A DNA stretch of 64,000 bases from positions 975,106 through 1,039,105 of the forward strand of contig NZ_LMHJ01000003.1 in NCBI RefSeq assembly GCF_001427795.1, in the 5' to 3' direction. The stretch is from Nocardioides sp. Root682 (GTDB taxonomy: Bacteria > Actinomycetota > Actinomycetes > Propionibacteriales > Nocardioidaceae). The notes beneath the pieces were generated by a model, which saw nothing but the letters and a program-made list of their open reading frames with translations, did not search any database and was not told the origin of the DNA. How positions within the stretch are numbered: the stretch's first letter is position 1; the number at the start of each line of letters is the position of its first letter. Shown here in pieces: positions 1 to 64,000 of the stretch. The position numbers and the translations under genes were made by a program.

Positions 1-2
1 CC

Positions 3-275
3 GGGGTGGCCCTCTACGTCGGCAGCGACGGTGGTGGGTCGACCCGTCACGGAGTCCTCCACGAGGAGATCCGGGCGATGGCCGAGATGGGCCTCCCGAA
101 CGAGTACGTGCTCGGCGCCGCGTCGTGGCGCGGTCGTGCCTGGCTCGGCTGGAACCCCGGACTCGACGAGGGCGACCCTGCCGACTTCGTGGTCTACCCG
201 CGCAACCCGGTCGAGGACCTGTCGGTGCTGGCGGAGCCGTCGTACGTGGTGCTGCGCGGTCGCGTCGTCAGGTGA
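3..275 (+). CDS. Amidohydrolase family protein, C-terminal part (partial)
   Basis: This is the last ~90 residues of a protein whose start lies before the window; the frame is open to base 3. The tail reads as the end of a metal-dependent amidohydrolase barrel returning to the small beta domain. An HEEIRAMAEMGLP stretch is followed by a substrate-loop region, then DPADFVVYPRNPVED, the typical 'adaDlvvld.nPl.d' sequence of this superfamily, and a closing VVLRGRVVR strand. The imidazolonepropionase-like branch is the best guess. The metal-binding residues are outside the window, so the substrate cannot be judged. Confidence 0.75.
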   Translation, partial: GVALYVGSDGGGSTRHGVLHEEIRAMAEMGLPNEYVLGAASWRGRAWLGWNPGLDEGDPADFVVYPRNPVEDLSVLAEPSYVVLRGRVVR

Positions 276-338
276 CCCCTTCGGGCAGTGATCCGATCGG
301 GATGTATCAGGGCGGCAGGTAGGTGCTCCGAGAGGTGA

Positions 339-352
339 GTGACACAAGTCAC
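339..352. promoter_or_regulatory. Inverted repeat (operator candidate) before the subtilase operon
   Basis: GTGAC-acaa-GTCAC is a perfect 5-bp-arm dyad 23 bases before the subtilase start, embedded in a longer imperfect dyad (GGTGAG ... CTCACC). Its position fits an operator or the first hairpin of the leader. The binding protein is unknown. Confidence 0.35.
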
Positions 353-375
353 CCTCACCCTCGGAGGAGATCACC

Positions 376-2274
376 ATGCCCAGCTTTCCCGACAACCTCG
401 CGCACCCGTCCGGTGTGCATCTCGAGCTGAACCCCGACCGCGTGCTGCTCGCTCCGCGGTCCACGCCCGTGGCCGGAGCCCGGGGCGACGTACTCGCCTC
501 GCTCGGGCTCGTGCCCGAAGGCGCCCAGCGCACGGACGACGGTCCGGTGGCGGATGCCGCATCCGGCCGTGAGGCGGACAAGCAGCCGGTGAACGCGGGT
601 CAGGACTTCGTGTTCGCCCGCACCGCGGACGGTTCGGCCGTCGACACCGACGCCCTCGACGCCGCGACCAGCGGTGGTTCGGTCGCCTGGTCCTCGCCGG
701 TCTACACCGCCGACTTCGGGGCCGGCGCCGAGGAGCTCTCGCCGGCCGCCGACGCCGTCGTCCTCCTGGACGCCGACGTGGCGAGCCCTGAGGACCTGGC
801 CGCCGTCGAGGCCCTCGGGCTCCAGCGCGACGAGGTCCGGTCCTCCCTCCTCGGCGAGCTCGACTACTTCACCGTCGTCGACCCGGCGGCGACGCCGGCC
901 TACGACCTGCCGGAGCAGATCAATGCCGCGCTCGGCCGTGAGGTGGAGGTCCGGCTCGAGTGGGTGCCGCTGCGCGTCCCGGTCGCCCACACCCCCAACG
1001 ACCCGATGTACGTCGACCAGTGGGGCCTGCGCCAGATCGGGGCCGGTGGCCCGGGGACCACGGGCTGGGACCTGACCATGGGCTCGGCCTCGGTCACGGT
1101 CGCCATCCTCGACGAGGGTGTCGAGCTCGGGCACCCCGACCTGGCCGGCGCCTTCCTGCACAACGGGATCAACCTCGGCACCATGTCGGGCACCGGCGCC
1201 CCGACGGGCAACCACGGCACGCCCTGCGCGGGCATCGTCGCCGCGCGGACCGGCAACGGGATCGGCGTGGCCGGTCTCGCCGGTGGCTGCCGGCTCCTGC
1301 CGATCGCCTTCGACCGCTGGACCGACACCGAGGTCGCGGCCGGCCTCCGCTACGCCCGGCTCCAGGGCGCCCAGGTCGTGTCGATGAGCTTCGGGTGGAA
1401 CGCCTGGAGCCACGCGGTGATCGATCCGGCCATCCAGGAGGCGCACAACGCCGGGATGATCATGTGCGTCGCGACGCACAACCAGAACACCCTGAACGGG
1501 ATCACCTACCCGGCGACCAACCCGCTGGTCATCGCGGTCGGTGCCAGCGATCAGGCCGACAACCGGAAGTCCCCGAGCAGCCCCGACGGTGAGGGCTGGG
1601 GATCCAACTACGGCCCGCAGATGTCCGTGGTCGCACCCGGGGTCCGGATCCCGAGCACCGACCGCCTCGGCAGCAACGGCTACACCGGCACCGCCTACAC
1701 CGGCACCTTCAACGGCACCTCCGCGGCGACCCCGCACGTCGCTGCGCTGGCTGCGCTGATCCGCTCGCGGAACTCGTCGCTGAGCAACGTGGCGGTCCGC
1801 AACATCATCGAGAAGACCGCGGCCAAGGTGGGCACGGTGGCGTACGCCAACGTCTCGGGTCACCCGAACGGCACCTGGAACAACCAGATGGGCTACGGCC
1901 GGATCGACGTGCACGCCGCCCTGCTGGCCGCCCGCAAGGTGGTCAAGCGGCGCTACTTCGAGAACGACGTCGTCAAGCACCTGCGCGACAACATCCTGGA
2001 GAAGCGGGTCAAGGAGATCCACGAGATCGACGACGTGAAGATCGCCGGCCGCGAGATCGACGACATCTTCGACCCGGGCGAGCTGGTCGTGAACCCCGGG
2101 GTCCTCGAGGAGGTCGACGGCATCAAGGAGGTCATCAAGCGCCTCGACCGGATCGAGGAGCGGATGGGCAGCATCGGCAGCCCGTTCGTCAACGCCGAGG
2201 ACCGGCCTGACGTGTCCACCGAGGTGGTCGAGGCAGCAGTCGCCGGGTCCGCCAACGGCAACGGACCGTCGTGA
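376..2274 (+). CDS. S8 family serine peptidase (subtilase), apparently cytoplasmic
   Basis: Subtilisin-like protease of 632 residues. The catalytic triad is visible: Asp246 in ILDEGVELGHPDL, His280 in GNHGTPCAGIVAA and Ser449 in FNGTSAATPHVAA; Asn369 in ATHNQN is the likely oxyanion residue. There is no signal peptide, which is unusual for a subtilase, and ~230 residues precede the catalytic domain. The last ~110 residues are charged and helical (FENDVVKHLRDNILEKR onward), possibly coiled coil. A strong ribosome site (ggaggag, 364-370) sets the ATG start. The stop overlaps the start of the next gene by four bases, and an ATP-grasp gene follows, so the three form one operon. The protease may process a peptide modified by the ATP-grasp partner, but no substrate is visible. 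Confidence 0.88.
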   Translation: MPSFPDNLAHPSGVHLELNPDRVLLAPRSTPVAGARGDVLASLGLVPEGAQRTDDGPVADAASGREADKQPVNAGQDFVFARTADGSAVDTDALDAATSGGSVAWSSPVYTADFGAGAEELSPAADAVVLLDADVASPEDLAAVEALGLQRDEVRSSLLGELDYFTVVDPAATPAYDLPEQINAALGREVEVRLEWVPLRVPVAHTPNDPMYVDQWGLRQIGAGGPGTTGWDLTMGSASVTVAILDEGVELGHPDLAGAFLHNGINLGTMSGTGAPTGNHGTPCAGIVAARTGNGIGVAGLAGGCRLLPIAFDRWTDTEVAAGLRYARLQGAQVVSMSFGWNAWSHAVIDPAIQEAHNAGMIMCVATHNQNTLNGITYPATNPLVIAVGASDQADNRKSPSSPDGEGWGSNYGPQMSVVAPGVRIPSTDRLGSNGYTGTAYTGTFNGTSAATPHVAALAALIRSRNSSLSNVAVRNIIEKTAAKVGTVAYANVSGHPNGTWNNQMGYGRIDVHAALLAARKVVKRRYFENDVVKHLRDNILEKRVKEIHEIDDVKIAGREIDDIFDPGELVVNPGVLEEVDGIKEVIKRLDRIEERMGSIGSPFVNAEDRPDVSTEVVEAAVAGSANGNGPS

Positions 2275-2990
2275 TCCTGGTCCTTGCCTCCCAGCAGGAC
2301 CCCGGCGCGGCAGCGCTGGTCGCGGGGTGGGCAGGCGCACGCCTGCTCACCCCGGCGGACCTGTCGCTGCCGGGCTGGGCGCTGGCTGCCGGCCCGTCCT
2401 CCGGGACGGGCGCGGTGGCCGCGCGCGGCGTGGCCGACGGGGCGCCGTTCGCGACCGACCAGGTGCAGCTCCTGGTCAGCCTGCTCGGGGGAGTGGATGC
2501 AGCCCAGCTCGGGTGGATCACCGAGGAGCACCGGGAGTACGTCGCCTCGGAGATGACGGCCTTCCTGGGCCACTGGCTCACGACCCTCGGGTCGAGGTGC
2601 CTGGTCGCGCCGTCGTACGCGAGCCTGGCGGGACCGTGCCCACCCACCGCGACCTGGGCCGCCGCCGCGGGACTCCCGCTGGCCACCGACCGCGACGTCG
2701 ACCGCGACGTCGGCACCCCGCGCGCGCTGATGACCGTGGTCGCCGACCGGGTCTTCAGGGTCGGCGGATCGGACTCCTGCGAGATCGATGACGCGCTGGC
2801 CCGACGGCTGTGCGCCATGGCCGCGTCGTACGACGTCCCCCTGCTCTCGGCCGTCGTCGTCCGCGGCGCCGGTACGTCGCTGCCGCGGCTGCAGGCCGTC
2901 CTCCCGGCTCCCGTGGTGCGCACCGCCGAGGTGCGGTCGGCCGTGCGGGGCCTGGTCGAGGACGTGCTCCTCGAGGAGGTGGCGTCGTGA
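2271..2990 (+). CDS. Unknown protein of a subtilase/ATP-grasp operon
   Basis: A 239-residue protein starting with GTG inside the subtilase stop codon and ending inside the ATP-grasp start codon, so it is translationally coupled on both sides. It begins with a beta strand, MILVLASQQDPGAAALV, and has an early LLTPADLSLPGW segment, resembling the N-terminal alpha/beta part that often precedes ATP-grasp domains. No catalytic motif, signal peptide or membrane segment is evident. Its strict placement suggests it works with the two enzymes, for example as a substrate-recognition partner. I do not recognise the family. Confidence 0.8.
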   Translation: MILVLASQQDPGAAALVAGWAGARLLTPADLSLPGWALAAGPSSGTGAVAARGVADGAPFATDQVQLLVSLLGGVDAAQLGWITEEHREYVASEMTAFLGHWLTTLGSRCLVAPSYASLAGPCPPTATWAAAAGLPLATDRDVDRDVGTPRALMTVVADRVFRVGGSDSCEIDDALARRLCAMAASYDVPLLSAVVVRGAGTSLPRLQAVLPAPVVRTAEVRSAVRGLVEDVLLEEVAS

Positions 2991-3859
2991 TCGTGCTGCA
3001 CGGGCTGCACTCCGACGCACCCCTCGAGAACGTCCGCCAGGTGCTCGCCGATCGCGGCGTCCCGTACCTGTTCCTGGACCAGACCTCGTGCGAACGGATC
3101 GCGGTCGAACCCCTCGGCGACCGGCTCGCCCTCGTCGTGGGCGACCTCGAGGTTCCCGTCGCCAACCTGCGCGGCGTCTACCTGCGTCCCTACGACCTCG
3201 CCGACGCGGTCGACGCCGCCGAGCACGCCCGCCTCAGCCGGCTGACCTTCGGTCTGCGCGAGTGGGCGGAGGCGCTGCCCGCACGGGTCCGGGTCGTCAA
3301 CCGGCCCTCTGCCGGACTCAGCAACCACTCGAAGCCGCGCCAGGCGACCGTGATCGAGCAGGCGGGCTTCGCCGTGCCCGAGGCCCTGCTCACCACGGAT
3401 CCCGAGGCCGCCGCGGCCTTCGTCGCGGAGCACGGCAAGGTCATCGTGAAGTCGATCAGTGGCACCCGCAGCATCGTCCGGGTCGTCGGACCCGATGACG
3501 ACCTCGGAGCCGTGCGCTGGTGCCCCACGCAGTTCCAGCGGTTCATACCGGGCGTGGAGTACCGCGTCCACGTCGTCGGTGAGCGCCTGTTCGTCCACCG
3601 GGTCCGGTCGCACGCGGTCGACTACCGCTACGGCGGATTCACTCTCGACCCCACGGAGCTGCCGGAGCCGGTCGCCCAGCGGTGTCGGGCCCTCGCGGCC
3701 GCCCTCGGCCTGGCCCTCGCCGGCATCGACCTGCGCTTCGGGAGCGACGGCCGCTGGTACTGCTGGGAGGCGAACACGTCACCGGCGTACACCAGCTTCG
3801 ACGGCCCCGACCACGAGATCGCGTCCGCGCTGGCGGACCACCTGGCAGCCGATTCGTGA
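2987..3859 (+). CDS. ATP-grasp domain protein (RimK/MvdD-like ligase)
   Basis: About 290 residues. It has an N-terminal pre-ATP-grasp segment, then NRPSAGLSNHSKPRQ (typical of the family before the ATP-binding subdomain), a lysine-bearing strand GKVIVKSISGTRS, an acidic/aromatic linker strand TQFQRFIPGVEYRVHVVG, and the metal-binding end GIDLRFGSDGRWYCWEANTSPAY containing the E-x-N motif. These enzymes form amide or ester bonds through an acyl phosphate. I chose the GTG at 2987 because it overlaps the previous stop (GTGA); a longer reading upstream merely shadows that gene. Its partners, a subtilase and an unknown protein, are reminiscent of peptide-modification (graspetide-like) clusters, but no precursor peptide was found. 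Confidence 0.85.
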   Translation: MIVLHGLHSDAPLENVRQVLADRGVPYLFLDQTSCERIAVEPLGDRLALVVGDLEVPVANLRGVYLRPYDLADAVDAAEHARLSRLTFGLREWAEALPARVRVVNRPSAGLSNHSKPRQATVIEQAGFAVPEALLTTDPEAAAAFVAEHGKVIVKSISGTRSIVRVVGPDDDLGAVRWCPTQFQRFIPGVEYRVHVVGERLFVHRVRSHAVDYRYGGFTLDPTELPEPVAQRCRALAAALGLALAGIDLRFGSDGRWYCWEANTSPAYTSFDGPDHEIASALADHLAADS

Positions 3860-4015
3860 AGGCCGCCGGTCATCTGGCAGACTTGGTGGCTGAGTTCTGC
3901 ATCGTCCGGTCCCTCTCAACCGGTGGCGCGGAACCCATCCGAGTCCGGGCCCCGGTGTCCCCACCTGGTAGCCCGCGCCTCACCCACCACACATCGTCAA
4001 GGAGACACCACAAAC

Positions 4016-4537
4016 GTGGCCGTCAAGATTCGTTTGAAGCGCCTGGGCAAGGTCCGGGTTCCGCAGTACCGCATCGTCATCGTCGACTCGCGCAAGAAGC
4101 GCGACGGCGCCGTGATCGAGGAGATCGGCAAGTACCACCCCAAGGAGGACCCGTCGTACATCGACGTCGTCTCCGACCGGGCGCAGTACTGGCTGGGTGT
4201 CGGCGCGCAGCCGACCGAGGCCGTCGAGGTCCTGCTCAAGATCACCGGTGACTGGCAGAAGTTCAAGGGCATCGACGGCGTTGAGGGCACCCTCAAGGTC
4301 AAGGAGCCCAAGCGCGCCAAGCTCGACATCTTCAACGAGGCCCTGAAGGAGGTCGCCAGCGAGCCCAAGGCCGCTGCCACGACCGCCAAGAAGAAGGCCG
4401 CGAAGAAGGACGACGCTCCGGCTGCCGAGGCGAAGGTCGAGGAGAAGGTCGAGGAGGCCGCCGCCGAGGCGCCCGCCGAGACCCCTGCCGAGGAGGCTCC
4501 GGCCGCCGAGGCCGAGGCCAAGACCGACGAGGCCTGA
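4016..4537 (+). CDS. rpsP: 30S ribosomal protein S16
   Basis: S16 of the small ribosomal subunit. The N-terminal ~85 residues carry the family signature: [20 protein letters not shown], then [19 protein letters not shown]. The protein is 173 residues, about twice the usual size, because of an actinobacterial-style tail rich in Ala, Glu and Lys ([20 protein letters not shown]). I chose the GTG at 4016 because it lies 10 bases after a clear aaggaga site (3999-4005) and the protein then begins in the normal way; the open frame continues upstream without family similarity. khpA follows 4 bases downstream. Confidence 0.97.
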
Positions 4538-4541
4538 GCAG

Positions 4542-4781
4542 ATGCTCGCCGACGCGCTGGAGCACCTCGTCCGCGGAGTGGTCGAACACCCCGATGACGT
4601 CGTCGTGCGCGACAAGCAGCTGCGCCGGGGTTCGGTGCTCGAGGTCCGGGTCCACCCCGACGACCTCGGCAAGGTGATCGGTCGGAGCGGTCGCACCGCC
4701 ACCGCCTTCCGCACGGTCATCTCCGCGATCTCCGGCAACAGCGGCACCCGGGTCGACTTCGTCGACACCGACCGCCGCTGA
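4542..4781 (+). CDS. khpA: KH domain RNA-binding protein KhpA
   Basis: A 79-residue single KH domain protein (MLADALEHLVRGVVEHPDD...) containing the GxxG-type loop in GKVIGRSGRTATAFRTVI. It is the usual neighbour of rpsP in Gram-positive bacteria, where it binds RNA and may act with KhpB in post-transcriptional control of cell division and ribosome assembly. It is co-transcribed with rpsP, 4 bases downstream, and is followed by a strong terminator. Confidence 0.95.
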   Translation: MLADALEHLVRGVVEHPDDVVVRDKQLRRGSVLEVRVHPDDLGKVIGRSGRTATAFRTVISAISGNSGTRVDFVDTDRR

Positions 4782-4800
4782 CGCTCGCACCACATCGCTC

Positions 4801-4834
4801 GAACGGGCGTCTCCCTCACGGGAGGCGCCCGTTC
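4801..4834 (+). terminator. Rho-independent-type terminator after khpA
   Basis: A 15-bp stem (4801-4815 with 4820-4834, one G-U pair) with a TCAC loop, followed by a modest T-containing tail. It separates rpsP-khpA from rimM-trmD, consistent with rimM having its own promoter. Confidence 0.8.
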
Positions 4835-4952
4835 GGCGTTCTGTTGAATGGGCCGAGCGGGTCTTCGGCACTTGGAGCGGGCAGCAAGCTGCCATCGAGT
4901 GCCTCCCGCCCCGCTGCCGGCCTGATTTCCACGTGCCGGGTCGGTGGCCCGT

Positions 4953-4958
4953 AGCCTG
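4953..4958 (+). promoter_or_regulatory. -10 box of a probable leaderless rimM transcript
   Basis: TAGCCT ends five bases before the rimM GTG and no Shine-Dalgarno sequence is present, so transcription would start at or next to the start codon. Confidence 0.4.
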
Positions 4959-4963
4959 CACCC

Positions 4964-5539
4964 GTGGACAGCATTGACGTCGTCGTCGGCCGGATCGGCA
5001 AACCCCACGGCATCCGTGGTGAGGTGACGGTCGACGTACGGACCGACGAGCCGGAGCGGCGGTACGTCGACGGCGCGGTCCTCGACGTCGAGGCACCCAA
5101 GGGCTCGGCCTTCGCTGCCCGCCGGCTCACGGTGTCGCGCACGCGCTGGCACCAGGGCGTGCTGCTGGTGACCTTCGCCGAGCTCGCGGACCGCAACGCA
5201 GCCGAAGCCGCCCGCGGATCGGTGCTCCGGGCGAGCGTGTCGGCCGACGAGGTCCCGGAGGACCCCGAGGAGTTCTACGACCGCCAGCTGATCGGACTCG
5301 TCGCGGTCAATCTCGAAGGCGACGAGATCGGGACGGTGTCGTCGGTCGTCCACGGCGCCCAGGACCTGCTCCAGATCCGCACACCCGACGGCCGCAACAC
5401 GCTCGTGCCGTTCGTGTCGGCGCTGGTGCCGGAGGTGGACCTCGCTGCCGGCCGTGTCGTGATCGCGGACCGCCCCGGCCTGGTCACTCCGTTCCCCGAC
5501 GACGTCGACGACCCGGAGGAAGCGGAGAAGCAGTCGTGA
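4964..5539 (+). CDS. rimM: Ribosome maturation factor RimM
   Basis: 16S rRNA processing factor that binds S19 during 30S head assembly. The 191-residue protein starts with the family signature [26 protein letters not shown]. It has an N-terminal RimM beta-barrel and a C-terminal PRC-barrel ([24 protein letters not shown] ... [15 protein letters not shown]). The GTG start follows a TAGCCT box directly and gives the normal N-terminus. Its stop overlaps the trmD start by four bases, the standard rimM-trmD coupling. Confidence 0.96.
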
Positions 5540-6708
5540 GGCTCGACTACCTCACGATCTTCCCGGACTTCTTCGCCCCGCTCGACCTCTCCCTGCCCGG
5601 CAAGGCGGCCGACAAGGGGCTCGTCGAGTTCCACGTCCACGACCTCCGCAGCCACACCCATGACAAGCACCACCGGGTCGACGACACCCCGTACGGCGGT
5701 GGCGCCGGCATGGTGATGAAGCCGGAGCCGTGGGGCGAGGCGTTCGACGCCCTGGAGATCCAGGACGACACCTGCATCGTCTTCACCACGCCCTCGGGGG
5801 AGCGCTTCGACCAGCGCCTCGCCGAGGAGCTCGCCAGCCGCCCGCGCATCGTGTTCGCCTGCGGCCGCTACGAAGGCATCGACCAGCGGGTCATCGACCA
5901 CGCCCGCGAACGCGCCGAGGTCCGCGAGATCAGCCTCGGTGACTACGTCCTCAACGGAGGAGAGGTCGCGGCGCTCGCGATCACCGAGGCCGTCGTACGG
6001 TTGCTGCCCGGGTTCATGGGCAACGCCCAGTCCCTGGTCGAGGAGTCCCACGCCGAGGGCGGCCTCCTGGAGTACCCCGTCTACACCAAACCGCCCGCGT
6101 GGCGTGGCCGTGAGGTCCCGGCGATCCTTCGCTCAGGCGACCACGGCAAGGTCGCGGCCTGGCGCCACGAGCAGTCCGTACGCCGGACCGCGGAGCGCCG
6201 TCCCGACCTGCTCCACCCCGCGGTCCTCGACGACGGCACGCCGATCGTCCGGGCGACGCCCGGGGACGCGGCCGAGCTGCTCACCCTGCAGCGCGCCTGC
6301 TGGGTCCAGGAGGCACTCGCCAACGACTCCCTCGACATCCCGGCCCTGCACGAGTCGTACGACGACGTGCGGGCGTGGCTGGGCGAGTGGGACACCTGGG
6401 TGGTGCGTCGGGCCGGGCGACTCGTGGGGGCTGTCCGCGGGCGCCTGGAGGGACCTGACGGCCCGAAGGGCATGGCCTGGGACATCGGCCGGATCATGGT
6501 CGCCCCCGACCAGCAGGGCAGTGGCCTCGGGCGGGTGCTGCTGGACCACATCCAGGCCGTCGCGCCAGCGCGCGTGACGTCGTACGTCCTCTTCACGGGG
6601 GCGGGCAGCACGCGCAACCAGCGGATGTACAAGAAGGCGGGCTTCCGGCTGCGCCCGGACCTCGACGCACCTCCCGGTGCCGTCGTCCTCACCAAACGGC
6701 GTGCGTGA
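5536..6708 (+). CDS. trmD: tRNA (guanine-37-N1)-methyltransferase TrmD fused to a GNAT acetyltransferase domain
   Basis: Residues 1-~230 form TrmD, the SPOUT enzyme making m1G37 in tRNA. It shows [37 protein letters not shown] and the knot region [16 protein letters not shown]. Instead of stopping near residue 240, the frame continues through a ~150-residue GNAT domain with the acetyl-CoA loop QQGSGLG at 326-332 (preceded by IGRIMVAPD) and a typical closing [10 protein letters not shown]. There is no stop or frameshift between the two, so one 390-residue fusion protein is encoded. The acetyl acceptor is unknown; RNA or a small molecule is possible. ATGA overlap with rimM ensures coupling. Confidence 0.93.
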
Positions 6709-6746
6709 GCCTGCGTTCACGGCAATGACACACGCCTGACGAACCT

Positions 6747-6784
6747 GTAACAAACCGGAAACGCGAGCCGGGTCTCTGCGAAAC
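6747..6784 (+). promoter_or_regulatory. GlnR-type nitrogen-control box upstream of amt
   Basis: The actinobacterial GlnR consensus is gTnAC-n6-GaAAC-n6-GtnAC-n6-GAAAC. Here GTAAC (6747-6751), GAAAC (6758-6762), a degenerate CGGGT (6769-6773) and GAAAC (6780-6784) occur with exactly six bases between each, so three of the four half-sites match at perfect spacing. The site lies ~100 bases before amt, a known GlnR target in Streptomyces and relatives. Confidence 0.7.
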
Positions 6785-6882
6785 GACTGCTCGTCAGGAT
6801 CGGCCTCAGACGCGGCCCACCAACGAGGGTGGCCTCAGTGGGTCGCAATGCTGGCCCGTATCTCTCCCGAGGAGTTTGTTCC

Positions 6883-8154
6883 ATGAGCCTTCCTGTCCTG
6901 TGGCTGCTGATCACAGCAGCCCTCGTCCTCTTCATGACGCCGGGCCTGGCGTTCTTCTACGGCGGCCTGGTGAAGTCGAAGAGCGTCATCTCGATGATGA
7001 TGCTGAGCTTCGGTTCCATCGGCCTCGTGGCCGTGCTGTGGATCCTGTTCGGCTTCAACCAGGCCTTCGTCGACGGCTCGAGTGCCGACTGGATCCCCGA
7101 GATCCTCGGTAACCCGTTCTCCGACTTCGGTCTGCAGGACGCCTCGACGGCCGCCTTCGGTGGGGACGCCGGCTCGGGCGCCATCCTCGCCGGCGCGATC
7201 TTCGGCGCCACGTTCGCGATCATCACCGTCGCGCTGATCTCCGGCTCCATCGCCGACCGCGCCCGCTTCTGGCCCTGGATGCTCTTCGTCGGCCTCTTCG
7301 CCACGCTGGTCTACTTCCCCGTCGCCTCGTGGGTCTTCGCCTTCACGGTTGACGCCGACGGCGTCGCGACCTTCACCGGCTGGGTGGGTCAGCTCGGAAC
7401 GCACCTCGGCTACGACACCAGCACGATCGACTTCGCGGGTGGTACGGCCGTTCACATCAACGCTGGTGCTGCTGCCCTGGCCCTCGCGCTCGTCCTCGGC
7501 AAGCGCAAGGTCGGCTTCTCCAAGGAAGAGGCACAGCCGCACAACGTGCCGCTGGTCCTCATCGGTACCGCGATCCTGTGGTTCGGCTGGTTCGGCTTCA
7601 ACGGTGGCGCGGCCACCTCGGACGGTCAGGTCGGCCTGATCTTCGTCAACACGCTGGTTGCCCCCGCCGCCGCGCTGGTCGGCTGGATCGTCGTGGAGCA
7701 CTTCAAGGAGGGCAAGGCGACCGCTGTGGGCGCCGCCTCGGGCATCGTGGCCGGTCTGGTCGCGATCACCCCGTCCTGCGCCAACCTGACCCCGATCTGG
7801 GCCATCGTGCTCGGTCTCGTCGCCGGTGCCGTCTGCGCCTTCGCCATCGAGCTCAAGTACAAGATCGGCGTCGACGACAGCCTGGACGTCGTGGGCATCC
7901 ACCTCGTCGCCGGCTTCATCGGCACCCTGTACCTGGGCTTCTTCGCCATCGACACCGGCCTGTTCGTCGGTGGCAACATCGAGCAGCTCGTCGTCCAGGC
8001 GATCCCGGCGTTCGCCATCGCGGCCTACTCGTTCACGATGGCCTTCGTCATCGGCACCCTGATCGAGAAGACGATCGGGTTCCGTGCGAAGGAAGAGGAC
8101 GAGGTCGCCGGTATCGACCTGGCCCTGCACGGCGAGGGCTACGCCATCAACTGA
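6883..8154 (+). CDS. amt: Ammonium transporter Amt
   Basis: A 423-residue polytopic membrane protein of the Amt/MEP/Rh family, importing ammonium. It starts with a membrane helix (LPVLWLLITAALVLFMTPGLAFFYGGLVKSK compressed), has the signature DFAGGTAVHINAGAAALALAL with the first pore His, and a later DDSLDVVGIHLVAGFIG region with the second pore His. I chose the ATG at 6883, which follows a gaggag-type site and gives the N-terminal helix directly; an upstream GTG in frame adds 18 unrelated residues. No glnK or glnD follows; instead a convergent fic gene shares the terminator. Control by GlnR is likely. Confidence 0.96.
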   Translation: MSLPVLWLLITAALVLFMTPGLAFFYGGLVKSKSVISMMMLSFGSIGLVAVLWILFGFNQAFVDGSSADWIPEILGNPFSDFGLQDASTAAFGGDAGSGAILAGAIFGATFAIITVALISGSIADRARFWPWMLFVGLFATLVYFPVASWVFAFTVDADGVATFTGWVGQLGTHLGYDTSTIDFAGGTAVHINAGAAALALALVLGKRKVGFSKEEAQPHNVPLVLIGTAILWFGWFGFNGGAATSDGQVGLIFVNTLVAPAAALVGWIVVEHFKEGKATAVGAASGIVAGLVAITPSCANLTPIWAIVLGLVAGAVCAFAIELKYKIGVDDSLDVVGIHLVAGFIGTLYLGFFAIDTGLFVGGNIEQLVVQAIPAFAIAAYSFTMAFVIGTLIEKTIGFRAKEEDEVAGIDLALHGEGYAIN

Positions 8155-8183
8155 TGGGCACCTGATCAACCTGCTCCACGGCG

Positions 8184-8216
8184 CAGGCCCGTCCCGGTTC
8201 GTCCGGGGCGGGCCTG
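8184..8216. terminator. Bidirectional terminator between amt and fic
   Basis: A 12-bp stem (8184-8195 with 8205-8216, one G-U pair) and a 9-base loop sit in the 75-base gap between two convergent genes, so it can serve both strands. Confidence 0.65.
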
Positions 8217-8229
8217 TGGTCGTTCCCGG

Positions 8230-9468
8230 TCAGGCTGGGGCGTCGCGCATCCGGCGGCTCGACGCCTGGATCCGGACGCTCAGGTCGTTGACCTCGTCCA
8301 GCACTCCCTTGGCGAGCCACACCGGCGCCTGGCGTGAGCGCGCCGTCCGCGTCAGCACCTGCGCGTCCACGAGGGTGTCGATCGTCGTACGAGCGGTCTC
8401 CTCCGACGCGTCGATGCGCTCGGACACGAGCGGCACGTTGACGATCGGCTCCTCGGTGAGCAGGTCGAGCAGGCGGTGGACCGGTGTGCCCGGCTTCGGC
8501 CGTGCCAGTGCCTCGTGCCACTCGCCGCGGACCGACTGGACGTTCTTCGCGGTCGTCCACGACTCCGCGGTCGCGATCCGGACCGCGGTGGCGAGCATGG
8601 CGACCAGGGTCTGCGCGTAGCCGTCGCGGTAGTCGTTGAGGGCGCCGAAGTACCGCTCGCGGTGCGAGACCAGGGCCGAGGCGATCGGCACGGTCAGGTG
8701 CCGGGTCGCTCGCCGGCGCCGCAGCACGGCGTGGATCAGTGCCCGGCCGATGCGGCCGTTGCCGTCCACGAAGGGATGGATCGATTCGAACTGGGCGTGC
8801 ACGATCGCGGCCTGCACGAGGGGCGGTACGTCGTCCCGGTCCGCGAACGCGAACAGGTCCTCGAGGTGGCCGGACACCGTCTCCGGCGGCGGCGGCACGT
8901 GCAGCGCGCCTGTGGGGGAGTAGTCGCTGCCACCCACCCAGTTCTGGCGGGTGCGGAACTTCCCCGCCCGCTCGGCCTCGTCGGGATGGCGACGGAACAG
9001 GTCGTGGTGCGCCTTGAGGATCGCCTCGGGCCGGATCCTCCGCGTCGTGTCGGCGTCGTGGATCATCCGGGAGAGTGCCGCGGTGGCCGACGCCATCGAC
9101 ACCGCCGAGGCGTTGGCGCCGACCCCCAGCAACGCCCGCCCGTAGTCGGCCAGGCTCGCGTCGACGTTCTCGATCTTCGAGGAGTCGACGGCTTCGGTGC
9201 GCAGCTGGAGGTGGTTCAGCGCCTTGAGGGTGCGGCCGTGGACGAGGTCGAGGTGGCCGAGGTCGCCGGCGCTGGCCATCACCATCGCCGTGAGGGGACG
9301 CTCCATCGCGTAGTCCAGGTCGGCGATGTACGGCGGCAGGGAGACCGTCACCTCTCGCAGCTTGCGCTCGGCGCGCGGCCCTCGAGGGACGCTCTGCCGC
9401 CAGGGACGGGTCTCCTCCGTGTGGGGTGCCCAGTCGCGGCGGGACGGAGCGTCGGTCATGGGCGTCAT
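8230..9468 (-). CDS. Fic family protein (AMP-transferase)
   Basis: A 412-residue Fic protein, which transfers AMP from ATP to a target hydroxyl (or reverses this). The complete active-site motif [12 protein letters not shown] lies at residues 231-242. An N-terminal inhibitory helix motif S-x-x-x-E-N (Ser96, Glu100, Asn101) marks it as a class II, self-inhibited enzyme. The N-terminal Fic_N-like region and a C-terminal winged-helix-like region ([20 protein letters not shown] ... [11 protein letters not shown]) match the common chromosomal architecture. It is a single gene; no antitoxin neighbour is present, as expected for a class II protein. Confidence 0.93.
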
Positions 9469-9630
9469 TCTTGCGGCTCGTGCGGATTTAGACGCTCACG
9501 CCCCGCTGTGGGAGGATCGTGGGTCGGTGCAACGAGCGCTTCTGCCACAGGGGAATCGCCGCTCGCGCACCAGCTCGATGTCCCATTCCAATGTTCCGCG
9601 GCTGACCTGTGTGCATTCGCGAGGAGAATC

Positions 9631-9993
9631 ATGACCAACCCCAGCCCCGCCCTCGTCACCGACCTGGGCAACGCCCTCAAGCGTGACGACATCCCCGCCT
9701 TCCGCGCCGGTGACACCGTCAAGGTCCACGTGAAGGTCATCGAGGGCAGCCGCTCGCGTGTCCAGATCTTCCAGGGCGTCGTCATCCGTATCCACGGTGG
9801 CGGCATCGGCGAGACCTTCACGGTCCGCAAGGTCTCCTTCGGCGTCGGTGTCGAGCGGACGTTCCCGCTCCACTCGCCGATCTTCGAGACCATCGAGATC
9901 GTGACCCGCGGTGACGTGCGTCGCGCGAAGCTCTACTACCTGCGCAACCTCAAGGGCAAGGCCGCCAAGATCAAGGAGCGCCGGGAAATCTGA
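9631..9993 (+). CDS. rplS: 50S ribosomal protein L19
   Basis: L19 of the large subunit, at the 30S-50S interface. The 120-residue protein shows the family sequence [41 protein letters not shown], and [20 protein letters not shown]. The ATG at 9631 follows a gaggagaatc site; a longer upstream open frame is not L19-like and is antisense to fic. The 160-base leader may be regulatory, but I see no defined structure. Confidence 0.97.
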
Positions 9994-10018
9994 GTTCGCG
10001 CTCAGTTCCACCGCTTTC

Positions 10019-10054
10019 CACGAGGGCTCGACCGCACAAGGTCGGGCCTTCGTG
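10019..10054 (+). terminator. Terminator after rplS
   Basis: A 15-bp stem (10019-10033 with 10040-10054, two G-U pairs) with a six-base loop, 26 bases after the rplS stop. A T-run is weak (CATTTC). Confidence 0.7.
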
Positions 10055-10076
10055 CATTTCACGTGCAGGGCGTGCC

Positions 10077-10082
10077 TAGACT
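10077..10082 (+). promoter_or_regulatory. -10 box of a probable leaderless lepB transcript
   Basis: TAGACT ends eight bases before the lepB GTG, downstream of the rplS terminator, with no ribosome-binding sequence. Confidence 0.4.
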
Positions 10083-10090
10083 CGACCATC

Positions 10091-10975
10091 GTGACCACCG
10101 ACCAGCCGGACGACATCGCCGACGCGCCTGATGCAGGCGCCACGGCCGCCGACGAGTCCCCACGGCGCAAGGCAACCGGTAAGGCAAAGGCCAAGAAGGA
10201 CGACCGCAAGCACCTCCCGGTGTGGCAGGAGAGCATCCTGCTGCTGGCGGTGGCCCTCGGCCTCGCCGTGCTGATCAAGGCGCTGTTCGTGCAGGCGTTC
10301 TACATCCCCTCGGAGTCGATGGAGCCGGGCCTGGTCAAGAACGACCGGATCCTGGTCCAGAAGGTCTCCTACTGGTTCGGCAGGCACCCCCAGCGCGGCG
10401 ACGTCGTGGTCTTCGAGGACCCGGGCGAGTGGCTCGGCCCCACCGACAACGTCGGCCCGACCGGAATGGCCAACGCGCTGTCCAAGATCGGCCTGTACCC
10501 CACCGGCGGTCACCTGGTGAAGCGTGTCATCGGCACGGCCGGCGACGTCGTGGTGTGCTGCGACGAGCAGGGCCGGATCTCGGTCAACGGGCAGGTCCTC
10601 GACGAGTCCAGCTACCTGGGCCCTGACCCGGGCGCCTGCAATGCCGTCGTCGACGAATGGATCACCAAGTCGAAGACCGCCCTCGGCAGCCCGTGCGGGT
10701 GGACCATCGGTCCGATCCCGGACGGGAAGCTGCTGGTGCTCGGCGACAACCGCGGCCACTCCGCGGACTCGCGGGCCCACCTGTGCGGGCCCGACGAGGA
10801 CCCGTGCACGCAGAGTCCCTGGGTGGACACCGACCTGGTCGTCGGCAAGGTCTTCACCCTGATCTGGCCGCGGGACAGGTGGACCTGGATCAGCCGTCCC
10901 GAGGTCTTCAAGGACGTTCCCGACGACCCGCCGGCCGACGTCCGCGAGCGAGCCGAAGAGCTCGCCAGCCCCTGA
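10091..10975 (+). CDS. lepB: Signal peptidase I
   Basis: A membrane serine protease of 294 residues that removes signal peptides from exported proteins. A charged cytoplasmic N-terminus is followed by one membrane helix (SILLLAVALGLAVLIKALFV). The catalytic Ser76 lies in IPSESMEP and the catalytic Lys144 in GGHLVKRVIG; box E is GDNRGHSADSR. An insert with two Cys-rich stretches (VVCCDEQG, GSPCGW) is typical of actinobacterial members. The GTG at 10091 is preferred over an upstream in-frame start because a TAGACT box precedes it closely and the terminator lies between. rnhB starts 12 bases downstream. Confidence 0.95.
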   Translation: MTTDQPDDIADAPDAGATAADESPRRKATGKAKAKKDDRKHLPVWQESILLLAVALGLAVLIKALFVQAFYIPSESMEPGLVKNDRILVQKVSYWFGRHPQRGDVVVFEDPGEWLGPTDNVGPTGMANALSKIGLYPTGGHLVKRVIGTAGDVVVCCDEQGRISVNGQVLDESSYLGPDPGACNAVVDEWITKSKTALGSPCGWTIGPIPDGKLLVLGDNRGHSADSRAHLCGPDEDPCTQSPWVDTDLVVGKVFTLIWPRDRWTWISRPEVFKDVPDDPPADVRERAEELASP

Positions 10976-10987
10976 GCGAGGCCGCAG

Positions 10988-11686
10988 ATGTCGAGGCTTC
11001 CCACCGGGGCGACGGTACGACGCGACGCGGGTCTCTACGGCTACGAGCGGGCTCTTCGACGCCACGGGCTCGAGCCCATCGCCGGAGTCGACGAAGCGGG
11101 CCGCGGAGCCTGCGCGGGTCCGCTCGTCGCTGGGGCCGCGATCCTGCCTGCGGGCAAGGCCGGGGTGATCCCCGGGCTGGCGGACTCCAAGTTGTTGACC
11201 GCAGCAGCGCGGGAGCGTTGCTACGACGAGGTCGTGAAGCGCGCCCTGGCCTGGTCGGTCGTGGTCATCTCCCACGACGAGTGCGACCGGCTGGGCATGC
11301 ACGTGGCCAACGTCGAGGCGTTGCGCAGGGCGGTGGCGAAGCTGGCCCTGCCGCCGTCGTACGTCCTGACCGACGGGTTCCCCGTCGACGGGCTCGGTGC
11401 GCCCGGCCTCGCGGTGTGGAAGGGCGATCGGGTGGCGGCGTGCGTGGCGGCCGCGTCCGTGCTGGCGAAGGTCACCCGCGACCGGCTGATGGTCGAGCTC
11501 GACGAGCAGTGGCCGTCGTACGACTTCCGGACCCACAAGGGCTACATCACCGCGACGCACACTGCTGCGCTCGAGGAACACGGTCCCTCACCGGTGCACC
11601 GGATGCGGTTCGTGAACGTACGGCGCGCGGCGGGACTCGAGCCCTTCCCCGAGTCACTGCCGGATCTTGAACCATCCGACGGCTAG
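10988..11686 (+). CDS. rnhB: Ribonuclease HII
   Basis: Removes RNA from RNA-DNA hybrids and cuts at single ribonucleotides in DNA. The 232-residue protein has the metal-binding signature GVDEAGRGACAGPLVAGA (DEAGRG box) and later ADSKLL, VLTDG and ASVLAKVTRDRLM motifs. It sits in the standard lepB-rnhB-DUF2469 order. Confidence 0.96.
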   Translation: MSRLPTGATVRRDAGLYGYERALRRHGLEPIAGVDEAGRGACAGPLVAGAAILPAGKAGVIPGLADSKLLTAAARERCYDEVVKRALAWSVVVISHDECDRLGMHVANVEALRRAVAKLALPPSYVLTDGFPVDGLGAPGLAVWKGDRVAACVAAASVLAKVTRDRLMVELDEQWPSYDFRTHKGYITATHTAALEEHGPSPVHRMRFVNVRRAAGLEPFPESLPDLEPSDG

Positions 11687-11689
11687 GGT
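11684..11689 (+). promoter_or_regulatory. -10 box of a probable leaderless DUF2469 transcript
   Basis: TAGGGT begins within the rnhB stop codon and ends seven bases before the GTG of the next gene. Confidence 0.4.
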
Positions 11690-11696
11690 TGCTCCC

Positions 11697-12014
11697 GTGA
11701 GTGCCGAGGAGCTCGAGAAGTACGAAACCGAGCAGGAGCTGAACCTCTACCGGGAGTACCGGGACGTCGTCGGCATCTTCAAGTACGTCGTCGAGACCGA
11801 TCGCAGGTTCTACCTGTGCAACACGGTCGACGTGAAGGCGCGGTCCGAAGGGGGCGACGTCTTCTTCGAGGTGACCATCGCCGACGCCTGGGTGTGGGAC
11901 ATGTACCGCCCGGCGCGTTTCGCCAAGAACGTCAAGGTGCTCACCTTCAAGGACGTCAACGTGGAAGAGCTGGCCACCTCCGACATCGAGCTCCCGAAGA
12001 TCCCGAAGCCGTAG
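11697..12014 (+). CDS. DUF2469 family protein
   Basis: A 105-residue protein of a highly conserved actinobacterial family of unknown function, always near rnhB. The diagnostic start is SAEELEKYETEQELNLYREYRDVV, followed by ETDRRFYLCN and ADAWVWDMYRPARF. The GTG at 11697 is chosen because it gives this family start and follows a TAGGGT box. Acidic and soluble. Confidence 0.93.
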   Translation: MSAEELEKYETEQELNLYREYRDVVGIFKYVVETDRRFYLCNTVDVKARSEGGDVFFEVTIADAWVWDMYRPARFAKNVKVLTFKDVNVEELATSDIELPKIPKP

Positions 12015-12129
12015 GGACCTTTGTCCTGACTTCGGCTCCGGCACTGGAATCAGGGCCGGAAGCGGCCGAACCTCCTTGTGAGGGTGGTATGACGCTGCCC
12101 TCGTTGCACCAGGTTGCGGGGGAGGCACC

Positions 12130-13890
12130 ATGGGACTGTGGCGTGGTCGCCGACGCGACCAGCGTGGCTCCACGCTCCTGTTCGCCACCCTGTTCCTCGC
12201 GGTCCTGATGACGAGCGGTGCCTTCGTCGTGGACCTCGGCATGCAGCGTGTCGCTCGCGCGGACGCGCAGGCCGTCGCCGACATCGTCGCCCTGGACCTC
12301 GCCCGCCAGCTGGACGGCCGTACCGTCGCGCAGCTCACGCCGGTGTTCGACGCGGCGAGCACGGCGAGCCTGGCCCGCAATGCGGGCGTCATCGGTCCCG
12401 AAGCGCCCGAGCTCGACTACCAGCTCGGAACCATGGGTTCCGACGGCTTCGTGCCCATGGCCGCGGGCGTGCCCACCGCAGTCCGGGTCATCACCCGTGC
12501 CGAGGTGCCGTTCGCCTTCGCAGGCATCACCGGCCGGAACAGCGGCAGCTCGACACGATCGGCAGCCGCCGAGAGCTCATCCACCGCCTGCTTCCGGCTG
12601 GGGACGTTCGTCGCCGCGATCCGGTCGGGCGACTCGACCGTCCTCGACCCGCTCAACGAGCTGCTGGGCGTGAACCTCGACCTCGTCAGCTACCGCGGCC
12701 TGGCCGATGCCGACCTCCGCCTGTCCCAGCTGACGGCGAACCCGACCATCGGTAGTCCTGAGGCGCTCCTGCAGGGCTCGATCCAGTACGGCGACCTGCT
12801 CAGGGTCATGGCCGACGCGTTGGCAAAGGAGGGCAACGGGACCAACACCGTGGCCATCGAGGCCCTCGACAAGCTGATCAAGTCCCAGACCACCACGACC
12901 GTGGGTGCGATCAGCCTTGCGAACGTCCTCCACGTGGCGCCGACCGACAAGGCCGCCCTCGAGGTCGGCCTGAGTGTGCTCGACCTCGTCGGCTCGGCCC
13001 GGCTGTCGGACGGGCAGTACTTCCTCGGTGTCCCCAACATCCAGGGCGGCGTCCCCGGCGTCGGTTGGCAGTACACCGGTGCGATCTACCTCGTGTCCGC
13101 TGCCGAGCTCGCCTGCGGTGCGCCGAACTCGCTCGCTGCGACAGCGGACACCGCCCAGCTCGACGGGACGGTCGGCATCGAGTTCACCAACCTGCCCAGC
13201 ATCAGCCCGCCCGGTCTGGGCACCTTGCAGACCCCCAAGGGGGCCGGCTTCCTCGAGCTCGAGGCCGGCAGCGGCACCGGCGCGCTGATCGCGCCCCCGC
13301 CCGTGCACTGTGGCGTCAACACGGCCGGCGACCCGTCGACGTTCGCCGTCCGCGTGGCGAGCGCCCTGGCGTCGTACAAGCTGAACGCCAACGTCACTGT
13401 CAAGGCCGACGTCCAGCTGACGAACCTCGTCAGTCTCGGGCTCACGTCGGTGATCACCAACCTGCTCGGCAACATCCTGCTGCTCGGGAGCAAGCTCTCG
13501 CTGGAGGTCGACGTGACCCTCAGCGTCGGCATGCAGCTCTCCGCGTCGACGTCGACCGTCGGGCTGTCGATACCGCCCAACGACGTCACACCCGTGACCA
13601 CGGGCAGCTCGATGAGCCTGAGCATGGCGACCCTGACGCCCACGGTCACGTCAGTGAAGATCGGCGGCAAGGCGGCCAACCTGGCTTCGGTCACCGCGGT
13701 GACGAACCTGATCGCGAACGAGCTGGTGACGGTCGGGCACGGCTTCGTCGAGAAGACCCTGACCCCGCTGGTCAGCAACATCAACACCATGTTCATCGGA
13801 CCGGTCGCCCGGATGATCGGGCTGCGGCTCGGCGGGGCCGACGTCTTCGCAGTCGGTGCCACGTGCGGGCGGCCGAAACTGGTCGGCTGA
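12130..13890 (+). CDS. TadG-like pilus-associated protein (copy 1)
   Basis: A 586-residue protein. It has a short basic N-terminus, then one membrane helix (STLLFATLFLAVLMTSGAFVVDLG) followed by QRVARADAQAVADIVALDLARQL, the conserved entry of TadG/DUF2134 proteins whose bulk lies outside the membrane. The remaining ~520 residues are rich in Thr, Ser, Val and Leu, with few charges and scattered Cys. It ends LRLGGADVFAVGATCGRPKLVG, a tail shared with the paralogue at 14482-16260. A role in a Tad pilus or envelope structure is inferred from the family; no TadA, TadB, TadC or pilin gene is in the window. Confidence 0.78.
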   Translation: MGLWRGRRRDQRGSTLLFATLFLAVLMTSGAFVVDLGMQRVARADAQAVADIVALDLARQLDGRTVAQLTPVFDAASTASLARNAGVIGPEAPELDYQLGTMGSDGFVPMAAGVPTAVRVITRAEVPFAFAGITGRNSGSSTRSAAAESSSTACFRLGTFVAAIRSGDSTVLDPLNELLGVNLDLVSYRGLADADLRLSQLTANPTIGSPEALLQGSIQYGDLLRVMADALAKEGNGTNTVAIEALDKLIKSQTTTTVGAISLANVLHVAPTDKAALEVGLSVLDLVGSARLSDGQYFLGVPNIQGGVPGVGWQYTGAIYLVSAAELACGAPNSLAATADTAQLDGTVGIEFTNLPSISPPGLGTLQTPKGAGFLELEAGSGTGALIAPPPVHCGVNTAGDPSTFAVRVASALASYKLNANVTVKADVQLTNLVSLGLTSVITNLLGNILLLGSKLSLEVDVTLSVGMQLSASTSTVGLSIPPNDVTPVTTGSSMSLSMATLTPTVTSVKIGGKAANLASVTAVTNLIANELVTVGHGFVEKTLTPLVSNINTMFIGPVARMIGLRLGGADVFAVGATCGRPKLVG

Positions 13891-14045
13891 GCGTTCCGAA
13901 GACGGCTAGTCAGAACGAACTACGCCACCTGCTTCGACCGGGCAGAATGACCCGGGATCGGTTCCGTCGTTGTACAGAAGACGATTAGTGTGTGCCCAAC
14001 GCCACTCGGGGGGCGTCATGGGAGCGATGGCGGGGAGGCCGGCCG

Positions 14046-14480
14046 ATGAGGCGTTGTGTGCTCAGGGGGTGCGCCCGTGCGCGCCGTGACGTGCGGGGGG
14101 CAGCAGCGGTCGAGTTCGCCCTGATCCTCCCGGTCCTGATGATCCTCGTGTTCGGGATCATCAACTACGGCGACATGCTGAGCGTGCGGCAGTCGGTGAG
14201 CCAGGCGGCCTCGGAAGGTGCTCGTGCCGCTGCGGTGAATCCCGGCGACAATGCCGCCAAGATGACTGCTGCTCGCAAGGCCGTCGACGCCGCGCTCGCT
14301 GCCCAGAAGCAGAAGTGCAGCGCCACGGGCTGCACGGTCACCATCGCCCCGTGCGTGGGTGAGCTCACCAAGAACTGTGTGACCGTCGTCGTCGAGATCG
14401 ACTACGACGCGATCATCGCCGGATTCGGCCTCGTCCTTCCGGATGACCTGTCCTACACCGCCGTCGCAAGGGTGAGCTGA
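14046..14480 (+). CDS. TadE-like pseudopilin/pilus assembly protein
   Basis: A 144-residue TadE family protein. A basic segment is followed by RGAAAVEFALILPVLMILVFGIINYG, the characteristic TadE helix with the Glu at +5, and QSVSQAASEGARAAAV. The C-terminal half has Cys residues (KQKCSATGCTVTIAPCVG, KNCVTV) likely forming disulphides outside. I chose the ATG at 14046 because it follows ggggagg with proper spacing; a GTG 54 bases upstream is possible. It ends one base before the second TadG-like gene. Confidence 0.85.
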   Translation: MRRCVLRGCARARRDVRGAAAVEFALILPVLMILVFGIINYGDMLSVRQSVSQAASEGARAAAVNPGDNAAKMTAARKAVDAALAAQKQKCSATGCTVTIAPCVGELTKNCVTVVVEIDYDAIIAGFGLVLPDDLSYTAVARVS

Positions 14481-14481
14481 G

Positions 14482-16260
14482 GTGAAGGCCCGCCGGCTCG
14501 ACCAGCGCGGAGTCACTGCAGTCCTCATGGCGTTCCTGGTGAGCGCCGTACTCGTCGTGTCCGCCGCGTTCGCTGTCGACCTCGGCCAGCAGCGGGTCGT
14601 GCGACGTGACATGCAGGCCGTCGCCGACGTCGTCGCGCTCGACCTCGTGCGTCTGTTGAACGGCAGCAAGGCCTCGGCCTACGACAAGTCCGCCTTCGAC
14701 ACGGCCAAGAACAACAGCGTTGCCCGCAACAACGACGCGCTCGGGGGCGCGTTGTCGAGTGGCGACGTGACCTGGGACTTCGTCAAGCTCGTGGGCAGCA
14801 ACTGGGTGGTCATCCCCAAGACGGCGGATGTGGTCCCTGCAGCGGTCAAGGTGTCGGCCACCTCCGACACCTCGTTCGCGTTCGGCGGCGTCACCGGTGT
14901 CGCCCGGGGCGGTTCGACCCGGACCGCCGTGGCGCAGTCCGAGGAGTCCGCCTGCTTCAGGATTGGAAGTTTCGTCGCCTCACTGGACTCGTCGCAGAGT
15001 GCGCTGCTCAACCCGCTCCTCAACGGCCTCCTGGGCAGCAACCTCAACCTCAATGCCGTGGCGTACCAGGGTCTGGCCGCTGCGAACGTGTCGCTCCTCG
15101 ATCTCGTCGAGCTCGGTGGACTGGGTGTGGGTACCGTCGATGAGCTGTTGGCGCTCGACAACGTCGAGGTCGCCGACCTGTTCATTGCGGCTGCGAGCGT
15201 TCTGGACGATCAGGGCAAGCTCGCCCAGGCAAACATTCTCAGGGCGATCGTCGTCCACCCAAACACCCCGAACATCGCCATTGGAGACCTGGTCACGGCG
15301 GCCCCTGGCAGCACCGCTGCGCTGGGTGCGACCATCAACGTGCTGGACCTGATCACGGGTGCTGCGCTCTTGGCGAACGACGACCACTTCGTCGAGATCC
15401 CGAACCTCGGTGTCACCATTCCCGGTGCCGTCATCACGACGACAAAGCTCCACATCATCGAGTCGCCTCGCGAGAAGTGCGGTGGCGTCGGCACCACGAA
15501 CGAGACCTCGCAGATCACCCTTGCGGTCACTGCGACGGTGCCGGGGCGGACGGTGCACATCCCGATCCTCGGCATTGCGGACGTGAGCGTTGTCCTCGAC
15601 CCGGTGACGGTGACCCTCAACCTCGATGTCGGAAAGGCCATCGCCAAGCTGATGGCCGTGACGTGCAACGTGAACGGGCCCGACTCGATCCGGGTCGACC
15701 TCTCGTCCTCGGTCGTCGGCGGCGTGAACGTGACGTCGACGCTCGGTGCGCACGCTGTGATCACGGTTCCGTTGCTCGGCAGCGGAGGCCTGCTGGGTCA
15801 GGTCCTCAGCCTCCTCGGGTTGGGCAGCCTGCTCAATCCGCCGAAGCTCACGCTCGACACGGGCGTCACCGTCGTGGCGTCGTCGCCCTCGTCGTCGACC
15901 TACGACAAGACCGTCACGGTACCGCTGCCGGGCGGTTACACGACTCCCGTGGGGGGCGGGACCGGGCCCATCCTCGGACCGCTGAACGCGAACACCTCGG
16001 GCACGACCAAGCTGACGCTGACGACGTTCGGGCTGCTGGGCAACCCGACCACGATCACGGTGGACCCGGGCGCCGCGTTGTTCAGCACCATCCTCAACCC
16101 CGTGCTCTCGGCAGCCAGCAGTTCTCTCAGCACGATTGTGAACTCGTTGCAGTCAAGCCTGATCAATCCACTGGCCAAGCTGCTCGGACTGCAGCTGGGC
16201 GGTGCCGACGTGTTCGCTGTGCCGACCCCGACCTGCAGCGGCCCCAAGCTGGTCGGTTGA
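14482..16260 (+). CDS. TadG-like pilus-associated protein (copy 2)
   Basis: A 592-residue paralogue of the protein at 12130-13890. The same opening, RLDQRGVTAVLMAFLVSAVL then VDLGQQRVVRRDMQAVADVV, is followed by a long Thr/Ser/Val/Leu-rich extracytoplasmic part. The same closing LGGADVFAV ... CSGPKLVG is present. The two copies flank the TadE-like gene. Similar length and shared ends suggest duplication and divergence. Function is inferred only from the family. A strong terminator follows. Confidence 0.78.
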   Translation: MKARRLDQRGVTAVLMAFLVSAVLVVSAAFAVDLGQQRVVRRDMQAVADVVALDLVRLLNGSKASAYDKSAFDTAKNNSVARNNDALGGALSSGDVTWDFVKLVGSNWVVIPKTADVVPAAVKVSATSDTSFAFGGVTGVARGGSTRTAVAQSEESACFRIGSFVASLDSSQSALLNPLLNGLLGSNLNLNAVAYQGLAAANVSLLDLVELGGLGVGTVDELLALDNVEVADLFIAAASVLDDQGKLAQANILRAIVVHPNTPNIAIGDLVTAAPGSTAALGATINVLDLITGAALLANDDHFVEIPNLGVTIPGAVITTTKLHIIESPREKCGGVGTTNETSQITLAVTATVPGRTVHIPILGIADVSVVLDPVTVTLNLDVGKAIAKLMAVTCNVNGPDSIRVDLSSSVVGGVNVTSTLGAHAVITVPLLGSGGLLGQVLSLLGLGSLLNPPKLTLDTGVTVVASSPSSSTYDKTVTVPLPGGYTTPVGGGTGPILGPLNANTSGTTKLTLTTFGLLGNPTTITVDPGAALFSTILNPVLSAASSSLSTIVNSLQSSLINPLAKLLGLQLGGADVFAVPTPTCSGPKLVG

Positions 16261-16307
16261 TCCCAGCAGCCTCTCCGGTCACTGAACTGGCCACGAGCTG
16301 ACGACGA

Positions 16308-16337
16308 CCCTGTGGATGACTCCGGTCATCCACAGGG
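16308..16337 (+). terminator. Strong terminator after the Tad-like module
   Basis: A perfect 13-bp stem (16308-16320 with 16325-16337) and a TCCG loop, followed by TTGTGTC. It closes the inserted Tad-like module before yraN. Confidence 0.85.
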
Positions 16338-16388
16338 TTGTGTCGTCGTACTGCCGCGTAGTCGGGGTGTGCGTCGACGCTGTCCTGC

Positions 16389-16757
16389 ATGACAACCACG
16401 GCACAGGCGAAGCAGGCGCTCGGCGCGTACGGCGAGGGGGTGGCCGCGCGTCATCTGGGCGGCCTCGGCATGGCGGTCCTCGAGCGCAACTGGCGCTGCA
16501 GCGAGGGCGAGGTCGACATCGTGCTCCGCGACGGCGCGACGCTGGTGGTGTGCGAGGTGAAGACCCGCACCAGCCTGGTCGCCGGCACGCCTCACGAGGC
16601 GATCACGGACGCCAAGCTGGCTCGCCTGAAGCGGCTGGGGGAGCGCTGGGCCGAGGAGCGGGGCATCCGTCCTGCCGGCATTCGGGTCGACCTCGTCGCG
16701 GTCATGCGCCCGCGGCGCGGGCCGGCGCAGGTCGAGCACGTCGCAGGACTGTGCTGA
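16389..16757 (+). CDS. yraN: YraN/UPF0102 family endonuclease-like protein
   Basis: A 122-residue protein of the UPF0102 family, a PD-(D/E)xK nuclease fold often placed before comM and dprA. Motifs: LGAYGEGVAARHL, then EGEVDIVLRDGATLVVCEVKTRTS containing the D...E-V-K core. The exact role is not settled; links to DNA repair or Holliday junctions have been proposed. It overlaps the comM start by one base (TGATG). Confidence 0.92.
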   Translation: MTTTAQAKQALGAYGEGVAARHLGGLGMAVLERNWRCSEGEVDIVLRDGATLVVCEVKTRTSLVAGTPHEAITDAKLARLKRLGERWAEERGIRPAGIRVDLVAVMRPRRGPAQVEHVAGLC

Positions 16758-18385
16758 TGCCGTTCGCGACAGCGCACTGCGTCGCCCTCAACGGCGCGCT
16801 CGGCCACCTGATCGACGTCCAGGCCGACGTCTCGCCGGGCCAGGCCAATGTCATGGTCGTCGGTCGCGCCGGAGCGGCGCTCCGCGAGGGCCTGGACCGC
16901 GTGCGGATGGCCATCGTCAACAGCGACCTGGAGTGGCCGGCCTCCAAACGCACCACCATCCTGCTCTCGCCGGCAGACCTCCCGAAGTCCGGCACCCAGT
17001 TCGACCTGGCGATGGCGCTCACCGTGCTGGCAGCGGACGGCCAGGTCGAGCACCGCGACATCGCCGGCACGGCGTTCATCGGCGAGCTGACCCTGGCCGG
17101 CGGGTTGCGCCCGGCCATCGGCGTGCTGCCGATGACGCTCGCTGCGGCGGCCCGGGGCGTGCGGCGGGTCTACGTCCCGGAGCCCCAGTGCGAGGAGGCG
17201 TCGATGGTTCCCGACATCGAGGTGTTCGGCGTGCGCTCGCTGGCCCAGGTGGTCGCGTCGGTGCGCGGCGAGCTGGTCCCGGATGCGCCGCCCGTCGCCG
17301 AGGCGTCCGGCTCACGGCTGCTCACCTGGCGTGGTGACGAACGGCTCGACGAGCTCGATCTCGCCGACCTGCGCGGGATGCGGGACGAGAAGTACGCCGC
17401 CGAGGTGGCCGCTGCCGGTGGACACGCGCTCCTGCTGTCCGGCGCCAAGGGGTGCGGGAAGACCAGCATCGCCGAACGGATCCCGACGATCCTTCCGGAC
17501 CTGACCCCTGAGGAGTCGTTGGAGCTGACCGCCCTCCACTCGCTGGCAGGAGTCCTGGAGCCGGGGCAGGGCATGGTGGTGCGGCCGCCGTTCGCGGCGC
17601 CGCACCACGACGCGAGCAAGGCGAGCGTCATCGGGGGCGGTCTCGGCAGAGTGCACCCGGGCGAGATCAGCCGGGCTCATTGCGGCGTCCTGTTCCTCGA
17701 CGAGTTCCCGTTGTTCAGGTCCGACGTGATCGACGCCCTGCGCCAGCCGCTGGAGAGCGGTGACATCACGATCGCCCGCCGCGACGAGTCCGTCACGCTT
17801 CCGGCCGGCGGGATGCTCGTCCTCGCCAGCAATCCGTGCCCCTGTGGCAACTGGGCAGCCAAGGCGCGGGTGAACCGGTGCACCTGTGCGCCACCGGTTC
17901 GGCGGACCTATGAGACCCGCCTCTCCGGGCCCATCGCCGACCGGATCGACATCGTCCGCCAGGTGCAGCAGGCCACCGCATCGAGCCATGACCCGTTCAT
18001 CCCGGTCGAGACCTCGGCCGACGTGAGGGTCAGGGTGACCGCTGCCCGCCAGCGCCAACAGCGGCGTTTCGCGGACTCCAGCTGGCGGTTGAACAGCCAG
18101 ATTCCGAGTCCGCGGTTGAAGGACACGTGGCCGGTGGCCGAGAAGGCACAACAGATGCTCGACCAGGAGACCTACCGCGGCCGGCTCAGCGCGCGAGGAG
18201 CTGTCCGTGTGCTGCGCGTGGCGTGGACGGTCGCCGACCTCACCTCGGTGCGCACGGGGCGCGACGTCGTTCCCGGCATCCTCGAGGTCGAGACGGCCCT
18301 GCGACTGCGCCGGGGCGAGGCCCTGGACCTGCGTGCGGTTCAAGGCGGCCACGACCACTTCGACCTGTCGGAGCAGGCCGGATGA
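16757..18385 (+). CDS. comM: YifB/ComM family Mg-chelatase-like AAA+ ATPase
   Basis: A 542-residue AAA+ protein related to ComM, the helicase that promotes branch migration during natural transformation. An N-terminal Lon-S5-like domain (GQANVMVVGRAGAALREGLDR) precedes the ATPase with Walker A LSGAKGCGKTSIAER and Walker B GVLFLDEFPLF. A zinc-finger-like CPCGNWAAKARVNRCTC stretch and a C-terminal Mg-chelatase segment complete it. The ATG at 16757 overlaps the yraN stop; the longer upstream frame only shadows yraN. Confidence 0.94.
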   Translation: MPFATAHCVALNGALGHLIDVQADVSPGQANVMVVGRAGAALREGLDRVRMAIVNSDLEWPASKRTTILLSPADLPKSGTQFDLAMALTVLAADGQVEHRDIAGTAFIGELTLAGGLRPAIGVLPMTLAAAARGVRRVYVPEPQCEEASMVPDIEVFGVRSLAQVVASVRGELVPDAPPVAEASGSRLLTWRGDERLDELDLADLRGMRDEKYAAEVAAAGGHALLLSGAKGCGKTSIAERIPTILPDLTPEESLELTALHSLAGVLEPGQGMVVRPPFAAPHHDASKASVIGGGLGRVHPGEISRAHCGVLFLDEFPLFRSDVIDALRQPLESGDITIARRDESVTLPAGGMLVLASNPCPCGNWAAKARVNRCTCAPPVRRTYETRLSGPIADRIDIVRQVQQATASSHDPFIPVETSADVRVRVTAARQRQQRRFADSSWRLNSQIPSPRLKDTWPVAEKAQQMLDQETYRGRLSARGAVRVLRVAWTVADLTSVRTGRDVVPGILEVETALRLRRGEALDLRAVQGGHDHFDLSEQAG

Positions 18386-19515
18386 ACACAGACCCCGAAC
18401 GTCTCGCCCGCGCCACGATCAGCCTGGTCGCCGAGCCGGGTGACCTCCGCTGCCTGGGCCTGACCCGCGAGCTCGGAGGCGTGCAGTTCCTGCAGGCGTT
18501 GCAGGAACATCCCGACCTCGGTCCCGTGCTCGCCGCCGTGGCTGCCCGACTGGCCGACGTACGCCCCGAGCGCGAGCTGGAGCGTGCGGAGCGGCTCGGC
18601 GTCCGTTTCGTCATTCCCGGCGACGCGGAGTGGCCGGTCCAGTTGGACGATCTCGCCCACCTCGCTCCGCTGAACGAACGGGGTGAGGTGCCCGTGGGTC
18701 TGTGGGTCAAGGGTCCGCTTCGCCTCGATCAGCTCGATCGGTCGGTCGCAGTCGTGGGGGCGCGGGCGTCGACCACCTACGGCGACCAGGTCGCCAGCGA
18801 CATGGCCGCTGTCGTCGGGGGTGCCGGCCGACCGGTGGTGTCCGGGGCGGCCTTCGGTATCGACTATGCCGCCCACCGCGGTGCCCTCAGCGCCGGTGCG
18901 CCGACGGTGGCCGTCCTCGCCTGCGGGCCCGACCGTGCCTATCCCGCCGCCCACCGCGAGCTGCTGGCGCACCTGGCCCAGCACCATGCCGTGGTCTCGG
19001 AGTCCCCACCCGGCGCCTCGCCGTTCCGGATCCGGTTCCTGGCCCGCAACCGGCTCATCGCGGCGCTCTCGCGCGGCACGGTCGTGGTCGAGGCCGCCGT
19101 ACGCAGTGGTGCGCTCAACACGACCAACTGGGCCGAGCGGCTCAACCGGGTGGTCATGGGCACACCCGGACCGCTGACGAGCGTGGCGTCCGAAGGTGTG
19201 CACCAGCTGATCCGCAGCGGAGCAGCGACCCTGGTGTCGGGTGGCGAGGAGGTCCTCGAGCTGCTCGGCGCAGCCGGTGAAGACCTCGTCGTGGAGCCAC
19301 GCGGTCCGGAGCGAGAGCGGGACCGGCTCGCGATCCGGGCGCAGCAGGTCCTCGACGCCGTGCCGGTGGTGACGCCCGCACCGGCGGAGTCGATCGCACT
19401 GGTGGCCGGCCTCGGTGTGACCAGCGTCCGCGAGATGCTCGACGACCTGGCCAACGAGGGGTACGTCGAACAGCTCCCCGTCGGTTGGCGCCTGGCCGAG
19501 CGTGCCCACTGCTGA
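18382..19515 (+). CDS. dprA: DNA-processing protein DprA
   Basis: A 377-residue Rossmann-fold protein that loads RecA on incoming single-stranded DNA. The family core is clear: VAVVGARASTTYGDQVASDMA, VVSGAAFGIDYAAHRGAL and FLARNRLIAALSRGTVVVEAAVRSGALNT in pieces. A C-terminal winged-helix-like region (LGVTSVREMLDDLANEGYVEQL) is present. It overlaps comM by four bases (ATGA). Confidence 0.95.
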   Translation: MNTDPERLARATISLVAEPGDLRCLGLTRELGGVQFLQALQEHPDLGPVLAAVAARLADVRPERELERAERLGVRFVIPGDAEWPVQLDDLAHLAPLNERGEVPVGLWVKGPLRLDQLDRSVAVVGARASTTYGDQVASDMAAVVGGAGRPVVSGAAFGIDYAAHRGALSAGAPTVAVLACGPDRAYPAAHRELLAHLAQHHAVVSESPPGASPFRIRFLARNRLIAALSRGTVVVEAAVRSGALNTTNWAERLNRVVMGTPGPLTSVASEGVHQLIRSGAATLVSGGEEVLELLGAAGEDLVVEPRGPERERDRLAIRAQQVLDAVPVVTPAPAESIALVAGLGVTSVREMLDDLANEGYVEQLPVGWRLAERAHC

Positions 19516-19551
19516 CGCGCGTGGCGCATCCGGAGGGGGACAGCGGCGACC

Positions 19552-19557
19552 TACGAT
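19552..19557 (+). promoter_or_regulatory. -10 box of a probable leaderless xerC transcript
   Basis: TACGAT ends six bases before the xerC GTG, 37 bases after the dprA stop. Confidence 0.4.
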
Positions 19558-19563
19558 CGATCG

Positions 19564-20505
19564 GTGACCGTGACCGCCGACAGCCGCGACGCACTGCCCG
19601 AGGGCTTCGCGCGGGTCCTCGGTGACTACGAACGCCATCTCGTGTCCGAACGGGACCTCGCTGCGCACACGGTGACGGCGTACCTCGGCGACCTCGTGGG
19701 ACTGCTGGACCACGCGTCCCGGCTCGGTCTGGCCGACGTCGCCGACCTCGACCTGCGGACCCTGCGCAGCTGGCTCGCCAAGCAGCAGACCATGGGCCTG
19801 TCCCGTACGACGCTCGCCCGCCGCGCCACCGCAGCCCGGGTCTTCACCGGCTGGCTCGCGCGGACAGGCCGCGCGCCCACCGATGCGGGCTCGGCACTCG
19901 GCTCGCCCAAGCCCCACCGCACCCTGCCCTCGGTGCTGCGCGTCGACGAGGCGAGTGAGCTCATAGCTGCCGCCGCTGCGCTGGCCGACGACGGCAGCCC
20001 GGTGGGTGTGCGGGACGTCGCGATGCTCGAGCTGCTGTATGCCACGGGCATGCGGGTGGGGGAGCTGTGCGGTCTCGACGTCGACGACGTCGACCGCGAC
20101 CGGAACGTCGTTCGGGTCTTCGGCAAGGGGCGCAAGGAGCGGACCGTTCCGTTCGGCCATCCGGCAGCTGCCGCCATCGACCGGTGGATCGCGAGCGCGC
20201 GACCCGCTCTCGCCCGACCGGGGTCCGGTGCGGCCCTGTTCCTGGGCGCCCGCGGAGGGAGGATCGACCAGCGCGCCGTCAGGACGCTGGTCCATCGACG
20301 CCTCGCCGAAGTCCCGGGAGCCCCCGACCTCGGGCCCCACGGCCTGCGCCACACGGCTGCCACCCACCTGCTCGAGGGAGGTGCGGATCTCCGCTCGGTC
20401 CAGGAGGTCCTCGGGCACGCGTCGCTCGCGACCACGCAGCGCTACACCCACGTCACCACCGACCGACTGAGAAGGGCCTATCAACAAGCCCACCCACGGG
20501 CCTGA
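19564..20505 (+). CDS. xerC: Tyrosine recombinase XerC
   Basis: A 313-residue site-specific recombinase that resolves chromosome dimers at dif. It has an N-terminal SAM-like core-binding domain and a catalytic domain with Arg164 (GMRVGEL), Lys188 (GKGRKERTV), His259 and Arg262 ([12 protein letters not shown]), His285 (LGHAS) and Tyr294 (QRYTHV). Its place after dprA is standard in actinobacteria, so it is a chromosomal gene and not an element integrase. Its last 53 bases overlap the end of the opposing M23 peptidase gene. Confidence 0.95.
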
Positions 20506-21028
20506 ACGGGAGGTCGCGCCACAGGGGCAGCAGGCGAACCGGACCGCCGCCCACGAGGCGAAGCGGATCGAGATAGGTCTCACCCCGGAGCCAGCCCCAG
20601 TGCAGGCAGGCCCGCGGGAAGCAGTGCGACCCGACGGCCTCCAGGTGGCCGAGGACGCCGCCGGCGGCGACCACGTCGCCGATCGAGACCGCCGCCGTCA
20701 CCGGTTCGTACGTCGTCCGGGTGTCGCCGTGGCTGACGACGACCACCCCGCGGCCCGCGATCCGCCCGGCGAACGAGACCCGTCCGGCGAGCGCCGCGCG
20801 GACTGGTTGCCCGACCCGGCCGCCGAGGTCGACGCCCCGGTGCCCGGAACCCCATGGATCAGCCGGTGGATCGAAGCGCGCCACCACCTCCGGGGTGGGG
20901 TCCAGCGGCCACACCCCGACCGGATCGTCGTCCGCCCGGGCGGACCCGGGACTGCCCATGAGGGCAACGAGGGTCGCCAGGACGAGCACCTGGACGCGGA
21001 CTGAGAAGCGCAGGGAAGGGCTGGGCAT
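20453..21028 (-). CDS. Secreted M23 family (LytM-like) peptidase
   Basis: A 191-residue protein with a signal peptide ([24 protein letters not shown]) and an M23 domain. First metal motif: [11 protein letters not shown] (His and Asp). The second motif reads CLHWGW, where the first His of the usual HxH is Cys, as in many actinobacterial members, so peptidase activity is uncertain. It is the normal chromosomal neighbour, convergent with xerC and divergent from what would usually be rpsB; here the eCIS locus intervenes. I chose the ATG at 21028, which places the signal peptide properly. Confidence 0.85.
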
Positions 21029-21134
21029 GCGGCTCAGGCTGCCCCCGGAACCCGGCAGGGGGCACTTTGGGGCCACGAGCCTGTGAACAATCTGCTGCCC
21101 TTTTTGTCGTTGTGTCTGACAGAGGGACAAATTT

Positions 21135-21171
21135 CCGATATGCAGGGACTCGAGGGTTTTCCCTGTATCGG
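21135..21171 (+). promoter_or_regulatory. Inverted repeat in the AT-richer region before the eCIS regulator
   Basis: CCGATAtgCAGGG (21135-21147) and CCCTGTATCGG (21161-21171) are complementary apart from a two-base bulge, 105 bases before the regulator start. The surrounding ~150 bases are clearly richer in A and T than their neighbours. It could be an operator or a leader hairpin at the eCIS end of the locus. Confidence 0.4.
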
Positions 21172-21275
21172 GGCAGACACCCTCTTCTCAATACTTCTCG
21201 TGGGACAGCGAGAACACCGCCGGTTGGCGGCGTGGCAAATGTCCCGCTGTCGACGGGACGACGAAGGGGAGGGTG

Positions 21276-24200
21276 ATGGGGCCGGTACTCAGGGCTGGGA
21301 CCACTCCCACGACGCCCGCGACGCCCGGGGGCGTGGTGCTGACCGCCGATGACCGGATCAGCCTCCCCGGCAGGACGACCCAGCGTGCGACGCGGCCCGA
21401 GCTCACCGGAGTCCCGGAGGCACCGGGGCTCGTCCGGGCGCGCCTGAACCGTCACTTCGACAGGTTCCTGCAGGCGCGCATCGGTGCCGTGATTGCCCCC
21501 GCGGGCGTCGGCAAGACCACCGCGCTGGCCCATTGGGCACGCACCTCTCCGGCCGACATCGCGTGGTGGCGGGCCACCTCGCGCGACTGCGACCGGATGG
21601 CGCAGTCCATCCGTGGCCTCGCGGGCGCCATCCACTTCCTCGCGCCGAGCCGCCCCCGCGCGACCTGCCGGGACTCCCTCATCGATCGCATGGCCGAGTA
21701 CGACGGCACCCCGGTCATCGTGATCGACGACTTCCACCACGTCGATGACCCCGAGGTCTGTGACCTCATCGAGGACATGCTCCAGGCGACCGCCGTGCGG
21801 TTCGTGGTGGTGTCGCGCTCCGAGCCGTCCCTCAACCTCGCACGCTCCGAGTTCCCCAGTGCCGTCGTCGGCATCGACGCGCTTCGTTTCCGGCAGCCCG
21901 AGACCGACGACCTGTTCCGGTCGGTGCACGGGGAGCCGCTGACCAACGACGACGGTTGGTTGCTGACCCGACAGACCGACGGACTCGCGGCCGCGATGCA
22001 CATGTTCCACCAGGCCACCCGCGGATCCGGCGACCATGCGCGCCGTCACGCACTGCAGGATCTCTCCGGCGGCGCGACCTTCGCGATGGGGTACGTCGCC
22101 CGCGAGATCCTTTCCGGCCTCGACGCCGCAGACGTGCGTCTGCTGCGGCAGACGTCCCCGCTGGAGCTGCTGACCGTGGAGCGGTGCAGCGACCTCGTGG
22201 GCGCCGACTGCGCTGCCTGGCTGCAGCGGCTGGTGCGCCAAGGCCTGGTGCGCGGCCTGCCCGGCGGTTATGCGCTGGCTCGGGTCGTGCGCCGACAGCT
22301 CCTCGGCGAGCTCTGTGACGAGATCGGTGCCGACGACTTCGGCGCGCGGGTGCGTGCCTGCGCGGAGAGGATGGTCGCCGATGGTGAGTTCGCATCGGCC
22401 GTTCGCACCTACGTCGCGGCGGGCGAGTGGGACGCCGCGGCCGCCGTACTCGAAGCGAACACGCTGGAGGTGCTCTCCGATCCCGACGTGGACTGGGTCG
22501 ACGCCGCGTGCGTGAAGGGTCCGTGGCGGAAGGTCACCCGCGCCGTGCGTGAGCTGCGAACCGGACGACTCGAGGCGGCCCAGGCCGAGCTCGGTCCATG
22601 GGTGTCGAACGCGTCGCCTGCCCTGTCGGGGGCGGACGAATGGATGCGGCGGGCCTTGCGGATGTGGATCGAGGGTGACCTCACCCCGGGCCGCCCCTGG
22701 TTCGAGCGGTTGCGCTCCACCGTCCATCGCCCCGACCCGCTGCGCTACTCGGGGGGAGCCGACGGGCACCAGGACCTGGAGCACCGGTTGCTCCACGCCG
22801 TGGACTGTGCCGTGGCCGGGGACCTGGTCTCGGCTCGTCGCCTGGCGGAGGTTGCGCCTTCGGAGCACCCGGTGGCACTGGCCCTGTGCGCACTGACGGC
22901 ACTGCTGTCCGGACCGGGTGGCGTCGAGCGCCTGGTCGACGAGGCCGAGCGAGGTGGGGTGCCGTGGGTCAGCAGGCTTGCGGGCGGCATCGCTGACCCG
23001 GCCGGCCTGCCGCGCCGCCGCGACGACGCCGACGCCATGGGGGACCGGTGGGGTGCGCTGGTGCTCGCGGGTCTGCATGCCGTGCTCAGCGCCCGTGCCG
23101 GGAATCCGTCGGTCGCCGAGTTCGACGACCTCGTACGCCGCTGCCGACTCCTCGGCGCGCCCGCCCTCGAGGCATGGGCGCGCGGGGGCCTGGCTCTCGC
23201 CGGAGCATGGACGGGTTCGCCCGACGCTTCCCGCGAGGCCGAGCTCGCAGTGGGGTTCGCCCACACCGCCCAGGTGCCGGGAGCGCTCGCACTTGCCTGG
23301 GGCGTGCTCGGCACGATTCGTCAGGACAGCAACCTGCTGACGGACGCGGGGGCCGAGGCCGATCGGATCGGCCTCGACTGCAGGCCGTGGGAGTGGATGC
23401 TCAAGAGCACCGACCGACGACCCGAGGTGGTCGTGACCGAGCGCCTCGCGCCGGTCTCGGTCCGCTGTTTCGGCGGGTTCGGGATCCTCGTCAACGGGGC
23501 GCAGCCCACCTTCGACGGCGTCCGGCCACGCGCGCGTGCCCTGCTGCGCGTCCTCGCGCTCCACGCGGGGACCTCGGTCCACCGCGAGATGCTGGTCGAC
23601 GCGATGTGGCCGCAGCTCGACAGCAGCGCCGGAACCCACAATCTCCACGTCTGTGTCTCCAGCCTGCGTGCGGCCCTGGAGCCCGGGGTCGCTCGCGGGG
23701 CGAGCCACCTCGTCGTCCGTGACGGCGATCGCTACTCCCTGGCCCTGCCGCCGGGATCGGTCGCTGACCTGCGCGAGTTCGACCTCCGCACCCGGGAGGC
23801 CGACGAGTGGCGTGCCCGGGGTGACGTGGAGCAGGCGGCGACGGCCCTGGACCTCGCCCTGCAGATCTACGCCGGAGACGTGCTGCCCGAGGACGGACCG
23901 TCGGAGTGGGCGGTGGGCGTCCGCGACCGCTACCGGGTTCGTGCCGCCCAGGCTGCCGCACTCCTCGGTGAGCTCCGGCTCGCTGAGGGCCGTCCGGCCG
24001 AAGCCGCGGTTGCCGCCCAGCGGAGCATCGAGATCGAGCCCTGTCGCGACGCGTCCTGGCGTCTCCTGGTCAAGGCGTACGACGCCGCGCAGGATGTCGC
24101 GGCGGCCGAGCGTGCCCGACGTTCCTATGCCTCGGTGCTCGCTTCGCTGGGTGTGGTCGAATCGACCGCTGACCTGCTGCGGGGCGGCCGAACCTCCTGA
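21276..24200 (+). CDS. Large NTPase regulator with C-terminal BTAD domain (MalT/SARP-like)
   Basis: A 974-residue STAND-type regulator. Walker A is APAGVGKTT (Lys80) and Walker B is TPVIVIDDFHHVDDPE; the LVVSRSEPSLNLARS-type region and helical repeats resemble MalT/LuxR-family ATPases. From ~residue 730 an OmpR-like winged helix (VRCFGGFGILVNGAQPTFDG, LRVLALHAGTSVHREMLVDA) and a BTAD helical domain follow, as in SARP activators. Start: ATG at 21276 after aagggg; the GTG just before it is an alternative. It is convergent with the membrane protein gene and is the outermost gene of the eCIS locus, so a role in switching the cluster is inferred. Confidence 0.88.
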   Translation: MGPVLRAGTTPTTPATPGGVVLTADDRISLPGRTTQRATRPELTGVPEAPGLVRARLNRHFDRFLQARIGAVIAPAGVGKTTALAHWARTSPADIAWWRATSRDCDRMAQSIRGLAGAIHFLAPSRPRATCRDSLIDRMAEYDGTPVIVIDDFHHVDDPEVCDLIEDMLQATAVRFVVVSRSEPSLNLARSEFPSAVVGIDALRFRQPETDDLFRSVHGEPLTNDDGWLLTRQTDGLAAAMHMFHQATRGSGDHARRHALQDLSGGATFAMGYVAREILSGLDAADVRLLRQTSPLELLTVERCSDLVGADCAAWLQRLVRQGLVRGLPGGYALARVVRRQLLGELCDEIGADDFGARVRACAERMVADGEFASAVRTYVAAGEWDAAAAVLEANTLEVLSDPDVDWVDAACVKGPWRKVTRAVRELRTGRLEAAQAELGPWVSNASPALSGADEWMRRALRMWIEGDLTPGRPWFERLRSTVHRPDPLRYSGGADGHQDLEHRLLHAVDCAVAGDLVSARRLAEVAPSEHPVALALCALTALLSGPGGVERLVDEAERGGVPWVSRLAGGIADPAGLPRRRDDADAMGDRWGALVLAGLHAVLSARAGNPSVAEFDDLVRRCRLLGAPALEAWARGGLALAGAWTGSPDASREAELAVGFAHTAQVPGALALAWGVLGTIRQDSNLLTDAGAEADRIGLDCRPWEWMLKSTDRRPEVVVTERLAPVSVRCFGGFGILVNGAQPTFDGVRPRARALLRVLALHAGTSVHREMLVDAMWPQLDSSAGTHNLHVCVSSLRAALEPGVARGASHLVVRDGDRYSLALPPGSVADLREFDLRTREADEWRARGDVEQAATALDLALQIYAGDVLPEDGPSEWAVGVRDRYRVRAAQAAALLGELRLAEGRPAEAAVAAQRSIEIEPCRDASWRLLVKAYDAAQDVAAAERARRSYASVLASLGVVESTADLLRGGRTS

Positions 24201-24242
24201 CCGGCCCGGTGGGCGGCCAGTGCCGGTGAGCGGTCGCTGCGC

Positions 24243-25505
24243 TCAGCTGGAGGGGACGGACAGCGTGCCGCCGAGCAGGGCCGACGTGTCGCACCTCGTC
24301 GCGGGCGGGGCGTCGGGAGGCGTTCCCGGCGTACGGCAGGTCACGAGCAGACGAATCCGCTCGCTCGCGACGATCGGCGAGACGAAGTGGAAGTCGAGGT
24401 CGCGGAAGTTCTCCAGGGCCACGTCCATCTGCACCTCGCCGTCGACGAGGAGAACCGCACGCCCGAAGTCGCCCTGCGGGTTGCTGAGCACGACGTCGGT
24501 CAGGCGGTAGACGCCTTCGTCGACGATGTCGTAGTTCTGGGCGTCGGTTCCGCCGCCGCCCAACGGGTCGACGTGGAGCCGCCGGGACACGTCGGTCAGG
24601 ATCACCTTGGGGGCCGGCTTCACACCGGCGACCTGGTCGGCCTTGTCGGCCGACTTCTGGGCGTTCGTGGCGGCACCGTTGGCAGCCTCGGCGTTCTTCT
24701 TCGCCTCGCCGGCAGCCTTCTCGGCATCGGCGGCAGCCTCCTCGGCGGCCTCCTTCGCCTGGGACTCGATGGTCGGCTTCAGGAGGGTGAACCACAGTGC
24801 GGCCAGGGCCGCCGCCAGCAGGATCAGTCCGATGAGGGCCCAGATCAGCCACTTGGGGATGACCGGCGTCTGTACGTAGCTGCCGTCGAGATCGACCGGG
24901 GTGCTGTTCTCCGGGGTGACCTCGACGACGAAGTTGTGCGTGACGGGTTGGCCGCGCCAGATCGCACGACGACCCTTGGCTCGCACCTTGGTGAAGCGGG
25001 CCTCGCCGGGCGGGATGACCAGGCCGACCGGGTCGACGCTCAGGAGCGCGCGGTTGCCCTCCGAGCCGGCGGTGACCAACACGTTCACCGGGACGTTGCC
25101 CCGGTTGTCGATCGCGACCTGGTGCTTGCCCCGCCGGCCCTGGGACGTCCTGGGCACCAGTTCGGCGGTGGTGTCGAGGAACGGAAGGATCTCCACGACG
25201 CCTTCGGGCACGACGGCGTTGTTCGGGTTGTCGCGCGGCGTGATGACCACACCGAAGCGCTGCGAGCCCACTGCCGTGGTCGCCGAACGGGGCGGCCGGA
25301 AGGTCACCGTCGCGGTCGTCGCCGTACCGGGGTAGAGGGACACCTGTGCGGGCTCGACAGTCGCCCAGCTCGCAGGTCCACCGACAACGGTGATGTCGTA
25401 GCCCTCGACGACGGTGCCGTTGTTCTTGATCTGGAGCGGGATCACTGCCTCCGACCCGGGGTCCAGCTGGACCGTCGGGGATTCAAGGCTTGCAGTAGTG
25501 GTCAC
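24243..25505 (-). CDS. One-pass membrane protein with Ig-like N-terminal and coiled-coil segments, eCIS-associated
   Basis: A 420-residue protein starting at GTG 25505. Residues 1-~210 have two Ig/NEW3-like beta domains (LESPTVQLDPGSEAVIPLQ; GRRGKHQVAIDNRGNVPVN). One membrane helix at ~219-240 (WLIWALIGLILLAAALAALW) is followed by an Ala/Glu/Lys-rich coiled coil (~245-300) and a C-terminal beta domain with two Cys. No signal peptide is present, so the N-terminus may be cytoplasmic, but orientation is not certain. Genes of this type recur in actinobacterial eCIS loci, sometimes labelled 'hydrolytic protein' without evidence. It is divergent from the LuxR regulator. A membrane docking or sensing role is inference. 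Confidence 0.75.
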   Translation of the reverse strand: MTTTASLESPTVQLDPGSEAVIPLQIKNNGTVVEGYDITVVGGPASWATVEPAQVSLYPGTATTATVTFRPPRSATTAVGSQRFGVVITPRDNPNNAVVPEGVVEILPFLDTTAELVPRTSQGRRGKHQVAIDNRGNVPVNVLVTAGSEGNRALLSVDPVGLVIPPGEARFTKVRAKGRRAIWRGQPVTHNFVVEVTPENSTPVDLDGSYVQTPVIPKWLIWALIGLILLAAALAALWFTLLKPTIESQAKEAAEEAAADAEKAAGEAKKNAEAANGAATNAQKSADKADQVAGVKPAPKVILTDVSRRLHVDPLGGGGTDAQNYDIVDEGVYRLTDVVLSNPQGDFGRAVLLVDGEVQMDVALENFRDLDFHFVSPIVASERIRLLVTCRTPGTPPDAPPATRCDTSALLGGTLSVPSS

Positions 25506-25679
25506 GCTGGCAACGCTAGGACCTGTCGGTGGTCCGCTCACCCGTCGTAGGGGTGGACTTCCGGGCAAGCGGATGTGCCCGTTGAGCCACTGTTGAGTGC
25601 ACAGAGAGTGCCCTCTGGTGTGCTCGCCAGGACCGTTCCTCCCAGCGGTCAGGTTCAAGCCCGACAGGAGTGCATCCAC

Positions 25680-26309
25680 ATGGATCGTCACGTCAGAGTC
25701 CACGTCCACGCCATCGACCCCATCCTCAAGGCGGGCGTCGTCAGCCATCTGCGCCCCCGTCCCGAGGTGCGCATCGTCACCGAGGAGGAAGCCGGGCAGG
25801 CCGCGGTCGCCGTGGTCGTCGCGGACCGCGTCGACGAGGAGTCGTTGCACCTGCTGCGCAAGCTGCGCCGGGACAGCTCCGGCCCGAGCACCGTGCTGGT
25901 GGTCGGTGGGCTCGACGACACCGACCTGGTCAACGTCGTCGAGGCCGGAGTGGTCGGGGTCCTGCGCCGACCCGACGCCAGCGCTGACCGCCTGGTGAAC
26001 GCGATCCTCGCGGCGGCGCGCAACGAGGGCACGGTGCCGCCCGACCTGCTGGGTCGACTCCTCGACCAGGTCGGTGCGCTGCAGCGCGGGGTGCTCGGGC
26101 CGAAGGGGATCGCCTTCAACGGGCTCGCGGCTCGTGAGATCGAGGTGCTGCGCCTGGTCGCGGACGGCTGCGACACCGGTGAGATCGCGTGCCAGCTCGC
26201 CTACTCCGAGCGCACTGTGAAGAACGTGCTGCACGACATCACCTCGCGGCTCCAGCTGCGCAACCGTTCGCATGCGGTGGCCTATGCGCTGCGCCAGGGA
26301 CTCATCTGA
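25680..26309 (+). CDS. LuxR-family response regulator with atypical receiver, eCIS-associated
   Basis: A 209-residue protein. The N-terminal ~120 residues have a receiver-like fold but a reduced acidic pocket (a single Asp in HAIDPILKAG) and an unusual phospho-site context (VVVADRVDEES), so it may not be phosphorylated. The C-terminal LuxR helix-turn-helix is intact: LAAREIEVLRLVADGCDTGE, then YSERTVKNVLHDITSRL. No kinase gene is nearby. It lies divergently from the membrane protein gene (175-base gap) and directly before the eCIS operon. Control of the cluster is inferred. Confidence 0.88.
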   Translation: MDRHVRVHVHAIDPILKAGVVSHLRPRPEVRIVTEEEAGQAAVAVVVADRVDEESLHLLRKLRRDSSGPSTVLVVGGLDDTDLVNVVEAGVVGVLRRPDASADRLVNAILAAARNEGTVPPDLLGRLLDQVGALQRGVLGPKGIAFNGLAAREIEVLRLVADGCDTGEIACQLAYSERTVKNVLHDITSRLQLRNRSHAVAYALRQGLI

Positions 26310-26325
26310 GATTGCCCGAACAGCC

Positions 26326-26342
26326 GGAGGGGTCGCCCCTCC
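26326..26342 (+). terminator. Hairpin after the LuxR regulator
   Basis: GGAGGGG-TCG-CCCCTCC, a perfect 7-bp stem 16 bases after the stop. No T-run follows, so it may attenuate and not fully terminate. Confidence 0.5.
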
Positions 26343-26399
26343 TGCTGCCCCGGCGCGCACCCACGCGTCCTTCGGGCGTACGACGATCGATGCATCGCG

Positions 26400-29300
26400 A
26401 TGAGGAGACGACTGGTGAAGAGCAAGCGCCTCACGGCGGTGGCACTCGTATGTGCGGTGTCACCGGTCGTCGTGCTGCCTGCGCTCGTCTCCGGCGCGCT
26501 CCCGTCGCCCGCGGCGCACGCTGCCGCAGCGGCACTGCCGCCGGAATCACGGGTCGCCTTCACCGACGAGCGCGACCAGGTCTATTCGCGGGACGTCACG
26601 CTCAGCACCTTCACCGGCTCCGTGAGCGGCGACACCGGCACCGTGGAGTCCCTGGGACTCGTGGACGAACCGGAGCTGGGGTACGTCGACCGTCCGGTTC
26701 ACGAGGGCGAGCTGTCGAAGACACCCGGCGAGTCCGGCCTTGCCTGGGTGAGCACGAAGGACACGCCCGAGGGCGAGGTCTACCACGAGGACTCCGACGG
26801 CGGCATCACGCGCGTCACCTGCGACAACGACGACCTGGAGACCCATCCCGTGCCGGGCACGGACGGGGACAGCCAGGTCTTCTTCGCCTCCGACGCCGAC
26901 GGTGACTGGGACATCTATGCGGCCATCCGGTCCGATGACGGCGACTGCAACTGGACCATCACGAACCTGACCCCGGATTCCCCTGGCGACGACCTCTGGC
27001 CGAGCCCGTTCGTCACGGAGGACTTCGACGGCGGCGGCACGTTCGGGATCGTCTACAGCACCGCGGAGGAGGGGCGCCTCCCCGACCTGGCGCTGATCAG
27101 CTTCCAGTTCACCGCCAGCGATCCTCAGTGGGACGGGGACCCCGGGGCCTTCGACGCGCCCGTCCAGCTCACCCCCACCCCCGGTTACGCCGAGACCCAG
27201 CCGGCCGTGGCCCCTGACCTCCCGGACGCAGGGCTCACTGTGGCCTACACCTCGAACGAGGACACGCCCGAAGGATCAATTCGCCTGCTCGAGGTGTTCA
27301 ACCCCTCCGCCAACTGGGACCCCTGGACTGACGAGGAGGAGCCTCCGGCGTCCAGTGAGGCGGCCTGGGTCGAGAACTTCGGGGAGATCTACCCCTACCT
27401 CGCGTACACGCGCCGCGAGGAGGATCCCTACGGCGACATCGCCACCGCCCGGTACGACCCGGCCGACAGCGGGAACCCCGAACCCCACTTCTTCCGCAAC
27501 AACCCGGTCTTCACCACGCCCGGCGTCGCCGAGACCCACCCCGTCTGGCTCGATGGCTTCACCGGCGGATCCACGAGCGACACCTCCGGCGAGATCGCTT
27601 ACACCGCGCGTGCCCTGCACACGAACATCGACCCCACGGACAGTCGGGTGCTGGATGCCGACATCTCCGATGTCCGGGTCGATGGCACTGAACGCACGCG
27701 TGTGGTCGACGAGATCATCGACGACGAGATCCGGGTGGACGAGGCAGGCCCGGACTACTCACCCGACGGCGGCAGGATTGCCTTCAGCCGCCAGGTCGGG
27801 GTGAGCGATTCGATCACGCCGCTGGAGCGGGAGATCTGGACTGCTGACACGGACGGCGCCAACGCCGAGTCCCTGGCCACGAGCACCGGGCACACCGCGC
27901 TGGACCGGGATCGTGATCCTGTCTGGTCGCCGGACGGAACCCGGATCGCGTTCGTGCGGGAGAGGCGGGCGGCGTCCACGGCGTCCACGGCCACGTCCAC
28001 CGTCTACGTCGTCGACCTCGCCGCCCAGACCACGATCATGGTGACTCCGCCACTGGACTTCGACGCGGAGGACCCCGAGCTGGACCACCGCACCTGGGAG
28101 GACTCGGACCCCGACTGGTCGCCCGACGGCACCCAGTTGATCCTCCGGCGGACGACCCAGTCGTGCTGCAACCCTGATCCCGGTCCGTTCCTCAACCGCC
28201 CGGCGCCCGGCTGGACCCAGGGCGCAGACCGGCTGCCAGCACGTGGCGAGACCCTCCCGATCAACGACGACAGCCTGTGGGTCGTACCGGTCGAGACAGC
28301 CGCCATCGGCGTCCGGGTGAGGACCTGCCCGGAGTTCTGCGACTACATCATCGGACGCCACCCCGCCTGGGCTCCGGACGGTTCCGCGATCGTCTTCGTC
28401 AACTCAGGCGCCCTCGTCCTGGGCACGATCCAGGAGAACAGCGACGACGACTTCCTCGTCGAGACCGAGGGCATCACTCGTCCCTTCTGGGACGGCAACA
28501 CCACCGAGAGCCAGGCGACCCTGGCCTGGGCCGACGAACCCGCCTGGGCCCCGGACAGCAGCGAGATCTCCTTCAGCGGACAACCGATGGGTCAACCCGA
28601 CCAACGCGGGATCTACCGGATCCTGCCGGACGCGACCGGCCTGGCCGTGATCACCGACGAGAGGGGTCCCGAGACCGAACCGACGTACCAACCGACGCCC
28701 CGCGCCGACGTCGCGGTGACGGCAGTGGTGACCGGATCGCCGGCCAGCGTCGGGGGTCCTCTCACTGCCACCTACACGGTGACGAACCTGGGACCCCAGA
28801 CCGCCCTCGGCGTGGTGCTGACGACCACCCTGACGGCTGGCGCCACGATCATCTCCGCGACCACGACCAGCGGTCCGCCGGTCACCTGTGCGGCGGACGG
28901 CACGGGGTGCACGATCCCGTCGCTGCCCATGGGTGAGCCGGTCACGTACGTGGTGACGTTCAGCCATCCGGTGCCGGTGGCTGCGGGTACGGCCACGGCC
29001 ATCGTGACGACGTCGACCGTCGATCCGGCCGAGGGCAACAACACGGCGACGGCGACGTACCAGGTGATGCTGGTCGCGCCCCCGAAGGCCGACCTGGCCG
29101 TCTTCCTCGGTCTGGACAGTCCGACGGGGTACGTCGGAGGGCACCGAATTGTCCGGGTCCGCGTCCGCAACCTCGGTCCGCAGGCCGCCCAGGCTGTGCA
29201 GCTCACGGCCACCTGGCCCGATGGCGTGGTCGCCGCGATCCAGCCGCCTGCCCTGGACCCGCCCCTCCCGCCGCTCCAGGTGACTCCGGCCTGCCTGCCC

Positions 29301-29786
29301 GGGGGACTGGTGTGCAACCTCGGCAACATCCCTCCGGGCACGGACGTGCTGTTCGCGGTGGCGCTGACCACTGCGACCGAGGGCGACTTCACGCTCGCTG
29401 CCAAGGTGAGCGCCACGACGATCGATCCGGCGCTCCCGAACAACCAGGACACGATCGAGCTCCCCGTCCTGCAGCCAGCCATCCGGCTGGTGCCGGCCGT
29501 GGCCCGGCCCGGTCAGGTCGTCCTTGCGTACGGCGAGAACATGCCGCCCGGCACGGAGGTCGTCCTCAGCTGGGACGAGGGGGAGGGCGTGCCGATCGAT
29601 CCCGGCCCGCTGACGGTCCTGGACGACGGCACCATCCGCCGGTCGCTGCTGATCCTGCGCCGCGAACAGCTGGGCGGGCGCACGATCACCGCGACCAGCA
29701 CGACCGAGGAGTTCACGCCGGTCACGGGCGACATCCTGGTCGTGCTCCGCTCCCTGTCCCCTCCGGATCTGGTCGGACGGGGTTAG
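26400..29786 (+). CDS. Secreted TolB-like beta-propeller protein with two DUF11 repeats, eCIS-associated
   Basis: An 1128-residue protein with a signal peptide (LTAVALVCAVSPVVVLPALV, cleavage probably near AHA at ~40). At least five PD40/WD-like propeller motifs follow, such as YSPDGGRIAF, WSPDGTRIAF, WSPDGTQLIL, APDGSAIVF and APDSSEISF. Two DUF11 domains begin near residues 765 (ADVAVTAVVTGSPASVGG) and 895 (ADLAVFLGLDSPTGYVGG), and an IPT-like domain ends the protein. It stops three bases before the cap-protein gene, so it heads the eCIS operon although its product should be exported. It may be an envelope partner of the particle; function unknown. Confidence 0.82.
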   Translation: MRRRLVKSKRLTAVALVCAVSPVVVLPALVSGALPSPAAHAAAAALPPESRVAFTDERDQVYSRDVTLSTFTGSVSGDTGTVESLGLVDEPELGYVDRPVHEGELSKTPGESGLAWVSTKDTPEGEVYHEDSDGGITRVTCDNDDLETHPVPGTDGDSQVFFASDADGDWDIYAAIRSDDGDCNWTITNLTPDSPGDDLWPSPFVTEDFDGGGTFGIVYSTAEEGRLPDLALISFQFTASDPQWDGDPGAFDAPVQLTPTPGYAETQPAVAPDLPDAGLTVAYTSNEDTPEGSIRLLEVFNPSANWDPWTDEEEPPASSEAAWVENFGEIYPYLAYTRREEDPYGDIATARYDPADSGNPEPHFFRNNPVFTTPGVAETHPVWLDGFTGGSTSDTSGEIAYTARALHTNIDPTDSRVLDADISDVRVDGTERTRVVDEIIDDEIRVDEAGPDYSPDGGRIAFSRQVGVSDSITPLEREIWTADTDGANAESLATSTGHTALDRDRDPVWSPDGTRIAFVRERRAASTASTATSTVYVVDLAAQTTIMVTPPLDFDAEDPELDHRTWEDSDPDWSPDGTQLILRRTTQSCCNPDPGPFLNRPAPGWTQGADRLPARGETLPINDDSLWVVPVETAAIGVRVRTCPEFCDYIIGRHPAWAPDGSAIVFVNSGALVLGTIQENSDDDFLVETEGITRPFWDGNTTESQATLAWADEPAWAPDSSEISFSGQPMGQPDQRGIYRILPDATGLAVITDERGPETEPTYQPTPRADVAVTAVVTGSPASVGGPLTATYTVTNLGPQTALGVVLTTTLTAGATIISATTTSGPPVTCAADGTGCTIPSLPMGEPVTYVVTFSHPVPVAAGTATAIVTTSTVDPAEGNNTATATYQVMLVAPPKADLAVFLGLDSPTGYVGGHRIVRVRVRNLGPQAAQAVQLTATWPDGVVAAIQPPALDPPLPPLQVTPACLPGGLVCNLGNIPPGTDVLFAVALTTATEGDFTLAAKVSATTIDPALPNNQDTIELPVLQPAIRLVPAVARPGQVVLAYGENMPPGTEVVLSWDEGEGVPIDPGPLTVLDDGTIRRSLLILRREQLGGRTITATSTTEEFTPVTGDILVVLRSLSPPDLVGRG

Positions 29787-29789
29787 GCC

Positions 29790-30707
29790 GTGATCTCGCA
29801 GGTCGATGAGGCGCTGCGCGAGATCGTTCGCGCCGATGCGGTCGACGCGGACATCGACGTGGTGTTCGACGCCCCGACCAAGGACTGGGCGGCGCGCCGG
29901 AACGCGCCGACGGTGAATCTCTACCTCTACGACATCCGCGAGGACATGAAGCACCGGGCGGCGGGCTTCCTGGACACGATCGATCCGGAGTCGGGTCAGG
30001 TCGTCGGCCGCGTTCCGGCCCCCCGTTTCTACAAGCTCAGCTACCTCCTCACGGCATGGACCCAGCGTCCCGAGGACGAGCACCGCGTGCTGGACTCGTT
30101 GCTCCGCGCGTTCCTGAAGTACGACGCACTGCCGAAGCACCTCGTGGTGGGACCGCTCGCCGAACCGCGCGAGCCGGTGAAGGTCACCATCGGCCTGCCC
30201 CCGCCGGAGGACCGGGCCTTCGCCGACGTGTGGTCGGCCCTCGGCGGCGAGCTGAAGCCCTCGCTCGACCTCGTGGTCGTGGCCCCGATGTGGACCGGCA
30301 GGACCTTCGAGGCAGGACCACCGGTCGAGGGCGGCATCACCATCGACACCACCGATCTCGTCAACGGTGGCCAGGGCAGGCGTCAGGCTCACGAGCCACC
30401 CACACCGTCGAAGGAGGCCGCGGCCCGGCTCGGACTCGAGCTGGACGAGGACGGCAAGGTCGTCGGTGGCATCGCGTTCGAGGGACGGTCGGCGGCGTAC
30501 CGGAAGGCGGGCAAGGGATCCCTCGTCGCCCACACCCGGTCCGGCGGCGGTGGTGGCGGCGGAGCCGGCGGAGGAGGCGGCGGTGCCGGTGGCGCAGGGG
30601 GCGCGAGTGGTACCGGCAGCGCGAGCGGTCAAGGTGGGGAGGGTGAGGAGGAGCGCGGTCTGATGAACCTCGGCAATCCCCGCGCGCGCAAGCGGAGCAA
30701 AGACTGA
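29790..30707 (+). CDS. eCIS DUF4255 (Pvc16-like) terminal cap protein
   Basis: A 305-residue protein with an N-terminal DUF4255/Pvc16_N domain (ISQVDEALREIVRADAVD, TVNLYLYDIREDMKHR, RFYKLSYLLTAWTQRPEDEH, LDSLLRAFLKYDALP). In related particles this protein caps the sheath-tube end and sets termination. The C-terminal ~60 residues are a Gly-rich low-complexity tail followed by a basic end (NPRARKRSKD). GTG start; its stop overlaps the ATPase start (TGATG). Confidence 0.9.
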   Translation: MISQVDEALREIVRADAVDADIDVVFDAPTKDWAARRNAPTVNLYLYDIREDMKHRAAGFLDTIDPESGQVVGRVPAPRFYKLSYLLTAWTQRPEDEHRVLDSLLRAFLKYDALPKHLVVGPLAEPREPVKVTIGLPPPEDRAFADVWSALGGELKPSLDLVVVAPMWTGRTFEAGPPVEGGITIDTTDLVNGGQGRRQAHEPPTPSKEAAARLGLELDEDGKVVGGIAFEGRSAAYRKAGKGSLVAHTRSGGGGGGGAGGGGGGAGGAGGASGTGSASGQGGEGEEERGLMNLGNPRARKRSKD

Positions 30708-32755
30708 TGGCACGCAGCAGCCTCGCCCACGTGCTGGGCCGTCTCGCCGTGATCGAAGAGCGGATCCGGGCGCTCGTCGAGGCCCGTCGAGGCGTCGACC
30801 CGAATCCCGATGACCCGTTCCGCGGGCTCTACCTCGACGACGCCGCTGTCGACCGTTTGCTCGCCGGCCCGCGCCTGCTGGCGGACTGGTCGGTGCTGTC
30901 GAGCGTCACGGAGGTGGAGTCCGCTGCCGACGAGGCCGAGGATGCCGGCGTACCGCTGCGTCTGCGGGACCTGGCTGCGAACTTCGCCCTCGACACCGTT
31001 GACGTCGACCTCCTGCTGATCGGCATCGCGGCGGACGTCGACCCGCGTTTCGAGGGGCTCTTCGGCTACCTGAACGACGACGTCAGTCGGCGCCGCCCGT
31101 CGGTCGCTGTCGCGCTCGAGCTGGCCGGCGTACCGCTCGGCACGCCGGAGGGCTACGCCCACCTGCTGCACGGCCCCCTCGTCACCGGCGGCCTGGTCGA
31201 GCTCGACGAACCGGGTCGTCCGTTCGGCGGGAGGTCGGTCGGAGTGCCCGATCGTGTGGTGTCCCACCTGCTGGGCGGCGACGCGATCGACGTGGCGCTC
31301 GCGCCGGTGGTGATCGAGGTGCCCGACGTTCCGTGGGGCGACCCGTCCCCACTCGCCCGGGCGATCGAGAAGGCTGTGCCCCTCATCTACCTGCGGGAAC
31401 CCGAGACCGGCTCGGGTCGAGTGCTCGCCGCGGAAGCGCTGCGGCTCACGGGACACCGCGCGATCCACCTGGACCTCACCCGGCTTCTGCGCCAGCCCGA
31501 TCCTGATCGCCTTGCCAGGATCGCGGCGCGAGAAGCCCGCCTGTCCGGCGCGGGGATCGTCGCGGGTCCGGTGACGGTGCTCGAGGAGCGTCCGGTCCTC
31601 GCGACCCACCTGCTCGCCGAACCGCGCCCGTTGATCATGGTCGGCGCGCGGGTGTGGGACCCCGAGTGGTCGGTGCAGTCGGTGCTCCAGCTGGCCGTTC
31701 CGGACAGTACGACGTCCGAGCGCCGCGAGCTGTGGCGCTTCGCGCTGGCCGGTGCGGGCGCCGGTGCCGACGTCCTCGCGGCCGCCGACCAGTTCCGGCT
31801 CCGTCCCGAGGACGTCCTGCGTGCCGCGAAGTCCGCCCAGCTGCAGGCGTCGGTCGCGGGGGGAGCGATCGGACCCCATCACATCGTGCTGGGTGCCCGG
31901 GCGGAGAACGGATCGGCCCTGGACCGGCTGGCCCGGCGGGTGGAGCCTGCTGTCTCGTGGGCGGATCTCGTCGTACCCCCGACCGTGCTGACGGCCCTCC
32001 AGGAGGTGGCGCTTCGCTCGAGGCACCGGGAGAAGGTCCTGGTGGAGTGGCGGATGCGGCCCGGGGGAGGGCGTGGCATCGGTGTCGCTGCCCTGTTCGC
32101 GGGCGACTCCGGCACCGGCAAGACGATGTCCGCCGAGGTGATCGCACACGACCTGGGCCTCGAGCTCTATGTCGTCGACCTGGCCACCGTCGTGGACAAG
32201 TACATCGGTGAGACCGAGAAGAACCTCGAACGCATCTTCACGGCCGCGGCCGGCGTGAACGCCGTGCTCCTCTTCGACGAGGCCGACGCCGTCTTCGGCA
32301 AGCGGTCCGAGGTCCAGTCGTCCCACGACCGCTACGCCAACGTGGAGAGCGCCTACCTGCTGCAGCGGATGGAGTCCTTCGACGGCCTGATCATCCTGGC
32401 GACCAACCTGCGCGCGAACATCGATGACGCGTTCACCCGACGTCTGGACGTGGTCGTCGAGTTCCCGGTGCCCGACGAGGGCGGCCGGCGATCCCTGTGG
32501 GACAGCTGCCTGGGCCGCACCATCCGTCGGGAGCCGGACGTCGACATCGGCTTCCTGGCCAAGTCCTTCGAGCTCGCCGGCGGGTCGATCCGTTCCTCTG
32601 CCGTCACCGCGGCCTACCTCGCTGCTGCAGACACCGGCGTGATCGGGATGAAGCACCTGGTGACGGCCGTCCACCGCGAGTACCGCAAGCTCGGCCGGCT
32701 CTGTCTCGAGTCGGAATTCGGCGTCTACTGGCAGGTCCTCCGCGACAACGCCTGA
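30707..32755 (+). CDS. eCIS AAA+ ATPase (Pvc15-like)
   Basis: A 682-residue protein. The N-terminal ~420 residues are helical with a degenerate ATPase-like region, and the C-terminal part is a full AAA+ module: Walker A GDSGTGKT at 466-473, Walker B VLLFDEADAVFG with Asp524-Glu525, and an arginine-finger region FTRRLDVVVEFPVPDEGGRR. Family members (Afp15/Pvc15, Cis15) are required for assembly or cargo handling and are a hallmark separating eCIS from phage tails and T6SS. Confidence 0.93.
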   Translation: MARSSLAHVLGRLAVIEERIRALVEARRGVDPNPDDPFRGLYLDDAAVDRLLAGPRLLADWSVLSSVTEVESAADEAEDAGVPLRLRDLAANFALDTVDVDLLLIGIAADVDPRFEGLFGYLNDDVSRRRPSVAVALELAGVPLGTPEGYAHLLHGPLVTGGLVELDEPGRPFGGRSVGVPDRVVSHLLGGDAIDVALAPVVIEVPDVPWGDPSPLARAIEKAVPLIYLREPETGSGRVLAAEALRLTGHRAIHLDLTRLLRQPDPDRLARIAAREARLSGAGIVAGPVTVLEERPVLATHLLAEPRPLIMVGARVWDPEWSVQSVLQLAVPDSTTSERRELWRFALAGAGAGADVLAAADQFRLRPEDVLRAAKSAQLQASVAGGAIGPHHIVLGARAENGSALDRLARRVEPAVSWADLVVPPTVLTALQEVALRSRHREKVLVEWRMRPGGGRGIGVAALFAGDSGTGKTMSAEVIAHDLGLELYVVDLATVVDKYIGETEKNLERIFTAAAGVNAVLLFDEADAVFGKRSEVQSSHDRYANVESAYLLQRMESFDGLIILATNLRANIDDAFTRRLDVVVEFPVPDEGGRRSLWDSCLGRTIRREPDVDIGFLAKSFELAGGSIRSSAVTAAYLAAADTGVIGMKHLVTAVHREYRKLGRLCLESEFGVYWQVLRDNA

Positions 32756-32865
32756 CGTGGTGCCCGAACGGGCAGCAGCGTCTGCCCCGGGGGATCGCGG
32801 TCAGGTACTTGGCGAGAGGGTCTCAGCGGGAGCAACGTGGGTACCAGTCCGACCTGGAGGCAGCC

Positions 32866-33615
32866 ATGCACCTGCACGACCACGAACACGCTGAGGATCA
32901 GGCGGCCGAGGCCGCACGCGCCAAGGTCGAGGGTCCCGACACCCTGACCATGAAGGCCGCCATGGCCGGTCGCCAGGACGTCATGGGCCGCAGCGGCGTG
33001 ATCGGTCTGCAGCGTGCCGCCGGCAACGCCGCGACCGCGCAGCTGATGGAGGACGAGGGCCCCTCCGTGCACGACGTCGTGTCCGGCAGTGGCAACGAGC
33101 TCGACACCGGCGTCCGCAAGGACATGGAGTCCCGGATGGGGCACGACTTCAGTGATGTCCGCGTCCACACGGGCGACAGCGCCGACGCGTCCGCGAAGTC
33201 GGTGAGTGCGCATGCCTACACCGTCGGCTCGAACATCGTCTTCCAGCGCGGGGCCTACGACCCGGAGTCCTCCGCCGGAAAGACCATGCTTGCCCACGAG
33301 CTCACGCACGTGGTGCAGCAGCGCAACGGACCGGTCGACGGAACCCCCGTCGGCGGCGGTGTCTCGGTCAGCGACCCGTCGGACAGGTTCGAGCGGGAAG
33401 CGTCCTCCAACGCAGAAGCGGTGATGGCCCAGCCCGTCCAGCGCCATGCCGAGGACGAGGACGTGCAGACCGCCCACGATTCAAGCCTCGGCCCCGTGGT
33501 GCAGCGCGAAGAGGAGGGCGAGGAGGAGGAGTCCGTCCAGGGCTCCCACGATTCCAGCCTCGGGTCGGTCGTGCAGCGCGAAGAAGAGGGCGAAGAAGAG
33601 GAAATGACCTCTTGA
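32866..33615 (+). CDS. DUF4157 (eCIS core domain) protein with HExxH motif
   Basis: A 249-residue protein. Near the N-terminus IGLQRAAGNAATAQLM matches a motif seen in many eCIS-linked proteins. The DUF4157 domain covers ~75-160 (GVRKDMESRMGHDFSDVRVH, SVSAHAYTVGSNIVF) and ends with the zinc-site motif HELTH at 144-148. The tail carries PVQRHAEDED and two 24-residue repeats, each with VVQREEEGEEEE. DUF4157 proteins are putative metallopeptidases that mark eCIS effectors or loading factors. The ATG at 32866 follows cctggagg. Its place between the ATPase and the sheath suggests a conserved structural or loading role. Confidence 0.9.
   Translation: MHLHDHEHAEDQAAEAARAKVEGPDTLTMKAAMAGRQDVMGRSGVIGLQRAAGNAATAQLMEDEGPSVHDVVSGSGNELDTGVRKDMESRMGHDFSDVRVHTGDSADASAKSVSAHAYTVGSNIVFQRGAYDPESSAGKTMLAHELTHVVQQRNGPVDGTPVGGGVSVSDPSDRFEREASSNAEAVMAQPVQRHAEDEDVQTAHDSSLGPVVQREEEGEEEESVQGSHDSSLGSVVQREEEGEEEEMTS
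33473..33609 (+). repeat. Two 72-bp tandem coding repeats in the DUF4157 gene tail
   Basis: Units start at 33473 and 33545 with CCCACGATTC; each encodes HDSSLG-x-VVQREEEGEEEE. The spacer has diverged (PVV versus SVV), so this is an old in-frame duplication. Confidence 0.85.
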
Positions 33616-33740
33616 GCCGCGCCTACCCCCGCACCTGCCTCATCGGGCACGAGACGCTTCCTGACAGGGCGACCTAGGGGACCTGCCGGTGCTGGTCAAT
33701 CAGGGCCACGCTGAGGGCAGTCGATAGCTCAGGAGGCACC

Positions 33741-35297
33741 ATGCCGAACTACCTCTCGCCCGGCGTCTACGTCGAGGAGATGCCGGCGGGGACACGGCCG
33801 ATCGAAGGTGTGGGGACCTCGGTCGCCGCATTCGTCGGTCTGGCTGCCAAGGGACCGGTCAATGAACCGACCCTGGTGTCCAATTGGTCGCAGTTCTCGG
33901 AGAACTTCGGAGATTTCGTCGAGAACTCCTACCTCGCCCATTCCGTGTACGGCTGGTTCCTCAACGGCGGAGGCAACTGCTTCGTCGTACGGATCGCGCC
34001 GAACAGCGGTCGCAAGGGCGGACCCAGCACACCGAAGGCCATTGCGGCCCCCAAGCAGGCCGCCCTCGGCGGCTACAACGTCACCTCCATCGCCAAGGGC
34101 GGGCAGGCCGACAAGTCGATCGAGCTGTCGGTCGAGCCGGCGAGTGGCGACAAGACTGCCGAGGGTGAGTTCAAGCTCGTCGTGAAGGTGGACGGAAAGC
34201 CCACCGAGACCTACGACAACGTGACCCACATGGCGTCGGACAACAACGTGGCCACGAAGGTCAACCTGTCGTCGAAGGTCATCAACTTCGAGGAGGCTTC
34301 CCAGGGCAGCGGGTTGCGCCCGATCAACCAGGGGAGTGTCGAGCTGGTCGAGCCCCAGACCGCACCGGTGCCACCGACGACCGAGAACCTCGGCGCCGGC
34401 GACTACGTCGGCGACGTGGCCCAGCGCACCGGGTTCGGTGGTCTCGAGGCCATCGACGAGGTCACCATGATCGCGGCGCCGGACCTGTCCGCTGCCCTCG
34501 AACAGGGTGCCATCGACCTCGACACCTTCAAGGCCGTGCAGCTGGGCATGATCGCCCACTGCGAGCTGATGGGTGACCGGATCGCGATCCTCGACACCCC
34601 GCCCGGGCTCAACGCCCAGCAGGTGCACCAGTGGCGCATGCACGACGCAGGCTACGACTCGAAGTTCGCGACCATGTACTGGCCGTGGGTCGAGGTCTTC
34701 GACCCTGCTGCCGGGGCCAACACGTTCGTACCGCCGTCGGGTCACATGGCCGGCATCTGGGCGCGCAGCGACAACACCCGGGGCGTGCACAAGGCGCCGG
34801 CCAACGAGGTCGTCCGCGGAGCCCTTCGGCTCCAGACCGCGATCACCAAGGCCGAGCACGACCTGCTCAACCCGGTCGGCATCAACTGCGTCCGCACGTT
34901 CCCGGGCCGCGGTGTCCGGGTGTGGGGAGCGCGGACACTGTCCAGCGAGGCGGAATGGCGGTACCTGAACGTCCGCCGGCTCTTCAACTACCTGGAGGAG
35001 TCGATCCTGATCGGCACCCAGTGGGTCGTCTTCGAACCGAACGACCCCGACCTGTGGGCACGGATCCGACGGACCATCTCCTCGTTCCTGGTCAACGAGT
35101 GGCGCAAGGGTGCCTTGTTCGGCACCACCCCTGACGAGGCGTTCTTCGTCAAGTGCGACGACGAGACCAATCCGTCCGAGGGCATCGACGCCGGTCAGGT
35201 CGTCTGCCAGATCGGCATCGCTCCTGTGAAGCCGGCCGAGTTCGTCATCTTCCAGCTGTCGCAGTTCTCCGGCGGCACCAGCCTCGTAGCAGAGTAG
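33741..35297 (+). CDS. eCIS sheath protein
   Basis: A 518-residue contractile sheath subunit of the phage-tail-sheath family. N-terminal signature: NYLSPGVYVEEMPAGTRPIEGVGTSVAAF in parts, typical of Pvc2/Afp2 and phage sheaths. The C-terminal core domain is conserved: LNPVGINCVRTFPGRGVRVW, RRLFNYLEESI, WVVFEPNDPDLWARIRRTI and the final interlocking strand VVCQIGIAPVKPAEFVIFQL. A good ribosome site (caggagg) precedes the ATG. Only one sheath gene is present, as in other simplified actinobacterial loci. Confidence 0.96.
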   Translation: MPNYLSPGVYVEEMPAGTRPIEGVGTSVAAFVGLAAKGPVNEPTLVSNWSQFSENFGDFVENSYLAHSVYGWFLNGGGNCFVVRIAPNSGRKGGPSTPKAIAAPKQAALGGYNVTSIAKGGQADKSIELSVEPASGDKTAEGEFKLVVKVDGKPTETYDNVTHMASDNNVATKVNLSSKVINFEEASQGSGLRPINQGSVELVEPQTAPVPPTTENLGAGDYVGDVAQRTGFGGLEAIDEVTMIAAPDLSAALEQGAIDLDTFKAVQLGMIAHCELMGDRIAILDTPPGLNAQQVHQWRMHDAGYDSKFATMYWPWVEVFDPAAGANTFVPPSGHMAGIWARSDNTRGVHKAPANEVVRGALRLQTAITKAEHDLLNPVGINCVRTFPGRGVRVWGARTLSSEAEWRYLNVRRLFNYLEESILIGTQWVVFEPNDPDLWARIRRTISSFLVNEWRKGALFGTTPDEAFFVKCDDETNPSEGIDAGQVVCQIGIAPVKPAEFVIFQLSQFSGGTSLVAE

Positions 35298-35310
35298 GTA
35301 GGAACCAGTA

Positions 35311-35757
35311 ATGGCACTTGCAGATGCCCTTGACTCCGCGCCAGCACACTCGTTCAAGGTCACGATCGACGGGATCCAGGTCCCGAAGGTCAACCAGGTC
35401 AGCGGGCTCAAGCAGGAGGTCGACAAGATCGAGCTCAAGCAGCAGACGAGCGACGGCAAGTACGTCGTCCGTCAGCTGATCGGTCGGCCCAAGCCCGGCG
35501 AGTTCACGGTCACTCGTGGTCTCACCGACTCGAAGACGGTCACGGACTGGCTCAAGTCGGTCAGCCAGGGTGACGTCGCCGGATCCCGGAAGACCGCATC
35601 GGTGGTGCTGCTCGACTACATGGGTGCGCCGATCAAGACGTACAGCTTCACGAACTGCTGGGTGCGCACCGTCGAGGTGAACGAGCTCAAGGCAGGTGCC
35701 GCCGAGCAGGCGACGGAGAAGTTCACGGTCTGCTTCGACGAAGTGACGGTGACCTGA
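35311..35757 (+). CDS. eCIS inner tube protein 1
   Basis: A 148-residue protein of the Hcp/phage-tail-tube (T4 gp19-like, Pvc1) family: HSFKVTIDGIQVPKVNQVSG, RQLIGRPKPGEFTVTRGLTD, and FTNCWVRTVEVNELKAGA, ending EKFTVCFDEVTV. It forms the rigid tube inside the sheath. It starts 13 bases after the sheath gene, and its stop overlaps the next start. Confidence 0.95.
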   Translation: MALADALDSAPAHSFKVTIDGIQVPKVNQVSGLKQEVDKIELKQQTSDGKYVVRQLIGRPKPGEFTVTRGLTDSKTVTDWLKSVSQGDVAGSRKTASVVLLDYMGAPIKTYSFTNCWVRTVEVNELKAGAAEQATEKFTVCFDEVTVT

Positions 35758-36203
35758 TGCAGCGGGGTCCCGCGCTCGCCGACGCCTCCCCGGAGATGTC
35801 GACGGACGTGCGCCCCGCGGCCCAGGAGGCACCGTTGCGCACGTCGTTCGACTTCGAGCTGCCCCGTGGTTTCGTCGACGGCAACGGGGTCACCCATCGT
35901 CAGGGGACGATGCGGCTCGCCACGGCACGCGACGAGCTGCTGCCGCTCTACGACGAGCGGGTCCAGGAGAACGCCGCGTTCACCACGGTGGTCCTGCTCG
36001 GCCGCGTGATCACCCGGCTCGGTGGCCTTCCCGTCGTCGACGCCAACGTCGTCGAGAACATGTTCGCCAGCGACGTGGCGTTCCTCCAGGACTTCTACCG
36101 GCGGATCAACGCCGAGGGCCACACCCGCGCTGCGGTCACCTGCCCCGAGTGCAGCCACCGGTTCGCGATCGACCTGTCGGGCGGGCGCCTGGGGGAATCG
36201 TGA
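35757..36203 (+). CDS. eCIS-associated small protein, tail-chaperone-like
   Basis: A 148-residue soluble protein (FDFELPRGFVDGNGVTHRQG ... LPLYDERVQENAAFTTVVLL) resembling phage tail-assembly proteins that sit just after the tube gene. It ends with a CPECSHRF motif, a partial zinc ribbon. It starts with ATG in the tube stop (TGATG) and its TGA overlaps the GTG of the next gene, which lies in the -1 frame. Chaperone or assembly function is inferred from position. Confidence 0.75.
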   Translation: MQRGPALADASPEMSTDVRPAAQEAPLRTSFDFELPRGFVDGNGVTHRQGTMRLATARDELLPLYDERVQENAAFTTVVLLGRVITRLGGLPVVDANVVENMFASDVAFLQDFYRRINAEGHTRAAVTCPECSHRFAIDLSGGRLGES

Positions 36204-36358
36204 CGTACGGGGCCGACCGTATCTACGCGGAAGTCTCGTACGTCGCCTACCACTTCCACTGGCCGCCGGACGCGATCCTCGACATGGAGCACGCCCAGCG
36301 GTTGCGGTACGTGCAGGAGATCGCCGCGATCAACAACCGGCTCAACGAGGAACGCTGA
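36200..36358 (+). CDS. Small eCIS protein (DUF6760-like)
   Basis: A 52-residue protein, TYGADRIYAEVSYVAYHFHW then PPDAILDMEHAQRLRYVQEI. It matches the short proteins found in many eCIS and contractile phage loci at this point. The frame is open ~50 bases upstream of the GTG in the -1 phase of the previous gene, so it could also be made as a frameshift extension, as in phage gpG/gpGT pairs. GTGA overlap gives simple coupling, which I prefer. Confidence 0.75.
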   Translation: MTYGADRIYAEVSYVAYHFHWPPDAILDMEHAQRLRYVQEIAAINNRLNEER

Positions 36359-36361
36359 GCG

Positions 36362-38797
36362 ATGGCCTGGTCATGGCCCTGGAGCCGGGACAAGGCTCCT
36401 CCGGAGTCGGCCGCCTCGGTGGCGCAGCCGCCAGCGACCCCTGCCCCCGCGGCCGCGCCCGCCCCCTCCCCGATGGGATGGGCCTTCCTGCCGCCCATCC
36501 AGCGCCAGCTCGCCGAGCCGATCCGGCCGCTGAGCCGCGGGTTCGAGCCGGGTGCCTGGGCCTCGCCGATGTTCACGGGCTCCATGACCCACGCGGTGGC
36601 GGATGGCGCTCCGCACGGACTGATCGACGGTGACGGCCGAGGACTGGGACTCCCCGTCCAGCGCACTGCCGCAGGACCCGAGCTCACGCTGCTCCCACCG
36701 CCCCGCCCGCGGGTCCAGCGCTCGATCCAGCGGGCCACCGACGAGGAGCTCGCGGAGCACGACGACGCGAGCTCCGAGACGCGCGAGCCGGAGGCCCGGT
36801 CGACCGGCGAATCCGCGACGGGCGACGGACCGGACGAGGGGGGAGCCGGCGGTGACGGTGGTACCGAGACGCCGCTGACGATCTCCCGCGCAGCCGAGAG
36901 CCGACTCCCCGTGGCGGTTCCCGAGCCGCCCCGGTCCCTCGTGCGCGCCAGCCCGGCCGGTCTGCCCTTCGTGCAGAGGTCCGCCGTCGCGGTGCCCGCG
37001 TCGACTCCCGGGCCATCCAGCGGGTCATCCAGTGAGTCGGCCAGCGGGTCATCCGCCACGCCTCCCGCGTCGTTGACCCCGGTGGCCCCGGACCGCCCCG
37101 CTGCGGACTCCCCGGTGTCCGCACGGCCGCCTGAAGTGACCGAGACGGGTCCGATCCTTCCGGACACCGCTGCCCTCGCGCCGGGATCGCCGGCCCCTGA
37201 GCCGCTGGGGGCCGCCGTCGCGCCCTCGCCCGTGCCGGGTGCGCCGGCCGGGTTGCCGGTGCAGCGGATGTCCTCCTCCGCTGCTGCGCCTGCCGCCGGT
37301 CGTGCCGTTGCGGGGGAGCGCCCGAGGCTCGGGTTCGGTCCGCCGCTGGAGCAGGTTCCCTCGACCGCCCAGAGTTCGCCCCCACCCGACGTGCCGGGGC
37401 CCGCGCTGCAGGCACAGCGCGCGGCCGCGGACGGATTCACCGAGGTCACGTTGCCGGGCGTCGCCGTCGCGGCGCCGAAGCAGCCACCGGCACCGGGCAT
37501 GCCGCTCCAACGGGCGAGCAGCCCGGACGCGTCGCCAATGGCGGCGCCGGCGGTTCAGGACGAGTCGTCCCCTGCAGCAGCGGACGAGGCCGTCCATCCG
37601 GACGACTGCGCCGACCCCGGCCACGGCCATCCGGCCGCCGCGCTGCCAGCAGCCGCGATCGCAGGGCCACCGGACGTCGTACCGACGCTGCAAACGGTGG
37701 TGCCTGAACCTCCGGTCTCGCCCATGATGCGCGGCGAGGTCGCGCCCCTGAACGTCGGTGGCCTCAGCACGTCCATCCAGCGCTCGAGCGTGCTGCCGGG
37801 CCTGGGCCTGCCGGTGCAGAAGCTGTCGGTGCGCCCGGCAGGACTCCCGGCCGCACCTTCCTCCCGCGTGGTCCGGGTGCAGCGCGTACCGTCCTCGATG
37901 TCGTCCCAGGCGTCCTCCGCCGGGCCCTCCACCTCGCCGACCTCGACGCCCTTCTCCGCTCAGTCCCCGGGGCCGTCGGCTGCTGTCGGAACCGCGACTC
38001 CGCCGCCCACCCCGATGGGCGCCACCCACGCCGCCACGTCCCCGACGCCGACGTCGACACCGACGCCGATGGGAGTCACGACGTCGATCCCCGCCCTCCA
38101 GCGGAGTACGACGCCCGGTGCGCCGGCCTCGTCCTTGCCCGTCGTGGAGCCGGTCGGCCACGAGGGTCTGCTCGACGCAGGCGCCGCTGCGGTGGCCGTC
38201 GAGTACTCCGCCGTCCCGCTCGAGTCCGGGTCAGGAATGAGCCGGGCCGGATCAGGTTGGACCGGGCCCAGCACCGCCGGTTCGAGCCCGGCCGGTTTCA
38301 TCGAGCTCGGCTCCAGTACTCCCGTCTCGAGTGACCTCGGCTCCGGCGTCGCCGTGTCGAACGACCTGGGTTCCGGTACCACCGGGTACGGCGGGTCGAA
38401 CGGGGCCGGTCCGGCCTCGTTCGTCCAGCGATCGTCAGCCGGCGTGGCCAGCGCTCCGGCGCTCCGGGCGACAGGCGTTCCGAGCGCTCCGCCCCTGGTC
38501 CTCCCGCAACGAGCGAGCGCGGCGGAGGTCGAGGCGGTGGAGTCCGCGACGATCCAGCGAGCAGAGGCCCCGGAGGTGCCGGAGCCCGAGCCCGCACCGC
38601 CTCCCGCCGAGGCGGCGGATGCCGGGTCGCCGGCCGCAGCTCCGCCCGCTGCTGCCCCGCCGGCTGCCGGGGGGCAGCAGTCGCCCGAGCAGGCCGAGGC
38701 CATGGCCCGTCAGCTGTTCCCGTCGCTGTTGCGGATGCTGCGCGGCGAGCTGATCGTCGACAGGGAACGGCGGGGGGTCCGTACCGACCGGTGGTGA
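36362..38797 (+). CDS. Large disordered eCIS protein with repeated QR motifs
   Basis: An 811-residue protein dominated by Pro, Ala, Ser, Gly and Val, predicted to be mostly disordered. It contains 14 Gln-Arg dipeptides, 12 preceded by Ile, Val or Leu (for example LPPIQRQL, GLPVQRT, RVQRSIQRA, PFVQRS, SFVQRSS), plus one LPVQKL. Short repeats (SDLGSG; TPMG) occur near residues 550-680. Only the last ~30 residues look folded and conserved: MARQLFPSLLRMLRGELIVD. It is three bases after the preceding gene and before the second tube. It may be a tape-measure-like or cargo-holding protein filling the tube; no family assignment is certain. Confidence 0.75.
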   Translation: MAWSWPWSRDKAPPESAASVAQPPATPAPAAAPAPSPMGWAFLPPIQRQLAEPIRPLSRGFEPGAWASPMFTGSMTHAVADGAPHGLIDGDGRGLGLPVQRTAAGPELTLLPPPRPRVQRSIQRATDEELAEHDDASSETREPEARSTGESATGDGPDEGGAGGDGGTETPLTISRAAESRLPVAVPEPPRSLVRASPAGLPFVQRSAVAVPASTPGPSSGSSSESASGSSATPPASLTPVAPDRPAADSPVSARPPEVTETGPILPDTAALAPGSPAPEPLGAAVAPSPVPGAPAGLPVQRMSSSAAAPAAGRAVAGERPRLGFGPPLEQVPSTAQSSPPPDVPGPALQAQRAAADGFTEVTLPGVAVAAPKQPPAPGMPLQRASSPDASPMAAPAVQDESSPAAADEAVHPDDCADPGHGHPAAALPAAAIAGPPDVVPTLQTVVPEPPVSPMMRGEVAPLNVGGLSTSIQRSSVLPGLGLPVQKLSVRPAGLPAAPSSRVVRVQRVPSSMSSQASSAGPSTSPTSTPFSAQSPGPSAAVGTATPPPTPMGATHAATSPTPTSTPTPMGVTTSIPALQRSTTPGAPASSLPVVEPVGHEGLLDAGAAAVAVEYSAVPLESGSGMSRAGSGWTGPSTAGSSPAGFIELGSSTPVSSDLGSGVAVSNDLGSGTTGYGGSNGAGPASFVQRSSAGVASAPALRATGVPSAPPLVLPQRASAAEVEAVESATIQRAEAPEVPEPEPAPPPAEAADAGSPAAAPPAAAPPAAGGQQSPEQAEAMARQLFPSLLRMLRGELIVDRERRGVRTDRW

Positions 38798-38866
38798 GTG
38801 CCTGCTGAGTGAACAGACGGACCGTGTCCTTGAGCGCGGTCGACCGGACGAAGGGAGCGGGGAGCG

Positions 38867-39304
38867 ATGAGCCAGCTGCAGGACGTCGACACCGCTGTCA
38901 GCGTCAGCTACAAGGTGAAGATCGACGGCCGGGAGCTCGGCGACTTCACCAGCTGCGAGGGCCTGGGCGTCGAGGTCGTCCTGGAGAGCCGCGAAGAGGG
39001 TGGCAACAACGGTTTCGTCTGGCAGTTCCCGTCCCGGTTGAAGTACTCGAACGTGAAGCTCTCGCGCCCGCTTGGCAAGCAGACCGAGCAGATCACGAAC
39101 TGGATCGGGGAGCTGGTGTCCGGCTACAAGCGCTACACCGCAACGATCGAGGCGCAGACGGCGAACGGCACGGTCGTGGCGAAGTGGTCGCTCAATGAAG
39201 TGATCCCGGTCCGCTGGACCGGGCCGCAGATGACGCCCGACCAGCCCAAGGTGTTGACCGAGACCCTCGAGATCGCCCACCACGGCTTCCTTCCGAGCGG
39301 CTGA
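38867..39304 (+). CDS. eCIS inner tube protein 2 (Pvc5-like)
   Basis: A 145-residue second tube paralogue: VSVSYKVKIDGRELGDFTSC, GFVWQFPSRLKYSNVKLSRP, AKWSLNEVIPVRWTGPQM, ending ETLEIAHHGFLP. In PVC/Afp the minor tube proteins form the layer joining the tube to the spike complex. Position directly before the LysM hub gene supports this role. Confidence 0.93.
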   Translation: MSQLQDVDTAVSVSYKVKIDGRELGDFTSCEGLGVEVVLESREEGGNNGFVWQFPSRLKYSNVKLSRPLGKQTEQITNWIGELVSGYKRYTATIEAQTANGTVVAKWSLNEVIPVRWTGPQMTPDQPKVLTETLEIAHHGFLPSG

Positions 39305-39314
39305 GGAGCGCACG

Positions 39315-40100
39315 ATGAGCAGTAGTCCGGTCGGATTCCAGGCTGCCGGTGCCGGAGGCGGCGGCGGAGCCAAGCTGGAGCAGGCCTACCTCCAGGTCTA
39401 CGAGCCCTCGAAGGACGGGTCGCTCGCTGCCCCCGGGCCGAAGCTGGAACCGATCAAGTTCCAGTTCAACCCGAAGGAGCTGTCGTTGCAGAAGACGGCC
39501 AACTGGAAGCGGGAGGAGGCCAAGGGCAACAAGTCCGCCTCGCCGCCCGAGTTCAAGGGGGCCCAGCCCTCGAAGCTGACCCTCGAGCTGTTCCTGGACT
39601 GCAAGGGGGAGCACGACACGACCGTGGTGCAGACCGTGGAGAAGCTCTTCATGCTCACGGTGCCGCTCGAGAAGACCCTCACCTCCAAGAAGCCCTCACC
39701 GCCGTGGGTGGTCTTCCGCTGGGGTTCGCTGACCGGCTTCCTCGGCTACGTCAGCCAGGTCCAGGCGAAGTACACACTGTTCACCAGCGGCGGCGTGCCG
39801 ATCCGGGCGACCTGCACGGTCACCCTGGAGGAGCTCTCCGGCGGGCCGCCGAAACAGAACCCCACGTCGGGCGGGCTCGTGCCGCACCGGGTGCACCAGG
39901 TGGTCGAGGGTGACTCGCTGCCGGCGATCGCGTATGCCGAGTACGGCAAGCCGTCGTTGTGGCGGCCGATCGCCGAGCTCAACCGGATCGACGACCCGGC
40001 CCGGATCCGTCCGGGCACCGAGCTGTTGCTCCCTGCCCTGGAGGAGATCGAGAGCGAGTCCCGACCTCGCAGGAAGGCCTTGGGGCATGGCGCACGGTGA
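39315..40100 (+). CDS. eCIS LysM-containing baseplate hub protein (Pvc7-like)
   Basis: A 261-residue protein. The core (~25-180) resembles Afp7/Pvc7 and T4 gp53-like proteins (PIKFQFNPKELSLQKTANWK, VVFRWGSLTGFLGYVSQ, CTVTLEELSG). A LysM motif lies at ~195-245 (VHQVVEGDSLPAIAYAEYGK ... ELLLPALEEI). These proteins clamp the hub to the tube-initiating complex. Its end overlaps the spike gene start by 14 bases. Confidence 0.92.
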   Translation: MSSSPVGFQAAGAGGGGGAKLEQAYLQVYEPSKDGSLAAPGPKLEPIKFQFNPKELSLQKTANWKREEAKGNKSASPPEFKGAQPSKLTLELFLDCKGEHDTTVVQTVEKLFMLTVPLEKTLTSKKPSPPWVVFRWGSLTGFLGYVSQVQAKYTLFTSGGVPIRATCTVTLEELSGGPPKQNPTSGGLVPHRVHQVVEGDSLPAIAYAEYGKPSLWRPIAELNRIDDPARIRPGTELLLPALEEIESESRPRRKALGHGAR

Positions 40101-41877
40101 AGAGTTCAGCAACACCCTGCTGGTGAAGGTGGACGGCACCCCACTGCCTGCCGACATCGCAGTCGCGATGGTCGCGGGATTCATCGACGAGAGCACCCGG
40201 GTCCCCGACCTGTTCGTGCTGCGCTTCCGCGACCCGGACGGCACGGTGCTGGCCAAGGGAAAGTTCGCCATCGGCGCGAAGGTCGAGCTGACCCTGCAGA
40301 ACACCGCGCCCGGCGGCCCGGAGCCGTTGCACGTGGGTGAGGTCACCGCACTCGAGGTGGAGATCGGCGAGGGCGGCCTGCACACGGTGGTGCGGGGCCT
40401 CGATGTCGCCCATCGGCTCTACCGAGGGACCCGCGTGGCGGCGTACGTCAACATGACGGCCTCCGACATCGTGAAGAAGGTGGCTGGGCGTGCGGGCGTG
40501 CAGGTGAAGGTCGAGGCCACGAGCGCGGCGCTCGATCACGTCACGCAGGCTGGTGAGTGCGACTGGGACTTCCTGGCCCGCCTCGCCACCGAGCACGACC
40601 GGCTGCTCACGGTGAGCGCCGGGAAGCTCCTCTTCATCAAGCGTCCGGTGGCAGGAGAGGCCCCGTCCGGGACCGACGCCCGCTCCGAGGCGCTCGTGCT
40701 GCAGCAGGGCGTCAACCTCGTCGAGCTGCGCGCCACCATCACGGCGTCGGGCCAGGTCAAGGAGGTGCAGGTGCGGGGCTGGGACCCGAAGGCCAAGGTG
40801 GCCGTGATCTCCAACAAGCCGTGCGTGACGCAGAGCGCCCAGCCCGAAGGCGGCATGACCCCGGTCAAGATCGCGTCGACCTTCGCCAGCCCGTCGTACG
40901 TCGTCGGCGACGTACGCGTTTCCGACAACCTGGTGGCCGCGTCGTCGGCCACCTCCCTCGCCGACCACGTCGCCGGCGGCTTCGCCGAGGTCGAGGGGAT
41001 CGCGAAGGGAAACCCCGCGCTCCGAGCGGGATCGGCGGTCAAGCTGGCTGGCGTCGGCGACCCCTTCGTCGGCCGCTACGTGCTGACCTCGACGCGCCAC
41101 GACTTCCGCCCCGCGACCGGGTACCGGACGCACTTCACCGCGAGCAACACGTCGGAGCGTTCCCTCTACGGCAGCGTGCAGGACTCACCGGCGAGCGATC
41201 CGCGCATCGTGGGCGTCGTACCCGCCATCGTGACGAACGCTCAGGACCCGGACAAGCAGGGTCGGGTCAAGGTGAAGATTCCCTGGCTCTCCGACGACTA
41301 CGAGTCAGGTTGGTGCCGGACGGTCCACGCGGGCGCCGGTCCCAAGCGCGGACTTGTCGTGCTGCCCGAGGTCAACGACGAGGTGCTGATCTCGTTCGCC
41401 CACGGGGACCTGGGGCATCCGTACGTCCTCGGCGGGGTCTTCAACGGCAAGGACCTGCCGAAGCAGCCCTGGTCCGACCACGTCGATGCCGGCAACGGTG
41501 CGATCGTCAACCGAGCGTGGGTCTCGCGGACCGGCATGCAGATCCTCTTCCTCGAGAAGGCCGGCGCGGAGAGCCTGGAGATCAGCACGAACAACGGCAA
41601 GCAGAAAGTGCTTCTCGAGCAGACCACACAGGGCATCAAGATCATCACGGACGGCCCCACCGACCTCACGGCCAAGGGCGCCGTCACCGTGAAGTCGAAT
41701 GCAGACGTCAAGGTCGAGGGCATGAAGATCGAGATCACCGGCAAGGCCGGCGTGAAGATCAAGGGCGCGACGGTCGACATCGAGGCCGACGGGCCGGTCA
41801 AGGTCAAGGGTGCCATGGCGAGCGTCGACGCCTCGGGCCCGTTGACGCTCGCCGGTGCGATCGTGAAGATCAACTGA
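40087..41877 (+). CDS. eCIS VgrG-like spike protein (Pvc8)
   Basis: A 596-residue spike: gp27-like hub domains (DLFVLRFRDPDGTVLAKGKF; GECDWDFLARLATEHDRLLT), a gp5-type OB fold (~375-460: IVGVVPAIVTNAQDPDKQGR, VNDEVLISFAHGDLGHPYVL, GGVFNGKD) and a C-terminal beta-helix of repeated valine-glycine strands (AKGAVTVKSNADVKVEG onward). I chose ATG 40087 because it gives the normal N-terminus; the longer frame shadows the LysM gene. The PAAR gene starts in the stop codon. Confidence 0.95.
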   Translation: MAHGEEFSNTLLVKVDGTPLPADIAVAMVAGFIDESTRVPDLFVLRFRDPDGTVLAKGKFAIGAKVELTLQNTAPGGPEPLHVGEVTALEVEIGEGGLHTVVRGLDVAHRLYRGTRVAAYVNMTASDIVKKVAGRAGVQVKVEATSAALDHVTQAGECDWDFLARLATEHDRLLTVSAGKLLFIKRPVAGEAPSGTDARSEALVLQQGVNLVELRATITASGQVKEVQVRGWDPKAKVAVISNKPCVTQSAQPEGGMTPVKIASTFASPSYVVGDVRVSDNLVAASSATSLADHVAGGFAEVEGIAKGNPALRAGSAVKLAGVGDPFVGRYVLTSTRHDFRPATGYRTHFTASNTSERSLYGSVQDSPASDPRIVGVVPAIVTNAQDPDKQGRVKVKIPWLSDDYESGWCRTVHAGAGPKRGLVVLPEVNDEVLISFAHGDLGHPYVLGGVFNGKDLPKQPWSDHVDAGNGAIVNRAWVSRTGMQILFLEKAGAESLEISTNNGKQKVLLEQTTQGIKIITDGPTDLTAKGAVTVKSNADVKVEGMKIEITGKAGVKIKGATVDIEADGPVKVKGAMASVDASGPLTLAGAIVKIN

Positions 41878-42164
41878 TGCCGACGCCGGCCGCACGCGTG
41901 GGCGACCTGACTCCCCACCCGGGTGTGATCACGGGGCCGGGCGTTGCCACGGTGCTGATCGGAAACCTGCCGGCAGCCACGGTGGGCGACCTGCACACCT
42001 GTTCCTTTCCGCCTCCGGCGGGACCGCATCCGCCGTCGCCCATCGTCAAGGGGTCCGCGACGGTCCTGATCGGTGGCAAGCCAGCGGCTCGGGTGGGCGA
42101 CCTCACCGGGTGCGGAGCGCCGATCCTGCCGCCGGGTTGTCCGACCGTGCTGATCGGGGGCTGA
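41877..42164 (+). CDS. eCIS PAAR-type spike tip protein (Pvc10-like)
   Basis: A 95-residue PAAR protein, binding one metal and sharpening the spike. Two half-repeats are visible: PAARVGDLTPHPGVITGPG and later GKPAARVGDLTGCGAP, with TVLIGNLPAATVGD and TVLIGG strands. Cys and His residues in DLHTC, GCGAP and PGCPTV are the likely metal ligands. Confidence 0.94.
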   Translation: MPTPAARVGDLTPHPGVITGPGVATVLIGNLPAATVGDLHTCSFPPPAGPHPPSPIVKGSATVLIGGKPAARVGDLTGCGAPILPPGCPTVLIGG

Positions 42165-42166
42165 CG

Positions 42167-42574
42167 ATGGGTTCGGAGTTCGTCGGTTCCGGCTGGTCCT
42201 TCCCGTTGCGGACCGATCCCACTGGCCGGGTCGCCCTCGTCAGCGGGCGCCGGGAGATCGAGGAGAGCATCCGGCTCATCCTGATGACCGCTCCGGGCGA
42301 GCGCCCGATGCGACCCGAGTTCGGGTGCGCCGTCCACGACTACGTGTTCGCCCCGGCCGACGCCGCGACGGCCGGCGACATCGCCTACGCCGTGCGGGTC
42401 TCGCTCAACCGCTGGGAGCCGCGGGTGGACGTCGAGGACGTCGCCGTGCGCTTCGACGCCGTCGACCAGGGCGTCCTGTACATCGACATCTCCTACTCGC
42501 TGCGCGGCGAGAACGATCCGCGCAACCTGGTCTTCCCCTTCTACGTCATTCCGCCCCACGAGGAGGACGCATGA
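42167..42574 (+). CDS. eCIS baseplate wedge protein, gp25-like (Pvc9)
   Basis: A 135-residue GPW/gp25 family protein. It has GWSFPLRTDPTGRVALVSGR, ESIRLILMTAPGERPMRPEF and the expected E-P-R motif in SLNRWEPRVDVEDV. It links the baseplate to the first sheath ring. It starts two bases after the PAAR gene and overlaps the next gene by four bases. Confidence 0.95.
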   Translation: MGSEFVGSGWSFPLRTDPTGRVALVSGRREIEESIRLILMTAPGERPMRPEFGCAVHDYVFAPADAATAGDIAYAVRVSLNRWEPRVDVEDVAVRFDAVDQGVLYIDISYSLRGENDPRNLVFPFYVIPPHEEDA

Positions 42575-44523
42575 CCCTTCCGGTCCCGAATCTCGACGAC
42601 CGCCGGTTCCAGGACCTCGTCGACGACGCCAAGCGCATGGTCCAGCAGCGCTGCCCGGAATGGACCGACCACAACGTGTCGGACCCCGGAGTGACGCTGA
42701 TCGAGACCTTCGCGTTCATGACCGACGAGCTGCTCTACCGGCTCAACCGCGTCCCGGACAGGCTCTACATCACCTTCCTCGACCTCCTCGGCGTCACCCT
42801 GCACCCGCCGACCCCGGCCCGGGTCGAGGTCACGGCCTGGCTCGCGGCAGCCGCGGAGGAGACCACGGTGCTCCCGACCGGCTCGGAGGTCGCGACGCTC
42901 CGCACGCCCCAGCAGGAAGCGGTCGTCTTCGCGACGTCGCAGACGCTCACGATGCCGCCGCGCTCGCTCGCGCACGTGATGACCCACAACGCCGGCGGCG
43001 AACCCGAACGCCGTGACGACGAGCTCAGCCTGGGGACCGAGTTCCGCTGCTTCACCGAGCAACCTGCGTACGAGGACGTCCTCTACGTCGGCCTCGACGA
43101 CGCGGCACCGTCCTGTGCCATCGGCGTCCGGATGACCTGCCACCTCCAGGGCGTGGGCGTCGATCCCACGCGGCCGCCGCTGGTGTGGGAGGCCTGGGAC
43201 GGCAAGGCCTGGACGGCCTGCGACGTCGACCGCGACACGACGGGTGGTCTGAACCGGCCGGGCGACGTGATCCTGCACGTCCCCGACTCCCACGTCGCGT
43301 CGGTGGTGTCGCAGGTGCGCGCCGGCTGGTTGCGGTGCCGCGTCGTGGCGCCGGGGGAGGGCTACCCGTTCTACAGCGCCTCGCCCACGATCACGGAGAT
43401 GTCGGCGTACACCATCGGCGGGACCGTCGCGGCCACTCACTCCGAGACGTTCACCGACGAGATCCTCGGACTGTCCGAGGGGGTGCCGGGGCAGGTGTTC
43501 AAGCTGGTGCGCGGACCGCTCGTCGCCGACGGCGACCCGTTCGTGGTCGAGGTCGCGTCCGGGGCGGGCTGGGACCAGTGGGAGGAGGTCGCCTCCTTCG
43601 CCGACTCGGGTCCCGACGACGCCGTGGTGAGGGTGGACCGCGCGACCGGAGAGGTGCAGTTCGGTCCCGCCGTTCGCGAAGCGGCCGGAACCATGCGTCA
43701 GTACGGCGGCGTTCCCCCGAAGGGCGCGCCGATGCGCGTGCCGTCGTACCGGATCGGGGGTGGTCCGTCCGGCAACCTTGCGGCCGGCGCAATCAAGATC
43801 CTGCGGTCCACGGTGCCCGGCATCGACCGTGTCGAGAACCGTCGCGCTGCGGTCGGTGGTGTCGCGGCCGAGACCGTCGACGAGGCGAAGCTCCGCGGCC
43901 CGCTCGCCCTGCGCACCCGCGATCGCGCTGTCACCTGCGAGGACTACGAGCAGCTCGCGAAGGCGGCCGCACCGCAGGTCGCCCGCGTGAAGGCGGTGCC
44001 TGCGGGGCCGGGCGGCGAGGAGAGCGGTGTCCGGGTGCTGCTGGTGCCGGCCGCCTCGGCCGACGCCGAGGGGAGCCTGCGCTTCGAAGACCTCGTGCCG
44101 ACGGCGGCGACCCTCCAGACCGTCACGTCGTTCATCGACCCGCGTCGCACCGTGGGCGCCCGCGTCGTGGTCGAGCCGCCGTTCTACCAGGGCGTCACCG
44201 TCGTCGCGACGCTCGTCGCGCGGGCCCGGACTGCCTCTGCGGAGCTGGAGAAGTCGTCGCGGATCGCGCTCAACCGGTACTTCGACCCGCTGACCGGAGG
44301 CATCGACGGGAAGGGATGGCCGTTCGGTCGGCCGGTCCAGGCGGGCGAGGTCTACGCCGTGCTCCAGCAGGTCTCCGGCACCGAGCTGGTCGAAGAGGTG
44401 CTGCTGTTCGCCGCGGACCCGATCACGGGCAAGCGCGGCGAGCCGGTGCAGCGCATCGACCTCGACCGCTTTGCGCTGGTCTTCTCCTACGACCACCGGG
44501 TCCGGGTGATCCGGGGTGGCTGA
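42571..44523 (+). CDS. eCIS baseplate J-like protein (Pvc11)
   Basis: A 650-residue baseplate wedge protein: DLVDDAKRMVQQRCPEWTDH, DPGVTLIETFAFMTDELLYR at the N-terminus, a middle beta region (TIGGTVAATHSETFTDEILG), and the J-like core DRAVTCEDYEQLAKAAAPQV. Only one J-like gene is present, whereas PVC/Afp have two (11 and 12). Confidence 0.94.
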   Translation: MTLPVPNLDDRRFQDLVDDAKRMVQQRCPEWTDHNVSDPGVTLIETFAFMTDELLYRLNRVPDRLYITFLDLLGVTLHPPTPARVEVTAWLAAAAEETTVLPTGSEVATLRTPQQEAVVFATSQTLTMPPRSLAHVMTHNAGGEPERRDDELSLGTEFRCFTEQPAYEDVLYVGLDDAAPSCAIGVRMTCHLQGVGVDPTRPPLVWEAWDGKAWTACDVDRDTTGGLNRPGDVILHVPDSHVASVVSQVRAGWLRCRVVAPGEGYPFYSASPTITEMSAYTIGGTVAATHSETFTDEILGLSEGVPGQVFKLVRGPLVADGDPFVVEVASGAGWDQWEEVASFADSGPDDAVVRVDRATGEVQFGPAVREAAGTMRQYGGVPPKGAPMRVPSYRIGGGPSGNLAAGAIKILRSTVPGIDRVENRRAAVGGVAAETVDEAKLRGPLALRTRDRAVTCEDYEQLAKAAAPQVARVKAVPAGPGGEESGVRVLLVPAASADAEGSLRFEDLVPTAATLQTVTSFIDPRRTVGARVVVEPPFYQGVTVVATLVARARTASAELEKSSRIALNRYFDPLTGGIDGKGWPFGRPVQAGEVYAVLQQVSGTELVEEVLLFAADPITGKRGEPVQRIDLDRFALVFSYDHRVRVIRGG

Positions 44524-45094
44524 GCCGACCGCGACGAGTCACCGGGGCATGGTGCCCGGTCTGATCTCCCCGGCGCCGCTGGCCCAGCGGCTGCCCGGGG
44601 TGCTCCAGGACGACGACTTCCTGGTGCGTTTCGTGGGTGCCTTCGACGACGCGTACGCACCGATCCACGCGACGCTCGACTCGTTGGCCGCGTACTTCGA
44701 CCCGCAGCTGTCACCGGCGGACTTCCTCGGCTGGCTGGCCATGTGGGTCGGTGTCGAGCTCGACGACGCGTGGTCGACGGCCGACCGGCGCCGGATCATC
44801 ACCGACGCGGCGCGGCTGCACCGGCAGCGGGGGACCGTCGCCGGCATCCAGGCCGCGCTCGAGCAGGCCCTCGGTGCCGACGTGAGCGTCAGCGACACCG
44901 GTGCGTGCGACTGGTCGCAGAAGCCCGGCGCCGATCCCGGCGGCTCCGGTCCCCCCGCAGTCACGGTCACGGTGACCGTCCCCGATCCGGCCGCCGTCGA
45001 CGTACGACGGGTCGAGGCGCTGCTCGAGGACGTGTGTCCCGCACACGTGACCCGGCAGTACAAGGTCGTTGCTGCAGGAGGAGCGAAGAAATGA
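44516..45094 (+). CDS. eCIS phage tail protein I-like baseplate protein
   Basis: A 192-residue protein with the tail-protein-I signature: RFVGAFDDAYAPIHATLDSL, AAYFDPQLSPADFLGWLAMW, and RRIITDAARLHRQRGTVAGI. It takes the place of Pvc12 or of the T4 gp7-like partner of the J protein. GTG start, overlapping the J gene by eight bases and the next gene by four. Confidence 0.92.
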   Translation: MAEPTATSHRGMVPGLISPAPLAQRLPGVLQDDDFLVRFVGAFDDAYAPIHATLDSLAAYFDPQLSPADFLGWLAMWVGVELDDAWSTADRRRIITDAARLHRQRGTVAGIQAALEQALGADVSVSDTGACDWSQKPGADPGGSGPPAVTVTVTVPDPAAVDVRRVEALLEDVCPAHVTRQYKVVAAGGAKK

Positions 45095-46392
45095 GCCAGG
45101 CATGTCCGGTGTGCACCGCTGGTCTCGACGAGGGCGAGCGGTTCTGCGGTGAATGTGGCGCGTACGTCGACTGGTCCGACAACGCCCACGAGGAGCACGC
45201 CCCTGTTGCCGTCGAGCCCGATCCCGTGCCGGCCCCGGTCCCGGACCGCGGTCGGGTGCCGTCGACTCCGCCCCCGTCCGGCCCGCCGACTGGTCTGCCG
45301 ACCGGCCCGCCGCCGTCGGGACCGCCCCCGACGTCCGGGCCGCCGTCGCGTCCCGTGGCTCCGGTCGTGGTGCCGAAGGTGTCGACGGCCGAGCGGCCCG
45401 ACGAAGCACCGGCAGCCGCTGCCGTCGTACCGCCTCCGCCGCCGCCCTCCAAGCCCGGCGCGGAGTGGAAGCCCCCGCCGCCGCGCGACGCCCTCCAGGC
45501 GATGGTCGTCCCCGTCACGGAGAAACAGGCCGGACGCCAGCCCGGCGCACAACAGCCCGCGCCCCAGAAGCCCGGCACGCCGCTCGCCAAGCCCAAGCGG
45601 CCGCGGCCGCCGGTCGACGACCCGATCCAGCAGGGCGACCTGGTCTGCGGCAACTGCGGGATCGGCAACAAACCGACCCGGAAGTTCTGCCGCCGCTGCG
45701 GCACCACGCTCGCCGAGGCCGTGGTCGCCAAGCTGTCGTGGTGGCGGCGTTGGCGCAACAAGCGGCGCCTCCGCAAGGTCAAGCACGCGGGCGCCCGTCC
45801 GCGCGCCGCGCGCACGGGTCGCTTCCAGCTGCGCTTCCCGACGAGGCTGCTCACGATGCTGTTGATCCTGGGTGCGTTGAGCATTGGTGGCTACGCCTTC
45901 CGCGACGTCCTCGGCGGCATCTACGGCACGGCTCGCGACCGGATCGCCGGGACCGAGGAGGTCAACCCCACGGCGATCGAGGCGTCGAGCAGCCAGCGAG
46001 GCCACGGCCCCGAAGAAGCCCGCGACGGGGTGTCCAACGAGTACTGGGCGCCTGCCAAGGCCGGTGACGGCCGGGGCGAGAAGCTCAACCTCGAGTTCGA
46101 GGACCCGATCCGGCTGGTCTACGTCATCATCACGCCGGGGATCACCGCCGTGGACGAGGAGCTGTTCCTCACCCAGGGCCGCCCGAAGGAGATCAACGCG
46201 GTCGTGAAGCGCAGCGACGGCACGACCGAGATCAAGGAATTCAGGTTCGAGGACAAGCTCGGTCCGGCCAAGTTCAGCGTGGGCGTGAGCGACGTCGTCG
46301 ACATCACCTTCGAGATTCGCTCCGCCTACCAGGGCACTGCGGCGGGCAGTCACACCGCGATCGCGGAAGTGGAGTTCCAGGCCCGCAAGTGA
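45091..46392 (+). CDS. Zinc-ribbon, one-pass membrane protein with discoidin-like C-terminus; candidate eCIS membrane anchor
   Basis: A 433-residue protein. Zinc ribbon 1 uses Cys5, Cys8, Cys19 and Cys22. A long Pro-rich disordered stretch leads to ribbon 2 (Cys186, Cys189, Cys200, Cys203), a strongly basic segment (WWRRWRNKRRLRKVKH) and one membrane helix at ~250-270 (LLTMLLILGALSIGGYAF). The C-terminal ~140 residues look like a discoidin/F5-8 type beta domain (LNLEFEDPIRLVYVIITPG). Basic residues before the helix predict a cytoplasmic N-terminus and an external C-terminus. Position at the end of the structural operon and topology recall CisA, the membrane protein that docks the Streptomyces particle; orthology is unproven. 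Confidence 0.82.
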   Translation: MSQACPVCTAGLDEGERFCGECGAYVDWSDNAHEEHAPVAVEPDPVPAPVPDRGRVPSTPPPSGPPTGLPTGPPPSGPPPTSGPPSRPVAPVVVPKVSTAERPDEAPAAAAVVPPPPPPSKPGAEWKPPPPRDALQAMVVPVTEKQAGRQPGAQQPAPQKPGTPLAKPKRPRPPVDDPIQQGDLVCGNCGIGNKPTRKFCRRCGTTLAEAVVAKLSWWRRWRNKRRLRKVKHAGARPRAARTGRFQLRFPTRLLTMLLILGALSIGGYAFRDVLGGIYGTARDRIAGTEEVNPTAIEASSSQRGHGPEEARDGVSNEYWAPAKAGDGRGEKLNLEFEDPIRLVYVIITPGITAVDEELFLTQGRPKEINAVVKRSDGTTEIKEFRFEDKLGPAKFSVGVSDVVDITFEIRSAYQGTAAGSHTAIAEVEFQARK

Positions 46393-46469
46393 GGGTGCGG
46401 GTGGTGCCGCAGCTGGGGGCCGTCTCGCGATTGGCTCGCGGGGCGGCGGAGGTCGTAGGCTGACCTCTA

Positions 46470-46488
46470 CCGGTCCGTCCTGGACCGG
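46470..46488 (+). terminator. Hairpin between the eCIS operon and rpsB
   Basis: CCGGTCC-gtcct-GGACCGG, a perfect 7-bp stem followed by AATTCG, 78 bases after the eCIS stop. It may end the eCIS transcript or start the rpsB leader. Confidence 0.45.
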
Positions 46489-46512
46489 AATTCGCACGTC
46501 CGCAGACCACGA

Positions 46513-46579
46513 CGGGGCCATCGCAACTCATGGCCCCGACCGCCCGTGGGTGACTTGCCTTCAGTCCTGGGAAACCAGG
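46513..46579 (+). promoter_or_regulatory. Structured rpsB leader
   Basis: Two hairpins precede rpsB: a 9-bp stem (46513-46521 with 46530-46538, eight-base loop) and CCTGG-GAAA-CCAGG with a GNRA tetraloop (46566-46579). Ribosomal protein S2 is autoregulated through its leader in other bacteria; the same here is inference. Confidence 0.4.
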
Positions 46580-46633
46580 TCAGGTGAGCGCGCAGGCGTC
46601 AGGACCAACTGAAAACCACACAGGAGATCAATT

Positions 46634-47554
<921 letters not shown>

Positions 47555-47651
47555 GCCTCACCAACTCGACATCGAGGGGAAGCGTGACGCTGCGCAATGA
47601 TCTGGCGTCGCGCTTCCCCTCACCCACGATCTGATCCGAGGGAGGATCCCC

Positions 47652-48461
47652 ATGGCTTTCACTGCTGCTGACGTCAAGAAGCTCCGTGAGCTCACCAGCG
47701 CCGGGATGATGGACTGCAAGAAGGCGCTCGACGAGACCGACGGCGACTTCGACAAGGCCGTCGAGCTGCTCCGCGTGAAGGGTGCCGCCAAGGCAGCCGC
47801 ACGTGGCGCCGAGCGCGAGGCCTCCGCCGGCCTGGTCGCCAACGCTGGTGGCGCGCTCATCGAGCTGAAGTCGGAGACCGACTTCGTCGCCAAGAACGAG
47901 GACTTCATCGCTGCCGCCCAGCAGATCGCCGAGGCGATCAACGCGGGCAAGGCCACCGACACGGAGTCCGCCAAGGCGCTGCCGCTCGGTGACAGCACCG
48001 TCGGCCAGGTGGTCGAGGGCCTCGCCATCACCATCGGCGAGAAGATCGAGCTCGGCAACGTCGCGTACTTCGACGGCCCGGTCGCGGTCTACCTGCACAA
48101 GCGCTCGGCCGACCTGCCGCCCGCCGTCGGCGTCATGGTCGCCTACGAAGGCGACGAGACTGCTGCTCGCGGTGCCGCGATGCAGGTTGCTGCGCTCAAG
48201 GCGCAGTACCTCACTCGCGACGAGGTCCCGGCCGACATCGTCGCCGCCGAGAAGGACGTCCTCACCAAGAAGACGATCGAGGAGGGCAAGCCCGAGGCTG
48301 CCGTCGCGAAGATCGTCGAAGGCCGCATCGGCGGCTTCTTCAAGGAGATCGTCCTGCTCGAGCAGGAGTCCGTCTCGGAGTCGAAGAAGTCCGTGAAGGC
48401 CGTCCTCGACGCCTCCGGCACCACCGTGTCGCGGTTCGCCCGCTTCGAGGTCGGCGCCTGA
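47652..48461 (+). CDS. tsf: Elongation factor Ts
   Basis: Nucleotide exchange factor for EF-Tu, 269 residues. N-terminal UBA-like region and TDVGF-type motifs: [53 protein letters not shown] in part, and the C-terminal module [15 protein letters not shown]. The gggagga site precedes ATG. A strong terminator follows. Confidence 0.97.
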
Positions 48462-48474
48462 CGCAGAACCACCC

Positions 48475-48523
48475 GAACGGCCGGTTCCCACGCAACGTGG
48501 GGACCGGCCGTTCGTCCTTTTGT
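48475..48523 (+). terminator. Strong terminator after tsf
   Basis: An 18-bp stem (48475-48492 with 48496-48513, one G-U pair), CAA loop, followed by GTCCTTTTGTT. It separates rpsB-tsf from the SPFH gene. Confidence 0.9.
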
Positions 48524-48639
48524 TGAGCGGACGTTTACTGCTGGCGGTAGGTTTGCGGTCGCCGGCAGCGGACATCAGTCGGTGACGTGCGTTCGCACTT
48601 TCGCGAGCGTCTTTTCGTTCTGGTGGAGGAGATCTTCAG

Positions 48640-49836
48640 GTGGGACTCATTCAGGCCGCGATCGGCGCGATCGGCGGCACGCTCGGTGACCAGTGGCTCG
48701 ACTTCTACGGCGTCCCGGACGGCGTGACCTCGACCGTGGCGGTCTTTCCCGCCGTACCCAAGGGCGAGAACGCCGGCCGCGGCAGCAACACCCGCGGATC
48801 CGAGGGCGTGATCACCAACGGCTCGAAGATCATCGTGCCGGAGGGCTACGGCCTGGTCCTGCTCGAGGACGGCGCCTTCACCGGCTTCGCCGCCGAGCCG
48901 GGCGCGTACATCTGGAATTCCGACGAGCCGGCCTCGCAGTCGGTGTTCTCAGGCGGTGGCCTCGTCGACTCCGTCATCAAGCAGAGCTGGGAGCGGTTCA
49001 AGTTCGGCGGTCGCCCCTCCACGCAGCAGTCCGCGGTGTTCGTGACGCTCAAGGAGCTGCCGAACAACAAGTTCGGGACCCAGTCGGAGATCTACTGGGA
49101 CGACGCCTTCCTCAACACGCAGGTCGGTGCGATCACCCGGGGCACCTACACCCTCAAGATCACCGACCCGCTCACCTTCATCCGCAACTTCGTCCCGGCG
49201 GAGATCATCGGCGGTCGTGCGACCTTCGACTTCACCGACATCGACAACCCCGCGGGCGAGCAGCTCTTCAACGAGGTCGTCGGCTCGCTGGCGCCGGCGT
49301 TCTCGATGTACACCAACGACCCCGCCAAGGGGAACCGGATCGCGCGCCTCCAGCAGGACTCGATCGGGTTCGCCCAGTCACTGTCGGCGGCCGTCGAGCA
49401 GAACTACCAGTGGAAGACCGACCGCGGCCTCGAGATCGTCAAGACGGCGATCATCTCGATCGAGTACGACGCCAACACGCGCGAGCTGCTCAAGAACGTC
49501 CAGCGAGCCGACGCCTTGTCGGGATCCCGAGGCAACTCGAACCTGCAGGCGTCCGTCGCCGCAGGGATGGAGGCAGCGGGGGAGAACGCGGGACCGGGTG
49601 GCCTGATCGGGATGGGCATGGCCGCTGGCGGCGCGGGTCTCGGCGGCCTGCAGCAGCCGGTGGCGCCCCCGGCGCCGGCCGCCCCCGCAGCTCCGGCGGC
49701 GGCGCCGGCCGCCCCCGCAGCGCCGGCCGCGGATGACCCGATGGTCGTGCTCAAGCGTGCCAAGGAGATGCTCGACGCCGGCCTGATCACCCAGGCCGAC
49801 TACGACGCGGCAAAGGCGAAGGCACTCGGGCTCTGA
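48640..49836 (+). CDS. SPFH domain protein with C-terminal SHOCT-like motif
   Basis: A 398-residue SPFH/YdjI-type protein ('virion core protein' family). The N-terminal region begins GLIQAAIGAIGGTLGDQWLD, followed by the SPFH core (IIVPEGYGLVLLEDGAFTGF; ITDPLTFIRNFVPAEIIGG) and a Pro/Ala linker. The end VLKRAKEMLDAGLITQADYD is a SHOCT-type short helical module. No membrane helix is present. GTG start after ggaggag. It is followed after one base by a zinc-ribbon protein, suggesting a stress or membrane-domain complex; the YdjI-like family has been tied to phage-shock-type responses in Bacillus. Confidence 0.87.
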   Translation: MGLIQAAIGAIGGTLGDQWLDFYGVPDGVTSTVAVFPAVPKGENAGRGSNTRGSEGVITNGSKIIVPEGYGLVLLEDGAFTGFAAEPGAYIWNSDEPASQSVFSGGGLVDSVIKQSWERFKFGGRPSTQQSAVFVTLKELPNNKFGTQSEIYWDDAFLNTQVGAITRGTYTLKITDPLTFIRNFVPAEIIGGRATFDFTDIDNPAGEQLFNEVVGSLAPAFSMYTNDPAKGNRIARLQQDSIGFAQSLSAAVEQNYQWKTDRGLEIVKTAIISIEYDANTRELLKNVQRADALSGSRGNSNLQASVAAGMEAAGENAGPGGLIGMGMAAGGAGLGGLQQPVAPPAPAAPAAPAAAPAAPAAPAADDPMVVLKRAKEMLDAGLITQADYDAAKAKALGL

Positions 49837-49837
49837 C

Positions 49838-51103
49838 ATGGCGGAGCAGTCAGGGGAGTCAGGGGATCCTCAGCAGCCCACCTTCGACGGGCCGCCCCTG
49901 TCGCTGGAGGAGGAGCTCGCCGCGGCCAAGGCTGAGCCGGAGTCCAAGCCGAGCATCGCGACGGTCAACGAGTCCCTCAAGGACGGTCTCAACAGGTGCC
50001 CGAAGTGCGGGTCCACCGACGTGCAGCTGCGTGGGTCGACGGGCAACCTGATCTGCCTCTTCTGCCGCAACGAGTGGCACGAGGCCCGGGTCGAGGAGGA
50101 GTTCGGCCTCGGTGTGGGCATCGACGAGCTCCAGGGCACGGTCATCGCGAGTGGCGCGGAGGCGATCCAGGCCGACGCCGCCGACATGCTCACGTTCAAG
50201 TGTGAGTCCTGTGGCGCCGAGGTGGTCGTCGACACCGCCCACTCCCTCAATGCCCGGTGCCACTGGTGCAGGCACACGCTCAACGTCAACCAGCAGATCC
50301 CCAACGGAGCCGTGCCCGACGCCGTACTCCCGTTCAAGCTGACGAAGGAGGAGGCCGTCGAGAAGATCCGCGGCTTCGCATCCAAGCGGCGGCTCTTCGC
50401 ACACGCCCGGTTCAAGAAGGAGTTCGTGCCTGAGAACGTGCTCGGCGTCTACCTCCCGTACCTCGTCATCGACGCCCGGGCCGACTCCAAGTACTGGGGC
50501 AGGGGTGAGGTCCAGACCCGTCGCTGGACGGAGAAGCACGGCGACAACACGGTCACCTACTACGCCGCGGACGTCTACCAGGTGGCGCGGCAGGTGAGCT
50601 TCACCGTCGACGACCTGACCGTCGAGGGATCCTCCGAGCGTGCCGACTTCGGGAGCGACAAGACCAACAACATCGTCAACGCGGTCCTGCCGTTCGACAC
50701 CAAGAACGCCGTCAAGTGGAACGCCAACTACCTCGTCGGGTTCACCAGCGAGAAGCGCGACCGCAACGTGGAGGCGATGGGGCCGGTCCTGGAGGACCAG
50801 CTGCTCTCGATCGGCCGATCCCAGGTGAGCGGCTCGCTGGGGAGGTTCGACCGCGGGGTGCGGTGGGAGCAGGAACAGGTCGACGTCGGCGGATCACGCT
50901 GGGTGTCGATGTACCTCCCCGTGTGGCTGTACTCCTACCAGCAGGAGAGCAACGGCGTGCTCCACTACATCGCGGTCAACGCCCGCACGGGCGAGACGAT
51001 GGGGAGCATCCCGGTCTCGCAGCCGAAGCTGCTCCTCGCGGCATTCACGGTCGGCACCTTCCTCGAAGGCATCGCCGGCACGATCCTGGTGGCGACAGCA
51101 TGA
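49838..51103 (+). CDS. Zinc-ribbon protein partner of the SPFH protein (YdjF/TFIIB-ribbon type)
   Basis: A 421-residue protein with two zinc ribbons near the N-terminus: NRCPKCGSTDVQL ... ICLFCRNEW, and FKCESCGAEVVVD ... RCHWCRHTL. The central part is a large beta-rich domain (LPYLVIDARADSKYWGRGEV) and the C-terminus has a hydrophobic segment (LLLAAFTVGTFLEGIAGTIL) likely in the membrane. Proteins of this layout regularly neighbour SPFH genes in actinobacteria. Function unknown. It overlaps the next gene by four bases (ATGA). Confidence 0.82.
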   Translation: MAEQSGESGDPQQPTFDGPPLSLEEELAAAKAEPESKPSIATVNESLKDGLNRCPKCGSTDVQLRGSTGNLICLFCRNEWHEARVEEEFGLGVGIDELQGTVIASGAEAIQADAADMLTFKCESCGAEVVVDTAHSLNARCHWCRHTLNVNQQIPNGAVPDAVLPFKLTKEEAVEKIRGFASKRRLFAHARFKKEFVPENVLGVYLPYLVIDARADSKYWGRGEVQTRRWTEKHGDNTVTYYAADVYQVARQVSFTVDDLTVEGSSERADFGSDKTNNIVNAVLPFDTKNAVKWNANYLVGFTSEKRDRNVEAMGPVLEDQLLSIGRSQVSGSLGRFDRGVRWEQEQVDVGGSRWVSMYLPVWLYSYQQESNGVLHYIAVNARTGETMGSIPVSQPKLLLAAFTVGTFLEGIAGTILVATA

Positions 51104-51405
51104 TTCTCGACCTGGCAGTGGGCCTGGCCCACGTCGTACCGGGCCTGGTGCAGGCCTCGAGCGACGACGGCGCGGTGTGGTTGCTCGCCGCGGGACCCGC
51201 GGGAGGCGTGGCGACGTACTGGGCGATCTATCGCTACTACCGCAACAACGACAAGTCCCACGAGTTCGAGCGCGACACGATCATTGCCGCCCAGCCGGTG
51301 CAGGGCGGGGAGGAGAAGGTCGACCACATCTCCAAGACGCGCTCCAAGAACATCGACGGCGACAACGGCGGGACGTTCCGAGCGCGGGTGCAGCGGGTTC
51401 GTTGA
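51100..51405 (+). CDS. Small one-pass membrane protein of the SPFH operon
   Basis: A 101-residue protein with an N-terminal signal-like stretch and one helix (VWLLAAGPAGGVATYWAIY), then a charged cytoplasmic-type tail with NDKSHEFERDTIIAAQPVQG and KTRSKNIDGDN. It is translationally coupled to the zinc-ribbon gene and probably belongs to the same complex. I do not recognise a family. Confidence 0.75.
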   Translation: MILDLAVGLAHVVPGLVQASSDDGAVWLLAAGPAGGVATYWAIYRYYRNNDKSHEFERDTIIAAQPVQGGEEKVDHISKTRSKNIDGDNGGTFRARVQRVR

Positions 51406-51503
51406 TCGCCCGCGCTGACTGGGGGACCACGGGCACGGTAACCTCGGCACCGCTCCCTGCACGTGCCACAGCATGACGTGGCGATCAACAAGGAAGGACC
51501 CAG

Positions 51504-52217
51504 GTGACCGGCTACAAGCGAGTCCTCCTCAAGCTCTCCGGTGAGGTTTTCGGCGGTGGCAAGGTCGGGGTCGATCCCGATGTCGTCCAGGCGATCGCCC
51601 ACGAGATCAAGGCGGTCGTCGACGCAGGCGTCCAGATCGCCATCGTCACCGGCGGCGGCAACTTCTTCCGCGGGGCCGAGCTCCAGCAGCGCGGCATGGA
51701 CCGCGTCCGCGCCGACTACATGGGCATGCTCGGCATCGTCATGAACTGTCTCGCGCTCCAGGACTTCCTGGAGAAGGCGGGCGTCGAGACGCGGGTGCAG
51801 ACCGCGATCACGATGGGTCAGGTCGCCGAGCCGTACATCCCGCGCCGTGCCATACGGCACATGGAGAAGGGCCGCGTCGTGATCTTCGGCGCCGGCATGG
51901 GCATGCCCTACTTCTCGACCGACACCGTGGCCGTCCAGCGCGCGCTCGAGAGCAAGTGCGACGTCGTGCTGGTTGCCAAGAACGGTGTCGACGGGGTCTA
52001 CTCCGCGGACCCGAAGGTCGACCCGACGGCGACGAAGTACGACGAGCTCACCTATGACGTGGCCATCGCAGAAGGCCTGCGGATCATGGACCAGACCGCT
52101 TTCGCCCTCTGTGGCGAGAACAAGCTCCCGATGATCGTCTTCGGCATGGAGCCGGAAGGCAACATCCTGCGCGTCGTGCAGGGTGAGAAGATCGGCACCC
52201 GGGTCAGCGCAGGATGA
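51504..52217 (+). CDS. pyrH: UMP kinase
   Basis: Phosphorylates UMP to UDP in pyrimidine synthesis; hexameric and GTP-regulated. 237 residues with the amino acid kinase fold: [49 protein letters not shown] and [22 protein letters not shown] start after aaggaagga. Next to frr as in nearly all bacteria. Confidence 0.97.
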
Positions 52218-52253
52218 CGCGCGAGATGATGCGCAAATGACGAAGGAGAACCG

Positions 52254-52811
52254 GTGATCAACGACACCCTCAACGAGGCCGACCACAAGATGGGCAAGTC
52301 GGTCGACGCGACCCGCGAGGAGTTCGCGGCGATCCGTGCCGGACGTGCGCACCCGAGCATGTTCTCGAAGATCACGGTCGACTACTACGGCTCGCCGACC
52401 CCGCTGCAGCAGCTGGCGTCCTTCACTGCGCCCGAGGCCCGCATCATCATCGTCGCGCCGTTCGACGTCGGCGCGATCGGCAACGTCGAGCGCGCGATCC
52501 GTGACTCCGACCTGGGCGTGAACCCGTCCAGCGACGGCAAGCAGCTGCGCTGCGTCTTCCCCGAGCTGACCGAGGAGCGCCGCAAGGAGTTCATCAAGCT
52601 CGCCAAGGAGAAGGCGGAGGGCGGCAAGGTCGCCGTCCGCCAGGTGCGCCAGAAGGCGAAGCAGAACCTCGAGAAGCTCGAGAAGGACGGCGAGGTCGGC
52701 AAGGACGACGTCAGCGGCGCGGAGAAGAAGCTCGACGGCCTGACCAAGAAGCACACCGAGGCGATCGACGAGCTGTTCAAGTCCAAGGAAGCCGAGCTGC
52801 TCGAGGTCTGA
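52254..52811 (+). CDS. frr: Ribosome recycling factor
   Basis: Splits post-termination ribosomes with EF-G. 185 residues: VDATREEFAAIRAGRAHPSM, VDYYGSPTPLQQLASFTAPE, NPSSDGKQLRCVFPELTEER and a C-terminal helix hairpin KKHTEAIDELFKSKEAELLE. GTG start after gaaggaga, 36 bases after pyrH. Confidence 0.97.
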   Translation: MINDTLNEADHKMGKSVDATREEFAAIRAGRAHPSMFSKITVDYYGSPTPLQQLASFTAPEARIIIVAPFDVGAIGNVERAIRDSDLGVNPSSDGKQLRCVFPELTEERRKEFIKLAKEKAEGGKVAVRQVRQKAKQNLEKLEKDGEVGKDDVSGAEKKLDGLTKKHTEAIDELFKSKEAELLEV

Positions 52812-52819
52812 GACCTCGA
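52801..52819. repeat. Perfect inverted repeat across the frr stop
   Basis: TCGAGGTCT-g-AGACCTCGA has 9-bp arms and a single central base, covering the last codons of frr. It could weaken or time readthrough into cdsA; there is no T-run. Confidence 0.4.
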
Positions 52820-52831
52820 CCTCGCGCCGAC

Positions 52832-53716
52832 ATGACCTCGACAACGCCGTCGACGGACCCTGCCCCGAAGAAGGACCACGGCCGGGCTGGCCGTGACCTG
52901 AAGGCCGCGGTGACCTCCGCCCTGGTGCTGTTGAGCGCCATTGCGGCGTCGCTGGCCTTCTGGAAGCCCGCCTTCATGGTGATCGTGGCGATCGCCGTGG
53001 TCGTCGCGGTGTGGGAGCTGCGCAAGGGCCTGCTCGCCAAGGACATCGACCTGCCTGAGCAGCCGTTGATGATCGGTGGCGTGACGATGGTGGTCGTCGC
53101 CTACGTCTGGGGCTCCGCCGCCCTGGTCACCGCGACCGCCGTGAGCGCGCTCGCGATCATGCTGTGGCTGCTGCGGCGCGGTATCGACGGCTACGTCAAG
53201 AACGCCACCGCTTCGGTGTTCGCGCTGATCTACGTGCCCTTCCTCGGCTCGTTCGTCGCCCTGATGCTGGCCGAGGGTGGGCGCACGGGAGGCGGCTTCG
53301 ACAACCCGGGCGTCAAGGGCATCATCACCTTCATCGGGGTGACGATCGCCTCCGACATTGGCGGCTACATCGCCGGCGTCCTGTTCGGCAAGCACCCCAT
53401 GGCGCCGGTGATCTCTCCCAAGAAGTCCTGGGAGGGCTTCGTCGGGTCGCTGCTGGCCACCGTGGGTGCGGGCTGGGCGCTGGTCGTCTACCTGCTCGAC
53501 GGCGACTGGTGGGTCGGCGTCTGCCTGGGCCTGATCGCGGTCGTGATGGCCACCCTCGGCGACCTTTGTGAGTCGGTCATCAAGCGCGACCTTGGGATCA
53601 AGGACATGAGCCAGGTGATCCCGGGCCACGGCGGCCTGATGGATCGCCTCGACTCGTTGCTGGCCACGATCGCCCCGGTCTGGCTGTTGCTGCACTACGG
53701 CGTCTTCACCCGCTAG
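52832..53716 (+). CDS. cdsA: Phosphatidate cytidylyltransferase
   Basis: Makes CDP-diacylglycerol from phosphatidate and CTP. A 294-residue membrane protein with about eight helices and the CDS signature near the end, KHPMAPVISPKKSWEGFVGS and KRDLGIKDMSQVIPGHGGLM-DRLDS. Its stop overlaps the convergent kynU stop by four bases. Confidence 0.96.
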   Translation: MTSTTPSTDPAPKKDHGRAGRDLKAAVTSALVLLSAIAASLAFWKPAFMVIVAIAVVVAVWELRKGLLAKDIDLPEQPLMIGGVTMVVVAYVWGSAALVTATAVSALAIMLWLLRRGIDGYVKNATASVFALIYVPFLGSFVALMLAEGGRTGGGFDNPGVKGIITFIGVTIASDIGGYIAGVLFGKHPMAPVISPKKSWEGFVGSLLATVGAGWALVVYLLDGDWWVGVCLGLIAVVMATLGDLCESVIKRDLGIKDMSQVIPGHGGLMDRLDSLLATIAPVWLLLHYGVFTR

Positions 53717-54831
53717 CCTCTCCGGGCCCGGACGACCTCCCCGAGGGTGGCCATCGCGGTGGTCAGCTGGTCGTCCGTGAGGTACGGCGCCGGCCCGAAC
53801 CGCAGGTGCTGTCCCCGGCTGTCGGTCCGGACGCCGCGCTCGGCGAGCGCCGCCTGCAGGCTGGCCGCCTGCGACGAGAACAGGGTGAGGAACCCGCCGA
53901 AGCCGTGCGCCGGGGTCTCCCGGTCGCGGGTGACGACGTCGTCGGGCAGGTCGAGGTCGTCGAACGCGCCGGCGAGCAGTCCACGCTGGTGCAGCGAGAT
54001 CTCGCGCAGTCGAGGGGGAGTGAGCCCCTGCTCGGCGAAGAAGTCGAGCACCCGGCTCGCGCGGTAGTGGCTGGTGGGGTCGTAGGTCGCCCCGGCGAGG
54101 TGGTCGCCGCCCTCGGCGTACCACCCGGTGACGACGGGGCGCAGGCCAGAGGCATGCGCAGGGACGCGGAGGAAGCAGTTGCCCTCGCCGAGCTGGAGGT
54201 ACTTGTAGCCGCCCCCGACGATCCAGGCGTCGGTCAGGCCGGCCTCTGTCAGGGACAGCGGGACGACGCCGAGCTGGTGATAGGCGTCCACGAGGAGCTC
54301 GGCGCCGTGGCGGGCACACGCCTGCGCCACCGCGGCCAGCTCGGGTACGACCCGCGAGGTCTCGAACATGACCGACGAGACCACGACAGCGGCCGTCCGA
54401 CCATCGACCTCGGCGGCGAGCCGTTCGGCCAGGGTCTCGACGGGTTCGACCGCCACCTTGACCACCTGCAGGCCGGCCTCGGCAAGTCGGTCCAGCTGTC
54501 GCCGAGCGGAGTGGAACTCGCCGTCGGTCGTGACCAGCCGCGGCCGCGCTCGGAGGTCGAGGGCGGAGAGGAGCCGCACGAGGAGCTCGTGGGTGCTGGC
54601 GCCGAGGGCGACCTCGCCCTGCGGGTCGTCGAGCAGCTGGCGGACCCCCTCGCGCAGACGGTCGGCCCGCTGCTGTGCCCGGTCCCACTTCTGTCCGACG
54701 GCCAGGGCTGCGTCGTCCCAGGCCTCCAGGACGGCGTTGCGGGCGACGTCCGGCCAGGCCTGGTGGCTGTGGCCGGTCAGGAGCAGGCGGTCGGCGACCC
54801 GGAACCGGGTGTAGTGCCCGGCCAGGTTCAC
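53713..54831 (-). CDS. kynU: Kynureninase-like PLP-dependent enzyme
   Basis: Splits kynurenine to anthranilate and alanine. 372 residues with fold-type I PLP motifs: SSVMFETSRVVPELAAVA, VDAYHQLGVVPLSL (DAYH) and the PLP lysine in GGGYKYLQLGEGNCF, then RFGPAPYLTDDQL near the end. It overlaps the tryptophan dioxygenase gene by four bases (GTGA), which supports the substrate assignment; by sequence alone a related class V enzyme is possible. No formamidase gene is in the window. Confidence 0.85.
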   Translation of the reverse strand: MNLAGHYTRFRVADRLLLTGHSHQAWPDVARNAVLEAWDDAALAVGQKWDRAQQRADRLREGVRQLLDDPQGEVALGASTHELLVRLLSALDLRARPRLVTTDGEFHSARRQLDRLAEAGLQVVKVAVEPVETLAERLAAEVDGRTAAVVVSSVMFETSRVVPELAAVAQACARHGAELLVDAYHQLGVVPLSLTEAGLTDAWIVGGGYKYLQLGEGNCFLRVPAHASGLRPVVTGWYAEGGDHLAGATYDPTSHYRASRVLDFFAEQGLTPPRLREISLHQRGLLAGAFDDLDLPDDVVTRDRETPAHGFGGFLTLFSSQAASLQAALAERGVRTDSRGQHLRFGPAPYLTDDQLTTAMATLGEVVRARRG

Positions 54832-55619
54832 ATCTCGCTCCGGATCGCCCACAGGTCGGGGAACAGCTGGTGGGTGACGGTGCTCCAGAGGTACGTCGCG
54901 CCCGACGAGCCGCCCGTGCCCATCTTGGCGCCGATGGTCCGCTCCACCATCTTGACGTGGCGGTAGCGCCACTCCTGGAGTCCCTCGTCGAGGTCGACGA
55001 GCCGCTCGGCGACCTGGGCGGAGCCGCCGTCCTCCGCGTAGGCAGCCAGGAGCAGGGTCTGGACCTCGGGGGACGGCTCCCACGGGGTGGACAGGTCGCG
55101 GTCGAGCGCGACCGGCGGGACGTCGTACCCCTGGGTGACGAGGTAGCGCAGGTAGGAGTCGAACACCGAAGGGCGCGACATCGCGGTGGCGATCCGCTCG
55201 CGGCCGGCGCTGCCCTCCGGGTAGTGCTCGAACACGCGGCGGTCCCGGCGGCCCAGGGTCGCCTCGAGCTCGCGGAACTGCTCGGACTGGAACCCGCTCG
55301 ATGCGTCGAGCCGGCCGCGGAAGCTGGTGAACTGACGCGGCGTCATGGTCTCGAGGACGTCGACCTGCGCGACCGCCACCTTGAGGATCGCGAGCACTCG
55401 CCCGAGCGTGTGGAGCGCGCGAGGCGTGTCCCCGTCCTCCAGGCGGCGCTGGAGACCGGTGAGCTCGTGCAGCATCTGCTTGAACCACAGCTCGTAGACC
55501 TGGTGGATCACGATGAACAGGAGCTCGTCGTGCTCGTCGGATCGCGGCCGCTGGGCGGCGAGGACCTCGTCGAGGGCGAGATAGTGGCTGTACGTCAGCG
55601 ACGGGTGCGGTTCGTTCAC
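54828..55619 (-). CDS. kynA: Tryptophan 2,3-dioxygenase
   Basis: Haem enzyme opening the indole ring of tryptophan to N-formylkynurenine. 263 residues with family sequences LTYSHYLALDEVLAAQ, IHQVYELWFKQMLHEL (haem-pocket His and substrate residues), TPRQFTSFRGRLDASSGFQS and KMVERTIGAKMGTGGSSGAT. It heads the kyn pair; the upstream gene ends 32 bases before, so cotranscription is possible. Confidence 0.95.
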   Translation of the reverse strand: MNEPHPSLTYSHYLALDEVLAAQRPRSDEHDELLFIVIHQVYELWFKQMLHELTGLQRRLEDGDTPRALHTLGRVLAILKVAVAQVDVLETMTPRQFTSFRGRLDASSGFQSEQFRELEATLGRRDRRVFEHYPEGSAGRERIATAMSRPSVFDSYLRYLVTQGYDVPPVALDRDLSTPWEPSPEVQTLLLAAYAEDGGSAQVAERLVDLDEGLQEWRYRHVKMVERTIGAKMGTGGSSGATYLWSTVTHQLFPDLWAIRSEM

Positions 55620-55651
55620 GGGACCACTGTCACAGAGCGGTCAACCCCTGC

Positions 55652-56323
55652 TCACTCCGCGGTGACCGCGACCCGCAGACCGACGTCGTACCTGTCGGCG
55701 CCGGACGACATGGTTCCGGCGAGGACGACGCCCTCGGGACCGGGGTGGCGGTTGCGAAGGACGCCGACGGCACGTAGCTCCGGCGGCAGGGTGAGCGCCG
55801 CACCGAGGTACCCGACGACCTCCGCCTCGTCGGTGATGAAGATGGTGGTCTCGCCCTCGACGAACTCCGCGTCGCGCAGGCTGAGGTCGATCGGATCGGA
55901 TCCGCGGGACTCCACGGTCAGCATGACCGGGCCGTCGGCGCCGGACTGACGGGCCGACAGCGCAGCCACGGCGACGGCCTCCTGTGCCACGGCTGAGCAC
56001 TCGGACTGCAGCGAGCGCAGCGCCGTACCGATCTCGTCGGTCTCGCCCCAGAGGCCGCGTCGTCCGCCCGATCCGATCGCTGACCACGCACCCGCGGCAG
56101 GCGGCCGGCTGGCCGTGAAGTCGGGCCAGGCGGAGGTCGCGAGGGATTGGGCCAGCCCGAGCACGGAGGCGTCGATGCTGCCGTGCCACCACCCGACCTC
56201 GGGACGCTCCGTGTCGGTGGGGCGCGCGTTCACCCGCGTGACGACGCCGTCGTCGGCGAGCACCATCTGCTGGTGGACGGTCGAGGTGACCTGGAACGTG
56301 AAGGTCAGCAAGGTCTCGCTCAT
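55652..56323 (-). CDS. Unknown protein, last gene of the YkgJ/metallopeptidase operon
   Basis: A 223-residue soluble protein without signal or membrane segments, starting LLTFTFQVTSTVHQQMVLAD and containing a Trp-rich region (EVGWWHGSIDAS). Its start overlaps the stop of the metallopeptidase-like gene by four bases, so it is probably made together with it, perhaps as a chaperone or protective partner. I do not recognise the family. Confidence 0.75.
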   Translation of the reverse strand: MSETLLTFTFQVTSTVHQQMVLADDGVVTRVNARPTDTERPEVGWWHGSIDASVLGLAQSLATSAWPDFTASRPPAAGAWSAIGSGGRRGLWGETDEIGTALRSLQSECSAVAQEAVAVAALSARQSGADGPVMLTVESRGSDPIDLSLRDAEFVEGETTIFITDEAEVVGYLGAALTLPPELRAVGVLRNRHPGPEGVVLAGTMSSGADRYDVGLRVAVTAE

Positions 56324-58494
56324 CGGGTGACCTTCGCGGTGAAGCTCTCCTCGTCGGCCTTCTTCAGCAGGCTGTTGAACTGGCCGACGACCGGCGCGAT
56401 GAGGTCAGCCCGGAAGCCGGCCTGGCTGACGTCGTTGGAGCTCATCACCGAGCTGCTGTTGTGTCGCACGTCGGTGCCCGCCGATCCCGTCCCCGGGTTG
56501 ATCTCGCCCACCCCGGGAGCGTAGTTCGCCTTGTTCTGCTGCGCCTGCAACATGGCGTGCAGCTTGGTTGCGATGGCGGTGACGTTGGGATCCGGGGGGC
56601 CCTTCGCGGCCAGGGCGCCGGCCTTGAGGCCGACGGTGCTGCTGACCTCGTTCTCGATCTGGGCCTTGAGCTCGGTGAGCTGGTTGTCGACCTTCTCCTG
56701 CACGGCGCCGTCCACGAAGGCCATGGCCGCCTTGTTCGCGCTCACCTTGGCGGTCGAGTCGATCAGGCGCCGGAGTCGGATGTAGAGCTGTCCGGTGCCG
56801 TTGATCTTGGGGAAGATCCCGGCCGCGATCGCGGCGTCCACCGCGGCCGTGATCTGGGGCGTGACCACCGCGGGTGTGTACGCCGAGTCGAGTCCCTTCC
56901 CGGGCTCCGACCACCGCTTGGGGATCTCCTCGAGCTGTCCGAGCAATGTCGTCGAGGGCGCGATCTTCGGCAGCCCGGGACCGCCGATCATGCTGTCGGC
57001 GAGCTTCGAGGCCTCCGACTTGCCGCCGCCGGTGGTGCCGAAGTCGGTCACATTGGCCGAGAGGTCGGTGCGGACCGTCACCTCGGAGCCGTCGGCACCC
57101 TTGGTCTTGAAATTGCCGTTCATCGCGTTCTGCCAGTCCCAGAAGATCCCCAGCACCATGCTCGAGATGTGCTTCGTCGACGTCGCGGCGAGAGCGTCGG
57201 TGGCCCTGGTCAGGTTCGACAGGTTCTGGCCGGTCTGGAAGGCGACCACCGATTCGAGCTGGTGCTTGATCGACTTGGACTTCAGGTGCGGCTCGATCTG
57301 GGACACGATGCCCGACCGCAGGCCACTGTCGGCCCACGTGTTCCGCACCGCACCGGTGAGCTGCTTGCGCAGGGTCGGGAACGACTTCGCGAAGGTCTCC
57401 GAGATGGTGCCGATGTTGGCGGACATCCGGCCCTCGATGACCGGCATCAGTGCCGCCGTGACCATCAGCCGGACGGTGTGCTGGTCCAGCTCCTTGTCCG
57501 CGGTCGCGGCTCCGCCACCCATCTTGTGCAACATCTGGTGGGTCTGGTCGTCACTGCGGAAGTACTCGTCCTGCAGCCCGAGCAGGTGGCCGTACTCGTG
57601 GGCGGAGGTGGCGACCAGGTCGGCCTGGCTCGTGTCGCCGTAGTTCTTCTTGGTGTTCATGTACCAGTGGCCGGAGTCGACCGGGTGCGCGCCGTCGCGG
57701 TCGGCATCGACGTTGGGTCCGAAGACCCGGATCGTGGCGTGGACGCCCTTGGCCGCCAGGGAGTACTCCGGCTGGGCGAGGAACTTGAGCGGCAGGTTGA
57801 TCGGGGTGGGCGCCGGCGCGGGAGCCGCCTTGCCGTCCGGTCCCGGGGGACCGGCCTTCGGCACGGTCTTGCTGTTGAGGTCGAAGTGGTCCCAGGCGGC
57901 GGTGATCCCCTTGACCTGGGTCGCGATGAAGGTGCGGCGCTTGTCGCCCGCGGGGATCTCCTTGGGGGTGCCGATGTCCCTGGCGAACGTCGGGTCCGGT
58001 TGCTTGTTGCCGGCCTTGTCGAGAGCGAAGCCGCCGGCCTTGTTCTTCAGCCACTTGTTCTCGCCACGGTTCTGCTGGACGAACTGGATCTTGACGGTGA
58101 CCAGGGCGTGGTCAGCCTTGCGGTCGATCTCGTACTCGATGTTGGGGTTCGGGTTGGCGTAGCCGGTCGGGACGAACTGCTTGGCCGCCGCCGTCAGCGG
58201 AGCGGCGGCTGCGGCAGCCGGTGCCGCGGGGTCCTCGTAGAGCGTCTCGCCGGTGTCGGCGTACTTCACCGGAACCCGCTGGATCACCTCACGGCCGTCG
58301 GCCTTCGAACCCATCCAGGAGGACAGGCGGGTGTTCCCGACCTCTCGGCCCAGGCGCTGCATGGACGTGGGCCCCATCGGTCCGGTGACAGGCGTCTGCT
58401 CGGGAGGCAGGAGATGGGCCTTCGAGCGCAGGTCGTCCTCCCGCCGGAGGGATTCCTGGCGGGAGGGCTCGGGCTCGCGTGCCCGCTCCCTCAT
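56320..58494 (-). CDS. Large HExxH metallopeptidase-like protein with eCIS-type N-terminus
   Basis: A 724-residue protein. There is no signal peptide. Near residues 45-75, SMQRLGREVGNTRLSSWMG and EVIQRVP parallel the LQRAAGNAATAQLM and VQR motifs of the eCIS DUF4157 protein. A beta-rich region follows, then HEYGHLLGLQDEY at 299-311, a metzincin/M10-like extended zinc motif with a downstream Asp. The C-terminal ~400 residues are helical with Ala/Thr/Asn-rich stretches. ATG at 58494 overlaps the stop of the YkgJ-type gene. This may be a cargo toxin or maturation protein of the injection system 10 kb away; no substrate is known. Confidence 0.78.
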   Translation of the reverse strand: MRERAREPEPSRQESLRREDDLRSKAHLLPPEQTPVTGPMGPTSMQRLGREVGNTRLSSWMGSKADGREVIQRVPVKYADTGETLYEDPAAPAAAAAAPLTAAAKQFVPTGYANPNPNIEYEIDRKADHALVTVKIQFVQQNRGENKWLKNKAGGFALDKAGNKQPDPTFARDIGTPKEIPAGDKRRTFIATQVKGITAAWDHFDLNSKTVPKAGPPGPDGKAAPAPAPTPINLPLKFLAQPEYSLAAKGVHATIRVFGPNVDADRDGAHPVDSGHWYMNTKKNYGDTSQADLVATSAHEYGHLLGLQDEYFRSDDQTHQMLHKMGGGAATADKELDQHTVRLMVTAALMPVIEGRMSANIGTISETFAKSFPTLRKQLTGAVRNTWADSGLRSGIVSQIEPHLKSKSIKHQLESVVAFQTGQNLSNLTRATDALAATSTKHISSMVLGIFWDWQNAMNGNFKTKGADGSEVTVRTDLSANVTDFGTTGGGKSEASKLADSMIGGPGLPKIAPSTTLLGQLEEIPKRWSEPGKGLDSAYTPAVVTPQITAAVDAAIAAGIFPKINGTGQLYIRLRRLIDSTAKVSANKAAMAFVDGAVQEKVDNQLTELKAQIENEVSSTVGLKAGALAAKGPPDPNVTAIATKLHAMLQAQQNKANYAPGVGEINPGTGSAGTDVRHNSSSVMSSNDVSQAGFRADLIAPVVGQFNSLLKKADEESFTAKVTR

Positions 58495-59594
58495 GTCGGT
58501 GCCTGTTCCAGCCCTGCCGCCTTGCGCCACGACGCCTCGATCTGCGCCCGGATGTCGTCGACAGGGGCGATGGTGGCGATCACACCGTTCTCGTCGACCA
58601 CGATGCACTCGGTGAGCGCCGGCAGCTCGTCCAGCCGCACCCGGACGCTGGCGGCGGGCCGTGGCTGCAGGTACTTCTCGCGGTAGGTGCACTTCCAGGC
58701 GTCGTAGTAGCGGCAGTACAGCGGGCGCTCGGGTTGGCCGTAGACACCGCAGCGCCCGTCGGTGAGATGGCGACAGGTGGTCTTGATCGCGAGGGACCAT
58801 CCGGCGTCCGAGACCGACAGCTCGACACCGGGGAAGCCGAGGCAGAACTGGAAGAAGTCGAGCGAGCTCTTGGTGGTGGGGAATCCCTGTGCGAACTCGA
58901 GGGTCTCGCAGCACGGCGCCGAGCAGGTGTCGCACGGCTGCGGGTTGTCGGCGAAGGGAAGCTGCCGCCGGTGGGCCGGCGTCGGGTCCTCGGCTCCGAC
59001 GACCTCCGCGTGCCAGCGCTCGTAGGCGTGGTCGGACGGCACCGGGGCCGCCTCGTCCCACGGCACCTCGTCGCTGACACTGGCGAGCGCGTTCACCAGC
59101 TCGTCCCAGTCGGGGATGCCGATCACGTTCCTCGCGTCGTCGAACTCGACGCGTTCGGTGATGAAGTCGAGCCGGGCCCGGTCGACGAAGACGAAGTCCG
59201 CGGTCACCGACTTCGTCATCGAGCGCTTGTACCAGCACTGGTAGGGGCTGTAGTTCTGGCAGATGTTCGGTTGCTTGTCCGTGGCGTGCACGGTGCAGGC
59301 CATGTGCTCGGTGTCGAGGAACCGGCACGGGTTGACGTAGTAGACGCTCCACTCGCCGGTGCGGGTCACGCCGAGCCGGATCCGGTCGAAGTTGAGCAGG
59401 TAGGCGGCGTACGAGAGATCACCGACCGTGCTGACGCTGAAGGTGTGCACGGGCAGGTGCGTGCAGCACGGCGAGGTGCTGCAGGTCGCGCAGGGCGATT
59501 CGAGCGCCTCGCCGTAGGTCAGCGTGCGCGCAGAGGGATCCACGACGCCGGCCGCGATGCTCCGCCACGGAATGAACACGGGGGCCTGCGTCAT
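58491..59594 (-). CDS. YkgJ-type cysteine-cluster protein with two Cys modules
   Basis: A 367-residue protein with two copies of a YkgJ/zinc-iron-chelating type motif: CATCSTSPCCTHLPV with CRFLD ... CTVHATDKQPNICQNYSPYQC, and CDTCSAPCCETLEF with CRHLTDGRCGVYGQPERPLYC. A duplicated module is less usual; most members have one. Cys clusters bind Fe or Zn, and some homologues are fused to or work with protein-lysine methylation or peptide-modifying enzymes. ATG at 59594 is divergent from a small membrane protein gene. First gene of an overlapped three-gene operon. Confidence 0.82.
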   Translation of the reverse strand: MTQAPVFIPWRSIAAGVVDPSARTLTYGEALESPCATCSTSPCCTHLPVHTFSVSTVGDLSYAAYLLNFDRIRLGVTRTGEWSVYYVNPCRFLDTEHMACTVHATDKQPNICQNYSPYQCWYKRSMTKSVTADFVFVDRARLDFITERVEFDDARNVIGIPDWDELVNALASVSDEVPWDEAAPVPSDHAYERWHAEVVGAEDPTPAHRRQLPFADNPQPCDTCSAPCCETLEFAQGFPTTKSSLDFFQFCLGFPGVELSVSDAGWSLAIKTTCRHLTDGRCGVYGQPERPLYCRYYDAWKCTYREKYLQPRPAASVRVRLDELPALTECIVVDENGVIATIAPVDDIRAQIEASWRKAAGLEQAPT

Positions 59595-59709
59595 GAGGTG
59601 CCCGTCCACCACAGCATGGGCAAAATCTATGGCGGGACGGCTCGGGGCCGCGACGACCGGGTGGCGGACGATCGGGCGCCCTGCGCTGCCCCTTCGGGCA
59701 GTTGGGCGT

Positions 59710-59732
59710 GGTGTGGCCCACACCGATACGAT
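59710..59732 (+). promoter_or_regulatory. Palindrome and -10 box in a divergent promoter region
   Basis: GGTGTGG-c-CCACACC (59710-59724) lies just before TACGAT (59727-59732), nine bases from the ATG of the membrane-protein gene. It could be an operator for the divergent pair. Leaderless start likely. Confidence 0.4.
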
Positions 59733-59741
59733 CGCCCAGAC

Positions 59742-60107
59742 ATGGACGAGGCAGATCAGGCGCGCGACGCCGGAACCGAGGCGGCGGACCGTTCGCGGCG
59801 ACCCGACTGGTTCCATCGTGGGCACCCGGTGTTCTTCCCCCTCGCGGGTTTCTTCACCGGCATGGTCTCGATCATCGTCGTCCCCGGCCTCTATGCGGCC
59901 GTTCTCCGCTGGCTCGTGGGCTACCACCGCGCCGAGGAGCTCTTCCCGTTCGTGCTGCTCCTGCTGGCGATCCCCATCGGCCTGCTGGTGCCCCACCACA
60001 CGCGGCGCTTTGCGCGCTACATGTTGCTGGGGACGGTGGCGACCCTCGTGGTCGCGGTCGGGGTCGCCGGGGCCGTGCTCTGGTTCCTGCTCAAGCGCGA
60101 CGCCTGA
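59742..60107 (+). CDS. Small membrane protein
   Basis: A 121-residue protein. A charged N-terminus (MDEADQARDAGTEAADRSRR) is followed by three membrane helices (FFPLAGFFTGMVSIIVVPGL; ELFPFVLLLLAIPIGLLVPH; YMLLGTVATLVVAVGVAGAV). This fits small actinobacterial membrane proteins placed before rlmN. The function is unknown. The ATG is preferred because a TACGAT box precedes it. Confidence 0.8.
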   Translation: MDEADQARDAGTEAADRSRRPDWFHRGHPVFFPLAGFFTGMVSIIVVPGLYAAVLRWLVGYHRAEELFPFVLLLLAIPIGLLVPHHTRRFARYMLLGTVATLVVAVGVAGAVLWFLLKRDA

Positions 60108-60149
60108 CGTTTCGGCGTCCGTCGGCGCAGGTGGGACAATCGATCCACG

Positions 60150-61283
60150 ATGACCGACCAGCCAGACTCCGCCCGGCGCCCGCTCCCGCTCGTGTTCGAC
60201 GAGCCGCGCGGCCGCAAGAAGCCGCCGCGCCACCTCGCCGACCTGACCGCGGCCGAGCGCAAGGACCTCCTGGTCGAGATGGGCCTGCCGGGCTTCCGGG
60301 CCAAGCAGGTCGCCACGCACTACTTCTCGCGCCTCGCCGATGCCCCCGAGCAGATGACCGACCTGCCGGCCGCCCAGCGAGCCGAGCTGGTCACGGCGCT
60401 GCTGCCCGACCTGATGACGCCGTTGCGCACCCTCGAGGCCGACAAGGGCACCACCCGCAAGACGTTGTGGAAGCTCTTCGACGGATCGCTCGTCGAGTCG
60501 GTGCTGATGCGCTACCCCGGGCGGGTCACCATGTGTGTCTCCAGCCAGGCCGGTTGCGGCATGGCGTGCCCGTTCTGCGCGACCGGCCAGGGTGGCCTGC
60601 AGCGGAACATGTCGACCGCGGAGATCGTGGAGCAGGTCATCGCCGGCGCCCGTTCACTCGAACGCGGCGAGGTGCCCGGTGGCGGCGGTCGCGTCAACAA
60701 CGTGGTGTTCATGGGCATGGGGGAGCCGATGGCCAACTACAAGGCCGTCATCGGCGCCGTACGACGCCTCACGGATCCCGCGCCCGACGGCTACGGCATG
60801 TCGGCGCGCGGCATCACCGTCTCCACCGTCGGCCTCGTGCCCCGGATGAAGCAGCTCGCCGACGAGGGCATCCCCGTCACGCTGGCGCTCAGCCTGCACG
60901 CCCCTGACGACGAGCTGCGCAACACGCTGGTCCCGATCAACACCCGCTTCTCCGTCGCCGAGACGGTCGACGCGGCCTACGAGTACTTCGTGAAGACCAA
61001 GCGTCGCGTCTCGATCGAGTACGCCATGATGCGCGAGATCAACGACCAGGCTTGGCGCGCGGACCTGCTGGCCGACGTGCTGAACGAACGTGGCCACGGC
61101 TGGGTGCACGTCAACCTGATCCCGCTCAACCCCACTCCGGGGTCGAAGTGGACGGCGTCCGACCCGAAGGACGAGCGCGAGTTCGTCCGTCGGCTCGAGG
61201 CCAAGGGCGTGCCGACGACCGTCCGCGACACCCGTGGCTCCGAGATCGACGGCGCCTGCGGACAGCTCGCCGCAGTCGAGTAG
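60150..61283 (+). CDS. rlmN: Dual-specificity RNA methyltransferase RlmN
   Basis: Radical SAM enzyme making m2A2503 in 23S rRNA and m2A37 in some tRNAs. 377 residues; the CxxxCxxC cluster ligands are Cys136, Cys140 and Cys143 (in [15 protein letters not shown]). It also shows [31 protein letters not shown] and the C-terminal catalytic Cys in [15 protein letters not shown]. Confidence 0.97.
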
Positions 61284-61296
61284 GTCTCGACCGACG

Positions 61297-63051
61297 TCAC
61301 GCCAGCGGGTTGCCCACCAGCAGCTCGACGTTGCGGTCGTCCGCCGTACCGAGGCCACTGCTGTGGTCGTGCCAGTCGTTCGCGGCGAGCTCGCGGGCGA
61401 GGCTGGCCAGCTGCGTCGGGTTGGCGAGGTTCGCGTTGGACGCCGGACCGGTGTGATCGACCATCGTGGTGAAGATCGACAGGCTGCCGTCGGTGTTGTC
61501 GGCGACCTCGATGATCCGGGCCTGCTGCGGCCAGTCGATGTGCGAGGCCGTGGTGATCTCCCACAGGCCGCCGCCACCGGTGCGGGGCCGCGGCGTGATC
61601 TTGTTGGTGTGGGTGTGGCCGTTGACCCACGCGATGACCTGCGGGTGCGAGAGCAGCTCCGTGAGCACCGTTCCGCCGGTGACCCGCGTCTCGAGGCTGC
61701 CGCCGGTGGCGATGAGCGGGTTGCCCATGGTGTCGGACGTGTGGTGGCTGAAGACCATCACGATCTTGTCGGCCGAGGCGGCCAGCAGGTTCGTGAGCCA
61801 GGTGAACTGGGTCTTGTCGAGGGAGCCGTCGGCGTACCCGTTGGGGTTCACGGTGTCGAGGACGATGAAGCGGAAGCTGCCCTGGTCGAAGGTGTAGTAG
61901 GCCGTGCCCTGCTGCCGGTTCGCGGTCGTGAACCCGTGGCCGAAGGGGGCCCCGCCCATCGCGAAGTGCTGCTCGACGACCTGCTTGCGGGTGAGCAGGC
62001 GACGGTTGAGGTCGGGGGTGACGACCCGGACGCCCGCATTGGTGACTCCGGAGAGCAGGTTCGTGATGACCGCTGCCGGGTCGCTCATCAGGTTGTCGAG
62101 GACCTCGGCCGGGTTGATGCCGGTCGGGGGAGAGACGACCTTGAGCGCTCCGAGGGCGAGCAGGTTGAGCTGGAGCGTGCTGGTGGGGAAGTTGCCCTGG
62201 ACGAGCCCGTCGTGGTTGCCGAACACGGAGTACCACGGGATGTCGAGGCCCTCGGCCTCGAACTGACGGCGGGCGGCGGTGAGCAGGCCCGGCACGACCG
62301 GGAAGCCGTACTCCTTGCGCGGGCGGTCCACCGGCTTGCCCAGGGGGGCGCCGTCCGGGTGCCAGTAGGCGGTGTCGTACGTCAGGGCGTTGCCGTCCGC
62401 GACGCCCTCCCAGCGGGTCAGGTTGCCGGAGTCGACGCGGACCTGCCCGCCGTTGAGGAGGCCGATGTTCCAGCGGACCTCGTTGAGCTGCGAGTTGTCG
62501 GAGTTGTCACCGGTCTGGATGGCCAGTGCCAGGGGCTTGCCGGTGACCGGGCCATTGGCGACCTGGTTGATGGCACGGACCATCGAGTCCGCCACCTGTC
62601 CGGTCAACATCTCGTGGGGGCGGTACGACGACGACAGCAGCCCCGTCGCGACAGGCGAGCCCGGGTCCTCGAGCCGGTCGACCCACTCCAGGCGCAGGGG
62701 CGACTGGGCGTCGACGATGTGGACGTCGCTGAGCTGCACGAACGCGAGCAGGCCCTGGCGCGCGGCGGCACGACCTGCTCCCGCTTCGATGCCGAGGGCC
62801 ATTCGGGTGCCGTGGGGCTCGCCGGCGACCGCGAGCACCTTGCGGTAGCCCAGCGCGTTGGGCGTGCCCGTCGTGTACGTCTGCTGCAGCGTCGCAGCCG
62901 TCGTCGCAGCCGTCGACGCCGCGGTGGAGGCAGCTGCGGTCGACGCGGAGGCCGCTCCTCCCCGCATCACTCCGGGCAGCGCGGTGGCGGCTGCGGCGAG
63001 CCCGCCCGCGGCGATGGTCTGACGGATCAATTGACGGCGAGAGATCTCCAC
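61297..63051 (-). CDS. Tat-exported metallophosphoesterase (TIGR03767-like)
   Basis: A 584-residue protein with a twin-arginine signal (ISRRQLIRQTIAAGG, hydrophobic stretch, AxA cleavage). The dimetal site motifs are LSDVHIVDAQSPLR, TGDNSDNSQLNE, FGNHDG, FSHHTSDT and NGHTHTNKI. The large size and the AGRAAARQGLLAF-type insert fit the TIGR03767 branch. Start taken as GTG at 63051 so the Tat motif is near the N-terminus; a TTG at 63069 is an alternative. Substrate unknown. Confidence 0.87.
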   Translation of the reverse strand: MEISRRQLIRQTIAAGGLAAAATALPGVMRGGAASASTAAASTAASTAATTAATLQQTYTTGTPNALGYRKVLAVAGEPHGTRMALGIEAGAGRAAARQGLLAFVQLSDVHIVDAQSPLRLEWVDRLEDPGSPVATGLLSSSYRPHEMLTGQVADSMVRAINQVANGPVTGKPLALAIQTGDNSDNSQLNEVRWNIGLLNGGQVRVDSGNLTRWEGVADGNALTYDTAYWHPDGAPLGKPVDRPRKEYGFPVVPGLLTAARRQFEAEGLDIPWYSVFGNHDGLVQGNFPTSTLQLNLLALGALKVVSPPTGINPAEVLDNLMSDPAAVITNLLSGVTNAGVRVVTPDLNRRLLTRKQVVEQHFAMGGAPFGHGFTTANRQQGTAYYTFDQGSFRFIVLDTVNPNGYADGSLDKTQFTWLTNLLAASADKIVMVFSHHTSDTMGNPLIATGGSLETRVTGGTVLTELLSHPQVIAWVNGHTHTNKITPRPRTGGGGLWEITTASHIDWPQQARIIEVADNTDGSLSIFTTMVDHTGPASNANLANPTQLASLARELAANDWHDHSSGLGTADDRNVELLVGNPLA

Positions 63052-63071
63052 GGGTCTCAAACGACGCAACA

Positions 63072-63085
63072 GTGACCCGGGTCAC
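63072..63085. promoter_or_regulatory. Perfect 14-bp palindrome between two divergent genes
   Basis: GTGACCCGGGTCAC lies in the 120-base gap between the phosphoesterase and the glycosyltransferase gene, in an operator-like place. ACGAC and GTCGT flank it (63061-63065, 63086-63090), extending the symmetry partly. Confidence 0.4.
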
Positions 63086-63159
63086 GTCGTACGCCAGTCG
63101 TTCACGAGGCAGTCGCCCGACACTCGCGCAACGGTGGGCGAGCGTTGCGGAACGCTGCC

Positions 63160-63165
63160 TAGCGT
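63160..63165 (+). promoter_or_regulatory. -10 box of a probable leaderless glycosyltransferase transcript
   Basis: TAGCGT ends seven bases before the ATG; AGCGTT-gcgg-AACGCT (63141-63156) lies just upstream. Confidence 0.4.
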
Positions 63166-63172
63166 GCGAGCC

Positions 63173-64000
63173 ATGGACAAGCTGCGCGTCATGGTGGTGG
63201 CCGAGTCGTTCCTCCCGCAGATCAACGGTGTCACGAACTCCGTGCGGCGGGTCCTGGAGCACCTCGCCGCCCAGGGCCATCAGGCCGAATTGGTTGCTCC
63301 GACCGGACCGGACACCTATGCCGGGTTCCGGCTGCGCCGCGCCCGCGGTGCGAACCTGCCGTTCTACCCCGACTTCCGCGTGGGCCTCGAGACGCGTCGC
63401 CGGTTGCGGGCGATGATGCTGCAGTACGGCCCCGACGTCGTCCACATCGCCTCGCCCGCCACGCTCGGCTACCAGGCCGCGCGCGCCGCGGAGGAGCTCG
63501 GGATCCCGACGGTGGCGATCTACCAGACCGACCTCGTCGGCTTCGCCGAGCGGTACGACGTCCCGGGCGGTGTCCGCGCGGCCGCTCGCCTGACGCGCCG
63601 GATCCACCACCACGTCGACCGCACCCTGGCGCCCTCGACTGCCAGCATCGACCAGCTGCAGGAGCTCGGCGTCCCCGCCGTGCACCGCTGGGGCCGCGGC
63701 GTCGACCTGGCTGCCTTCCATCCCCGTCACCGCGACGGCGCGCTGCGCCGCCTGCTCGCCCCCGAGGGCCAGCTGATCGTCGGCTACGTCGGACGCCTCG
63801 CCGCGGAGAAGGAGCTGGACCTCCTCACGCACCTCGCCGACGACCCCCGCTACCAGCTGGTGCTCGTCGGCGGCGGTCCGGAGGAGCAGCGGCTCCGCGG
63901 CGTCCTCGGCCGGCGCGCGACCTTCCTGGGACTGCTGCACGGCGACGACCTCAGCCGGGCCTACGCCTCGCTCGACGTCTTCGTCCACACCGGTCGCTAC
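63173..64000 (+). CDS. GT4 family glycosyltransferase, N-terminal part (partial)
   Basis: The first 276 residues of a GT-B glycosyltransferase; the frame is open to the end of the window. N-terminal family signature: RVMVVAESFLPQINGVTNSV; then YPDFRVGLETRRRLRAM and DVVHIASPATLGYQAARA. The C-terminal Rossmann domain starts at IVGYVGRLAAEKELDLL. This is the MgtA/PimB-like mannosyltransferase group of mycolic and related actinobacteria, probably working on phosphatidylinositol mannosides or lipoglycans; the exact acceptor cannot be told. The E-x7-E motif lies beyond the end. Confidence 0.88.
   Translation, partial: MDKLRVMVVAESFLPQINGVTNSVRRVLEHLAAQGHQAELVAPTGPDTYAGFRLRRARGANLPFYPDFRVGLETRRRLRAMMLQYGPDVVHIASPATLGYQAARAAEELGIPTVAIYQTDLVGFAERYDVPGGVRAAARLTRRIHHHVDRTLAPSTASIDQLQELGVPAVHRWGRGVDLAAFHPRHRDGALRRLLAPEGQLIVGYVGRLAAEKELDLLTHLADDPRYQLVLVGGGPEEQRLRGVLGRRATFLGLLHGDDLSRAYASLDVFVHTGRY

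What the first reader, a model, noticed from the sequence alone, without database searches (positions are those of the whole stretch)
36362..38797. 811-residue disordered protein with 14 QR motifs inside the eCIS operon
Twelve of the 14 Gln-Arg pairs follow Ile, Val or Leu, and the same [VI]QR unit occurs in the DUF4157 protein of this locus and in the remote metallopeptidase-like protein. The protein is long, low in complexity and has one folded conserved end, as a tube-filling tape measure or a cargo scaffold might. The motif could be a docking site or a protease site.
Basis: partly seen in the sequence, partly recalled or inferred. Interest (0 to 1): 0.72.

Follow-up and report, generated by a model that had tools for sequence, protein, structure and literature searches.

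The report
Evenly spaced QR-motif scaffold in injection operon
A long, floppy protein encoded inside a bacterial injection-machine operon carries a short three-letter motif at fairly even intervals, the same motif that flanks the machine's marker cargo domain, so it is probably a string on which cargo-carrying proteins are docked (or cut), although no experiment has yet shown that.

Summary
In detail: 811 aa, 14 QR pairs (1.6 expected), 12 after I/V/L. AlphaFold gives one confident helix (775-803) and disorder elsewhere. The protein belongs to a conserved family, not named in the papers seen, that sits next to the tube initiator of actinobacterial contractile injection systems in 54 of 56 loci. 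Hydrophobic-Q-R ("psiQR") behaves as a short linear motif: against the nearest orthologue 28 of 28 QR residues are unchanged (11 synonymous, 0 nonsynonymous codon changes) inside a fast-changing region; 40 of 56 orthologues are enriched; motifs are more evenly spaced than chance in 20 of 36 and, in a second sample, 22 of 36 proteins. The same motif brackets the eCIS_core (DUF4157) domain. Scaffold and core tend to have it together (37/3/0/16; weaker with a psiQR-only criterion), but only three phylogenetically independent contrasts exist. Best reading: a disordered scaffold anchored at the tube initiator that docks core-domain adaptors or effectors at evenly spaced sites. Main rival: psiQR is a processing site of the core's zincin-like domain. 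Ruler function is neither shown nor excluded. Binding, cleavage and presence in particles are untested.

The parts
36362..38797 (+). 811-aa disordered psiQR scaffold ('tape-position' protein)
   Evidence: no Pfam family; AF2 pLDDT below 50 for 634 of 811 residues
36479..36691 (+). conserved N-terminal block (residues 40-110), holds the first psiQR at a near-fixed place (LPPIQR)
36497..38560 (+). stretch with the 14 QR motifs (Q at residues 47, 100, 119, 123, 205, 301, 352, 383, 473, 507, 580, 689, 716, 732)
   Evidence: 28 of 28 QR residues unchanged in the nearest orthologue; spacing of the 12 psiQR more even than chance, p 0.02
38672..38794 (+). conserved C-terminal domain (residues 771-811) with helix 775-803; used as the family's search handle
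   Evidence: a profile of it matches 164 of 343 genomes of the genus of G634
32866..33615 (+). small eCIS_core (DUF4157) protein, HELTH at residues 144-148; proposed partner
   Evidence: PF13699 E 1e-33; only match in the genome; AF2 model and comparison with known folds
33007..33015 (+). LQR in the 'LQRAAGN' stretch before the core domain
   Evidence: R50 invariant in 27 aligned cores
33436..33579 (+). acidic tail of the core protein with three VQR motifs (33436-33444, 33499-33507, 33571-33579)
36149..36358 (+). open frame of the DUF6760 protein, immediate upstream neighbour
   Evidence: PF20546 E 1e-12
38867..39304 (+). second tube protein (tube initiator, Afp5/Cis1b type), immediate downstream neighbour
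   Evidence: PF06841 E 1.5e-25
35311..35757 (+). inner tube protein
   Evidence: PF06841 E 2e-27
33741..35297 (+). contractile sheath
   Evidence: PF04984/PF17482
29790..32755 (+). cap protein (Pvc16_N) and AAA+ ATPase (Cis15 type)
   Evidence: PF14065, PF00004
39315..45094 (+). CIS_tube+LysM hub, VgrG spike, PAAR, gp25, baseplate J, Tail_P2_I

Best explanation
The protein is a disordered cargo scaffold of the actinobacterial contractile injection system. Its conserved C-terminal helix anchors it at the tube initiator/hub end of the tube, and its long chain runs into the tube lumen. Along the chain, [VIL]-Q-R motifs typically 60-90 residues apart each dock one eCIS_core (DUF4157) protein. That protein is a small adaptor (here 32866-33615) or, in related genomes, an effector fused to the same domain. 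The scaffold therefore sets how many core proteins, and whatever they carry, are loaded and where. Shown here: disorder (predicted), two conserved ends, synteny, motif enrichment, purifying selection on QR, even spacing in more than half of the proteins tested, and the same motif flanking the core domain. Inferred: location in the lumen, anchoring by the helix, binding of the core domain to psiQR, and one partner per motif.
For: Synteny: the next labelled gene downstream is the tube initiator in 54 of 56 loci and the next one upstream is DUF6760 in 49 of 56; in 6 of the other 7 no labelled gene lies upstream in the fetched stretch. Motif: VQR seen 324 times against 7.7 expected over 39 enriched orthologues; in a second set 38 of 38 proteins of 598 aa or more have psiQR at p<=0.013 (300 shuffles). 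Selection: QR residues 28 of 28 identical with 11 synonymous and 0 nonsynonymous changes, against 240 nonsynonymous/168 synonymous in the rest of the disordered part (Fisher 7e-5 for the ratio, 2e-6 for change per aligned site). Even spacing: 20 of 36 at p<=0.05, 13 of 20 after dropping proteins with similar neighbouring segments; 22 of 36 in the second set, against 9 of 98 protein-pattern tests for five control patterns. Even spacing is what steric room for a bound partner would give. Shared motif: of 111 core ORFs none has psiQR inside the domain, 100 have it before and 98 within 70 aa after it; 66 of 80 core ORFs of a wider sample, which shares a few genomes with the first, are psiQR-enriched at p<=0.02. 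Co-variation: 37 QR+ with a psiQR-bearing core, 3 QR+ without, 0 QR- with, 16 QR- without. A nested pair (L021, L033; L024 not in the tree) lacks both core and motif while its neighbours L028 and L036 have both, although the L028 core lies elsewhere in its genome and the L036 core has few psiQR. Published: a small DUF4157 protein of S. lividans (Sle2) co-elutes with the tube initiator and with the N-terminal part of an effector (PMC13277306, section 5 read), and DUF4157 cargos fill the tube lumen in AlgoCIS (PMC8894135, passages).
Against: No binding is measured. Co-variation is weaker than the table looks. With psiQR instead of QR as criterion it becomes 37/5/0/14 at p<=0.01 and 37/9/0/10 at p<=0.05, because L096, L100, L101, L127, L129 and L130 keep two or three psiQR; this made me lower the odds a little. 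On the VgrG tree it rests on three independent pairs (1.7 agree on average, none disagree, 1.3 show no difference), which cannot reach significance. Two QR+ loci (L121, L128) lie in genomes without any PF13699 match (G417, G911). Cores with an intact HELTH but no psiQR exist (L096, L100, L101, L102, and L134 of the genome of L099). Sixteen and fourteen of 36 scaffolds are not significantly even, and the arrays of L026 and L027 are clustered. AlphaFold did not place the core's own VQR tail on its domain. In S. coelicolor, deleting three effectors leaves about 85% of tubes looking empty (PMC10066040, passages), which speaks against a bulky lumen-filling scaffold there, if that species has one (not checked). 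The passages read on mass spectrometry of S. coelicolor particles name sco4242, sco4251 and sco4256 as the unknown proteins found; I could not check whether any is of this family (PMC10020575).
Confidence: 0.42

Rival explanations
1. psiQR is a processing site: the eCIS_core domain is a small gluzincin-like metallopeptidase that cuts at psiQR, freeing itself and its fused effector in cis and trimming the scaffold into pieces in trans. A cut N-terminal to the hydrophobic residue would suit the P1' preference of gluzincins (recalled, from no call).
For: HExxH plus a later invariant Glu (H144, E145, H148, E176) in 27 aligned cores. In the fold comparison of the AF2 core most of the top rows are zinc peptidases, Z up to 7.3 over 100 residues, and abylysin is Foldseek rank 1 at a weak E 0.29. 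psiQR sits on both sides of the domain and at the core-effector junction: in 49 fusions 18.1 motifs per 1000 aa in the first 70 aa after the domain against 0.53 further on.
Against: Cut sites need not be evenly spaced, but these tend to be. HELTH is kept in cores without psiQR. Full-length Tme, a DUF4157 protein, is reported as a band above 220 kDa (PMC11126660, legend). Cgo1's effect on E. coli is reported independent of the metalloprotease motifs (PMC8894135).
Confidence: 0.25
2. The protein is the missing ruler: a lumen-spanning tape measure whose psiQR arginines bind the acidic tube wall, with no need of a partner protein.
For: It sits beside the tube initiator. Three papers say that a (typical) tape-measure gene is absent from Streptomyces clusters (PMC10066040, PMC12237407, PMC10286715), one of them with particles all of one length. 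The tube lumen is reported negatively charged (PMC8894135).
Against: Open-frame length varies widely, also among near relatives (805, 965, 870, 876 aa in L023, L025, L026, L027). No coiled coil in the model. Net charge of many scaffolds is negative (window -23). In one clade the motif is missing together with the core protein although the tube stays.
Confidence: 0.12
3. psiQR is the handle that the AAA+ ATPase (Cis15) grips to load cargo into the tube.
For: The ATPase is in this operon; effectors are loaded with its help in PVC (PMC11495950, start of the abstract in a search listing only).
Against: Loci with the ATPase have scaffolds with no or only two psiQR (L021, L024, L033, L102 none; L096, L100, L101 two). 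The loading signal described in the passages read is N-terminal (PMC11297309).
Confidence: 0.08
4. Low-complexity drift: tandem duplication of GC-rich repeats multiplied a meaningless tripeptide.
For: Some orthologues have visible tandem units that contain the motif (L026, L027, L028), and neighbouring segments are similar in part of the proteins.
Against: 0 nonsynonymous and 11 synonymous changes at QR in a region that otherwise changes freely; enrichment and even spacing also in proteins without similar segments.
Confidence: 0.03

Closest known systems
Tme of Streptomyces davawensis CIS (tape-measure-related effector; PMC11126660, passages)
   Same: Very long, largely disordered protein encoded just upstream of the baseplate genes of an actinobacterial CIS; associated with spike and tube-initiator proteins.
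   Different: Tme has an N-terminal DUF4157 domain, predicted transmembrane helices, coiled coils and a C-terminal nuclease; the window protein showed no such domain and ends in a conserved helix. Relatives with an embedded core domain (L030, L032, L103, L111, L122) may bridge the two.
Sle1/Sle2 of S. lividans (PMC13277306, section 5 and passages)
   Same: A small DUF4157 protein next to the sheath gene is proposed to link the tube initiator to a tape-measure-like cargo.
   Different: Sle1 has a coiled-coil N-terminus and lies upstream of the structural genes in reverse direction; no psiQR motif is described in what I read.
Afp14/Cis14 tape measure proteins
   Same: Long non-globular protein in the tail operon, candidate for the tube lumen.
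   Different: No Pfam match, no coiled coil in the model, variable length; ruler function untested.
eCIS_core (DUF4157, PF13699) proteins and fused effectors
   Same: Carry the same psiQR motif, on both sides of the core domain.
   Different: The window scaffold has no core domain; it carries the motif only.

Membership tests
Tme-like CIS effectors | DUF4157 domain in the N-terminal region | tested here: not met
   No Pfam family in P0001; the genome's one PF13699 match is the separate 32866-33615 protein
Tme-like CIS effectors | long ORF placed directly upstream of the tube initiator/baseplate genes | tested here: met
Tme-like CIS effectors | C-terminal toxin/nuclease domain | tested here: not met
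   C-terminus is a single helix in the model, no Pfam family
Tape measure proteins | protein length sets particle length | not testable with these tools
   no particle lengths for these species; needs internal deletions
Tape measure proteins | helical/coiled-coil rod | tested here: not met
   AF2 shows one helix of 29 residues and 634 of 811 residues below pLDDT 50; a disordered tape is not excluded
Short-linear-motif scaffold | motif enriched beyond composition and conserved inside a fast-changing disordered region | tested here: met
Short-linear-motif scaffold | a partner binds the motif | not testable with these tools
   only indirect: co-variation with the core protein, three independent contrasts
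Gluzincin-type metallopeptidase (for the core protein) | HExxH plus a conserved downstream Glu | tested here: met
   H144, E145, H148 and E176 invariant in 27 aligned cores; that E176 binds metal is inferred
Gluzincin-type metallopeptidase (for the core protein) | zincin-like fold | tested here: inconclusive
   AF2 model; Foldseek best E 0.29, VIA-align Z up to 7.3, mostly zinc peptidases at the top, but such Z values can mean only a common arrangement
Gluzincin-type metallopeptidase (for the core protein) | peptidase activity, cleavage at psiQR | not testable with these tools
   needs purified protein

The most novel reading that the evidence does not exclude
psiQR is a general address code of eCIS cargo: the same three-residue motif marks the disordered scaffold, the DUF4157 adaptor and the effector junctions in more than one phylum, and the scaffold of actinobacterial systems reported to lack a tape measure is a beads-on-a-string loader that fixes cargo number (and possibly tube length) by evenly spaced sites.
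Probability: 0.24. Interest if true: 0.87.

Novelty: new variant of a known kind. Interest (0 to 1): 0.7.

Why it matters
The C-terminal domain of this protein was found in 164 of 343 genomes of a genus that I take to be Streptomyces, yet papers on Streptomyces systems report no typical tape-measure gene, and those read leave length control open. A conserved component beside the tube initiator, with an evenly spaced motif that also flanks the eCIS marker domain, would link scaffold, adaptor and effectors by one simple rule that a peptide-binding or cleavage assay can test. It would also give DUF4157, whose function is called elusive (PMC11297309, passages), a defined job: binding, or cutting, psiQR.

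Tried and rejected
Whole-protein search of genome contigs with P0001 found no relative, presumably because the disordered part diverges too fast; the 40-aa C-terminus worked. PDB sequence searches of the scaffold and of the core profile gave nothing useful. L031 (hit at E 9e-4) was dropped from all counts as spurious: no CIS gene was labelled around it. Eight further places were not fetched (G508:C13, G548, G500, G601, G499, two of G477, G698; several are contig ends). A ruler reading through conserved length was considered and is not supported by the length spread. Charge binding to the lumen was considered: net charge has no consistent sign. A psiAR variant in QR-poor systems was tested: p 0.001-0.004 in L100, L101 and L024, above 0.05 in L096, L099, L102, L021 and L033; one or two psiAR of each such protein lie in the C-terminal domain. 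The AF2 core model was meant to show the VQR tail docking in cis: the tail stayed disordered. Searching the 38 genomes of one genus for more co-loss events added none. Viral-contig DUF4157 proteins (8 loci) were read for the motif but not counted statistically.

Choices in the co-variation table: states were set by hand from QR enrichment at p<=0.01. L105 was counted QR+ from the frame with 13 psiQR. When no core lay in the fetched stretch, a core elsewhere in the genome was used. The cores of L036, L117 and L123 have only two psiQR each and were coded present; the core of L127 has one and was coded absent; L030 was coded absent although its genome has a psiQR-bearing core in another system. 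L024 is missing from the tree (no VgrG in the stretch). The spacing tests used only proteins with five or more psiQR: 36 of the 40 QR+ (L105 and three with fewer left out) and 36 of 38 in the second set. Lengths are stop-to-stop open frames.
Full report
What is there. The ORF at 36362-38797 (+) encodes 811 residues and lies in a contractile injection system operon: cap (Pvc16_N), AAA+ ATPase, eCIS_core (DUF4157) protein, sheath, tube, a 148-residue protein with a CPEC knuckle, DUF6760 protein, the 811-residue protein, second tube protein (tube initiator), CIS_tube+LysM hub, VgrG, PAAR, gp25, baseplate J, Tail_P2_I, and a zinc-ribbon/NADase_transloc protein. No tape-measure or fibre family was matched among the 20 ORFs scanned. 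Fourteen QR pairs are present against 1.6 expected; none of 2000 shuffles reached that number; 12 follow I, V or L, and their codons vary. AlphaFold2 with 23 homologues gives one helix, 775-803, at pLDDT about 90 over most of it, and disorder for most of the rest.

The family. The C-terminal 40 residues matched in 17 of 293 genomes of the order, the window's own included (18 places, of which L031 is spurious), and a profile of them in 37 of 394 genomes of the class and 15 of 296 of the phylum (overlapping samples, the window genome included). In the genus of G634, 164 of 343 genomes match. I fetched stretches of up to 20 kb around 55 places and added the window: 56 loci. By stop position the next labelled gene downstream is the tube initiator in 54 of 56, and the next one upstream is DUF6760 in 49 of 56; six of the other seven have no labelled gene upstream in the stretch. 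Open frames are 447-1633 aa (the two shortest are the compact core fusions L129 and L130) and up to 1895 aa in a further set.

The motif is selected. Against the closest orthologue (L020, 64% identity) all 14 motifs align; 28 of 28 Q and R are identical with 11 synonymous and no nonsynonymous codon changes. In the remaining disordered region (610 aligned sites, 81 gapped) there are 240 nonsynonymous and 168 synonymous changes (Fisher 2e-6 and 7e-5). Other Q and R in the same region change more (7 of 29; p 0.01). The preceding residue changes in 5 of 14, four times within V/I/L and once to A, and a VQK in the window is LQR in the orthologue. Across 56 loci, 39 are QR-enriched at p<=0.01 and L105 becomes the fortieth once its N-terminal frame is read. 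VQR occurs 324 times against 7.7 expected in the 39. In a second set of 40 places of the genus of G634, 38 proteins of 598 aa or more all have psiQR at p<=0.013; two short fragments (188 and 64 aa) do not. Six proteins coded QR- still keep two or three psiQR at p<=0.05.

The motifs tend to be evenly spaced. For each scaffold with at least five psiQR I compared the variation of gaps with random placement between the first and last motif. In the first set 20 of 36 proteins are more even than 95% of placements (combined p 2e-22); without proteins showing similar neighbouring segments it is 13 of 20 (combined p 8e-13). In the second set it is 22 of 36 (combined p 7e-24), whereas five other short patterns, tested where they occur 6 to 40 times in a protein, give 9 of 98. 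The combined p values treat related proteins as independent and are too small for that reason. The median of the mean gaps is 66 residues in the first set (quartiles 58-89) and 79 in the second; in the window the mean is 62. Some are clustered instead (L026, L027, L275).

The motif belongs with the core domain. In 111 eCIS_core ORFs (E<=1e-20, length up to 1300 aa) no domain contains psiQR; 100 have it before the domain and 98 within 70 residues after it. In the 49 with long C-terminal parts the density falls from 18.1 to 0.53 per 1000 residues beyond that junction. In 80 core loci of named genomes, a few of them the same genomes, 66 core ORFs are psiQR-enriched at p<=0.02, among them the three from records labelled Chloroflexi. 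Core proteins on viral contigs also show psiQR near the domain in most of those printed (by eye, not tested). In the first set, systems whose core lacks psiQR have scaffolds with no or two psiQR (L096, L100-L102, and L099 with L134). Four scaffolds in genomes without a core, or with only a divergent core on another contig, have no QR at all (L021, L022, L033, L024), but two others in genomes without a PF13699 match are enriched (L121, L128). Of seven scaffolds with an embedded core domain six are not QR-enriched. The table is 37/3/0/16 (Fisher 2e-11); by psiQR it is 37/5/0/14 at p<=0.01 or 37/9/0/10 at p<=0.05. The tree of VgrG needs only 4 and 3 changes and offers three independent pairs, of which 1.7 on average agree and none disagree. 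This is suggestive, not proof.

What the core is. AlphaFold2 models the window core with high confidence over most of residues 70-190 and with disordered ends. Compared with known folds, most of the top rows are zinc peptidases (Foldseek rank 1 abylysin at E 0.29; VIA-align Z up to 7.3), middling values that may mean only a common arrangement and show no activity. HELTH and a downstream glutamate are invariant in 27 cores.

Mechanism. I favour docking over cutting because the sites tend to be evenly spaced, because a small DUF4157 protein is reported to co-elute with the tube initiator and with an effector's N-terminal region (PMC13277306, section 5 read), and because full-length Tme is reported on blots (PMC11126660, legend). 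Cutting remains strong because psiQR brackets an apparently intact zincin-like domain and marks the junction to the effector. Both could be true: binding in the zincin groove would be a step of either. The N-terminus (MAWSWPWSRDK) resembles the eCIS loading signal described as aromatic or heavy in the first eight residues, then slightly positive and disordered (PMC11297309, passages), which fits a loaded protein; I did not run that classifier.

Against known systems. It is not a Tme-like effector by that group's definition (no DUF4157 domain) and not a demonstrated tape measure. Three papers state that a (typical) tape-measure gene is missing from Streptomyces clusters (PMC10066040, PMC12237407, PMC10286715), and I saw no description of this protein or motif in what I read. 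The searches made were made; a search for DUF4157 with 'linear motif' returned no paper. The library lacks most subscription journals and preprints. Ten papers were opened, as passages found by term; section 5 of PMC13277306 and section 6 of PMC12237407 were read whole; PMC11495950 was seen only in search listings.

Verdict. A real, selected, repeated and often evenly spaced motif in a conserved CIS component; docking scaffold most likely (0.42, lowered from 0.45 after the psiQR recount), processing substrate second (0.25). Ruler function is open.

Noticed in passing
45091-46392 (+): Zinc-ribbon protein with a proline-rich middle, a hydrophobic stretch and an NADase_transloc (F5/8 type C) end, just downstream of the baseplate genes, where S. 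coelicolor encodes the membrane protein CisA.
   Followed up: no
35757-36203 (+): 148-aa protein ending in a CPEC knuckle; a relative is labelled in 50 of 56 fetched loci; only sub-threshold Pfam matches.
   Followed up: no
L105 (G634): The scaffold's C-terminal domain lies in another reading frame than its N-terminus and motif region. In one search other genomes show the C-terminal domain in short open frames; some are contig ends (L277), one is not (L276, 188 aa in an 8.66-Mb contig). Sequencing error, decay or recoding not resolved.
   Followed up: partly
L129, L130: Compact open frames of 496 and 447 aa that join an eCIS_core domain to the scaffold's C-terminal helix, in genomes of about 2 Mb; both may be cut by contig ends.
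   Followed up: no
L231, L232, L236, L237 (viral contigs): In these DUF4157 proteins a 'GDxxEQEADxxAxxVM'-like element precedes the HExxH domain, while in actinobacterial cores the similar 'SDPSDRFEREA' follows it: looks like a circular permutation or swapped element (by eye).
   Followed up: no
L101:1474-2463, L102:2473-4338, L106:2-1099: Open frames next to the CIS genes without a detected core domain but with a 'GN.A' stretch and VQR motifs: candidate cargos found by motif alone.
   Followed up: no
G046 (L026 and L030): One genome carries two CIS loci of different type: one with psiQR scaffold and separate core, one with the core domain embedded in a psiQR-poor scaffold.
   Followed up: partly
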